This document shows, piece by piece, positions 1-39,818 of a stretch of 39,818 nucleotides of DNA (its first letter is position 1; each line of letters begins with the position of its first letter). The notes below the pieces were generated by a model. That model was not told the DNA's origin. It searched no databases and was given only the letters and a program-made list of their open reading frames with translations. Both the position numbers and the translations under genes were made by a program. The DNA comes from Burkholderiaceae bacterium (GTDB lineage: Bacteria > Pseudomonadota > Gammaproteobacteria > Burkholderiales > Burkholderiaceae_B). The stretch lies in NCBI GenBank assembly GCA_017983955.1, contig JAGOAJ010000026.1:1-39818 (forward strand). Direction: 5' to 3'.

Positions 1-26
1 TTATTTCTACGATTGGAAACTGCGAC

Positions 27-635
27 ATGATGGTGCTCTATTCTGGAACGACTTGCCCGTTCTCCCAACGCTGCCGCTTTGTGTTGTTTGAAAAAGGCAT
101 GGATTTTGAAATCCGCGATATCGACCTTTATAACAAGCCCGAAGACATTTCGGTCATGAACCCTTACGGTCAGGTACCCATCCTGGTCGAGCGCGATCTG
201 ATTCTGTACGAATCCAATATCATTAACGAGTACATCGACGAACGCTTCCCGCACCCACAGCTTATGCCTGCGGATCCGGTCATGCGCGCGCGCACACGCC
301 TGTTCCTGTACAACTTCGAAAAGGAATTGTTCTCGCACGTAGCCGTACTGGAAGCACGCGGCAACACAGACACCAAAGCCCAGGACTTCGCACGTCAGAA
401 CATCCGTGACCGCCTGTCGCAACTGGCCCCCATGCTGCTGAAGAACAAATTCATGCTGGGCGAGGAATTCTCCATGCTGGACGTGGCCGTGGCACCCTTG
501 CTTTGGCGCCTGGGTCATTACGGCATAGAACTGCCAAAAAGTGCAGCTCCTATCCAGAAATACGCTGAACGTATCTTCTCTCGTCCAGCCTACATTGAAG
601 CACTGACACCTTCCGAAAAGGTCATGCGTCGTTAA
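27..635 (+). CDS. sspA: Stringent starvation protein A (GST-fold)
   Basis: 202-residue protein of the SspA family, a glutathione-S-transferase fold that binds RNA polymerase and alters transcription in starvation and stress. The N-terminal thioredoxin-like half carries TTCPFSQRCRF near residues 8-18 and NPYGQVPILV near 45-54 (cis-Pro region). The helical C-terminal half starts near residue 85. SspA proteins do not need GST catalysis. Two ATGs are adjacent (27 and 30) and either may be used. sspB follows 10 bases after the stop, the usual proteobacterial order. In betaproteobacteria this pair normally lies downstream of the cytochrome bc1 genes, which would be left of the window. Length and motifs fit the family well. 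Confidence 0.95.
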   Translation: MMVLYSGTTCPFSQRCRFVLFEKGMDFEIRDIDLYNKPEDISVMNPYGQVPILVERDLILYESNIINEYIDERFPHPQLMPADPVMRARTRLFLYNFEKELFSHVAVLEARGNTDTKAQDFARQNIRDRLSQLAPMLLKNKFMLGEEFSMLDVAVAPLLWRLGHYGIELPKSAAPIQKYAERIFSRPAYIEALTPSEKVMRR

Positions 636-645
636 GTACACCGCT

Positions 646-1104
646 ATGCAAGAAACCTCCACCAAACCCTATCTGATACGCGCGCTGCATGAATGGTGTA
701 CCGACAACGGCTACACCCCTCATATTGTAGTGACGGTTGATGAAAACACGGTAGTGCCCGTGGGTCATGTGCACGAAGGCCAGATCACCCTGAACATCGG
801 GACGCTGGCCACTAACGCACTGACCCTGGGCAACGACTATATCGACTTCCAGGCGCGTTTCAATGGACGTACGGAACACATATTTGTTCCTGTGGGTGCC
901 GTCTCGGCTATTTACGCACGTGAAACTGGCGCAGGCATGGGGTTTGAGGTGGTGGCTTCTACAGCACCAGCTACCGATGGCACTGAAACCACACAGGCTG
1001 GCAGTAGCGGCCCTACAGGTGTCATCAGTGGTGAAGGCAGCGATCACACGCCGGATCCTAACGACGACAGCCCCAAACCCAGACGCTTCACCGTCGTTAA
1101 GTAA
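646..1104 (+). CDS. sspB: ClpXP protease specificity-enhancing factor SspB
   Basis: 152-residue adaptor that delivers ssrA-tagged and some other substrates to ClpXP. The folded substrate-binding domain spans roughly residues 5-110 (YLIRALHEWCTDNGYTPHIVV, then GHVHEGQITLNIG). An acidic, flexible Gly/Ser/Thr/Asp-rich linker follows, and the protein ends in RRFTVVK. This matches the C-terminal ClpX-binding tail of SspB, so both working parts are present. It starts 10 bases after the sspA stop without a strong ribosome-binding site, which suggests coupling to sspA. It converges with the minus-strand oxidase gene with only 14 bases between the stops. Confidence 0.94.
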   Translation: MQETSTKPYLIRALHEWCTDNGYTPHIVVTVDENTVVPVGHVHEGQITLNIGTLATNALTLGNDYIDFQARFNGRTEHIFVPVGAVSAIYARETGAGMGFEVVASTAPATDGTETTQAGSSGPTGVISGEGSDHTPDPNDDSPKPRRFTVVK

Positions 1105-1118
1105 AGGCTTAGTAACGC

Positions 1119-2378
1119 CTAGCGGCTAAAACGATCAGGGCTAAACGGCCCTAGCGGAACTGACGTGGGGCGCTGTAATAGCAAGTCGCTAACCAGCCTG
1201 CCAGTAATGGGTGCAGTAGACATGCCAATATGCCCATGGCCAAATGCAAACACGATGCGATTATGTCGCGCCGGAAAGCCTATCACAGGCAAACTATCCG
1301 GCGTCGACGGACGGCTACCCATCCATACCGTATTGTCCTGTGGCTGCCCCAGCGGCAAGGTATCACCCGCCTGCTGTATTGCCTTGCTCATCTGTACATA
1401 ATTGGGCGGGCTATCTGGATGAGCTAGCTCCACCCCCGTCAGTATGCGCACGCCCTGGTCCATAGGTGACATCACATAAGCGCCAGCGGCATCATGTATA
1501 GGCCGATTCAGCACACTACCTTCAGCCAACGAATAATGCATATGGTAACCACGCTCGCCGATCAGGGGTATTTTGTAGCCCATGCGGCGCGCTAACTCGC
1601 CCGACCAAGCGCCCGCAGCCAACACTGCATAACGTGCCTTGATCAGGCCAGCACTACACCCCACCAATACACCGCTGCCCTGCTGCATTAGCTCAGTGGC
1701 CCGGCTGTTGATCAAACTACCGCCTTGGGCTAGGAAAGCCTGTAAATAACACTCTAGCAAACGGCCTGGCGTATTGACGGCTGCTGTGTCTGGAAACAAT
1801 AAGGCATGCGAAAATCGATGGCGTAAAGACGGTTCCAAATCGTAAATCGCATCACCCTGCAAGGCGTCGGCAGCGACCCCATGCATAGCCAGAATACGCC
1901 TTTCCAGCAGGCTGCTGTCAAACGCAGCCTGGCTACGGTATACCCGTATCCAGCCATTCTTTTGTATTAAATGTGCAGCGCCCACGCTAGCAGCCAAGGC
2001 CATATGCGTGTCATAAGCCTGGGCCACCAGTGGATCCAGCGCCGTAGCTGCCTTCTGATAACCGGCCAGTGTTGCGTGGGATAAAAATCGCGGTAACCAG
2101 CCTGCCAGCGTCGGGAAGTCCTGATACCTTATTCTAAGCGCCGGATCGCCACCCATCGCATAGCGCAACAGCTTGTGCCATATAGCAGGATTAGCCATAG
2201 GGAAAATCGAAGCGCGACCTATAACGCCCGCATTCCCATAGGAAGCTCGGACCTTGGCCAGCCCTGGATCAACCAGGGCCACGGCTTGGCCATTTTCCTG
2301 TAAAGCCAGGGCAGTGGCCAGCCCTATCAGGCCCCCACCCACTATCACTACATCGTGGTCCTGCTGTGTACTGTCCAT
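1119..2378 (-). CDS. FAD-dependent D-amino-acid dehydrogenase-like oxidoreductase (DAO family)
   Basis: 419-residue flavoprotein of the DAO family, closest by pattern to DadA-type D-amino-acid dehydrogenases, which oxidise D-amino acids to 2-oxo acids and pass electrons to the respiratory chain. The FAD dinucleotide motif GGGLIG is at residues 14-19 inside DVVIVGGGLIGLA. AVLAAGAWSGELA in the middle and MGSRPSTPDSLPVIG with FAFGHGHIGMS near the C-terminus are family FAD-binding segments. It is the last gene of the minus-strand operon, after the binding protein gene. In this context it probably oxidises the amine or amino acid released by the amidase. The substrate, including D versus secondary amines such as sarcosine, cannot be read from the sequence. 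Confidence 0.85.
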   Translation of the reverse strand: MDSTQQDHDVVIVGGGLIGLATALALQENGQAVALVDPGLAKVRASYGNAGVIGRASIFPMANPAIWHKLLRYAMGGDPALRIRYQDFPTLAGWLPRFLSHATLAGYQKAATALDPLVAQAYDTHMALAASVGAAHLIQKNGWIRVYRSQAAFDSSLLERRILAMHGVAADALQGDAIYDLEPSLRHRFSHALLFPDTAAVNTPGRLLECYLQAFLAQGGSLINSRATELMQQGSGVLVGCSAGLIKARYAVLAAGAWSGELARRMGYKIPLIGERGYHMHYSLAEGSVLNRPIHDAAGAYVMSPMDQGVRILTGVELAHPDSPPNYVQMSKAIQQAGDTLPLGQPQDNTVWMGSRPSTPDSLPVIGFPARHNRIVFAFGHGHIGMSTAPITGRLVSDLLLQRPTSVPLGPFSPDRFSR

Positions 2379-2402
2379 AGGGGCTAAATCCGAGTCGACA
2401 AC

Positions 2403-3281
2403 TTAGAATACAACGTCGGCAGGAATGTCAGAACGCTGTACGTCGGACAACAGCAAGCCATCGAATATCCACTCTTGGATCTGTCCCAAGCTACGGTTGT
2501 GGTCTACCCAGACATCCAGGAAATTGCGCCAATCCGTATTGCTTTCTTTGGCAAAAGCCAGGCTGGAGGTCAAGCCGATAACCGGCTCTTTAAGCATAGA
2601 AAATTTGCCTATGGCGGGGCTTTTCTTGACCGCTGTCAAACCCAGCAACACCGCAAATACTGCGCAATCAACCCGCTTGCTTTGCAGCGCCATCATGACG
2701 TCATCACGCGTGGCATAAGCCGTAATTTTCGCATTGGGTGCAAGACGCCGCGCCAACATTTCCTGAGTCGACCCCAAGTCAACGGCGATTTTCAGGTCGG
2801 ACTTGTTAAGGTCTTCCCAAGTCGAAACGTCGATGTCTTTATTACTTACCAAGCCATAGGGGTGCAAATAAGTGGGGTGCGAAAAGTCTATCGACAACGC
2901 GCGCAGCGGCGTTGGCGTCAAGGCCATGGCCAGGTCTACCTTGCCAGTTTGCAGCTGTATCACGGAGTTGCCATAGGTGGAGTCCACCATTTCCAATTCC
3001 ACATCCAGTATTGAGGCAATGTCTTTAGCCATCTCGACCGCCGCGCCCTTCCAGATGCCGGTCAAGGGGTCTTTGGAAAAGTAAGGTGGCTCACCTACCA
3101 AAGCGGCAATACGCAGTTTTTTGGTGCGACGCACCCGCGCCATGGTGGATTCGGCCTCGCCAGCAGGCGTTGCTGTCTGTGCGATAGCAGCGGCAGGCAA
3201 AGCCAGCCCCAACGCGGACACTGCAGCAGCCTGGGCCATCTGACGGCGGGAAAGGGAAAAGCCAGTATCGGTATTTTTCAT
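2403..3281 (-). CDS. ABC transporter amino-acid-binding protein (SBP_bac_3) with Tat signal
   Basis: 292-residue periplasmic binding protein of the polar amino-acid family. The N-terminus has a twin-arginine pattern (SRRQMAQAAA, Arg12-Arg13) followed by a hydrophobic stretch and an AIA-Q cleavage site near residue 34, so Tat export is likely, unusual for this family. After the signal, KKLRIAALVGEPPYFSKDP opens lobe 1, and VDLAMALTPTPLRALSIDFSHPTYLHPYGLV is the typical ligand-cleft segment. It pairs with the ATPase and permease genes upstream in the same operon (4930-6372). Only one permease gene is present, so the membrane part is probably a homodimer. The ligand is unknown. Confidence 0.88.
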   Translation of the reverse strand: MKNTDTGFSLSRRQMAQAAAVSALGLALPAAAIAQTATPAGEAESTMARVRRTKKLRIAALVGEPPYFSKDPLTGIWKGAAVEMAKDIASILDVELEMVDSTYGNSVIQLQTGKVDLAMALTPTPLRALSIDFSHPTYLHPYGLVSNKDIDVSTWEDLNKSDLKIAVDLGSTQEMLARRLAPNAKITAYATRDDVMMALQSKRVDCAVFAVLLGLTAVKKSPAIGKFSMLKEPVIGLTSSLAFAKESNTDWRNFLDVWVDHNRSLGQIQEWIFDGLLLSDVQRSDIPADVVF

Positions 3282-3304
3282 GGAGTGTCTCTCTGTGTTG
3301 TATT

Positions 3305-4714
3305 TTATCTGGTCGGCATGAAGGAAGACTCGGCAAAATGTAGCAACGCCTCTAAGCCCTCCCCAATATCGAACAGAGTGTCTTCGCCATAGTGGGCGCC
3401 AATTAACTGGATTCCAGTTGGAATCCCCTGCGGAGCATGGGTGACAGGTAATGCCAGCGCGGGCTGGCCAGTAAAGTTTGCCACCACATTCAGGTTAGGG
3501 TCTTTAAGAAAATAGAATTTATCCACCGTGCGCAGCGGCCCGGCCACCGACAGCGAGCCCGGCAACATGAAAACATCCGCCGACTGCAATAGCGTCATCA
3601 TCTGACGGCCTATTGTCAGCCGTTGTTGAGACGCGCCCAGATAAGCATCAGCCGATATGTTTTCGCCCACCAGCACACGATTACGGAACACTTCGCCAAA
3701 GCGATCGAAGTCGGCACGCACCCTAGGGGCGAAAATACGTGCAACCTCCGCCATCATAATAATGCTGGCCGCTGCGTGCAGTTCCTCTAGTGAAGGCGGA
3801 ATCACCTCTAGAACTTCTGCGCCCTGCGCTTGAAATACGTCTATGGCCTGCTGATACGCTGCCATGGCGGGCGCGTCTATACGTGCCTGTTGCCCCCACA
3901 GCTGATGGGGAATAGCCACGCGTAACCCGCGAAAATCACCGTTACGCCAAGCATGGCGATTCGCTGTCACCCTGAACGAATTGACTGGCGTATCAGGAGC
4001 GTCAACAATGGCCTGATAAACCGCTCGACAATCATCTACCCGGGTCGCCAGCGGCCCAGCATGATCCATGCTTAGACTTAAAGGGCGTATCCCGGCCAGC
4101 GACACCAAGCCATAACTGGGTTTCATGCCTACCAGCCCGCAATGGGTACTGGGCAAGCGGATTGAACCTGCGGTGTCAGTGCCTATGGACGCCATGGCGC
4201 CACCCGATGCCACCGTCACGCCTGATCCGCTGGACGAACCACCAGGAAACATCTGCGGGTCCCATGGATTGCGCGCCGGCGGAAAAGGCAAATCAAAGGC
4301 CGGACCACCAAAGGCGAATTCGTGACAATTAGCCTTGCCTATGATGATGGCACCTGCCTGTCTAAGCTTAACGACCAGTGCGGCATCCTGCTCAGCGCTA
4401 GCATGCAGTTGCGAATGCGAACACGCCGTGGTTGGCACGCCAGCCACATCTATAGTGTCTTTGATGGATATAGGCACGCCAAACAAGGGGCCAGGAACAT
4501 AACCCGTGGCAGCAGCATCCGCAAGCTGCGCATCGTAGGCCATGGCCGCCTGGATGGCCGTGTCCTGCAACACACAGGTAAAGCCAGCCAGTTCAGCCTG
4601 AGTCTGCTCTATGCGCTGCAAATGCGCCTGGGTGACATCCAGGACGCTGGTGTCATTTGCCAGTAGCGCCTGTCTAAGCGCGCCGATGGGCTGATTGAAT
4701 ACGGCGTATGTCAT
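3305..4714 (-). CDS. Amidase signature family hydrolase (AtzE/GatA-like)
   Basis: 469-residue amidase-signature enzyme, full length for the family. The Ser-cisSer-Lys triad is visible: Lys85 in SIKDTID, the cis-Ser in GGSSSGSG (158-165), and nucleophile Ser184 in GTDTAGSIRLPS. Such enzymes hydrolyse carboxamides or ureido amides. It overlaps the preceding 60-codon gene by four bases (ATGA), and that small protein resembles AtzG, the partner of AtzE 1-carboxybiuret hydrolase. A heteromeric AtzEG-like or GatCA-like amidase is therefore likely. Lying between importer genes and the flavin oxidase, it probably deaminates or deacylates the imported compound. It is not GatA: no gatB or gatC is nearby and the setting is catabolic. 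Confidence 0.88.
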   Translation of the reverse strand: MTYAVFNQPIGALRQALLANDTSVLDVTQAHLQRIEQTQAELAGFTCVLQDTAIQAAMAYDAQLADAAATGYVPGPLFGVPISIKDTIDVAGVPTTACSHSQLHASAEQDAALVVKLRQAGAIIIGKANCHEFAFGGPAFDLPFPPARNPWDPQMFPGGSSSGSGVTVASGGAMASIGTDTAGSIRLPSTHCGLVGMKPSYGLVSLAGIRPLSLSMDHAGPLATRVDDCRAVYQAIVDAPDTPVNSFRVTANRHAWRNGDFRGLRVAIPHQLWGQQARIDAPAMAAYQQAIDVFQAQGAEVLEVIPPSLEELHAAASIIMMAEVARIFAPRVRADFDRFGEVFRNRVLVGENISADAYLGASQQRLTIGRQMMTLLQSADVFMLPGSLSVAGPLRTVDKFYFLKDPNLNVVANFTGQPALALPVTHAPQGIPTGIQLIGAHYGEDTLFDIGEGLEALLHFAESSFMPTR

Positions 4715-4893
4715 TCTTGGGGCCAGGATGCAAGCAAGGGATTAGGCAAAAAGGTGAAGTCCTTGTCCAAATCCGGGGGTGAGCGCAAAAACGAGGCCAT
4801 CAGTACCAGACCGTTCTGGAAATCCTGTTGTTCCTGGGGACTGGCGGCGTCGGGCAAACGTGTTGCCAGAATCATGCGTTCATTATTATTCAC
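4711..4893 (-). CDS. Small AtzG-like (DUF4089-type) amidase partner protein
   Basis: 60-residue protein overlapping the amidase start by four bases (ATGA), so the two are translationally coupled. It begins MNNNERMILATRL, has a central helical stretch (EQQDFQNGLVLMASFL) and ends with a Pro/Leu-rich tail. Size, position just upstream of an amidase and the overall pattern (one or two helices, then an FLRSPPDLDKDF segment) resemble AtzG/DUF4089 proteins, short GatC-like chaperone subunits that wrap around AtzE-type amidases. The sequence match is loose and the assignment leans on gene order. ATGs at 4884 and 4875 are alternative starts. Confidence 0.6.
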   Translation of the reverse strand: MNNNERMILATRLPDAASPQEQQDFQNGLVLMASFLRSPPDLDKDFTFLPNPLLASWPQE

Positions 4894-4929
4894 ATCACTG
4901 CCCTTAATCAGTCGCTAATAATGCCGCGA

Positions 4930-5685
4930 TCAGGTCGCGTGGCTATGAAAATGGTTAAGAAAGGCTTGTGTCGCGCTATTTTGCGGGTGATCTATCACCT
5001 GGTCGGGCGGCCCTTCTTCGACCACCACGCCGTCCTTCATGAATAAGATGCGATCTGCCATGTCGCGGGCGAAGTCGATTTCGTGGGTAACCACCACCAT
5101 CGTCATGCCCTCTTCAGCCAAGGTGCGCATTACCGTAAGCACCTCACCAACCAGTTCCGGATCCAATGCTGAAGTGGCCTCGTCAAACAGCATCACTGAT
5201 GGCTCCATGGCCAAGGCGCGAGCGATGGCCACCCTTTGCTTTTCCCCACCCGACAAACGGCTGGGAAACTGCTGGGCCTTGCTGGATAGACCGACTTTTT
5301 CCAAGAGCGCATGGGCAGTCGCCGATGCTTCAGCGCGGCTTTTACGCAATACGGTAAGTGGACCTTCCATGATGTTAGCCAACACCGTCATGTGTGGGAA
5401 CAAATTGAAGTGCTGAAACACCATGCCAGTAGAGGCACGAAATGCAGCTAAATTTCGATCGCTGGGTAGCTTGTTGCCGGGGCCAAAACTAAAACTGCGT
5501 TCACCCACTGTCAGGTCACCGCCGTCCGGGGTAACCAGCAAGTTCATGCAACGCAACAAGGTAGACTTACCAGACCCTGAAGGCCCTATCAGGGCCAGTA
5601 CATTGCCAGCCGGCACCGTCAGGGAAATGTCCTGCAGGACATCCAGGCTTCCATAGCACTTTCGTAGATTTTTTACAGTAATCAT
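4930..5685 (-). CDS. Amino-acid ABC transporter ATP-binding protein (GlnQ/HisP type)
   Basis: 251-residue ATPase of the polar amino-acid importer class. Walker A GPSGSGKS is at residues 34-41, the Q-loop QHFNLFPHM at 91-99, the signature [14 protein letters not shown] from 144, and Walker B VMLFDE at 164-169. The H-loop follows in VVTHEIDFA. All catalytic motifs are intact. It lies 24 bases after the permease gene and 36 bases before the AtzG-like gene, inside one minus-strand operon. It energises uptake by the permease at 5710 with the binding protein at 2403. Confidence 0.93.
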
Positions 5686-5709
5686 GGTTTGCTTTACTGA
5701 CCTTGGTAT

Positions 5710-6372
5710 TCAGTCGCTTGCGGCTAGGCGACGCTCGTAGTTGCGCACCAATATGGTGGCCGGGAACAGCACCGCAAAATATAACAATGCCACCACAGTA
5801 TAGATTTCCAGTGGCCGGTAGGTTTCATGCGCCACCAACTGACCTTGATACAGCAGGTCGGGCACAGCCAGCACAGAAACCAGCGACGTGTTCTTAAGTT
5901 GCAATATGGATTGATTCATCAAAGGCGGCACCATGCGCTTCAAGGCCTGGGGCAGAACGATGCGGCGCAGCCCCTGGCCTTTGGTCATACCCAAGGCCTG
6001 CGCCGCCTCGCGCTGGCCGGCGTCTATAGACACTATGCCGGCACGGATGATCTCTGAATAAAATGCCCCACCGTATAGCGACAAAGCCAGCAAGGCGGCC
6101 AAGGAGGCCGACATATCCACGCCTATCAGCACCGGAAAGGCGTAATAAAACCAGATCAGCAACACCAAAAACGGCGTACACCGGAACAGCTCGACAAACA
6201 GCTGCAAGGGCATATTAATAATACGTGGCGCAGCCAAGCGCGTCAGGGCAACAAGCAAGCCTATCAGCATGCCAAAGATGACACATAAAACCGTGTAATA
6301 CATGGTGTAACCCAAGCCCACAACAAAGAGCTCGCGGTATTTCCACAACAACATGAAGTCCCAGGTATACAT
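5710..6372 (-). CDS. Amino-acid ABC transporter permease (HisM/GlnP type)
   Basis: 220-residue inner-membrane permease with about five hydrophobic segments. The EAA cytoplasmic loop that contacts the ATPase is seen as REAAQALGMTKGQGLRRIVLPQALKRMVPP around residues 135-165. It also contains the family stretch YTMYYTVLCVIFGMLIGL near residues 22-39 and ELFRCTPFLVLLIWFYYAFP near 83-102. Start is ATG at 6372. It belongs with the ATPase downstream and the binding protein at 2403. No second permease gene is in this operon, so a homodimeric channel is inferred. Confidence 0.92.
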   Translation of the reverse strand: MYTWDFMLLWKYRELFVVGLGYTMYYTVLCVIFGMLIGLLVALTRLAAPRIINMPLQLFVELFRCTPFLVLLIWFYYAFPVLIGVDMSASLAALLALSLYGGAFYSEIIRAGIVSIDAGQREAAQALGMTKGQGLRRIVLPQALKRMVPPLMNQSILQLKNTSLVSVLAVPDLLYQGQLVAHETYRPLEIYTVVALLYFAVLFPATILVRNYERRLAASD

Positions 6373-6397
6373 AATTCTCGTTCAGTTTTATGGTTGA

Positions 6398-7156
6398 TCA
6401 GGACAGCTTAAGGCCGCCGTCCACGGCAATAATCTGGCCAGTAATATAGCCAGCCGCCGGACTAAGCAAAAAGGCGACCAATTCGGCCACATCGCCGGGC
6501 TTGGCAAAGCGTCCCAACGGCGGTAAAGGTACTGTGGTTTCCCAATTTGACGCGGTATGGCGGTTCTTATCTTTGTGAGTGTAACCAGGAGCCACGCAAT
6601 TGACGGTAATGCCATGCTGCGCCAGTTCAGTCGCCAGGCTCATGGCCAAGGCGTCACTCGCTGCTTTAGCAGCAGCTGTTACCGGAAAATTCTGCCCTAC
6701 CCGAAACCGGTGGGCAACAAATGAGCTGGTCACCACAATACGTCCGCAGGTGGAAGCCACAAGCGAGGCATGTGCCGCTTTGACCAAATCAAACAAAGCG
6801 CCCGCCATGCCGCTGTACGCCCTATCAAAGCCCTCCCGTGTGGCCTGCTCGATAGAGCCAGATTCAGCAAAGCCGGCATTACTGACCAATTGGTCGCAGG
6901 CACCAAAGCGATCCAGGGTCGCAGCAATAACATCGCCAGCAGCGCCACTACGTGTCAAATCCACGTGACAAGTGGCCGCCAACGCACCAGCTGCAGACAC
7001 ATCGTGAGCCACCGCAGCCAACTGAGCTTGGCTGGCCTCATCTGCACCACGCGCATGCAACATCAGAGCCAAACCAGGCCGCGCGACTTTGCGCGCAATG
7101 GCTGCCCCTATGCCGGAACCTGCTCCGGTAATTACCACGACAGTTTGTCTGCTCAC
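6398..7156 (-). CDS. SDR-family protein lacking the catalytic tyrosine
   Basis: 252-residue short-chain dehydrogenase/reductase fold. The cofactor motif TGAGSGIG (residues 10-17), NAG (93-95) and the C-terminal AVDGG are intact. The active site is unusual: Ser144/Ser145 and Lys164 are present, but the residue four before the lysine, normally Tyr of YxxxK, is Thr160 (TAAAK). Classical dehydrogenase chemistry should be impaired or changed unless another residue substitutes. The start is GTG at 7156, supported by GGAG seven bases upstream; there is no ATG at that position. It lies between the reductase gene at 7260 and the ABC permease gene, 25 bases from the latter. Its reaction is unknown. Confidence 0.82.
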   Translation of the reverse strand: MSRQTVVVITGAGSGIGAAIARKVARPGLALMLHARGADEASQAQLAAVAHDVSAAGALAATCHVDLTRSGAAGDVIAATLDRFGACDQLVSNAGFAESGSIEQATREGFDRAYSGMAGALFDLVKAAHASLVASTCGRIVVTSSFVAHRFRVGQNFPVTAAAKAASDALAMSLATELAQHGITVNCVAPGYTHKDKNRHTASNWETTVPLPPLGRFAKPGDVAELVAFLLSPAAGYITGQIIAVDGGLKLS

Positions 7157-7195
7157 CCTGGTTCTCCATAACCGTATTGCTTATTTTTTATGGTC

Positions 7196-7226
7196 GTCTA
7201 TATTCTTATAGGAAATTTGTATAGAC
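7196..7226. promoter_or_regulatory. Inverted repeat between the reductase and SDR genes
   Basis: GTCTATA (7196-7202) and TATAGAC (7220-7226) form perfect 7-bp arms around a 17-base AT-rich spacer, in the 103-base gap upstream of the SDR start. The gap is markedly AT-rich and could hold an internal promoter for the SDR-transporter-amidase part of the operon, with the dyad as operator. No regulator is tied to it, and an mRNA hairpin is the alternative. Confidence 0.35.
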
Positions 7227-7259
7227 ACAGCCTGGTATTGTACGGATTAATAGCAATAA

Positions 7260-8360
7260 TTAAAAACACACCTGGGCGACAGGCCCAGCATAAGCAAGCC
7301 CAAAGCGATTCGCTAGTAAATCGGCAAGCGGCGTCTGCTCTTGACCAACAAATCCAGCCTGCGGCAATATTCCCTGCGCCACCAAATCCAAGGCAGCACA
7401 AATCCCCGAAGCCGTGGTCAGTTGAATCGCTGTCAGGGCATGGCCCAACACGGTTTGGCCCACAATACGCGTGGAATAAGACTCCTCTTGCAATCGACCA
7501 TCACGCAAACCCGTAGCCGTCGCAAAAATTACAATCACGTCCTGATTGGTAGTCGGTATGGCATTTTCAAAGATTTCTTTAAGCAAATCACGCCGGTCAC
7601 GCAAACGCAAGTCATTCAACAATAACCGCATACTGGCGCAATGCCCAGGATAGCGTATGGACTTGTAATCTACATTGCGCGCTTTACCTAATAACGTCCT
7701 GCTTAAGGTGCCCAACCCACCCGAGGTATTAAACGCTTCGTATTCGACGCCATCCAGGCTAAAGGTCTCGTAACCTTCCAAGGCTCCAACTTGAGCCGCT
7801 TGCCCATCCACAATCGCTTCGCAAGGGTTGCAGTACTCGTTGATCAAGCCGTCGGTACTCCAGGTCAGGTTGTAGCGCAAAGCATTGGACGGAAAGCGCG
7901 GCAAAGCCCCTACCCGCATATGCAAATCATGCAAGCTATCAAAACGTTGCGCCAAGTCATTACCAACGATGCCTATAAAGCCCGGGGCCAGCCCACATTG
8001 CGGCATCAACACCGTAACCGCATTCTCGGCCAAAGCCTGTATGGCATGCGTAGCCGCTACATCTTCAGTCAGATCAAAATAGTGGGCACCGGCACTCACG
8101 CACAGAGCAGCCACTTGCGCCGCATACTGGAAAGGCAAAGCATTCAGCACCGCATAACGTCCGGCCACGGCCTGCGTCATAGATTGCCCATCATTAATGC
8201 AAAGCGTATCGCAACCTAAGGCCGCAACCGCCTGTAACTGAGCAACATCGCGATCTGCCACCAAAATATCGTATTGCCCTGTCTGCTTAAGTAACAATGC
8301 AATCGCAAAACCGATTTTGCCCGCGCCCATTACGGTGATGGATTTACTGATAGCTGTCAT
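7260..8360 (-). CDS. Saccharopine dehydrogenase-family NAD(P)-dependent reductase
   Basis: 366-residue protein of the saccharopine dehydrogenase family. The N-terminal Rossmann fold has MGAGKIGFAI with GxGxxG at residues 12-17, then an acidic strand end (LVADRD). The C-terminal half carries FNTSGGLGTLSRTLLG and YPGHCASMRLLL, patterns typical of the family's catalytic domain. Such enzymes form or split secondary amines between an amino acid and an oxo acid. It is first in the minus-strand catabolic operon, with GGAAGCAAGG before its ATG, and is divergent from the Lrp-type regulator 183 bases away. A role in amino-acid interconversion is inferred; lysine biosynthesis is unlikely in this setting. 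Confidence 0.8.
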   Translation of the reverse strand: MTAISKSITVMGAGKIGFAIALLLKQTGQYDILVADRDVAQLQAVAALGCDTLCINDGQSMTQAVAGRYAVLNALPFQYAAQVAALCVSAGAHYFDLTEDVAATHAIQALAENAVTVLMPQCGLAPGFIGIVGNDLAQRFDSLHDLHMRVGALPRFPSNALRYNLTWSTDGLINEYCNPCEAIVDGQAAQVGALEGYETFSLDGVEYEAFNTSGGLGTLSRTLLGKARNVDYKSIRYPGHCASMRLLLNDLRLRDRRDLLKEIFENAIPTTNQDVIVIFATATGLRDGRLQEESYSTRIVGQTVLGHALTAIQLTTASGICAALDLVAQGILPQAGFVGQEQTPLADLLANRFGLAYAGPVAQVCF

Positions 8361-8543
8361 GACCTTGCTTCCCGTCGAATTGATGTCGTTATTAGAAAGA
8401 TGTTGTTATTGGATACACATGCCCTACAAGCTTGATACTACGGGCTTTAGACGTCAGTTCATAGCGTGCAATTCGTCACAAAAATAGCGTATATTGACAC
8501 TACGACGAAGAAAATAGTCAGAACGGCAGACCAAGGTAAACAT

Positions 8544-9005
8544 ATGCCCCATTTCAAGTTGGACGAGACCGACAGACACCTACTGACACTACTACAAGCC
8601 AACGCCCGACTACCTACGGCAGAACTGGCACGTAGTTTGAAGTTGGCACGCACCACCGTCGTAGCCCGCATAGCCCGTCTGGAACGCCTGGGCATCATCG
8701 CCGGCTACGGCGTACGCCTGGGTCAAGACCAGGAGCAGGCTGCGGTCCGCGCCTACTGCGGCCTAAGCGTAGGCCCAAAGTCCGGCGCCCATGTCATGCA
8801 ACAATTAGCACGTTTGCCCGAAATCGAAGAGGTATCCGCCGTTAGCGGACAATTCGATTACCTGGTGCTACTGCGCTGCGCATCACACGAACAGCTAGAC
8901 ACCTTGCTTGATCATATAGGCCAGATCGACGGTGTTAATCAAACCCATACATCTATTGTTCTTAGTCGTCGCCTGGACAGACGGCAGGCCGTTAGCGCCC
9001 CATAA
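8544..9005 (+). CDS. Lrp/AsnC family transcriptional regulator
   Basis: 153-residue regulator with an N-terminal winged helix-turn-helix (TAELARSLKLARTTVVARIARLE at about residues 25-47) and a C-terminal RAM ligand-sensing domain (from about residue 65; GQFDYLVLLRC is a typical strand). I chose ATG 8544 over the GTG at 8466 because AAGG lies seven bases upstream and because LDETDRHLLTLLQ is the usual family beginning. It diverges from the catabolic operon starting at 8360 and most likely controls it in response to an amino acid. I could not pick out a convincing operator in the intergenic DNA. Confidence 0.9.
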   Translation: MPHFKLDETDRHLLTLLQANARLPTAELARSLKLARTTVVARIARLERLGIIAGYGVRLGQDQEQAAVRAYCGLSVGPKSGAHVMQQLARLPEIEEVSAVSGQFDYLVLLRCASHEQLDTLLDHIGQIDGVNQTHTSIVLSRRLDRRQAVSAP

Positions 9006-9073
9006 ACCTGGATTTTGATGGCAATATCTTGTCCCAAGCACAGTTTGTTAAATTCTTGTAGAATATCGTTCTT

Positions 9074-9149
9074 GCCGGTTTAGCTCAGTTGGTAGAGCAG
9101 CGCACTTGTAATGCGAAGGTCAGGAGTTCGACTCTTCTAACCGGCACCA
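9074..9149 (+). tRNA. tRNA-Thr (anticodon TGT)
   Basis: 76-base cloverleaf: acceptor arms GCCGGTT (9074-9080) and AACCGGC (9139-9145), discriminator A, and an encoded CCA (9147-9149). The D-loop has AGCTCAGTTGGTAGAGCA. The anticodon loop reads CTTGTAA, giving TGT, which decodes ACA. The T-loop has GTTCGACTC. A terminator hairpin follows 22 bases later. The gene marks the left edge of the accessory-looking DNA that extends to about 20950. Confidence 0.97.
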
Positions 9150-9170
9150 GTATTTATGCGGTTTTCCGCA

Positions 9171-9206
9171 ACAAAAAGGCCAATCTTTCGGGACTGGCCT
9201 TTTTGT
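9171..9206. terminator. Bidirectional terminator between tRNA-Thr and lysR
   Basis: ACAAAAAGGCCA (9171-9182) pairs over 12 bp with TGGCCTTTTTGT (9195-9206) around a 12-base loop. The T-tract belongs to the stem and is present on both strands, so it can end the tRNA transcript and, in reverse, the minus-strand lysR transcript. Confidence 0.85.
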
Positions 9207-9244
9207 TTTGGGGGCTACAGCAACGACTACATTAGTAACATCAC

Positions 9245-10117
9245 TCAGCGCCAGGCGGTTGCAAAAACTCCTGCATGCTGTGTTGTATCGATCAAAGCAT
9301 AAGAGAGCCGTGACGGCCTTCGACTCTTAGAAAAAACAGCCGATGCATCGACTTGTATAACGGGACGGAATGGTATTAGCCTCAGCCCAGGATGCTGGCG
9401 CACATGAGCTATTGCCGAAAACCAATCGACAACCGTGATGCCAACCCCCGCATTTACCAGCAAACATGCTGTCTCCGAGTACCTAACCTCAACGGCTGTT
9501 CTATAAGAAACGCCCTCAGCTTTGAAGGCCGTCCGTATTAAAGGACTCAGACGCGATCCCATCTCTAAACCGATCAACGCATAACTAGAAAGATCACTTG
9601 GGGTTAGAACCGTATGCGCAGACAAGGGATGATCTGAACGGACAAGGCAAACCATTTCCACTGTTGCCACGGGGATCATTTCGAGACTATGGCTAAGCTC
9701 AGCTTCCAATGCTATAGCTAGCCCCACATCTGCTGAACCAGACTCTATTTTCTCTATAACGGTATATGACCGACGCACGTCAAAAAACACCTTAACTTTC
9801 GGTCGTTGTTGCAATAAATGTTGGATCGCCTGGGGTAAAACTGTGTGCCCTAGTTGCGGGGTAGCCACGACCCGAACGTGGCCTAGACGATCCTCTTTTA
9901 GATCTTCTGCAGTTTGCGCCAAAGCTTGCGATAACAAGAAAATTGACTCCGACTCGTGGAACAGAATTCTAGCTTCGTCTCTGGCGACAAGACGGTTGCC
10001 AGCTCGGTCAAAAAGTAAAAAACCGAGCTGAGACTCCAACTGGCGGATCGAACTACTAACCGCTGGCTGGGATATTTGCAGCGCACGCGCTGCGCCTACA
10101 GTGGTGTGGCACTGCAT
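9245..10117 (-). CDS. LysR family regulator, 5'-truncated
   Basis: 290 residues remain of a LysR-type regulator. The recognition part of the helix-turn-helix is present (GAARALQISQPAVSSSIRQLE, residues 8-28), as is the periplasmic-binding-fold effector domain from about residue 80 (VRVVATPQLGHTVLPQAI). LysR proteins normally have about 12 more N-terminal residues forming the first helix. In frame upstream of the ATG only RFV still fits a LysR; beyond it the strand is antisense to amidase sequence and offers no start codon. The gene therefore lost its 5' end and promoter at about 10118. It may be a pseudogene despite the long open frame. Its target was probably the divergent amidase, also truncated. 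Confidence 0.75.
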   Translation of the reverse strand: MQCHTTVGAARALQISQPAVSSSIRQLESQLGFLLFDRAGNRLVARDEARILFHESESIFLLSQALAQTAEDLKEDRLGHVRVVATPQLGHTVLPQAIQHLLQQRPKVKVFFDVRRSYTVIEKIESGSADVGLAIALEAELSHSLEMIPVATVEMVCLVRSDHPLSAHTVLTPSDLSSYALIGLEMGSRLSPLIRTAFKAEGVSYRTAVEVRYSETACLLVNAGVGITVVDWFSAIAHVRQHPGLRLIPFRPVIQVDASAVFSKSRRPSRLSYALIDTTQHAGVFATAWR

Positions 10118-10898
10118 GACAAAACGGGCGGTTCTACTATTAGGCCAGCTGCCTATTGTGGTGTTGTCGGCTACAAACCTAGTTTCGGCCTCATCAATCG
10201 ATCAGGACTGAAGCCGTTAGCAGAGTCACTGGATACTATCGGTATTATGAGTCGCTCGGTCGCAGATACGGCATTACTTATGCACACTCTGGGGGATTTA
10301 CCCACGCCCTTGAATAGTACGAACAGACCTCCGGTGATTGGCTTTTGCCGTACCCCTTTGGCAGGATGTTGATATAGACAGTCGGCATAACCTCGAGTCC
10401 ATTGCAAATCGATTAGCCCTGGCCGGTGCCCGCTTTGATGAAGTCGAGCAGCCTGAAAGTATGGCTAGTCTTTATGACGACCAACGAGCAATCATGAATT
10501 TCGAGGCGTCCCGGGCATTACTATATGAATCTTGCCAGTTTCCCAAGTTGCTCAGCCCCGGCCTGACGAGCCAGTTAAGCAATGGCTGGGACTGTCCTCG
10601 AGCGAACTACGACGCAGCGCAACAGCGAGCTATCATCGCAAGGCGAACATTTGCCAGTTGGACCCAAGGCTATGACGTATTGCTAACGCCAAGTGCCCCG
10701 GGCGCAGCTCCCCTGGGCATTGAAACCGCAGGCAGTTCGATTTTCAATCGAAACTGGTCACTGCTTGGAGCTCCCTGTATCGCGCTACCAAGTGGAAAAA
10801 ACAAAATTGGCTTGCCCTTAGGACTCCAAGTAGTAGGACGATATGGACGCGACGCCGAACTCCTCAGTTGGGCTATTTGGATAGAGTCGGCGATTTAA
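10118..10898 (+). pseudogene. Amidase remnant, 5'-truncated and frameshifted
   Basis: The frame from 10118 encodes TGGSTIRPAAYCGVVGYKPS, the nucleophile-serine block of amidase-signature enzymes, through IGFCRTP. That frame then stops at 10372. The frame starting near 10356 continues as WQDVDID to the C-terminus (GLPLGLQVVGRYGRDAELL), ending at 10898. Removing one T from the TTT run at 10356-10358 joins the frames as RTPWQDVDID. About 170 N-terminal residues are absent, including the catalytic Lys and the cis-Ser, so no active enzyme is possible even without the frameshift. The first codons abut the truncated lysR on the other strand, so one deletion probably removed both 5' ends. Confidence 0.85.
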
Positions 10899-11011
10899 AG
10901 TGGTCTCTATTAATACTGCACTGAGATTGAAGAGGCACACTACAGGCATACCGTGCAGCCTTGGTTAAATGGGCAATAACAAAGCGCTAGCCACTACCTT
11001 AACCAACGTAC

Positions 11012-11800
11012 TCAAACAAAGCGTGCGCTAATTCGCCCAACCCAGCCAAGGTCCACGGACACCTCATCCCCCGGCGATACAGGTATGGGTTGAATACACG
11101 CCCCTGTAGTCACAAACTGCCCCTGTTTAAGGGGCACTTGGTTTACAGAAAGTTCATTCACTAGCCAACACAGGGCGACGATAGGATCACCCAACACATT
11201 GGCACCGCTACCAACAAATTGGCGCCCGTCGCTGACGGATGCCTTAGTCTGCAAACCGAAAAGCCCTTCAAGCGGCTCTAGGGTAGTGGCAGCAGCGCCC
11301 AAAACCATATCGTTGCTGCAGGCGCAGTCAGCAATAAGCTGAGCGGCACCCGCGTCTTCGAAACTCAGGAAGCGGGAGTCTGGCACCTCGATGCCGGGGT
11401 GTACTGACTCGATCGCCGCAAGGACCTCGTCGCGGGTATACGGGGTAGACCTGGGGGGCAGTGTCTGTCCGATCATAAATACGATCTCGCCTTCGGCCAC
11501 TCTCATTCGATTATCTTGCAATGAAATTTCAGCACCATCAGGTTGTACATTTTCAGCAAAAATCGGCCCTGCCAGGGGACCATCAACGCCAATATGACGC
11601 TGCCCGGCCAAACTGGTAGCAGCGATTTTCCAGCCTGCAATTTCCTGACCCAGCTCATGTGCCCAGAATGCTTGAATGGCATAGCCCTGCTCACGACTCT
11701 GCGGCCGTAGGTCTACTGGCAAGTGGTCCCGATGTTGACCCGTCTTCCAGCATGTGCTTAGATCAACAGCGGCCTGGTCGGCTGCATCAGTTCGGTCCAT
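11012..11800 (-). CDS. 2-oxo-4-pentenoate hydratase-like protein (FAH/MhpD superfamily)
   Basis: 262-residue member of the fumarylacetoacetate-hydrolase superfamily, nearest to 2-hydroxypenta-2,4-dienoate hydratases (MhpD/HpaH/DmpE). These add water to 2-oxo-4-enoic acids to give 4-hydroxy-2-oxo acids. AGWKIAATS near residue 55 and RVAEGEIVFMIG near 100-111 are family motifs; Glu103 and Glu105 should bind the divalent metal. GDPIVALCWLVNEL and FVTTGACIQPIPVSPGDEV near the C-terminus also fit. Start ATG 11800 is chosen because AGGA stands nine bases upstream; a longer frame to 11848 lacks this. It is the last gene of the IclR-module transporter unit, 101 bases after the ATPase gene. A pairing with the DapA-like aldolase is inferred. 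Confidence 0.82.
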   Translation of the reverse strand: MDRTDAADQAAVDLSTCWKTGQHRDHLPVDLRPQSREQGYAIQAFWAHELGQEIAGWKIAATSLAGQRHIGVDGPLAGPIFAENVQPDGAEISLQDNRMRVAEGEIVFMIGQTLPPRSTPYTRDEVLAAIESVHPGIEVPDSRFLSFEDAGAAQLIADCACSNDMVLGAAATTLEPLEGLFGLQTKASVSDGRQFVGSGANVLGDPIVALCWLVNELSVNQVPLKQGQFVTTGACIQPIPVSPGDEVSVDLGWVGRISARFV

Positions 11801-11901
11801 AGACTTTATTCCTGAATATGTATGTGATGTAGCCGATAATAAACGCAAACCTGAAATGCGAGGCCGCCCCGCCTAAAGATGATTTTATTGGAACCCACCC
11901 A

Positions 11902-12708
11902 TCACATTTGATAGCCTTGTTTGAATCTCTTTAGAAAGGCCTGCAGGCGTTCAGATTGAGGATTTTCGAAAATCTGTTCGGGTGGACCCTGCTCGATAAT
12001 TTCCCCATTGGCCATAAAAATAACTCGATCCGCGAAAGCACGAGCAAAGGCCATTTCATGCGTCACTATCATCATTGTCATGCCATCTTGAACCAGTTGC
12101 CGCATCACGTCCAAAACCTCGCCTACCAGCTCAGGGTCCAAAGCGGATGTGACTTCATCAAATAACATAGCTTTAGGTTGCATAGCCAAGGAACGCGCTA
12201 TCGCCACCCGCTGCTGCTGCCCTCCTGATAACTGCCCTGGCAACGCATTTGCCTTGCTCGCTAACCCAACTTGCTCCAACAAAACAGCCGCACGCTCTTC
12301 TGCTTCACGCTTGGGAAGTGCAAGAGCTTTTATTGGCCCCAATGCAACGTTCTGTAAGACACTCATGTGAGGAAACAGATTGAAGCTCTGAAAAACCATA
12401 CCAACTTGCGCTCGCATGGCTGCAATTTCAGTTTCCGAGCGCCTAGAGCGGACCCCATGCGCATCAACCCGATAGCCCATGGCCTCGCCGTCAATGGTAA
12501 TTTCCCCAGCCTGAAACTCTTCCAGAAGATTTACACAACGCAATAGCGTGGTCTTACCCGAACCACTAGGACCGATTATGACAATTGCTTCGCCTTGCTT
12601 AACCTCGGTTGAAATATCTTTTAAAACTTGATGTGTTCCAAACCATTTGGACAGGTTCTTTATTTCAATCGCTACCTTTCCAGCATCAGGATGTATATTA
12701 GTTGACAT
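11902..12708 (-). CDS. Amino-acid ABC transporter ATP-binding protein
   Basis: 268-residue GlnQ-type ATPase. Walker [10 protein letters not shown]-loop QSFNLFPHM, signature [14 protein letters not shown] and Walker B AMLFDE are all present, with an ATSALDP-like D-loop ([11 protein letters not shown]) and the H-loop [11 protein letters not shown] 12708 (MSTNIH) is preferred to the longer frame from 12765: AAGGCGG lies upstream and the start overlaps the end of the permease gene by 11 bases, as is common in such operons. It works with the permeases at 12698 and 13342 and, by inference, with the binding protein at 19879, which sits in another transcription unit. Confidence 0.92.
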
Positions 12709-13342
12709 AACCAAACCGCCTTTCCAAGTACTGCCCCAATCGAGACAACAAGAAGCAAATAACAAAATACACTAATGCGACAAAGCCGAATATTTCAAAT
12801 GGCGCCAACGTTCGCTCTACAATCTGTCGCCCGATATAGGTCAAGTCAGTCAGACCAATAATAGCCACAAGAGATGTTCCCTTTACCACCCCAATACAGG
12901 TATTGATGTAGGGCGGTCCAGCGACACGCATAGCCTGTTGAAGCACTATATTTACAAGAACTTTCCTTGGTGTAAGACCAATAGACTTCCCAGCCTCCCA
13001 CTGACCAGTTGGTACTGACAACACTGCGCCACGAAAAACCTCTGTCATAAACGCCCCAAAATAGGCGGCGATTACCACCACGCCCCCAGTGAGCGGATCA
13101 ATCTCCACACCTGCATACGGCGCGGCGTAATACATCGTGAACAAAAGAACCAGCAAAGGCACGCCGCGTATGATGTATAAATAGATCTCTACTGCAGTTC
13201 TTAGCAGCATCCCACCATACAACTGGAAAAGAGCAAAAATAAAACCAGAGATTGTTGCAAGCACAATAGCGAAAAACGATAAGTAAAGAGTGGTGAGTGT
13301 GCCCCGAACAATCAACGGAAGGCTAATAATTATTAATTCCAT
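12698..13342 (-). CDS. Amino-acid ABC transporter permease
   Basis: 214-residue inner-membrane permease with about five transmembrane segments. It contains [22 protein letters not shown] near residues 58-79 and the EAA loop [30 protein letters not shown] near 115-144. Its ATG shares one base with the stop of the upstream permease gene (TAATG), so the pair is coupled and probably forms a heterodimeric channel. Base composition is noticeably AT-rich compared with the flanking core genes. Confidence 0.9.
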
Positions 13343-13995
13343 TAGCTAATCCTCATACGGCTTTCTATTAGTCGCATCACGCCCCCAAAAATGGCTGTAA
13401 GAACAATATAAAAGAGAGCAAGCGTGAAAAATATTTCGAATACTGCAGCAGTTTGGTCCGCCATCATCCGAGCATGAAACGTCAGCTCTCCTACCGATAT
13501 TGTGGCCACTAACGACGTATCTTTAATAATTAAAATGCCTTGATTCGATAGTGGAGGAATCACTTTCCTAAGAGCTTGGGGCAGCACAATAATCCGAAAA
13601 GCACGTCGCGGGGTCAGACCCACGGCTAAGGCTGCTTCCGTTTGCTTGACAGAAACAGATTGGATTCCACCTCGATAAATCTCGGCCATGTAAGCACCGT
13701 TTTGCAGAACCATGGCAAGCAAGCCAGTCACAAAACCAGAAAGAGGATAGCCCAAGGTTCCCGAGCCAAAAAAAATAAAAAACATCTGCACAAGAACTGG
13801 GGTATTCCGAACAACTTCAACATAGGCTACTGCAAGACGAGATACCAACCTGCTCCTGGAGAGCAACGCCATTACTATCGGCACTCCCCACAAAGCAGAG
13901 AGTACGGTGGCCAATACAGCAAGCAACACCGTCGTTAACAGCCCGTCGGCCAGCGTTGAAACAATGCGGACGAAAAAGACATGATCCAAAGACAT
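13342..13995 (-). CDS. Amino-acid ABC transporter permease
   Basis: 217-residue permease, partner of the one at 12698. The EAA loop is TEAALAVGLTPRRAFRIIVLPQALRKVIPP, and EVVRNTPVLVQMFFIFFGSG is the conserved stretch before it. Start ATG 13995 (MSLDHVFF) is preferred to the TTG at 14013, which has no ribosome-binding site. The ATG itself has only a weak AAGAAA, but it lies four bases after the stop of a 41-codon small ORF with a strong site, so translational coupling is likely. Together with the downstream permease and ATPase it forms an amino-acid importer whose binding protein gene is at 19879. Confidence 0.9.
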   Translation of the reverse strand: MSLDHVFFVRIVSTLADGLLTTVLLAVLATVLSALWGVPIVMALLSRSRLVSRLAVAYVEVVRNTPVLVQMFFIFFGSGTLGYPLSGFVTGLLAMVLQNGAYMAEIYRGGIQSVSVKQTEAALAVGLTPRRAFRIIVLPQALRKVIPPLSNQGILIIKDTSLVATISVGELTFHARMMADQTAAVFEIFFTLALFYIVLTAIFGGVMRLIESRMRIS

Positions 13996-13999
13996 TTTC

Positions 14000-14125
14000 T
14001 TAAACCACTTCAATAGTTAGGAAGTGGCGCACTGGCGATACTCTGTGTGCAGCACGTTCTGAGAAAAAACGAAACGTAAGTGCGGCTATCTTTCTATAGG
14101 CTCTATTTAACTTATATTTATTCAT
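14000..14125 (-). CDS. 41-residue small ORF coupled to the permease gene
   Basis: ATG 14125 is preceded by GGAGGAG with a six-base gap, the strongest ribosome-binding site in this region. The frame encodes 41 basic residues beginning MNKYKLNRAYRKIAALTF and stops at 14000, four bases before the permease ATG. The operator core at 14156 is 31 bases upstream of this ATG, nearly the same spacing as at the binding-protein gene (32 bases), which supports it as the first translated gene of the unit. No family is recognised, and there is no transmembrane stretch or run of regulatory codons. It may serve as a leader that delivers ribosomes to the permease, or be a true small protein. Confidence 0.55.
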   Translation of the reverse strand: MNKYKLNRAYRKIAALTFRFFSERAAHRVSPVRHFLTIEVV

Positions 14126-14150
14126 ACGTAGCTCCTCCGTTACCCTGTAC

Positions 14151-14175
14151 AATAATTCCGAAATACGGAATTATT
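14151..14175. promoter_or_regulatory. Operator dyad between the transporter unit and iclR
   Basis: AATAATTCCG (14151-14160) and CGGAATTATT (14166-14175) are perfect 10-bp arms around AAATA. The core TTCCG-N5-CGGAA recurs at 20774-20788 before the binding-protein gene. Location between the divergent iclR and permease units, and symmetry typical of IclR-family operators, make it the likely binding site of the adjacent IclR protein. A possible iclR -10 (TATAAG, 14185-14190) would place the -35 within the dyad, consistent with autoregulation. Confidence 0.75.
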
Positions 14176-14237
14176 TGTTCTATTTATAAGATATTTTTTG
14201 CTTCAAAAGGGCAATTAATTATCATGACACTCACACA

Positions 14238-15020
14238 ATGACTAAAACTCTTCTCGCCACATCAACAGAACAGCCGCTGGATCGGGCTATAGCAATCCTT
14301 AACGCCTTGGCTACGTCAGCGCGGGCAATGTCTGTCACAGAGCTTGCAACGGCTTGCGAGCTGCCGGTAACTACCGTGCACAGAATGGCCAGCCAGCTAG
14401 AAAAACGTGACTTAATAAAACGCATGATAGGGTCTAAAAAATTCATTGTCGGCCCAAGCCTTGTACGCTTAGGCAATGCGGCAACTGAAGCCGCGATGCG
14501 TTCTGATCGTCCCCACCAAATCCTAATAGCTCTGGCAAACGAAGTTGGTGAGTCTTGCCAAATTGGTGTGCGCTCCGACGACGAAGTCGTATACATCGAC
14601 AACGCACGAACCGCCCCGGCTCCAGGGTTACACTTCGAACAAGGTAGACGGTCACCAATACACTGCACATCTATCGGCAAGTTATATCTAGCAGAGATGA
14701 AAAAAGAGGAGTTCGACTGGTGGCTTAGCAGTGCTACCCTGCCTCGACTTACTCCAAACACCTTGGCATCAAAACAAAAACTCAGCGCTGCAATTGAAGA
14801 TGTTCGCAACATGGGCTGGGCTTCCAATAATGAGGAGTTTCTTCCAGGGCTTGTAGGATGTGCAGTACCTATACGTTTATCTAACGGCAAGCTACTGGCT
14901 TGTATAGGCTTATATGTACCCACCGCACGAATATCGTTCGATCGCATCAAGGATTTTCTCCCACCATTAAGAGCCGCCGCTGAAAAAATCGCTACTATCG
15001 CTGAAGGCAAACCAGAGTAG
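14238..15020 (+). CDS. IclR family transcriptional regulator
   Basis: 260-residue IclR-type regulator. The N-terminal winged helix-turn-helix spans about residues 12-70 (LDRAIAILNALA, then MSVTELATACELPVTTVHRM). The C-terminal effector domain contains SCQIGVRSDDEVVYIDNA and PIHCTSIGKLYLA, both typical. The ribosome-binding site is weak. It is divergent from the transporter unit, with the 25-base dyad between them, and convergent with the DapA-like gene six bases away. It most likely represses, or activates with ligand, both minus-strand units that carry the TTCCG-N5-CGGAA site. Confidence 0.92.
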   Translation: MTKTLLATSTEQPLDRAIAILNALATSARAMSVTELATACELPVTTVHRMASQLEKRDLIKRMIGSKKFIVGPSLVRLGNAATEAAMRSDRPHQILIALANEVGESCQIGVRSDDEVVYIDNARTAPAPGLHFEQGRRSPIHCTSIGKLYLAEMKKEEFDWWLSSATLPRLTPNTLASKQKLSAAIEDVRNMGWASNNEEFLPGLVGCAVPIRLSNGKLLACIGLYVPTARISFDRIKDFLPPLRAAAEKIATIAEGKPE

Positions 15021-15026
15021 TACTGA

Positions 15027-15902
15027 TCAAGTTACTGGAAGCAGGTGCTCTAAGCGTTCACGTGTACCGATAGACGGAGCATAAATAGGTGCTCGCGTTG
15101 ACCCTGCATTCCGACCAACCATCTGCAGGGCAAGCTTCAACGGACCTGGATTAGGCTCACCATAAATCGCACGACATAGGGGCATTATCTCCAGCTGGAT
15201 GCGCTGAGCCCGCGTTATGTCGCCTGTCTGAAATGCATCGTACAGATCACACAACAGCCTTGGAACCAGACAGCCCAGCGAAAATACCGCGCCGTGCCCC
15301 CCAAGGGCCAACGTTGGAAGAAAGCACTCTTCATACCCCTGTAGTACGCTAAACTCGGGTGGTGCCTCACGCAAGAGCTCGGCGACAAGCGCCATATCAC
15401 TTGAGCTTTCCTTGATAGCAATAAACAGCGGAATGTCTTTCAATAGGCCAAGTATGGCATCCGCCCCAAGTCTTACCCCACTCCTTTTAGGACTATGAAA
15501 TAACATCATAGGCATACCGACACGATCTGCTATCGTCTGGAAATGCTGCCTTGTATGTGATGTATCCATTCCAAAAAAGCAAGGTGGCATTACCATAATC
15601 ACATCGGCGCCGGCCGCCTTTGCATGATTGGCGCACTCAATAATGTCGGCTTGGCTACCTAACAAAGTCCCTACCACTACGGGCACCCGACCCGCCACCT
15701 CTTCTACCACAAGATCAATAATTTGCTTATGTTCTGTAAGCGTTAGTGAAAGCGGCTCACCTGTACCACCAAGCGGGCATAACCCAGCGATCCCTTGTTG
15801 CAATTGAAATCGCACGCTCTCGCGCATAGCTAGCTTATCCAGTTGGCCATCAACGTCAAAAGTGGTGACTAAGGCTGTCATCACGCCACTAAGCGCCCTC
15901 AT
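15027..15902 (-). CDS. DapA-family aldolase/lyase (DHDPS superfamily)
   Basis: 291-residue Schiff-base aldolase of the dihydrodipicolinate-synthase superfamily. The lysine is in IAIKESSSD and the substrate-loop motif is GGTGEPLSL, where DapA has GTTGE. The DapA tyrosine of the LYNVPxRTG motif is replaced: here it reads LFHSPKRSG, so this is not a lysine-pathway DapA. Relatives cleave or join pyruvate and aldehydes. ATG 15902 is chosen because it overlaps the stop of the threonine-aldolase-like gene as ATGA; a longer frame to 15932 would overlap more. It is the last gene of the enzyme unit. Cleavage of the hydratase product to pyruvate plus an aldehyde is inferred. Confidence 0.85.
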   Translation of the reverse strand: MRALSGVMTALVTTFDVDGQLDKLAMRESVRFQLQQGIAGLCPLGGTGEPLSLTLTEHKQIIDLVVEEVAGRVPVVVGTLLGSQADIIECANHAKAAGADVIMVMPPCFFGMDTSHTRQHFQTIADRVGMPMMLFHSPKRSGVRLGADAILGLLKDIPLFIAIKESSSDMALVAELLREAPPEFSVLQGYEECFLPTLALGGHGAVFSLGCLVPRLLCDLYDAFQTGDITRAQRIQLEIMPLCRAIYGEPNPGPLKLALQMVGRNAGSTRAPIYAPSIGTRERLEHLLPVT

Positions 15903-16948
15903 GTCACTGACTCTGTGGTGGTGACTCGACAAATTTCCAGCACCTGGTCAATCTCCTCGTCTGAGGTGAACCATGACATAACGAAACGGTGGTGTTTAGG
16001 TCTAGGGCGCCATCCTTGTTGAAACTTACAGCCGGCATTTACAAGCGCCTCGGTCATTACATCTGGCATCGAGACAAAGACCTCATTTCCTTGAGTAGGA
16101 TGGACTAGTGTTACGCCCTCAAGTGCTATCAAACCACTAGATAACCGCAACGCTGCCCGATTTGCATGAACAGCATTTTTTCGCCAAAGGTCATCATCTA
16201 AATAAGCCAAGACCTGGGCTGCCAAAAAGCGGCTTTTGGGCGCCAAGTGACCACTACGTTTACGCAAGTACCCTAGTTCGGTATTGTATTTAGGTGTAAA
16301 TGACACAATAGTTTCGACCCCGTAAGATCCACTTTTTGTCGTCCCCAAGGTAAGCACCTCAACTCCAGCCTTCCAAGATAGCTCTGCTGGTGTCGCGCCA
16401 ATAGATACAACCGCATTTGCGAAGCGTGCGCCATCTAGATGAACGCCCAACTTATATTTGTGCGCGATTTTTGTTAATGTAGCTAACTGATCTGGGTTGT
16501 AAGCTGTCCCCGCCTCCGTTAAGTTAGTTAAACTCAACACTGATGGTTGAACTGCATGCACCACCCCTATCCGAGCCTCGGACAAGCCGATCTCCAATGC
16601 TTCAGGAGAAAGGCGGCCGTGCTCTCCAGGAAACAGAACTTGCCTTGCACCCGCCGAGAACATTTCTGGAGCCCCACACTCATCAGTCACAGTATGCGCA
16701 TCTGAATGACACAAAATTGAGCCATAGCGCGGCACCATGGCACCAAGGGCAATGCCATTAGCCGCTGTTCCTGTTGAAACCGAGAACGCCCATAGGTCAT
16801 CCGTTTCAAAGAAGGCCCGTAACTGCACCAACGAGCGCTCGGTCCAGCCCTCTGATTCAAAATTCGTCGCATACCCCTTATTGGCAGACACAAGAGCCTC
16901 TACAAAAGCAGGATGTACCGGTGACGTATTCTCAGATCCAAAATCCAT
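15899..16948 (-). CDS. Threonine aldolase/beta-eliminating lyase family PLP enzyme
   Basis: 349-residue fold-type I PLP enzyme similar to low-specificity threonine aldolases, which split beta-hydroxy-alpha-amino acids into glycine and an aldehyde. It opens MDFGSENTSPVHP, has FSVSTGTAANGIAL for cofactor phosphate contact, GVHLDGARFANA with the PLP-ring aspartate, and LGTTKSGSYGVE with the Schiff-base lysine. These features are intact. GGGG lies eight bases before its ATG. It sits between the DUF35 gene and the DapA-like gene, overlapping the latter by four bases. This is the clearest clue that the imported substrate or an intermediate is a beta-hydroxy amino acid. Confidence 0.85.
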   Translation of the reverse strand: MDFGSENTSPVHPAFVEALVSANKGYATNFESEGWTERSLVQLRAFFETDDLWAFSVSTGTAANGIALGAMVPRYGSILCHSDAHTVTDECGAPEMFSAGARQVLFPGEHGRLSPEALEIGLSEARIGVVHAVQPSVLSLTNLTEAGTAYNPDQLATLTKIAHKYKLGVHLDGARFANAVVSIGATPAELSWKAGVEVLTLGTTKSGSYGVETIVSFTPKYNTELGYLRKRSGHLAPKSRFLAAQVLAYLDDDLWRKNAVHANRAALRLSSGLIALEGVTLVHPTQGNEVFVSMPDVMTEALVNAGCKFQQGWRPRPKHHRFVMSWFTSDEEIDQVLEICRVTTTESVT

Positions 16949-16983
16949 AACAGTTACCCCAGACTAATAGTGACGCTTCACAT

Positions 16984-17391
16984 TCACACAAGTTGAAAGG
17001 ACAGTACTTTTTGCTTTACTCCTCGATCATCAAATATTGCTTGTACGGAGCGATTAATCAACGAAGTCCCACAAGTAGGTGCCCCCTGCATCTGCCCATA
17101 AACTAAAACTCCTTCCGTAAGTTCTATCGCCGCAAAAACATAAGGAATCTCACCACCAAAGCCATCATGATGGGGGCGATGAACCGTTGTATGAGAGATC
17201 ACTTTCCCGTGCCCTGACGCAGACAACCATTCAAGGCCAGCACCATGACAAAACGGACAGCACACCCTGGGATAAAAAACCATACGTCCACAGGTCTCAT
17301 CCAGGCAACGCTGCAGGTGGATATGTCCCTCGTTCAGGCCATCCCAGAATTGTTGGCTAATTTCATTTACACGAGGTTCTGGCTTATTCAT
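16984..17391 (-). CDS. DUF35 zinc-ribbon/OB-fold protein, thiolase partner
   Basis: 135-residue protein of the DUF35 (ChsH2-like) family. A zinc-ribbon cysteine set lies at Cys29, Cys34, Cys44/45 and Cys48 (QRCLDETC, then CCPFC), followed by an OB-fold (GHGKVISHTTVHRP, then VFAAIELTEGVLVYGQM). Such proteins bind a thiolase-fold subunit and help hold acyl-CoA. The start has AAGG about seven bases upstream. It is 15 bases after the thiolase-like gene, the standard pairing. It is not an enzyme by itself. Confidence 0.88.
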   Translation of the reverse strand: MNKPEPRVNEISQQFWDGLNEGHIHLQRCLDETCGRMVFYPRVCCPFCHGAGLEWLSASGHGKVISHTTVHRPHHDGFGGEIPYVFAAIELTEGVLVYGQMQGAPTCGTSLINRSVQAIFDDRGVKQKVLSFQLV

Positions 17392-17406
17392 TCAGTCACC
17401 TTTAAG

Positions 17407-18567
17407 TTATTGAACTCGTTCTAAGATCGCCGCACTGGAGGAAAGTCCGCGGCCATAGGCCACCATGCCGTAGCCAGAAACAACACCACGTTCACACTTG
17501 ACCTGTCGCTTGCCTGCCCTACCTAACAACTGCGTAACCCCTTCAACCACACCTATCATTCCGCCTGAAGCTCCCGCTTGACCCGCCGACAGCTGCCCAC
17601 CACCCGTGTTAACTGGCAAACCACCATCTACTGTTATGCCTTTCTGCTGTATAAAACGCCCACTCGTGCCTGGTGGACAAAACTGAAGCCCTTCAAGCTG
17701 AATAAATGACATTACCGGGTAGTCGTCATATACCTGTGCAAAATGTAAGTCTGTAGGTCTACAGCCTGCCCGCTCATACAAGCGCTCTGAAAATCCTTCC
17801 CATCCACCCGGCAAGCCATACACATCGTTTGCGGGATAATTGTGAATTTCTTCTGAGGCGAGAATACGCAAGCTAGGTCCTGGCAAGGTGCTGGCTATCT
17901 TTTCAGAAACCAACACAATCGCATCCCCGCCTACACACGGCATTACGCAATCGTACAAACGTAATGGGTCAGCAATCTGGCGGGCCGTAAGATACGCTTC
18001 CATGGTTAATGGTTCGCTAAACAGCGCATTGGGATTGCGCAAGGCATTCTCCCTTAATGCAATACAAAACCGACCAAAATCTTCCGCCGTCGCGCCATAT
18101 CGCTCCATATATAAACGTGTATGGAGTGCAAACATACCGTTTGCCCCACCAAACCCCTGAGGAGACATGTAGTCACGAACCGACGTATTGAAGTGATCTA
18201 GCGTCGCATTATGAGAGGCAACATCGAACGCATCAGCTGCCGCGCATACAACAACATCACATGCTCCATCACGAATCGCCCGAGCGGCATGAGCCATGCC
18301 AATAATCCCAGAAGCGCCACCATAGACACCCTGAAACATGAACCTAGCCTCGACACCAAAGTGCTCGGCCACCACTGCTACGTTATCAGGCGGCAGCATA
18401 AAAGAAGTGACTGCCAGCCCATTAACACTGCTCCAAGGAAGCCCCGCGTCAGCTAGAGCAGCGGACGCTGCTTTATAGAGCAACCTATTGACCCCATCAG
18501 TTGAACGCTTCGCGTAAACCGTCTGGCCCGCGCCTACAACGCGCACCCCTTCAAAATTGGCACCCAA
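17407..18567 (-). CDS. Thiolase-fold protein (SCPx/Ltp2 type) without the nucleophilic cysteine
   Basis: 386-residue thiolase-superfamily protein of the lipid-transfer/SCPx branch. The position of the usual nucleophile (CASG) reads GASG at residues 84-87, and no second catalytic Cys is seen in the C-terminal GYGMVAYG region. VYDDYP (Tyr280, Tyr283) and NTGGGQLSAG (320-329) replace the usual His and Cys blocks. Cysteine-less relatives paired with DUF35, such as Ltp2-ChsH2, are CoA-ester retro-aldolases. The start is TTG at 18567, directly after the CoA-transferase stop and preceded by AGGGGGGTG; no usable ATG is nearby. A retro-aldol or related C-C cleavage on a CoA ester is inferred. Confidence 0.85.
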   Translation of the reverse strand: MGANFEGVRVVGAGQTVYAKRSTDGVNRLLYKAASAALADAGLPWSSVNGLAVTSFMLPPDNVAVVAEHFGVEARFMFQGVYGGASGIIGMAHAARAIRDGACDVVVCAAADAFDVASHNATLDHFNTSVRDYMSPQGFGGANGMFALHTRLYMERYGATAEDFGRFCIALRENALRNPNALFSEPLTMEAYLTARQIADPLRLYDCVMPCVGGDAIVLVSEKIASTLPGPSLRILASEEIHNYPANDVYGLPGGWEGFSERLYERAGCRPTDLHFAQVYDDYPVMSFIQLEGLQFCPPGTSGRFIQQKGITVDGGLPVNTGGGQLSAGQAGASGGMIGVVEGVTQLLGRAGKRQVKCERGVVSGYGMVAYGRGLSSSAAILERVQ

Positions 18568-19806
18568 TTAAATCACCCCCCTGGAGCTCAGTTCAGTAAA
18601 TTGCTGATCCGTCATTCCTAGCTCGTCCCTATAAACAGCTTGACTATCAGCTCCAAGCGCGCGTCCAGCGTGACGAACCTCACCTGGAGTGCCGCTAAAC
18701 TTTGGCACAACGTTTTGCATACGCACAGATCCAAAATCATCATCGGGGACGTCGACAATATTCTTTCGTGCCTGATAATGTGGGTCCTTAAAAATGTCAG
18801 CGATATCGATAACAGGACCCGCAACAACCTCTTGTTTCTCAAACAATGCCATCACGTCGTTAATGTCTTGTTGCGCAAACCACTTGGCTAACATCTCATC
18901 CAAAGCTTGGTCATTAACGCAGCGCAACGCGTTATCGGTGAAACGAGGATCAGTTACTAGCTCTGGCATATCCATTGCGTTCACCAAACGTTCGTAGGTG
19001 CGCTGTGAGCTAGCAGAAATACCTATCCAAGTACCGTCACGAGTCTGATATGTATTTCGCGGTGAGTCCTCAGCCAGGCGATTTCCTTGCCGCTGCTTAA
19101 CAATACCCAATTGGTCGTAGCCAATTACTTGGGCCTCAACCAATCTAAACAGCGGTTCATACAGGCTCACATCAACCTCTTGCCCTTTTCCACCGTTATG
19201 ATCTCGGTTATAGATTGCAAACATTGCGGACATCGCGGCAAATGTTGCGGCGACCGAATCAGCCATTGGGAAGCCAGGTAACGTCGGTGGACGATCAGGG
19301 AATCCCGTGAAGGACGGCACCCCAGAAAAGGCTTCCGCAATCGTTCCGTATCCCCCACGCTTCGAATACGGTCCTGTTTGGCCAAATCCAGATACACGAA
19401 CCATGACCAAACCCGGATTGATTTTGGACAGCTCTTCATAACTGAGCCCCCAACGCTCGAACGTTCCGGGTTTGTAGTTCTCTATTAAGATATCTGCGCT
19501 ACGAATTAGGTCTCGAAAAATCTCCTGGCCTTCAACGTCAGAAAGTTTAAGAGTGACAAGGCGTTTGTTACGGCCTATAACTTTCCACCATAAAGAGCGG
19601 TCCTCTTTAATAGGAGCCCACTGCCGAATAGAGTCGCCTATACCTGGCATTTCTATTTTTATGACATCCGCTCCAAAATCCGCCAGCTGAGTTGCCGCCA
19701 AGGGCCCTGCAATCATCGTCCCAGCATCAATGACTCGCATACCTTTTAATGGTCCATTCCTATTCGAGGTATCAGCACCTTGTGACTGCCGTCCTTGTTC
19801 ATTCAT
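18568..19806 (-). CDS. CaiB/BaiF (class III) CoA-transferase
   Basis: 412-residue class III CoA-transferase. MRVIDAGTMIAGPLAATQLADFGADVIKIE (from residue 23) is the family start, and the catalytic Asp is most likely Asp183 in GFPMADSVAA. GGKGQEVDVSLYEPLF follows as usual. It moves CoA between carboxylic acids, so it would activate the acid later handled by the thiolase-DUF35 pair. ATG 19806 has AGGAG nine bases upstream. It is the second gene of the enzyme unit, 72 bases after the binding-protein gene and directly abutting the thiolase gene. Confidence 0.92.
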   Translation of the reverse strand: MNEQGRQSQGADTSNRNGPLKGMRVIDAGTMIAGPLAATQLADFGADVIKIEMPGIGDSIRQWAPIKEDRSLWWKVIGRNKRLVTLKLSDVEGQEIFRDLIRSADILIENYKPGTFERWGLSYEELSKINPGLVMVRVSGFGQTGPYSKRGGYGTIAEAFSGVPSFTGFPDRPPTLPGFPMADSVAATFAAMSAMFAIYNRDHNGGKGQEVDVSLYEPLFRLVEAQVIGYDQLGIVKQRQGNRLAEDSPRNTYQTRDGTWIGISASSQRTYERLVNAMDMPELVTDPRFTDNALRCVNDQALDEMLAKWFAQQDINDVMALFEKQEVVAGPVIDIADIFKDPHYQARKNIVDVPDDDFGSVRMQNVVPKFSGTPGEVRHAGRALGADSQAVYRDELGMTDQQFTELSSRGVI

Positions 19807-19835
19807 CCTGCATTGCTCCTAACGGGATTTAGAGT

Positions 19836-19879
19836 GGTGTTGGTGTTATAGGTAAGAATAAAAAAGCAGTGCCAACACC
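19836..19879 (-). other. mRNA hairpin at the 3' end of the binding-protein gene
   Basis: GGTGTTGG (19836-19843) and CCAACACC (19872-19879) are 8-bp inverted arms spanning the gap between the binding-protein stop and the CoA-transferase gene. There is no T-tract after the stem on the minus strand, so it is more likely an mRNA-stabilising or partial-attenuation element than a full terminator. The 28-base loop makes it modest evidence. Confidence 0.3.
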
Positions 19880-20742
19880 TACTTTGTGCCTGGGTGATAA
19901 AAACGCTGTGGCGGTGGTGTACGTCCGAACCATTTTTGGTAAATTTCAGCATATTCGTTGTAGCGAGACCCGGCGGTCATCTCCTGCACCATTGTGTCCA
20001 TCCACAACCACAACTCGAAGTCCCCGGGCTTCATAAAAAGCGCATTGCCAGCGGTGACCGTCAGGGGTTCTGACAGGACTTTCATTTCTTTGTTATTAAG
20101 TGCGTACCAATCCAGAACGGGTGTATCCATCTGCATAGCTTGTGCTTGCCCAGACTTCACCGCCAAGAATTGACTGCTGGGTGTGTCAAATGTCAGAACT
20201 TTTATATTTGGAAGAAAACGTTTCTGACGATCAAGCATTTGAGGATTGCTCAAATTGGCTAAAGTGAAGTCCTTGTTGTTTAGGGCCTCCAAGCTATCTA
20301 CGTTGGTATCACGGCGAACAGCAATAGACATTCCAGAATCGACATAAGGCCGCGTAAAAGCCACGCGGGTGGCACGATCCGGATATACCGTTGTCGATGC
20401 CAATCCTATATCCGCGCGACCAGAGGCTACTGCCGGCCACCGACCTTCACTAGTCACGGCAATAAATTCCACTTTTTTCTCGTCCCCCAATAAGGACTTC
20501 CCGATCAGGCGTGCGAGATCAATATCAAACCCCACCAGTTCGCCTTTCTCATCCGTAAATCCAAAGGGTGGTGCGGTACTGAATGTCGCGACTATGAGCT
20601 TGTCACGTTTGATAATGGTTTGTAAACGCGAGTCCGTCTGAGAGGCTTGAGCCAACGCAGAACCCGTGGTAGATGCCAGCAGTCCAAAAAACACCAGCAC
20701 GAATAAGATAGCTCGATGCAGATAGCGAAATAACTTTCTCAT
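19879..20742 (-). CDS. ABC transporter amino-acid-binding protein (SBP_bac_3)
   Basis: 287-residue periplasmic binding protein. A Sec signal peptide (MRKLFRYLHRAILFVLVFFG, cleavage near ALA-QA) precedes KLIVATFSTAPPFGFTDEKGELVGFDIDLARLIG, the typical lobe 1 start, and ADIGLASTTVYPDRATRVAFTRPY. ATG 20742 is firm: AGGAG lies eight bases upstream, while a longer frame to 20952 has no such site and runs through the operator. It is the first gene of the enzyme unit, and the permeases and ATPase are at 11902-13995. Its promoter carries the same dyad as the transporter unit, which ties the two together. Confidence 0.92.
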   Translation of the reverse strand: MRKLFRYLHRAILFVLVFFGLLASTTGSALAQASQTDSRLQTIIKRDKLIVATFSTAPPFGFTDEKGELVGFDIDLARLIGKSLLGDEKKVEFIAVTSEGRWPAVASGRADIGLASTTVYPDRATRVAFTRPYVDSGMSIAVRRDTNVDSLEALNNKDFTLANLSNPQMLDRQKRFLPNIKVLTFDTPSSQFLAVKSGQAQAMQMDTPVLDWYALNNKEMKVLSEPLTVTAGNALFMKPGDFELWLWMDTMVQEMTAGSRYNEYAEIYQKWFGRTPPPQRFYHPGTK

Positions 20743-20773
20743 GATTTGTCTCCTGATGAGATTTATAATTAAC

Positions 20774-20788
20774 TTCCGAATATCGGAA
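20774..20788. promoter_or_regulatory. Second copy of the IclR-type operator
   Basis: TTCCG (20774-20778), AATAT, CGGAA (20784-20788). It lies 32 bases upstream of the binding-protein ATG and shares arm sequence and spacer length with the dyad at 14151-14175. The flanks match less well than at the first site. I infer it is bound by the IclR protein at 14238. Confidence 0.7.
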
Positions 20789-20986
20789 ATTTTTATCTCA
20801 TAAAGTGGATTATCCATATTGGCTATTAAGTAGGCAATAAGTATTAACGCTAGGTCCGTTTGGCATGCACCCAACCACTGTTCGCCGAGTACCGATGCCA
20901 CGTCCATTATCATTGGGACAACGGCTGCAGATTTAACCCTGCCAACCCACAAGCCACCCTCAAAAATCCGTTTGAATAACTACAAA

Positions 20987-22315
20987 ATGAATCAACCCAA
21001 CTTAGACCACCAGTTACGTGCCAGCCTGGCGCATGAATTACATGCGCGGCCCTTTCTTGGCATCGGCGGTTCGGTCGCCCTGACTCACTTAGCCATCTAC
21101 ACCGAAGGTGATACGACTAATCACGAAGCAATCCTAAGATCACTATGCGAGCTGACTGACCTAGCTGAGCCTACCGAGGGCACGACGCATTACACAGCCA
21201 GGTGGAATAACGGAAGACAACTGAAGTGGGAAAAACACACAGAATTTTCCACCTTCACCTTTGTCGCAGATCGTCATGACAGCGATTTTTTCTCCGGGCT
21301 GGCCACCGAACACGTGCCACCGGAGTGGCTCCATACCATTGAAGGCAAACGGTTAGTTGCAGTACGCATGGAGTTAGCGTCAGGCGAAGCCGCCCTAGCA
21401 GCAAGCGCAAACATGGACCAGTGGATAGACACATCCGGCATGGTTGGCAGCAACGTGATGGGAGATGGACAGGTGTACTGCGACTGGACCATCAAGCCGG
21501 ACGGATACTCGCGTTTTCTGGTGATCGACAATGGCTTGCGTGCAGCACAGGGGGGCCGCCTGCTTCAACGCCTTTACGAGATCGAGTCATACAGGATGAT
21601 GGCATTGCTTGCTTTGCCGGTCGCTCGAGATCTAGGCAAAAGCCTGGACGAACTGCAGCTCTCCATCACTGCCTTGATGCATAGTATGGACTTGTGTCAC
21701 GAGACCCATCACCACACGGAACTGTTAAGCCAGCTCACGCATCTAGCAGTTGAAGTCGAGGTCCTGGCCGGTTTAGGCGGGCGGTTCAGCGCGTCTCGCG
21801 CCTACGAAGGGCTGGTGCTCGCACGCATTCGAGAGCTTCGAGAAGTTCGAATTGAAGGCATGCCGACCATAGACCAATTCCTGGATCGCCGATTCGGCCC
21901 AGCGATGGATACCTGCCGGGCCGTCTGGCAGCGCCATGAACAGGTCGCCAGCCGTGTCGCGAGGGCAATCGACCTGCTACGTACACGCGTCCATCTCGCA
22001 CAGGAAGAGGACACGACTCGGCTTTTGGAAGGCATGAATCAGACGGCACGCAGCCAATTAAGACTGCAGCATGCGGTCGAAGGCCTATCCGTCGCTGCCA
22101 TCTCGTACTACGTACTATCCCTGTCCTCTGCAGCCCTCAAGGCGCTAAATGCGGCAAGTTTTGAGCTCAATTCGGAACTGATCGTAGGGATACTGATTAT
22201 CCCTATCGTCGTACTGGTTCTGTTGGCAACAAGGTACACCAAGAGTTCCGGGTCTGATACAAATCCGGGCAGCAAGCCTAAGGCTATGAAAAGCGGGATT
22301 ACAGACCCCGATTAA
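20987..22315 (+). CDS. DUF3422 family membrane protein
   Basis: 442-residue protein of unknown function. The N-terminus has the family hallmark HELHARPF near residue 20, and the C-terminus two hydrophobic segments (AISYYVLSLSSAALKAL and LIVGILIIPIVVLVLLATRY), so it is anchored in the membrane with a long soluble N-terminal part. A coiled region lies near residues 260-370. ATG 20987 is chosen over TTG 20972; neither has a clear ribosome-binding site. It is divergent from the binding-protein gene and convergent with the VOC gene five bases away. I know of no assigned role for DUF3422. Confidence 0.85.
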   Translation: MNQPNLDHQLRASLAHELHARPFLGIGGSVALTHLAIYTEGDTTNHEAILRSLCELTDLAEPTEGTTHYTARWNNGRQLKWEKHTEFSTFTFVADRHDSDFFSGLATEHVPPEWLHTIEGKRLVAVRMELASGEAALAASANMDQWIDTSGMVGSNVMGDGQVYCDWTIKPDGYSRFLVIDNGLRAAQGGRLLQRLYEIESYRMMALLALPVARDLGKSLDELQLSITALMHSMDLCHETHHHTELLSQLTHLAVEVEVLAGLGGRFSASRAYEGLVLARIRELREVRIEGMPTIDQFLDRRFGPAMDTCRAVWQRHEQVASRVARAIDLLRTRVHLAQEEDTTRLLEGMNQTARSQLRLQHAVEGLSVAAISYYVLSLSSAALKALNAASFELNSELIVGILIIPIVVLVLLATRYTKSSGSDTNPGSKPKAMKSGITDPD

Positions 22316-22320
22316 GCACA

Positions 22321-22746
22321 TCAGGCTTGGGGCTTAGGCTTGGGTCCACCATTGACCATCCAGTTGACGCCATAGCGGTCTGTAAGCATGCCGAACGCCT
22401 GAGCCCACGGCGTGGGCGCCCAAGGCAGGGTCACCTTACCGCCCTGCGATAAGGCGTCAAATATATGTTGACCAGCTGGAACATTCTGCAGCATTACAGC
22501 CACCGAGAACCCAGCTAAGGGGGGTGATGCTTGGGAGACGGGAGCATCCGAGGCCATGATGATGTAGTCACCGCAGTCCAAATGTGCATGCAGCACGCGC
22601 TGCTCATCCTCTGGTTCGGTGTCAGGGTATATTTGCGGCATATCCGAATAATGAACAATTTCCAGTTCGCCTTTAAGTACTTGCTGATAAAACGTCATTG
22701 CCTCGGCGCAATTCCCGTTGAATATCAGATAGGGATAGATCTTCAT
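22321..22746 (-). CDS. VOC family protein (PhnB-like)
   Basis: 141-residue protein of the vicinal-oxygen-chelate superfamily, of the PhnB/YjdN kind. It opens MKIYPYLIFNGNCAEAMTFYQQVLKGEL and closes with the typical MLTDRYGVNWMVN. ATG 22746 has AAGGAAAG upstream and is preferred to the longer frame from 22791. Members are dimers of beta-alpha-beta modules, and many have no known substrate. It is transcribed alone, so context gives no clue. Confidence 0.88.
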   Translation of the reverse strand: MKIYPYLIFNGNCAEAMTFYQQVLKGELEIVHYSDMPQIYPDTEPEDEQRVLHAHLDCGDYIIMASDAPVSQASPPLAGFSVAVMLQNVPAGQHIFDALSQGGKVTLPWAPTPWAQAFGMLTDRYGVNWMVNGGPKPKPQA

Positions 22747-23017
22747 GGTGGCTTTCCTTAAGGGCCAGCATGGCACTTTGCCATGGGCCACTACTGGCAG
22801 CAGTTTGCGTGCCAGGAATAGTAAACATCTAGGCTATCTTGGACTAGACACTTCCCAATACCGAACATACAGGCTCACAACAAGACCTTACAACTGGTAT
22901 TAGGAAAGCGCGTGCACGTCGGTATTATGAAAAACGCGTGCTGAGGCGACCCTACCAGGCCAAGCAGTGCTTCAACAGGCATGTATTTCCACTGTCTTTT
23001 ATTCAGGAGCACGCCTT

Positions 23018-25417
23018 ATGTCAGTCCCCAAAAACCCTAAAAATTCAAACACAAAACAAGCGAAAGCCGTAGATAGCGGGTTTGGCACCACCGATAGCGG
23101 CCCCGCCGGTGCCACGCCACAAGGAAACGATGGCAGCCCTCACGTATTGAAGGCGAAAGCCGTGGGGCAACTGGCGACGGCTATGCCCCACAATAAAGCC
23201 AAGGCGGCAGAGTACGGCACTGATAGCTCAATCAAACCAGTAGCTGGTGACACTGCAAAACCATCATCGCCTATAGCTACCGGCAGCACCCTTTCCGAAA
23301 ACCAGCATACAGACAAGTATCAAGACGCTGCCCAGCCCGGCGTCAATGCGGTGGGCGGTGGCCTGGATCGAGTACGTGCCGACGCCAGCGGTCAGGCAAT
23401 GACCACCAATCAAGGCGTTAAGATCTCGGACAATCAAAACTCGCTGAAGGCGGGCGTGCGCGGTCCTGCTTTGCTCAAGGACTTCATCCTGCGCGAGAAG
23501 ATCACTCACTTCGATCACGAACGCATTCCAGAACGCATAGTGCATGCGCGGGGTTCAGGCGCTCACGGTTACTTTGAATGCTACAAACCATTGACTGAGC
23601 TGACCCAGGCATCAATTTTCTCCGAGGCTGGGAAAATTACACCACTCTTCATACGATTTTCCACAGTGGCCGGAGAGCGTGGCTCCAAGGACACCGCTCG
23701 CGACGTACGCGGCTTTGCCATCAAGTTTTATACGGACGAAGGCAATTGGGACCTGGTTGGCAACAATATGCCCGTATTTTTCATTCAGGACGCGATGAAG
23801 TTTCCTGATCTGGTCCATGCAGTAAAGCCTGAGCCGAATAATGGCATGCCACAGGCCGCATCAGCTCACGACACGTTTTGGGATTTTGTATCGTTAATGC
23901 CTGAATCTACCCACATGCTGATGTGGACCATGTCAGACCGGGCTATACCTCGCAGCCTTAGAATGATGCAGGGGTTTGGTGTCCACACATTCCGGATGGT
24001 GAATGCAGAAGGCGCATCCGTATTTGTAAAATTCCACTGGAATCCCTTGCTAGGAACCCATTCCCTGGTCTGGGAAGAAGCCGTCAAAATTTCCGGCGCG
24101 GATCCTGACTATCACCGCCGCGACCTCTGGGAGGCGATAGACTCGGGCGAGTACCCAGAGTGGGAGTTGTGCATACAGGTGTTCACTGAAGAACAAGCCG
24201 AGAAGTTCTCGTTTGATGTGCTGGACGCTACCAAGCTGATCCCCGAGGAACTGGTGCCATTACAGCCTATAGGAAAAATAGTCCTGAACCGTAACCCCGA
24301 CAACTTCTTCGCAGAAACCGAGCAAGTGGCGTTTTGCGCGGCGCATGTCGTACCGGGTATTGATTTCAGCAACGATCCACTGTTAGCAGGACGTATCCAC
24401 TCCTATGCGGATACACAAATCTCACGACTGGGCGGACCTAACTTTCACGAGCTGCCTATCAATGCACCCTTGGCCCCTGTACACAATAATCAGCGCGAAG
24501 GCATGCATAGGCAGGCCATACACCGTGGCCGTGTTGCTTATGAACCCAATTCACTAGGCGGCGGCTGTCCTTTTCAAGCAGGAACAGCAGGGTTTGTTTC
24601 CTTTCCCGAACAAATACAAGCTGACGAAGTCCGAGGCAAGCCTGAAAAATTTGCAGAGCACTACAACCAAGCCAAGCTGTTCTATAACAGCCAGACGGAT
24701 ACTGAAAAGCAGCATATTGCTGCCGCCTTTCGCTTCGAGCTCAGCAAGGTCACTGTCCCCGCAATCCGTCAACGCGTAGTGTCCATGCTGCGTAATGTCT
24801 CTGACGAACTTGCTTCGGCCACTGCTTCCAAATTGGGCATGGACATGCCTGACCCCATGCCGCCAGCTCTTGCCTCGGCCCCTAAACCTGAAATAGCCCA
24901 GTCACCAGCGCTATCCTTGACCTTTCGCGCCGGCGATGGAGGTGTGCGCACTCGAAAGGTCGCCATCATGGTGTCTGATGGCGTGAATGCCGAATCGGTG
25001 TGGATGCTTTCTGACGCTTTGCGGGCAGCTGGTGCGGTAGTGCGCCTAAGCGGGCCTCATATAGGTAGTGTCACGGCGTCCGACGGCAGCCTGATAGACG
25101 CTGACGTTTCCTTGGAAAACAACCCATCAACCTTGTTCGATGGCGTGATTGTTCCAGATAGCAAACCCGCTGGGCACGCCCTGGCAGATAATGGGCTGGC
25201 TAAGGAGTACATCCGCGATCAGTACCGGCATTGCAAAACGATACTGGCCATAGGCAACGGCACAACCCTGCTGGACGCCGCAGGGCTAAGTCCTCAGGAT
25301 GACGACGCGGGACTGATACGCGCCAAGGCCGCAAGCTCCACCGTCGCTGCCGACTACATTACACAACTGGCAAAACACCGCCACTTTGAACGTGAGCAGC
25401 CCACCCCTAAGGTATGA
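23018..25417 (+). CDS. katE: Large-subunit (HPII type, clade 2) catalase
   Basis: 799-residue monofunctional haem catalase, longer than E. coli HPII (753). Distal His176 is in [14 protein letters not shown], the distal Asn is in [10 protein letters not shown], and the proximal haem Tyr is in [15 protein letters not shown] near residue 460. The C-terminal flavodoxin/DJ-1-like domain typical of large catalases starts near residue 650 ([19 protein letters not shown]). The catalytic His lies about 48 residues later than His128 of HPII, so the N-terminal arm is extended by a Lys/Ala/Gly/Ser-rich, low-complexity stretch. ATG 23018 has AGGAG upstream, unlike the earlier frame start at 22967. It disproportionates hydrogen peroxide in the cytoplasm. 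Confidence 0.93.
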
Positions 25418-25437
25418 CATAGCGCGTATTAACAGGG

Positions 25438-25462
25438 TTACCCGGTGGCTATCATCGGGTAA
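25438..25462. other. Inverted repeat downstream of the catalase gene
   Basis: TTACCCG (25438-25444) and CGGGTAA (25456-25462) flank an 11-base loop, 20 bases after the catalase stop and 90 bases before the TAXI gene. No T-tract follows, so it is at best a weak terminator; an operator for the TAXI gene is the alternative. Confidence 0.3.
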
Positions 25463-25551
25463 TTCCTGTGAGGGAAATAATGCGTAGCTGGTATAGTCTG
25501 GACCGTAGTGTTTTAAACACGTCCTTACAAAAAATATACGGAGACAACCAC

Positions 25552-26511
25552 ATGAAACTAAACAAGTGGATCACCAGCGCTGCCCTGACTGCAGCGTTTA
25601 TGGTTACTGGCCCCGCTCAGGCACAAAAAGCAGAGTTCATCAATATCCTTACGGGCGGCCAAAGCGGCGTTTACTACCCGCTGGGCGTAGCGTTGTCGCA
25701 AATTTACGCGAAAGCCATACCTAACGTGAAATCCACTGCTCAGGTGACCAAGGCCTCGGCAGAAAACATGAACTTGCTGCAAGCTGGTCGTGGAGAATTG
25801 GCGCTGGCACTGGCTGACTCGGTATCGGACGCCTGGAAAGGCGACGCTGAAGCCGGTTTCACCAAGCCGCTGGACAAGCTGCGTGGCTTATCTGCCACCT
25901 ATAACAACTACATCCAAATCGTCGCCAACGCCGACGCAGGCATCAATACCTTGGCTGACCTCAAGGGCAAGCGTATTTCAGTAGGCGCTGCGCGCTCGGG
26001 TACGGAACTGAATGCCCGCGCCATATTGAAGGCCGCCGGCTTAAGCTACGCCGATCTTTCCAAGGTGGAATACCTGCCTTTTGGCGAGTCGGTCGAATTG
26101 ATGAAAAACCGTCAGCTGGACGCTACCTTGCAGTCCGCTGGTCTGGGCGTATCCTCTATCCGCGACTTGGCCACCTCGGTCAAGATCGTAGTCGTGCCAG
26201 TACCTGCTGAAGTGGTCAAAAACGTAGGTGACGATGCCTACCAGGTCGCTATTATTCCCGCTGGCACCTATGAGGGTCAGGACGTGGACATGCCTACCGC
26301 AGCCATCCCCAACTTCCTGGTAACGCACTCCGGTGTTTCCGATGACCTGGCCTATGCCATGACGAAAGCACTGTACGAAAACCTTGATGGAATGTATGCC
26401 GCACACAATGCAGCCAAGGCCATCAAGCTGGAGAATGCAGTCAAAGGCATGCCCGTACCTATACATCCAGGTGCCGAACGTTATTACAAAGAAAAAGGCG
26501 TGATTCAGTAA
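25552..26511 (+). CDS. TRAP transporter solute-binding protein, TAXI family
   Basis: 319-residue periplasmic receptor of the TAXI family. A Sec signal peptide with cleavage at AQA-Q precedes EFINILTGGQSGVYYPLGVALSQIY, the family start motif. QATKASAENMNLL-like and LKGKRISVGAARSGTELNARAIL-like segments also fit. ATG 25552 has GGAGA eight bases upstream; the longer frame to 25468 lacks a site. It delivers ligand to the fused membrane protein encoded 118 bases downstream. TAXI ligands are often glutamate-like or other carboxylates; the ligand here is unknown. Confidence 0.92.
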   Translation: MKLNKWITSAALTAAFMVTGPAQAQKAEFINILTGGQSGVYYPLGVALSQIYAKAIPNVKSTAQVTKASAENMNLLQAGRGELALALADSVSDAWKGDAEAGFTKPLDKLRGLSATYNNYIQIVANADAGINTLADLKGKRISVGAARSGTELNARAILKAAGLSYADLSKVEYLPFGESVELMKNRQLDATLQSAGLGVSSIRDLATSVKIVVVPVPAEVVKNVGDDAYQVAIIPAGTYEGQDVDMPTAAIPNFLVTHSGVSDDLAYAMTKALYENLDGMYAAHNAAKAIKLENAVKGMPVPIHPGAERYYKEKGVIQ

Positions 26512-26574
26512 TCACCGTACACGCCATGTTCCGCTACGCGACCTTACCCAGGATGCGTAGCGCTGCTAGCCCTC

Positions 26575-26605
26575 CGGTTCCGGCCTAAACGCCCGAACCG
26601 TTTTT
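26575..26605 (+). terminator. Terminator between the TAXI receptor and TRAP permease genes
   Basis: CGGTTC (26575-26580) pairs with GAACCG (26595-26600), continued by GGC (26582-26584) with GCC (26591-26593) across one C-C mismatch, with a 6-base loop and TTTTT at 26601-26605. It lies inside the transporter operon, so it probably reduces expression of the membrane part relative to the receptor. Confidence 0.75.
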
Positions 26606-26629
26606 CCGTACCCATTGCCCGGACTTCTC

Positions 26630-28657
26630 ATGAGCACACCCTCAGCCCCAGCCCCAGATCAGCCCTTCGAGGATATGCCGCGCGTTGTTTTCTGGATAGC
26701 CGTCGCATTTTCTTGCTTCCAAGTCTACACCGCCGCTTTCAGCCCTCTATCCAGCCAAGTTGTACGTGCCATACACGTAGGCTTTGTACTGTTTATGATA
26801 TTCACGCTATACCCCAACTTTTTTGGCCTGAAAACCAAAGCACTGGGGTGGCTGCTGGGTATAGTGGGTTTTGTCACCAGCTTTTATCACTGGGTTTATG
26901 AGTCTGACCTGACAGCACGCGCCGGTGAAATGACCAACGCCGATATGGTTATAGGCATCATCACCATCGTGCTGGTGTTCGAAGCCACGCGTCGCATGAT
27001 GGGCTGGGCCTTGCCGTTAATTTGCGGCATGTTCCTGCTGTATGGCCTGTTTGGCGAGTTTCTGCCTGGCGTACTGGCGCATCGTGGCTATGGCTTTGAC
27101 CAAATCGTCAGCACCATGAGCTTTGGCGTGGAAGGCATTTACGGCACACCCACCTATGTGTCGTCCACGTACATATTCCTGTTTATTCTATTTGGGTCAT
27201 TCCTGGAGCAGGCGGGCATGATTGCCCTGTTCAGCGACTTCGCCATGGGTATGGTGGGTCACAGCAGGGGCGGGCCAGCCAAGGTATCCGTGATTAGTTC
27301 TGGGCTGATGGGCACCATCAACGGTTCGGGCGTGGCCAACGTGGTTACCACCGGTCAGTTCACTATTCCCCTGATGAAACGCTTTGGCTATTCGTCGGCC
27401 TTCGCTGGTGGTGTAGAAGCCACGGCCAGCATGGGCGGGCAAATCATGCCGCCCGTCATGGGCGCCGTGGCCTTTATTATGGCCGAAACTATCAACGTAC
27501 CCTACGTTGAAATTGTCAAAGCCGCAGTCATTCCTGCCATCCTGTATTTCCTGACCGCCTTCTGGACGGTGCATCTGGAAGCTGGCCGCAAAAACCTGCT
27601 AGGCCTGGCCAAAGAAGACTGCCCCGATCCTTGGGCGGCCGTCAAACTGCGCTGGTACCTGCTAATTCCCCTGATCGGTCTGGTGGCCTTGCTGTTCTCC
27701 GGCTACACCCCGCTATTCTCGGGTACGGTAGGTTTGGGCCTGACAGTCATCCTGATCTTCGGCGCTGCCGTTATTAGCGGGGCTTCAAATAACGTCCTGC
27801 GCTATTTGTTCTGGGTCTTGCTAGGTATCGCGTGTACTGGCTTCATAGAGTTCGGCGTTATTACCTTCTTTGCAATCTCTGCCTTTCTAGCTGCTGTACT
27901 GCTATTACGTCGCGGCGGCACAGACGTGCTGAAATCGGCGATTAAGGCACTGGCCGATGGCGCGCGCCACGCCTTGCCGGTTGCCATCGCTTGCGCTCTA
28001 GTGGGTGTAATTATCGGCATCATCAACCTGACCGGTGTAGCCGCCGAATTCGGCGGCCAGGTTATCGCCATCGGTGAAGACAACCTGTTCCTGGCGTTGT
28101 TCTTAACCATGATCACGTGTCTGGTGCTGGGCATGGGCATACCTACCATCCCTAACTACATCATTACCAGTTCGCTGGCTGCACCCATTCTGCTTAAGCT
28201 GGGCGTACCTTTGATTGTGTCGCACATGTTTGTGTTTTACTTCGGCATCATGGCTGACTTAACACCGCCTGTAGCGCTAGCGGCCTTTGCTGCCGCACCC
28301 ATTGCGCGTGAAACCGGTCTAAAAATTAGCATACAGGCATTACGTGTAGCAGTGGCAGGCTTTGTTGTGCCCTACATGGCGGTATATTCCCCTGCGCTGA
28401 TGCTACAAGGCGGCACCGCCATGGACGTGGTCTATATCGTATTCAAAGCCGTTGTCGCTATTGGTCTGTGGGGTGCAGGCGCTACTGGCTTCCTGTTCAA
28501 ACCCTTAAGCTGGTTTGAGCGTGCTTATGTCATCGTCGCCGCAGGATTCTTGGTTGCCGCCTCGCCTATCTCCGATCAAATCGGGCTAGTCTTAACCGTG
28601 GCCTTCCTGATCTGGCACTACATAGGCACCCGCAAGGCCAAACTGGCTGCTGTCTGA
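26630..28657 (+). CDS. TRAP transporter fused DctQ-DctM membrane protein (TAXI type)
   Basis: 675-residue inner-membrane protein with about 16 hydrophobic segments. The N-terminal third corresponds to the small DctQ-like subunit and the rest to the DctM channel, the usual fusion in TAXI systems. Conserved stretches include GSGVANVVTTGQFTIPLMKRFGY near residues 225-250 and MGMGIPTIPNYIITSSLAAPIL near 500-520. ATG 26630 is chosen; a TTG at 26615 is the alternative, and the ribosome-binding site is weak. Its stop overlaps the DUF1850 ATG by one base (TGATG). It uses ion gradients, not ATP, to import the ligand bound by the TAXI receptor. Confidence 0.94.
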   Translation: MSTPSAPAPDQPFEDMPRVVFWIAVAFSCFQVYTAAFSPLSSQVVRAIHVGFVLFMIFTLYPNFFGLKTKALGWLLGIVGFVTSFYHWVYESDLTARAGEMTNADMVIGIITIVLVFEATRRMMGWALPLICGMFLLYGLFGEFLPGVLAHRGYGFDQIVSTMSFGVEGIYGTPTYVSSTYIFLFILFGSFLEQAGMIALFSDFAMGMVGHSRGGPAKVSVISSGLMGTINGSGVANVVTTGQFTIPLMKRFGYSSAFAGGVEATASMGGQIMPPVMGAVAFIMAETINVPYVEIVKAAVIPAILYFLTAFWTVHLEAGRKNLLGLAKEDCPDPWAAVKLRWYLLIPLIGLVALLFSGYTPLFSGTVGLGLTVILIFGAAVISGASNNVLRYLFWVLLGIACTGFIEFGVITFFAISAFLAAVLLLRRGGTDVLKSAIKALADGARHALPVAIACALVGVIIGIINLTGVAAEFGGQVIAIGEDNLFLALFLTMITCLVLGMGIPTIPNYIITSSLAAPILLKLGVPLIVSHMFVFYFGIMADLTPPVALAAFAAAPIARETGLKISIQALRVAVAGFVVPYMAVYSPALMLQGGTAMDVVYIVFKAVVAIGLWGAGATGFLFKPLSWFERAYVIVAAGFLVAASPISDQIGLVLTVAFLIWHYIGTRKAKLAAV

Positions 28658-29079
28658 TGTCACTGGCATTAGCCGGATTCGGGGTGTGTCTGGCGCTGGC
28701 AACAGCGCCAGACACACCCCGTTATTTTCCTGTCCAGGCGTTCACCTTGGCTTGGACGCATTCCATAGAAAAAACCCGCTGGGAAGAGGACTACACCGTC
28801 ACGCCCCCAACGAGCCCGAACCAGCCGCCTATATTGATGGCAGGGGCCGCCAGGGTGCATGGATCGGCAGCCGGCATGGAGCCGCCACCTGATGCCGTAC
28901 TGCGTGACGGCTGGTATGAATACCAGCCTAGCGGGCAACTGCCTGCACAACTACGATTGACCCGTTCTGGCTATACGGCCGACTACGAATGGTGCGTGCA
29001 GGGAAGATGTCGCCCCATGACGGACATTATGCCCACCGACGGCGGTATTACCCTGCTGTATGCTTGTCGCCAGCCATAA
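28657..29079 (+). CDS. DUF1850 domain protein, TAXI-TRAP accessory
   Basis: 140-residue protein starting with a short hydrophobic segment (MSLALAGFGVCLALATA) that may export or anchor it. The DUF1850 pattern follows: FTLAWTHSIEKTRWEEDY and GSAAGMEPPPDAVLRDGWYEY. DUF1850 genes commonly follow TAXI-TRAP permease genes; their role is unknown. The ATG shares one base with the permease stop. The codons for residues 9-21 form a perfect hairpin (28680-28721), described separately. It converges with the lipoprotein gene, ending 25 bases before it. Confidence 0.85.
   Translation: MSLALAGFGVCLALATAPDTPRYFPVQAFTLAWTHSIEKTRWEEDYTVTPPTSPNQPPILMAGAARVHGSAAGMEPPPDAVLRDGWYEYQPSGQLPAQLRLTRSGYTADYEWCVQGRCRPMTDIMPTDGGITLLYACRQP
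28680..28721 (+). repeat. Perfect 19-bp inverted repeat with GCAA loop inside the DUF1850 gene
   Basis: The arm starting C then GGGGTGTGTCTGGCGCTG (28680-28698) is matched base for base by CAGCGCCAGACACACCCC then G (28703-28721), with loop GCAA (28699-28702), a GNRA-type tetraloop. It begins 23 bases after the DUF1850 ATG. As RNA it would be an exceptionally stable stem. No long T-tract follows (GTTATTTTCC), so simple termination is not the obvious role. Confidence 0.9.
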
Positions 29080-29104
29080 AACAGCCTAGCTTACGCCCGT
29101 CACC

Positions 29105-29743
29105 CTATTGCTTTAACGGCGCGTGCTGCAAGGTCCATGCAATCAACTGTGTCGCCAAGGCATCGGCCGCCAGACCAAAAGCTGTCACCACTTCCGGCAC
29201 TTTCGTGCCATCCACAGCGTGCTGCACCGTAAAACGCCTAGACGCCAAGGTGCGTTTACCATCGGCCTGCACCATGCTGGCGTCTAACTGAATGTGGACA
29301 ACTGGCCCGCTATCGCCATAGACCACCTGAAACTGGGTCAAATCTCCCGTTAACTCCACGTCATAAAGCAAGCGACTACTATCGCTGCTAACCACTAACA
29401 TAGGTGCTTGTACGCGGTACGCATCCACCAGGTGGTCGCGCAACATCACAGGGGCAACATCGCTCCAGCGGGCGCCCTGATACACACTGATGGCATCGCC
29501 AGGCGGCTGCACCAGGATGCGCTGGCTATTGATTAGCTGACTGCTATAAGGCGTATCTACGCGCAATGCCCAGCTAGCCGCATGCTGAGCACCGACGTTG
29601 GATGCATCAGAGGTTTGCGCCGTAACGACAGGCAGCTGATACACCGTCAGAGTTTTCGATGCAGGCAAAACCGAACAAGCAGACAACACCACGACGGATA
29701 GCGCCAGCACCAGCCGAGCAGATAATGAAGCATAAAATTTCAC
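29105..29743 (-). CDS. ABC-type transport auxiliary lipoprotein (PqiC/MlaB-operon type)
   Basis: 212-residue predicted lipoprotein. The signal ends in the lipobox LSAC with Cys23 as the lipidated residue. The mature part, from LTVYQLPV, matches the ABC-type auxiliary lipoprotein family that accompanies MCE transport systems. It overlaps the MlaD gene as ATGA and is the last gene of the operon. It probably sits in the outer membrane facing the periplasm and helps pass lipids between membranes. Confidence 0.85.
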   Translation of the reverse strand: MKFYASLSARLVLALSVVVLSACSVLPASKTLTVYQLPVVTAQTSDASNVGAQHAASWALRVDTPYSSQLINSQRILVQPPGDAISVYQGARWSDVAPVMLRDHLVDAYRVQAPMLVVSSDSSRLLYDVELTGDLTQFQVVYGDSGPVVHIQLDASMVQADGKRTLASRRFTVQHAVDGTKVPEVVTAFGLAADALATQLIAWTLQHAPLKQ

Positions 29744-30678
29744 GGCTGGAACTCCTGTATTTTTTCCCGACCCAGTAAATAATTTGCCGGATTGTCGTCC
29801 AATTTACGCGTCACTGTTTGTATGGCGCCCAGTGTTTCACGCAAGGCCTGTAATGTTGGTCCCAATTGGCTAAGGCCATCTGCACCCTGCCCCACTGCCG
29901 CTTGATTGTCCTCGATCAGGCGGGCTAGGCTAGCACTGGTTTTATCCAGGGATGCCATGGCCCTTTGGGCGTGTTCCAAGGTTGCAACACCCTGTTTGCT
30001 AACCAACGCATTACTGTTATCCATTAACGTTGCAGCACGGCCAAACGCCTGCGTGGCCGACTCGGTAACCTGGGTTAGTGATGCCATCAACCCCTGCATA
30101 TCGTTGCGTTGCTCGGCAAATGCGCCCATGACCTGCTCCAGATGCTCCAGGGTTTTACTTAGGTTCTGGGCATTTTCAGGCGATAGTATGTGCTTGGCAT
30201 TGGAAATCAGCTCGCTGATATTGGTCATCAGGTCGTCACCTCCGGCCAGCAACTGACTTAAAGGTGACTTGGACGCCACAATAATCGGGTCGCTACCCGC
30301 AGGCGCAGTCAGTAAAGGACTGCCAGGCGTACCGCCGCTAAGTTCTATCACCGACACCCCGGTAATTCCGGTCAAGACTAGACGTGCGCGAGTGTCCTGA
30401 GTGACTGGAATATTGCCATCTATTCGTATACGCGCCCTGACCGCACTAAGGTCGGCTGGATCCAGGCCTAGACTGATAACATCGCCTATGCGTATGCCGT
30501 TATATTGCACGGCGCTGCCTTTAGACAGGCCACGCACTGCCTCGTTAAAGACAACGGTGTAATTGCGAACGTCGCTTTCATTCTTCGACTTGGCCAACCA
30601 CAGTGCAAACAGCACCGCCGCCGTACAAACCACCAGGGTAAATAATCCTATTAGCACATGATGTGCGCGTGGTTCCAT
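29740..30678 (-). CDS. MlaD family MCE-domain protein
   Basis: 312-residue MCE protein. One N-terminal transmembrane helix (VLIGLFTLVVCTAAVLFALWLA, residues 8-29) is followed by the MCE domain at about 40-120 (YTVVFNEAVRGLSKGSAVQYNGIRIGDV, then LVLTGITGVSVIEL). The long C-terminal half is helical (from about residue 165, rich in Leu/Ala/Gln), longer than in canonical MlaD (about 180 residues). MCE proteins form hexameric lipid channels in the periplasm. Its ATG shares one base with the MlaF-like stop. Confidence 0.9.
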   Translation of the reverse strand: MEPRAHHVLIGLFTLVVCTAAVLFALWLAKSKNESDVRNYTVVFNEAVRGLSKGSAVQYNGIRIGDVISLGLDPADLSAVRARIRIDGNIPVTQDTRARLVLTGITGVSVIELSGGTPGSPLLTAPAGSDPIIVASKSPLSQLLAGGDDLMTNISELISNAKHILSPENAQNLSKTLEHLEQVMGAFAEQRNDMQGLMASLTQVTESATQAFGRAATLMDNSNALVSKQGVATLEHAQRAMASLDKTSASLARLIEDNQAAVGQGADGLSQLGPTLQALRETLGAIQTVTRKLDDNPANYLLGREKIQEFQP

Positions 30679-31487
30679 TATGTCTGCTCCAGTGCTTTAC
30701 GTCCGGCATCCTGCGCGGCCCGGCCCCTAGGGCCATGAAAATAATCGTGTATCCAGTCATTGTCCACGTCCTGCACCACGTCCAACCTATCAGCCACCAA
30801 CACACGCCGGTCAGACAACACCGCCACGCGATCGCAAATGGCATACAGGGTATCCAGGTCGTGGGTGACCAGAAACACGGTGAAGCCTAAAGCGCCCCTT
30901 AGGGTCAAGATCAACTGATCAAAGGCCCCAGCACCTATAGGATCCAAGCCAGCCGTGGGCTCATCCAGGAAAAGGATATCGGGATCCAAGGCTAAAGCAC
31001 GGGCCAGGGCGGCCCGTTTCACCATGCCGCCAGATAGTTCGGCGGGATATTTGGCCCCCGCGTTGGCGGGCAAACCAGCCAACGCCAGCTTCATGCCAGC
31101 TAAGTGTTCGGCATCGCTGCGGTTTAAGCCTGCGTGCTCAATTAACGGCATGGCCACGTTTTCAGTGACGGTAAGCGAAGAAAACAAGGCGCCGCGCTGA
31201 AACAAGACACCAAAACGGCGCTCGACCAGCGAGCGCTGCGACTCTGACAAGTTCAGCATATCCTGACCAAAGACGCTGACGCTGCCTTGGCTGGGCCGTT
31301 GCAAACCCACAATAGACCTTAACAGCACCGACTTGCCTGTGCCTGAACCGCCAACTACACCCAGGATTTCACCACGGCGCACATCCAAATCCAGATTATC
31401 GTGAACCACATGGTCGCCGAATTGATTCCTTAAGCCCCGCACCTGTATAACGGATGCGTCTTCACTAGCGGATTGCGGATCTACCAT
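30678..31487 (-). CDS. MlaF family ABC ATPase
   Basis: 269-residue ATPase of a lipid-transport ABC system. Walker A GGSGTGKS is at residues 46-53, the signature SGGMVKRAALARA near 145-157 and Walker B ILFLDEP near 170, followed by TAGLDPIG; the KR in the signature is typical of the MlaF group. The H-loop is LVTHDLDTL. The gene overlaps the MlaE-like gene by seven bases. It drives the MlaE-MlaD complex. Confidence 0.92.
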   Translation of the reverse strand: MVDPQSASEDASVIQVRGLRNQFGDHVVHDNLDLDVRRGEILGVVGGSGTGKSVLLRSIVGLQRPSQGSVSVFGQDMLNLSESQRSLVERRFGVLFQRGALFSSLTVTENVAMPLIEHAGLNRSDAEHLAGMKLALAGLPANAGAKYPAELSGGMVKRAALARALALDPDILFLDEPTAGLDPIGAGAFDQLILTLRGALGFTVFLVTHDLDTLYAICDRVAVLSDRRVLVADRLDVVQDVDNDWIHDYFHGPRGRAAQDAGRKALEQT

Positions 31488-32635
31488 CCCATCTCCATAA
31501 AGAACAGCGCGGCCAAAGCATCCAGCAAGATCACCACAAAAATAGAATGCACCACCGCTGATGTAGTGTGCTCACCCACGGACTGGGCACTGCCACTGAC
31601 CTTAAAGCCTTCCAAACACCCTATGATGGCGATCAAAAAGGCAAATACCGGCGCCTTGGACATGCCTATAAAAAAGTGAGTTACGTCTATGTCTTCCCTG
31701 AAAATAGTGAAGAACATGGTGGGTGAGATATCCAGCGATAAAGCGCAAACCAGCACGCCGCCAAATATGCCTGAGACCATGCCAATAAATGTCAAGATGG
31801 GCATGGCCAACAGCATGGCAAACACCCTGGGCAACACCAGCAACACAATGGGATCCAGCCCCTGCACCCGTATGGCGTCGATTTCCTCGTTTGCCTTCAT
31901 GGACCCCAGTTGCGCCGTAAAGGCACTGGCTGTTCGGCCAGCCATCAGTATTGCCGTCAGTAAGACAGCAAATTCCCGCAAAAAGGAAAACCCCACCAGG
32001 TTGACGGTATATATGCTGGCGCCAAAATCGGCCAATATGGTCGCGCCCAGGAAAGCCACCACTGCCCCGACCAAAAACGTCAGCAAGGCGATAATCGGAA
32101 CAGCGTTAAGCGTCGTTTCTTCGATTTGGGCGACTATGGCTGTGGGCCGCCACTGCGATGGCCGCAACACATTGCGCGCCAAGGCTTCCAGAACCAGGCC
32201 TGCAAAGCCCAGCAGCTCTATGGTTTGCTTCCAAAGCGCCTCGCCAGACACGCCTACACGCACCAGCAAATCAGTAATCACAGACCGCGGCTTGGTGACC
32301 TGATGCTGATCCGCATCCTGCATCGCCTGGGCCACGCTTAGCAACAAGGCGCTGCGTTCGGGGCTAAGCCCTGCGCCTGGTTGGGCAGCCGCCTGAACCG
32401 CATCCGGCCCCAATAAGGCACACAGCCGTTCGGCCCCTGCCGTGTCCAGCGCCGTAATGCCCTGCAGGTTAATGCTGCCAGTTGCCTGTTCGGGGCTGGC
32501 AGCAGCGTCATGCAAGGCATGGATTTGTCGGCTAATGGCCTGGAAGTTCGCGATCACCCAGTCACCTTGCGCCACCAGGGTGTCACCCGATGGTGCCAAG
32601 GACAGAAAGTCAGCCGTAGAGTTATTGGTATTCAT
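31481..32635 (-). CDS. MlaE family permease with N-terminal STAS domain
   Basis: 384-residue permease. An N-terminal STAS domain (about residues 10-110, with GDWVIANFQAISRQI and LQGITALDTAGAERL) is fused to the MlaE membrane domain, where SVIQIEETTLNAV-like and GRTASAFTAQLGSMKANEEIDAIRVQGLDP segments carry the family signature. About five or six transmembrane helices follow. In canonical Mla the STAS part is a separate protein, MlaB; here it is fused. Its ATG overlaps the stop of the phosphodiesterase gene. It forms the inner-membrane core of the lipid transporter. Confidence 0.9.
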   Translation of the reverse strand: MNTNNSTADFLSLAPSGDTLVAQGDWVIANFQAISRQIHALHDAAASPEQATGSINLQGITALDTAGAERLCALLGPDAVQAAAQPGAGLSPERSALLLSVAQAMQDADQHQVTKPRSVITDLLVRVGVSGEALWKQTIELLGFAGLVLEALARNVLRPSQWRPTAIVAQIEETTLNAVPIIALLTFLVGAVVAFLGATILADFGASIYTVNLVGFSFLREFAVLLTAILMAGRTASAFTAQLGSMKANEEIDAIRVQGLDPIVLLVLPRVFAMLLAMPILTFIGMVSGIFGGVLVCALSLDISPTMFFTIFREDIDVTHFFIGMSKAPVFAFLIAIIGCLEGFKVSGSAQSVGEHTTSAVVHSIFVVILLDALAALFFMEMGW

Positions 32636-33195
32636 GGTGCCGCCGCCACGCTGGCCAGCACCTGATAATAGGAACCATCTGTTTGCGGGGTCGAAGCCAC
32701 CAGTACGGCTGCCCCCGACACCCAGCTAATGGGCGGACAAGGTATATCCTGACCCGGTCCGGCATTGCGCAACAACGAAACATGCGGTCTAAAGGGGGTT
32801 TCTGGACGCGTCCAGCCCAAGCCCACCAACTGATCCCACAAGCGGTCATAGACGCCATACAACCATTCTGGCTGATCAGGGTCGGGACCCGCCCACACCA
32901 CGCCAGGCCCACGAAAGCATCCAGTACGGCGCAAGGTAATACGTCCCGTATCTACCGTCCATGCTTGCGCCGCCTGTATCAGTTCCCGAGTACGTTCCTG
33001 GGTGACATGCCCCAAAAAAGCCAAGGTCATGTGCAGGGTGTCGGCCTGCATCATGCGGCCACCACAAACATGATGGGCAGCACGCACGCAGTGCATGATG
33101 TCAGGCACGACATCGGGCGTAGGCCACAAGCCAAAGAAAAGACGACGTGGCGGCGCAGCGCCCTGTAGTTTTGTCGCATCGCGTATTGCTGTCAT
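32632..33195 (-). CDS. thpR: RNA 2',3'-cyclic phosphodiesterase (2H family, ThpR)
   Basis: 187-residue 2H phosphoesterase. The two catalytic histidine motifs are HMTL (His55) and HVSL (His138). RRLFFGLWPTPDV at residues 17-29 is the typical start. ThpR opens 2',3'-cyclic phosphates on RNA ends, also called 2'-5' RNA ligase. ATG 33195 is chosen because it overlaps the MFS stop as ATGA; the frame runs further to 33294 inside the MFS gene. It is sandwiched between a transporter gene and the Mla-type genes with overlaps at both ends. Confidence 0.9.
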   Translation of the reverse strand: MTAIRDATKLQGAAPPRRLFFGLWPTPDVVPDIMHCVRAAHHVCGGRMMQADTLHMTLAFLGHVTQERTRELIQAAQAWTVDTGRITLRRTGCFRGPGVVWAGPDPDQPEWLYGVYDRLWDQLVGLGWTRPETPFRPHVSLLRNAGPGQDIPCPPISWVSGAAVLVASTPQTDGSYYQVLASVAAAP

Positions 33196-34418
33196 TCCAT
33201 CTGTTCCCTTGTGGCGCACGCCATGCCTATCCGCCATGCAAGCAGCATGCCCAGTATGGCACAGCTGGCTGTGACTACCCAGGTCCAGTGCCAACCGCCT
33301 ACTAAGGTCGCCACGACCGCCACCACGGGCGGACCCACAAACTGACCTATCGCATTACATTGTTGCACCAGCCCTATGGTGGTGGGCGTGGTTTGTTGAC
33401 TGGGTGAAAAACGCACCGCCAAGATAAATAATACGGCAGGAATCAAACCGCCTACAGCAGAGAATATGACGACTGCCACCAACTGCCCTATTGCCGTCAG
33501 CCCCAGTCCAAATGCAAACAGAGCACACGCGGCCATCACTGCAAACGCCAGATACAGCAAACTCTGGGCTTGCCAACCTTTCTGCAGGGCGCGGCCAGCG
33601 ACCAAATTACCTATCAGGTTGGCGCCTGCCGCTATGGCGGTGAACAAACCGGCTTGCGTACCGGAAATACCGGCGGCATCATAAATAGATGGCAAGAAAC
33701 CAATCACCGTCGCCCACTGAAAGGTGTACAACCCAAAACTTACACCCACCAGCCAAACCTTGTGCGATGACAAGGTCAAGCGGGCTAGCTGCATCCAGGA
33801 CAGGGATGCTTCTGGTGCCCGCACCGGACCCGCCACCTGGTCGCTGTCCGATGGCAAAGCGCGCCAAATCACGACTGCCATCAACGTCGTCAACAAGGCC
33901 AACAATAACCACAAAACTCGCCAACTGGTCACCGCCAGCACCCACGAACCGCCCAACAAAATAATGGCCGTTCCTGCAGGCAGATAGCAGCTCCATACGC
34001 TTAACACCCGACTTAAATGAGCGGGCGCCACCAAGCGCTTGATCAGTCCCGGGGCTGGTATGGACACCATCAGAAAACCACAGCCTTCGGCCGCCCGCAC
34101 CAGCAGCATGGCAGATTCGGTATGCACATAAGCGCCTATGGCCGAGGCCGCGCTGATCAAAAGCAAACCCGTCAGCAAACAGCGACGCAAACCCATCTGT
34201 ATGGCAAGCAGCCCAGCCACCACGCCAAACAACATCCCTGCTGCTTGAACCAAAGACAGCAAAAAACCGGATTGCACCAGGCTTAAACCCAGTTCCTGCT
34301 GCAAGATCGGCAAAGCAGGCGGCAGTTTCCAGACATGCAAAGCGGCGCACACGCCTGCCAATACAACCAGATAGGCGATAGGATTAGAGTATGGTGACGC
34401 GGCTGGAGTAACTGTCAT
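33192..34418 (-). CDS. MFS transporter (CynX/NimT-like)
   Basis: 408-residue transporter with about 12 transmembrane segments. The loop between helices 2 and 3 appears as GLLAIQMGLRRCLL. LPILQQELGLSLVQSGFLLSLVQAAGMLFGVVAGLL near the N-terminus resembles the CynX/NimT branch, whose substrates include cyanate and organic anions. ATG 34418 has AAGGA five bases upstream, better than the frame start at 34439. It is the first gene of the overlapping six-gene operon. Substrate unknown. Confidence 0.85.
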   Translation of the reverse strand: MTVTPAASPYSNPIAYLVVLAGVCAALHVWKLPPALPILQQELGLSLVQSGFLLSLVQAAGMLFGVVAGLLAIQMGLRRCLLTGLLLISAASAIGAYVHTESAMLLVRAAEGCGFLMVSIPAPGLIKRLVAPAHLSRVLSVWSCYLPAGTAIILLGGSWVLAVTSWRVLWLLLALLTTLMAVVIWRALPSDSDQVAGPVRAPEASLSWMQLARLTLSSHKVWLVGVSFGLYTFQWATVIGFLPSIYDAAGISGTQAGLFTAIAAGANLIGNLVAGRALQKGWQAQSLLYLAFAVMAACALFAFGLGLTAIGQLVAVVIFSAVGGLIPAVLFILAVRFSPSQQTTPTTIGLVQQCNAIGQFVGPPVVAVVATLVGGWHWTWVVTASCAILGMLLAWRIGMACATREQME

Positions 34419-34554
34419 GTATTCCTTGGAAAAACACACTGATATTACTGCACATCAAGCCCCAAGCCTGGCCTAGGCAACATGGCCAGTACACCGCAGA
34501 CGTCCCTGGGCCGATACAATGCACACTGCACATCAATAGCCCGGAGTATCCCGC

Positions 34555-34608
34555 ATGGTCGCTAACCCTATTCGATATAGCGTGTTGCACGCAACACTGG
34601 ATGCCTGA
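34555..34608 (+). CDS. 17-residue upstream ORF overlapping the DUF2868 start
   Basis: ATG 34555 has CGGAG eight bases upstream and the frame (17 codons, MVANPIRYSVLHATLDA) stops at 34606-34608, overlapping the DUF2868 ATG at 34601. The DUF2868 start has no clear ribosome-binding site, so coupling through this short ORF is plausible. No homology is recognised; it could be chance. Confidence 0.35.
   Translation: MVANPIRYSVLHATLDA
34582..34597. promoter_or_regulatory. Dyad GTGTTGC-AC-GCAACAC just before the DUF2868 start
   Basis: Perfect 7-bp arms (34582-34588, 34591-34597) separated by AC, ending three bases before the DUF2868 ATG. It occupies the expected ribosome-binding region and could be an operator or a translation-masking stem. 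Confidence 0.35.
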
Positions 34609-36055
34609 CACTAACCCACCCACCGCGACACAACCAGCAGCCGCCCAGCCCGTATCCCTGAACGTGGCCTGGCTGGCCGAAACCCTAAGACTGCGCGAAA
34701 GTTTGTGGGGTCCTTTGGAGGACGCTGCCGAGGTTCGTCAGGTCAAGACAGAGCGTACAAGCTTCGAAACAAAAATCTTGAGTCGTGCCCGCCTGCTAGG
34801 CGCCCGGGAGCAACTAGACACCATGCTGATGCGCTACGCGCGTGGCGCACGCTTCGCCTTGGCGTTGCTGTGGCTAAGCGCTGTGCTGGCAGGGGTTGGC
34901 GCAGCCCTTAGCGCCCTGGGCGACGGCAGCCGATCCGTGAACGTTTTGCTGGCTCTGACGGCCATGCTGGGCATCAACATACTGGCATTTTTCCTGTGGC
35001 TGGCCAGCTTTGCTTTGCGCAGCCCAGGCAACGGCTCGTGGCTGGGTGAACTGTGGCTGTGGTTGACCCAAAAACTGGCTCGTGGGCCAGATGCCGCGCT
35101 GGCACCACGCGCCTTGGTCAGTGTGTTGGATCGCAACGGTTCGCTACGCTGGGTTCTAGGCGGCGTTAGCCACGCTTGGTGGACTACCGCCCTAATCAGC
35201 TTGTTGCTGACCTTGCTGGCGGTATTATCGGCTCGACGCTATCAGTTCAATTGGGAGACCACGCTATTATCCCCAGACAGCTTTGTCTACATCACCGCCA
35301 CTTTGGGCTGGTTGCCCGCCAAGTTAGGCTTTCCCCTGCCCTCAGAGGCAATAGTCCGGGCCAGTAACGGTCTGCAATCCCTACCCGAGTCAGCCCAAGC
35401 GCTATGGTCAGGCTGGTTGATAGGCTGCGTGGTGGTCTATGGCCTACTACCCAGGTTGGCAGGAACTCTGCTTAGCCTGTGGTTATCGCAACGCAAACTG
35501 GCTCGCTTGTCAGTAGACAGCCGCTTGCCCGGCTATGCAGAACTACGCGACCGCCTGGAACCGCCCAGTGAAAAAATTGACATCGACGGCCCAGCAGGCC
35601 CGTGGACGCCAGCACTACGCCATGGCCAGCACAACCCCGCCTACACCAGTCGGCAAGCCCTGATTGTTGGCCTGGAATTACCGCCAGACACGGCTTGGCC
35701 TCCCTTAGCCCTAAGCCCAGATACGGTAGATCTGGGGCTGAACGACACCCGCCCACAGCGCAAACAGCTACTGGACAGTTTTCAGCAACAGCCACCTGCC
35801 AGATTGTTGGTGGTGTGCGACGCGCAACAAACGCCTGATCGTGGCACCCTGGCCTTGTTGGCCCAGTTATCTGGTCTTAGCCAACAAATGCACATACTCC
35901 TGCTAAATAGCGACCACGCGCCTGCAGAGCGCGACGACACGCGAGCTGCCCAGTGGCGCAAGCAGCTGGTGGCTGCAGGCTTTGCCAGTGAACATGTGCA
36001 CAGCGATATCAACATTGCACTAGCATGGCTGAATACGCCCTTGGAGCCGTCATGA
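34601..36055 (+). CDS. DUF2868 domain membrane protein
   Basis: 484-residue protein of unknown function. Conserved features of DUF2868 are visible: a soluble start (VSLNVAWLAETLRLRESL), then two hydrophobic segments near residues 88-130 (FALALLWLSAVLAGVGAAL, LLALTAMLGINILAFFLWLASFAL), two more near 195-215 and 270-300, and a soluble C-terminal domain with VGLELPPDTAWPP. It overlaps the DUF3482 GTPase gene by four bases (ATGA). DUF2868 and DUF3482 genes commonly occur together in proteobacteria, suggesting one membrane-linked GTPase system. Confidence 0.85.
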   Translation: MPDTNPPTATQPAAAQPVSLNVAWLAETLRLRESLWGPLEDAAEVRQVKTERTSFETKILSRARLLGAREQLDTMLMRYARGARFALALLWLSAVLAGVGAALSALGDGSRSVNVLLALTAMLGINILAFFLWLASFALRSPGNGSWLGELWLWLTQKLARGPDAALAPRALVSVLDRNGSLRWVLGGVSHAWWTTALISLLLTLLAVLSARRYQFNWETTLLSPDSFVYITATLGWLPAKLGFPLPSEAIVRASNGLQSLPESAQALWSGWLIGCVVVYGLLPRLAGTLLSLWLSQRKLARLSVDSRLPGYAELRDRLEPPSEKIDIDGPAGPWTPALRHGQHNPAYTSRQALIVGLELPPDTAWPPLALSPDTVDLGLNDTRPQRKQLLDSFQQQPPARLLVVCDAQQTPDRGTLALLAQLSGLSQQMHILLLNSDHAPAERDDTRAAQWRKQLVAAGFASEHVHSDINIALAWLNTPLEPS

Positions 36056-37446
36056 CCCCAGTCGAACCTGTTTTACGTCTGGCCGTAGTCGGGCACACTA
36101 ATACCGGCAAGACCTCGCTACTACGCACTCTGACCCGCAACCCCGATTTCGGCCAGGTGCATGACAGTCCTGGCACCACCCGTCATGTTGAAGGGGCCAG
36201 ACTGCTAGTGGACGGCCAGGCCATGGTGCAACTTTATGACACGCCAGGCCTGGAAGACAGCATGGCGTTGCTGGACTATCTGGATCAAATCAGCCCACCC
36301 GCACAGCGTCTGGATGGCCCTGACCGCATACGCCGTCTGCTGGACAGCCCAGAAAGCCAGCGCCGCTTTGAGCAGGAAGCCCGTGTACTACGCAAATTGC
36401 TGGATTGCGACGCCGGTTTATATGTTGTTGATGTACGCGATCCAGTGCTGGGCAAACACAAAGACGAACTACAACTGCTGGCCAGTTGTGGCCGTCCGCT
36501 ATTGCCGGTACTGAACTTCACCCACGCCGCCAACCACAGGCTGCCCGCCTGGCGCGACGCCTTGTCACGCTTAGGGCTGCATGCCATGGTGGAATTTGAC
36601 ACCATAGCCCCCGCCCTGGACGGCGAGGAACAGCTTTATGACAAGTTGGCAATGCTAACGGATAAGCACAGCCAGTTGCTAGCCACCCTAAAGCACAACG
36701 TGGCTATGCAGCGCCAGCTACGCTATCGCGATGCCATGCGTATTGTGGCCGATATGTTGATAGACGCTGCCGCCTGGCGTCTTAGTAGCGAACCGGACCC
36801 AGACTCCTTGCAGACCAGTGTCCAGACCTTGCGCCACGCCGTGCGCGAGCGTGAACACCGCTGCATACTTAGCCTGCTGAAACGCTATGACTTTCGGCCC
36901 GCTGATTTTCCTGCCCACACCCTGCCACTGACGGGTGAACGCTGGGGCATGGACTTGTTTAATCCTCAAGCACTCAAAGATATGGGCATACATGTCAGTA
37001 AAGGCATGGCCGCAGGTGCGATGGCAGGCGCTACCCTGGACGCGTTTACCGCTGGCATCAGCCTGGGCACCGCTACTCTGTTGGGCGCGGCGGCAGGCGG
37101 CTTATGGCAGGGTGCTGATAAATGGGGAAAACGGCTCATGGGCCGCTTGCGCGGCTGGCAAGAAATTAGTGCCGACGATGCCGTGCTTAGGCTGCTGGCC
37201 ATGCGGCAATTGCAACTGGTGCAGGCACTAGAGCAACGCGGCCATGCTGCCCAAAGTCCTATCGTCCTGACATCAGATCAAGCAAGCCTGGATCTTAAAA
37301 AAGGCAAGCTACCACTAACGCTAACCGATGCGCGAGCCCATCCAGAATGGTCCAGCTTGTCTGATGAGTACAACGGCGACACCCGGCGCGAACAAGCAGT
37401 CAGCCAGCTGGCAGCCGAATTACAACAAAACTGGCGTGTCGGATAA
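36052..37446 (+). CDS. DUF3482 domain GTPase
   Basis: 464-residue Era/TrmE-like small-GTPase domain fused to a DUF3482 C-terminal part. G1 GHTNTGKT is at residues 14-21, G2 PGTTRHV near 40-46 and G3 DTPG at 63-66. The G4 position reads NFTH (155-158) instead of NKxD, so guanine recognition may differ. A glycine-zipper hydrophobic segment near residues 319-355 (GMAAGAMAGATLDAFTAG and onwards) probably contacts the membrane. It starts at ATG 36052, overlapping the DUF2868 stop. Its 3' end overlaps the convergent TPM gene by 27 bases. Function unknown. Confidence 0.86.
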   Translation: MTPVEPVLRLAVVGHTNTGKTSLLRTLTRNPDFGQVHDSPGTTRHVEGARLLVDGQAMVQLYDTPGLEDSMALLDYLDQISPPAQRLDGPDRIRRLLDSPESQRRFEQEARVLRKLLDCDAGLYVVDVRDPVLGKHKDELQLLASCGRPLLPVLNFTHAANHRLPAWRDALSRLGLHAMVEFDTIAPALDGEEQLYDKLAMLTDKHSQLLATLKHNVAMQRQLRYRDAMRIVADMLIDAAAWRLSSEPDPDSLQTSVQTLRHAVREREHRCILSLLKRYDFRPADFPAHTLPLTGERWGMDLFNPQALKDMGIHVSKGMAAGAMAGATLDAFTAGISLGTATLLGAAAGGLWQGADKWGKRLMGRLRGWQEISADDAVLRLLAMRQLQLVQALEQRGHAAQSPIVLTSDQASLDLKKGKLPLTLTDARAHPEWSSLSDEYNGDTRREQAVSQLAAELQQNWRVG

Positions 37447-37926
37447 GTCGTTATGCCCAGTTTGCCCAGATGCTAAGGGTGGGCAACTAACTAGCAAAAC
37501 CTGCTCTATGGCGTCTATGGCGGACAATACGCCGTCAATAAATTCGCCTTGCTGAAATCGAGTTTGCAACTGACTGCATACATCCGCCCAGGCACTGTCA
37601 TGAGCCGCAATGCCACGGTCAGCAATAATTTGTATGCTGCGCTTGTCCAAGGCCAAATACAGCAAAATCCCAGTATTCAAGGGCGTGTCCCAAGCGCGTA
37701 GACGTCCGAATACTTCCAGGGCCCGCATATGACTGTCATTTTCGTGAGGAGGTGTAGCACCTTCGACAGCCACCATCAGTTCGCCGGTATGACGCAATTC
37801 GCTACTGGAAATATGCGCCGCAATACGCGCTAACGCCTGGGCAGTGAAATGCTTGCGTCGCAACCACTGACCGTTGAGGCGATCCCAACCCGTCAGGGCT
37901 TGCCACCTTTTGTTGCCTGATCTCAA
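37420..37926 (-). CDS. Small TPM-domain protein
   Basis: 168-residue protein with a TPM domain (VFGRLRAWDTPLNTGILLYLALDKRSIQIIADRGI in the middle), the domain shared with the neighbouring YgcG-like protein but without signal peptide or membrane helices. The start is TTG at 37926, supported by AAGGAG six bases upstream. It is the last gene of the LemA-TPM-TPM group and overlaps the DUF3482 gene tail to tail. LemA-TPM-TPM trios are a known arrangement in proteobacteria; the role is unclear. Confidence 0.85.
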   Translation of the reverse strand: MRSGNKRWQALTGWDRLNGQWLRRKHFTAQALARIAAHISSSELRHTGELMVAVEGATPPHENDSHMRALEVFGRLRAWDTPLNTGILLYLALDKRSIQIIADRGIAAHDSAWADVCSQLQTRFQQGEFIDGVLSAIDAIEQVLLVSCPPLASGQTGHNDLSDTPVLL

Positions 37927-37971
37927 GCCTGACTCCTTAATCTATCTATTCACACTCCAGGGTGCGGCCGT

Positions 37972-38898
37972 CTACCAACTGCCAGAAGCCCCGCCGCCGC
38001 CACTGCTGCCGCCGCCACCGCCGCCAAAGCCGCCGCCGAAGCCCCCACCGCCCAAGCCACCCAAGGCGCCGCCCCGGCGCGAAGCCCGGCCAGAATTACC
38101 CTTGCCGCCTACGCCCAAGACCTTGCCTATTAAGCCAAGTATTAGCGCGCCTATAGCAACAGCGATGCCAATGGCAAGACTGCCAAAGGCGATACCGGCA
38201 AAAACGCCAACAAACAGCGATGCGGCGCCCACTGGCAAAAACAGCGAAATAGCCAGCAAGGGCAACACCATGAACCAGGGGGATTCGTCCTGATCAGCGC
38301 TATTGGAGCTGGCCACGGGCGCCGGTAAATCTTCGCCATTCACTAGGGCCACCAAGCTGTCCACACCAGCAACGATGCCCCCCGCGTAGTCATTTACGCG
38401 GAAACGCGGTGTGATCTGCTCGCGGATGATGCGGCCCGCCGACAAATCGGTGATCGCGCCCTCTAGGCCGTAGCCCGTTTCTATGCGTAATTTCCTATCG
38501 TCTTTGGCAACCACCAGCAAAACGCCATCGTCCACCGACTTGCGTCCCAATCGCCACTGCTGAAAGGCCCGGACAGCATAGCTTTCTATGGTGTCTTCGC
38601 CCGTGGTGGGCACTACCAACACCGCCACCTGCGCGCCTTTGGTTTTGTCCAATTCAGCTAGACGTTGCTCTAGTTCAGCCTTGGTACTGGCATCCAGCGT
38701 ATTCGTCTGGTCTACCACCCAACCGGTAAACGGCGGTATGGCCAAAGGTGCGGCCTGCACGGCAGTAAGACTAAACGCCAGCAAGAGTACGGCCAGCACA
38801 CAATACACCGCCCTGGATAACCAGAAACGCTGCTGGACCGCTGTCGCAGCGCGGCAGTCTGGACTATTGCCATTGGGCATCAATGTCGTAGTTACCAT
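37972..38898 (-). CDS. YgcG-type TPM-domain protein with glycine-rich tail
   Basis: 308-residue protein. A signal or anchor helix lies at about residues 30-48 (AVYCVLAVLLLAFSLTAVQA), then a TPM domain at about 55-180 (FTGWVVDQTNTLD, then DDGVLLVVAKDDRKLRIETGYGLEG). Two hydrophobic segments near 210-262 follow, and a tail of almost pure Gly and Ser ends in ASGSW. The GC-rich codons of the tail (37975-38100) make a low-complexity repeat on the DNA. ATG 38898 has GGGAG upstream. The TPM domain faces the periplasm by this topology. Function unknown; it pairs with LemA 24 bases upstream. Confidence 0.9.
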   Translation of the reverse strand: MVTTTLMPNGNSPDCRAATAVQQRFWLSRAVYCVLAVLLLAFSLTAVQAAPLAIPPFTGWVVDQTNTLDASTKAELEQRLAELDKTKGAQVAVLVVPTTGEDTIESYAVRAFQQWRLGRKSVDDGVLLVVAKDDRKLRIETGYGLEGAITDLSAGRIIREQITPRFRVNDYAGGIVAGVDSLVALVNGEDLPAPVASSNSADQDESPWFMVLPLLAISLFLPVGAASLFVGVFAGIAFGSLAIGIAVAIGALILGLIGKVLGVGGKGNSGRASRRGGALGGLGGGGFGGGFGGGGGGSSGGGGASGSW

Positions 38899-38922
38899 GC
38901 GTACTCCCTTACCCTGACTTCA

Positions 38923-39519
38923 TCACTTTAATTCAGGCACGCTAAATTTCACTTCAGGGTCTTTGGTGATCTGGTCTTGTTTGGAGACCCCGTAATTTTC
39001 CATGGTTTTATAACCAAAGATCTTGGCGGTAATCAGCGTGGGGAACTGGCGCACAATCAGGTTATATTCCTGTACGGCTTGAACATAGCGTCCACGTTCA
39101 GTAGCAATCCGGTTTTCCGTCCCCTCTAGCTGGTTCATCAGGTCGCGGAACAAGCCATCGCTTTTCAACTGAGGGTAGTTCTCCGACACGGCAATCAAGC
39201 GCGACAAGGCCGAGGACAATTCCCCCTGCGCCTGGCTAAAGCGCGCCATCACTTCTGGGTTGTCTACATCGTTGGCATTAATTTGTATGCTGCCTACCTT
39301 GGCGCGCGCTTCGGTGACCTGAGTCAGTACCGCACGTTCATTGACCATATAGGCATTGACCGAATTCACCAGCTTGGGCACCAATTCAGCACGACGCTCA
39401 TACTGGTTCAAGGTCTGTGACCAGGCGGTTTTCACCTGTTCATCCAGGCGCTGGATATCGTTATACCCGCATCCAGTCAAAAGCAAAGGCAAGATCAACA
39501 ACAGCAGTAATCGTTTCAT
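38923..39519 (-). CDS. lemA: LemA family protein, probable lipoprotein
   Basis: 198-residue LemA-family protein. The N-terminus MKRLLLLLILPLLLTGCGYN has a lipobox LTGC (Cys17). The helical core follows (AWSQTLNQYERRAELVPKLVNSVNAY), and FPTLITAKIFGYK and the YGVSKQDQI segment complete the usual C-terminus. ATG 39519 is preferred to a longer frame from 39567 because it puts the signal at the front. LemA proteins sit in the envelope with a periplasmic helical bundle; their job is not settled. It heads the LemA-TPM-TPM operon. Confidence 0.92.
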   Translation of the reverse strand: MKRLLLLLILPLLLTGCGYNDIQRLDEQVKTAWSQTLNQYERRAELVPKLVNSVNAYMVNERAVLTQVTEARAKVGSIQINANDVDNPEVMARFSQAQGELSSALSRLIAVSENYPQLKSDGLFRDLMNQLEGTENRIATERGRYVQAVQEYNLIVRQFPTLITAKIFGYKTMENYGVSKQDQITKDPEVKFSVPELK

Positions 39520-39617
39520 CGCGTCGCGTGTCCATAAAATAACAACCTTGATTATCGCAGTTTGCATGGCCTTAGTGACCGTCTGGAATTAATTCCCTGC
39601 AAACCGTCACGCTGCGT

Positions 39618-39623
39618 TATAAT
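39618..39623 (+). promoter_or_regulatory. Candidate -10 element of the helicase gene
   Basis: Perfect TATAAT at 39618-39623. No good -35 hexamer is seen 16-18 bases upstream. If used, transcription would begin near 39630 and give a leader of about 140 bases before the TTG at 39769. The leader starts with a short stem, GCGTGT (39632-39637) with ACACGC (39649-39654). Confidence 0.45.
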
Positions 39624-39768
39624 CATGGATTGCGTGTCGTACCAATCAACACGCGTTCTGCTCGCGATTTCTTCGCTATGCGTTGGGCATCTCCGCCCTC
39701 AACTTCTTTATCGTCTGCCTGGATTGGTATCTCTCAACTCGAGCGATAGGCTGTCGCTGGAGTTTTTC

Positions 39769-39818
39769 TTGAATACCCAAATTACATTTGCCGACCTAGG
39801 TCTGGCAGAGCCCCTTTT
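39769..39818 (+). CDS. DEAD-box RNA helicase (RhlE type), 5' end only
   Basis: The last 50 bases encode MNTQITFADLGLAEPL, the opening of a DEAD-box helicase; TFADLGLAEPL is the segment just before the Q motif, as in RhlE proteins. The start is taken as TTG 39769 because GGAG lies six bases upstream. An in-frame ATG at 39625 exists but falls two bases after a TATAAT and would be outside the transcript. Everything after 16 codons lies beyond the window, so the family rests on this short segment. Confidence 0.6.
   Translation, partial: MNTQITFADLGLAEPL

Follow-up and report, generated by a model that had tools for sequence, protein, structure and literature searches.

PobR/PcaU-type proteins of the IclR family are activators or dual-role regulators, and bhcABCD is the gene set under another IclR protein, BhcR. 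In Paracoccus denitrificans, BhcR is encoded divergently from its operon, with a putative palindrome in the common intergenic region (PMC11323563). The survey of Suvorova and Gelfand (2021, PMC8222616), which covers 181 ortholog groups, describes among the group-1 IclR operators a WTT-11-AAW subgroup with the consensus WTTYCRYW3RYGRAAW, places the centres of group-1 operators mostly 20 to 80 nt ahead of the start codon, and names HisJM-GlnQ transporter genes among the co-regulated genes. Among open-licence papers, judged by titles and the starts of abstracts, literature searches on the motif, IclR regulons, the gene set and BhcR returned none about the cluster analysed here.

The stretch of DNA studied (the window) comprises 39,818 nucleotides of contig JAGOAJ010000026.1 from a Burkholderiaceae bacterium, whose assembly consists of 62 contigs (3.32 Mb, 94% complete). 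A preliminary description had proposed that two TTCCG-N5-CGGAA palindromes, each ahead of a minus-strand transcription unit, tie the two halves of one ABC importer and its pathway into a regulon centred on an IclR protein encoded beside the first palindrome.

The two palindromes and the genes behind them

Sequence searches confirmed both motif positions and the perfect 10-bp arms around site 1 (14151-14160 / 14166-14175), and the adjoining gene was recognized as an IclR gene by HTH_IclR (50 bits) and IclR_C (119.5 bits), both over curated cut-offs. The features of the cluster are the following.

11012..11848, minus strand: FAA-hydrolase-fold protein, 2-keto-4-pentenoate hydratase-related (profile matches)
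11902..12765, minus strand: HisP/GlnQ-type ATPase of the ABC transporter; probable start codon ATG 12708
12698..13342, minus strand: ABC permease B, called from its ORF and by homology only
13342..13995, minus strand: ABC permease A, amino-acid type (Pfam BPD_transp_1; NCBIfam HEQRo_perm_3TM over cut-off)
14000..14125, minus strand: leader ORF of 41 codons, after GGAGGAG; stop 4 nt ahead of the permease ATG at 13995
14156..14170, no strand: putative main operator dyad of site 1, TTCCGAAATACGGAA, in the gap separating iclR from the permease unit
14178..14192, minus strand: ATCTTATAAATAGAA, candidate distal dyad of site 1; highly degenerate, the right half alone resembling YGRAA
14238..15020, plus strand: IclR-family regulator (Pfam HTH_IclR and IclR_C)
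15027..15932, minus strand: DapA-family aldolase/synthase (204.4 bits; the DapA cut-off, 206.15, is narrowly missed)
15899..16948, minus strand: PLP-dependent beta-eliminating lyase / threonine-aldolase-like protein (profile matches)
16984..17391, minus strand: zinc-ribbon/OB-fold partner, ChsH2-type (Pfam)
17407..18567, minus strand: thiolase-fold protein; nearest solved relatives 9myr and 6ok1, 'lipid-transfer proteins'
18568..19806, minus strand: family III CoA-transferase (Pfam)
19879..20742, minus strand: periplasmic binding protein SBP_bac_3 (Pfam), first gene of the second unit
20774..20788, no strand: putative main operator dyad of site 2, TTCCGAATATCGGAA, ahead of the binding-protein unit
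20796..20810, minus strand: ATCCACTTTATGAGA, candidate distal dyad of site 2, centred 22 nt upstream
20809..20837, minus strand: candidate promoter TTGCCT-N17-GATAAT of site 2, overlapping the distal dyad, just upstream of the main dyad

The first start codons lie 31 and 32 bases past the dyads of site 1 and site 2, respectively, as had been described; the start at site 1 (14125), however, opens the 41-codon leader ORF and not the permease, whose ATG is 161 bases off. Leader ORF and permease A are possibly coupled in translation. The leader DNA (14005-14155) had no match in 60 other genomes apart from 27 nt in G114, which was taken as a chance match and not as its source. The domain scans of permease A used a longer start at 14013, the likely ATG being 13995, and permease B is 79% identical to its copy in G025/G059 and cross-matches with permease A at 33-35%. 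Behind site 2, the "five enzymes" of the preliminary description comprise four enzyme-like genes, but the fifth encodes the small zinc-ribbon/OB-fold protein. The enzymes probably break down the imported nutrient.

An SBP_bac_3 protein, a HEQRo-type permease and a cognate ATPase, the parts expected of a family-3 amino-acid ABC importer, are all present. Among the matches listed (for the ATPase, the best 25 of 191), none for the binding protein, permease A or the ATPase reached an equivalog cut-off that would name a substrate. In the related cluster of G028, a single site is followed by a row of genes that includes the binding protein, the two permeases and the ATPase; in G210 the binding protein and a permease are adjacent. 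These arrangements support the earlier view that the two halves in the window belong to one importer.

Rarity and conservation of the palindrome

TTCCG-N5-CGGAA was matched twice in the window against 0.02 expected, and two matches were obtained in none of 100 dinucleotide shuffles of the window. The whole assembly holds three matches, the third of which (C25:22989) has a GC-rich spacer and mechanical ORFs over it on both strands. That the two palindromes are alike by chance might be argued from a reversed-pattern control in the same genome, in which the 5+5 core, with 3 real matches against 8, is no rarer than its control; yet the low expectation for the window, together with the retention of position and sequence in nine other genomes (see below), makes such a coincidence extremely improbable. 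Since the core alone is not rarer than the control, it is the A/T spacer that sets both sites apart: the exact A/T-spacer dyad, TTCCRWWWWWYGGAA, occurs twice in the genome, at the two window sites, and its reversed control not at all. With up to one mismatch, this dyad was found at 11 places against 14 for the control. The core motif has 68 one-mismatch places in the genome, and the follow-up was restricted to the A/T-spacer places (n = 11, including both exact sites). Eight of the nine non-exact places fall under long ORFs, in keeping with a motif that is not common in unrelated intergenic DNA, and the ninth (C43:29294) is intergenic and adjoins a different IclR gene; none of the nine suggests a third regulon member in this genome.

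The expectation that the palindrome would be conserved in orthologous clusters, as a group-1 operator should be, held in every case. Nine other genomes carry a close relative of the IclR gene (39-74% identity), and in all nine the dyad heads an importer or enzyme unit (11 sites), two of these genomes having the same two-unit split with two sites. With the window included, the sites number 13 and are spread over 10 genomes and five genera; each heads a unit beside a close IclR relative. In five genomes (the window's own, G025, G059, G028 and G210), all six exact A/T-spacer dyads found genome-wide lie within this cluster, and in each of the last four the sole exact TTCCRWWWWWYGGAA of the genome belongs to the orthologous cluster. 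Alignment of the 13 sites gave twelve invariant columns, T0, C2, C3, T9, G11, G12, A13 and A14 inside the dyad and T-12, A-8, A-5 and T+16 outside it, and in the window as well as in G025 and G059 a start codon follows the dyad at a distance of about 27-32 nt. These sites are rare, keep their positions and are conserved together with this IclR gene. Their rarity in unrelated intergenic DNA and their retention in all nine relatives support the proposed co-regulation as an IclR-centred regulon.

The 30 nt ahead of the dyad are 73% (G025) and 83% (G059) identical between the two promoters of one genome, and the next 40 nt further out 20% and 35%, respectively. The two window sites are only 43% alike over these 30 nt, and over 70 nt their likeness is no better than that of shuffles (575/2000).

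Five weaker IclR matches of 33-41% identity (G047, G137, G074, G004 and G080) were left out of the ortholog set. Within the 3.7 kb examined at each, there was no A/T-spacer dyad and no other gene of the cluster, and three of the five loci had GC-spacer or one-mismatch dyads only. G047, left out at 41%, is nominally nearer than G210, which was counted at 39%; it has a near-dyad, TTCCGGATTCCGGGA, 42 nt ahead of its iclR gene. A search of genome contigs with the IclR protein yielded 15 loci at 23-27% identity, mostly in Streptomyces; none of them is close, and all were left aside. The hydratase, the PLP lyase and the DapA-like gene had no match in the flanks of the nine relatives (tblastn, E 1e-3), so that their place in the regulon is drawn from the window itself.

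Distant IclR relatives on plasmids amounted to 74 records (best 42.5%), and the loci of four were scanned for dyads against 300 mononucleotide shuffles. A Paracoccus plasmid has a full TTYCR-N5-YGRAA dyad ahead of iclR (0/300 shuffles as good) and a one-mismatch dyad ahead of an aminotransferase/importer unit (15/300); a Methylobacterium plasmid has two regions within chance (181/300 and 138/300) and one GC-rich one-mismatch dyad (6/300), and Mesorhizobium and Rhizobium plasmids have one-mismatch dyads (61/300 and 32/300). All these plasmid-borne dyads were set aside and not counted as support.

Putative operators and the IclR regulator

When a second dyad was sought around the 13 aligned sites, an offset of -22 scored best (z 4.27 among offsets); this distal dyad is clear in genus g4, fair at site 2 of the window, and poor at site 1, G028 and G210. 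Tandem dyads 18-22 nt apart are reported for 94 IclR groups (PMC8222616), a spacing that the 22-nt offset matches, and the full operator seems to be such a tandem pair. At site 2, a promoter-pattern search found one candidate where 1.2 were expected by chance, which leaves the call weak when taken alone; at the corresponding place in G025/G059, TTGACC/TTGCGC/TTGCGG and CAAAAT can be seen by eye. No candidate promoter was found on the minus strand at site 1.

A shared site beside a regulator gene suggests that the genes are switched on together, and we consider it likely that an auto-regulating IclR repressor controls both units through two operators of tandem dyads and is released by an inducer; binding, tandem occupancy, repression and induction are predictions from the sequence. 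Both palindromes would be operators of the IclR protein encoded between the units, which would control its own gene and both units, site 1 governing the permeases, ATPase and hydratase, and site 2 the binding protein, CoA-transferase, thiolase-fold protein with its OB partner, PLP lyase and DapA-like protein. Each operator would probably consist of tandem dyads 22 nt apart, occupied by two dimers on one helix face. Without inducer, the IclR protein would cover the transcription start and block transcription, and it would leave the DNA in response to the compound taken up or to one of that compound's products. We hold this repressor reading slightly less firmly because three genes are absent from the related clusters and because the weaker IclR matches come without dyads.

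The same regulon and operators could also serve an IclR protein that activates, or one that activates the units and represses itself. The curated family models nearest to the window protein, BhcR (157.5 bits, NCBIfam equivalog cut-off 350) followed by PcaR/PcaU/PobR (144.9 bits, NCBIfam cut-off 284.75), point in this direction, both matches being far under cut-off, and BhcR has been argued to be a dual regulator (PMC11323563). However, at site 2 the operator is found downstream of the candidate promoter, ahead of the start codon, and not upstream of the promoter; the short distance that separates operator and start codon in the window and in G025 and G059 likewise speaks against activation, which we regard as unlikely.

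The operators may be genuine and yet be bound, one or both, by another IclR paralogue. Such cross-regulation is suggested by the use of the same dyad class by other IclR genes: in genus g4, an IclR-family ORF lies near the dyad at 27 of 30 loci, and only three of the 27 are this IclR; in G187, the identical sequence TTCCGAATATTGGAA stands beside a different IclR gene, no close relative of the window IclR having been found there; the one such dyad of G047 also adjoins another IclR gene; and in the window's own genome a one-mismatch dyad is located about 70 nt from another IclR gene, L090. In G001, a same-genus genome in which no close IclR relative was found, one of two A/T-spacer dyads lies beside another IclR-family ORF and the other inside a 1.3-kb open frame. 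Because other IclR proteins of this bacterial family share the operator class, sequence alone does not name the binder. Against cross-regulation, the sites accompany this IclR gene in every one of the 10 genomes, which represent five genera, and four of these genomes, outside genus g4, have no other exact A/T-spacer dyad, so that we judge it decidedly improbable.

The palindromes might instead act as RNA, as a leader terminator or attenuator hairpin. Both window sites and the site of G186 can form hairpins whichever strand is folded (-6.0 to -11.6 kcal/mol, z -2.0 to -3.4), and there are terminator-like plus-strand matches at both window sites; but the DNA from the iclR gene to site 2 contains no plus-strand ORF of at least 100 aa, and a plus-strand terminator there would therefore serve none. 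Moreover, changes in one half-site are not compensated in the other (TTCCA..CGGAA in genus g4 and G059; TACCG..CGGAA in G025/G059), as would be expected of a protein-bound dyad, and the stem does not include the conserved T-12 and A-8. A role as RNA is accordingly very improbable.

Wider reading and comparison with known systems

Beyond the repressor reading, we tentatively propose, as a joint claim that may well not hold in full, a catabolic regulon that has not been described, with a composite operator copied when an operon split and a leader ORF inserted later. The operator would combine four half-sites within 37 bp, ATCCR-N5-TRARA-N7-TTCCR-N5-YGGAA, and would govern how an amino-acid-like compound is taken up and then broken down by the CoA-transferase, the thiolase-fold enzyme and its ChsH2-type partner. 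A single operon would have split, copying of the operator-promoter segment would have kept the two halves subject to one regulator, and a translated leader ORF would then have been inserted between operator and permease in the window's genome. The locus would offer a tidy example of an operator retained in duplicate after an operon split, and of an importer whose binding protein and permeases, placed in different units, are tied into one regulon. The regulator, its two operators and the gene set offer a route to finding the substrate, as the compound that releases the IclR protein is probably the imported one or an early product. The regulatory mechanism itself is well known, and the arrangement is ordinary for bacteria.

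Both window dyads fit WTTYCRYW3RYGRAAW by eye, departing from it at one or two peripheral or spacer-edge positions, and share with the WTT-11-AAW operators, as the survey presents them (PMC8222616), the palindrome type, the A/T-rich spacer and the start-codon distance; the spacing of the candidate distal dyads and the small size of the predicted regulon would also agree. Like amino-acid-type ABC importers with a family-3 binding protein, the cluster has an SBP_bac_3 protein, a HEQRo-type permease, a second permease and a HisP/GlnQ-type ATPase; unlike in those importers, the binding protein and the permeases are in separate units with six genes between them (five of the second unit and iclR). 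Thiolase-fold lipid-transfer proteins (9myr and 6ok1, the latter presumably the steroid side-chain aldolase Ltp2) are the best sequence matches of the 17407-18567 protein, which also has a ChsH2-type gene adjoining, whereas the window gene keeps company with a CoA-transferase and an importer. With BhcR, its best NCBIfam model match, the window protein shares the IclR family, the divergent orientation to an operon that it would control and the palindrome between them, but it scores well below the BhcR cut-off, the window genes are not the bhcABCD set, and two units are present here against one for BhcR.

Paired dyads and cluster organization

Both copies of TTCCG-N5-CGGAA that the preliminary description had placed in the window, at 14156-14170 (site 1) and 20774-20788 (site 2), were located there, against a mean of 0.02 matches expected from dinucleotide shuffles of the window. 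The arms of site 1 are perfect over 10 bp, and those of site 2 are 9 nt long with 89% complementarity. The cluster comprises the following features.

Site 1 unit, minus strand: two permeases (permease B by homology to the relatives' copies), an ATPase and an FAA-hydrolase-fold protein (hydratase)
14000-14125, minus strand: leader ORF of 41 codons, with the strong ribosome-binding sequence GGAGGAG in front
14238-15020, plus strand: IclR gene, located between both units
Site 2 unit, minus strand: family-3 binding protein, family III CoA-transferase, thiolase-fold protein, ChsH2-type zinc-ribbon/OB protein, PLP lyase and DapA-family protein

The iclR start lies 68 nt from site 1, and six bases separate the end of iclR from that of the DapA-like gene. 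A start codon had been described 31 nt from site 1; a start does exist at 14125, but it opens the leader ORF and not the permease. The leader stops 4 nt ahead of the permease ATG at 13995, which lies 161 nt from the dyad, and translational coupling of the two would be a guess. In G025 and G059, two genomes of genus g25, the permease ATG, preceded by GAGGAG, is about 30 nt from the dyad with no leader between. Relative to these, the window has about 130 extra bases between site 1 and the permease, and no match to them was found in 60 other genomes, save 27 nt in one.

A search of the window's whole assembly (3,321,284 bases, 62 contigs, completeness 94%) found TTCCG-N5-CGGAA three times; the third match, with a GC-rich spacer, sits under mechanical ORFs of both strands. 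The 5+5 core alone is no rarer than its reversed-pattern control (3 versus 8 matches), and the A/T-spacer form TTCCRWWWWWYGGAA occurs twice versus none for its control. With up to one mismatch, this form is found at 11 places versus 14 in the control, and eight of the nine non-exact places lie under long ORFs.

The GC content of the cluster (window 11012-20742) is 49% versus 55% in the remaining window, and a 10-row profile search gave no close IclR relative in G001, the other genome of the window's genus in the searches; horizontal gain of the cluster is possible. A plus-strand ORF at 10338-10898 matches the Amidase family over its C-terminal part only (profile 247-445 of 445) and stands just some 220 bases from a LysR gene, which together suggest a truncated amidase remnant.

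Conservation in relatives and the predicted pathway

The IclR protein was searched in 150 relatives and 268 family genomes, and the 10-row profile in 50 chosen genomes. Close relatives were found in at least nine other genomes (identities 74, 71, 53, 53, 52, 51, 51, 50 and 39%), a lower bound given that at most nine candidates per genome were scored in the 268-genome search. Flanks were compared in all nine, that of G210 being limited by a contig ending at 4,855 bases. The proposed comparison of orthologous clusters showed conservation: the dyad heads the importer or the enzyme unit in nine of nine, with 11 sites in all, one exact, nine with one mismatch and one, in G028, with two.

G025 and G059 show the same split as the window, one site preceding the permease and another the binding protein, and their binding protein, CoA-transferase, thiolase, permeases and ATPase share 78-84% identity with those of the window. 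In genus g4, five genomes carry a single site, placed before the CoA-transferase and thiolase (73-76% identity) and followed by a more distant importer (51-54% for the ATPase, 24-35% for the permeases and 23-25% for the binding protein), which in G186, the sole annotated g4 genome, is preceded by a class-V aminotransferase. In G028, the CoA-transferase, thiolase, OB protein, binding protein, two permeases and ATPase form one row behind a single site, the best evidence that the window's two halves would belong together. A small IclR regulon comprising both units, as first proposed, is a well-supported prediction from the conserved dyads and the G028 row, the sequence itself not naming the binder.

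A tblastn search of the nine flanks at E 1e-3 gave no match for the hydratase, the PLP lyase or the DapA-like gene, so these three are either additions of the window's lineage or located elsewhere in the relatives' genomes. The nearest solved relatives of the thiolase-fold protein are the lipid-transfer proteins 9myr and 6ok1, the latter of which we take to be an aldolase. This likeness and the accompanying ChsH2-type partner gene suggest that the pair may cleave a CoA-activated acid, by a retro-aldol or thiolytic reaction. In G186 and G028, a class-V aminotransferase replaces the window's PLP lyase; the G186 enzyme is 55% identical to one on a Paracoccus plasmid that is encoded beside an IclR relative (42%) and an importer for amino acids. 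On that plasmid (stretch L109, positions 8930 and 9822), a dyad precedes the relative's own gene and a near-dyad the aminotransferase/importer unit.

Specificity of the dyad class

The genome-wide motif search agreed with the preliminary description: TTCCRWWWWWYGGAA occurs once each in G025, G059, G028 and G210, always at the cluster site, and with the window's genome six of six matches over five genomes lie inside the cluster. Sites with a T-to-A change, among them the binding-protein sites of G025 and G059, are missed by this pattern. The pattern is present in 140 of the 268 family genomes, so the dyad class extends beyond this regulator. An IclR-family ORF lies within the stretch (up to 3 kb) in 27 of 30 matching g4 loci, taken one per genome, many mutually orthologous and two on short contigs; three of the 27 are the cluster's regulator. 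Longer stretches read additionally contained such an ORF in two of four cases. In G001, one of the two matches stands next to another IclR gene, as does the single match in G047, and TTCCGAATATTGGAA in G187 also adjoins an IclR gene different from the cluster's. The dyad therefore marks IclR proteins generally and cannot alone name the binder.

Several g4 IclR genes (stretches L055-L084) adjoin TTCCRWWWWWYGGAA dyads of differing spacer (TTCCATAAAACGGAA, TTCCATATAACGGAA, TTCCGTATATTGGAA, TTCCATTATTTGGAA), a natural set for studying how paralogues avoid cross-talk. In the window's own genome, another IclR gene has an intergenic near-dyad, ATCCATTAAATGGAA (positions 1501-1515 of stretch L090, taken from contig C43), before a short-chain-dehydrogenase-like ORF, with a further dyad-like stretch, TCCCACTATTTGGGA, about 22 nt away (ORF and stretch both identified by eye).

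Predicted operator structure and mode of regulation

In an alignment of 13 sites with lineages weighted, columns T0, C2, C3, T9, G11, G12, A13 and A14 of the dyad are invariant, as are T-12, A-8, A-5 and T+16 outside it. A second dyad, sought within 75 nt, scores best at exactly 22 nt upstream (z 4.27 across all offsets, which for related sequences is no probability). This candidate distal dyad reads as follows.

Genus g4: ATCCA-ATTAG-TGAAA
Window site 2: ATCCA-CTTTA-TGAGA
Genus g25, binding-protein site: ATCCG-ATTAA-TAAGA

At window site 1 it is degenerate, and G028 and G210 show its right half only. The main dyads of both window sites can fold as RNA, but action as RNA hairpins is highly improbable, since the two halves vary without compensatory changes that would keep them paired, and conserved bases are found beyond the stem. 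Comparing the two promoters within a genome, the 30 nt before the dyad are 73% shared in G025 and 83% in G059, versus 20% and 35% over the 40 nt further out, as expected had the segment been duplicated, or preserved by selection, at the operon split; the window's two sites lack this pattern (43% and 25%).

At site 2, a candidate promoter, TTGCCT-N17-GATAAT, overlaps the distal dyad; its end, at 20809, is 21 nt ahead of the main dyad. With one found versus 1.2 expected, it is no better than chance and gains weight only through similar hexamers that visual inspection picked out in G025 and G059. If this predicted promoter is right, the operators would occupy the transcription start and the bases just past it, a placement in favour of repression. 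A role as activator or dual regulator, the latter argued for BhcR in PMC11323563, seems unlikely.

Regulons of the kind favoured here, a small one under an IclR protein, are already known; the new points are the candidate tandem dyad, the leader ORF and a pathway without assignment to a known one. PMC8222616 describes group-1 IclR sites as GKTYCRYW3-4RYGRAMC (subgroup WTTYCRYW3RYGRAAW), with centres mostly 20-80 nt ahead of the start codon; in 94 ortholog groups it reports tandem sites at a spacing of 18-22 nt. Apart from peripheral deviations, the main dyads of the window's cluster fit the group-1 palindrome and its placement, and the candidate distal dyad, 22 nt away, would fall within the tandem spacing.
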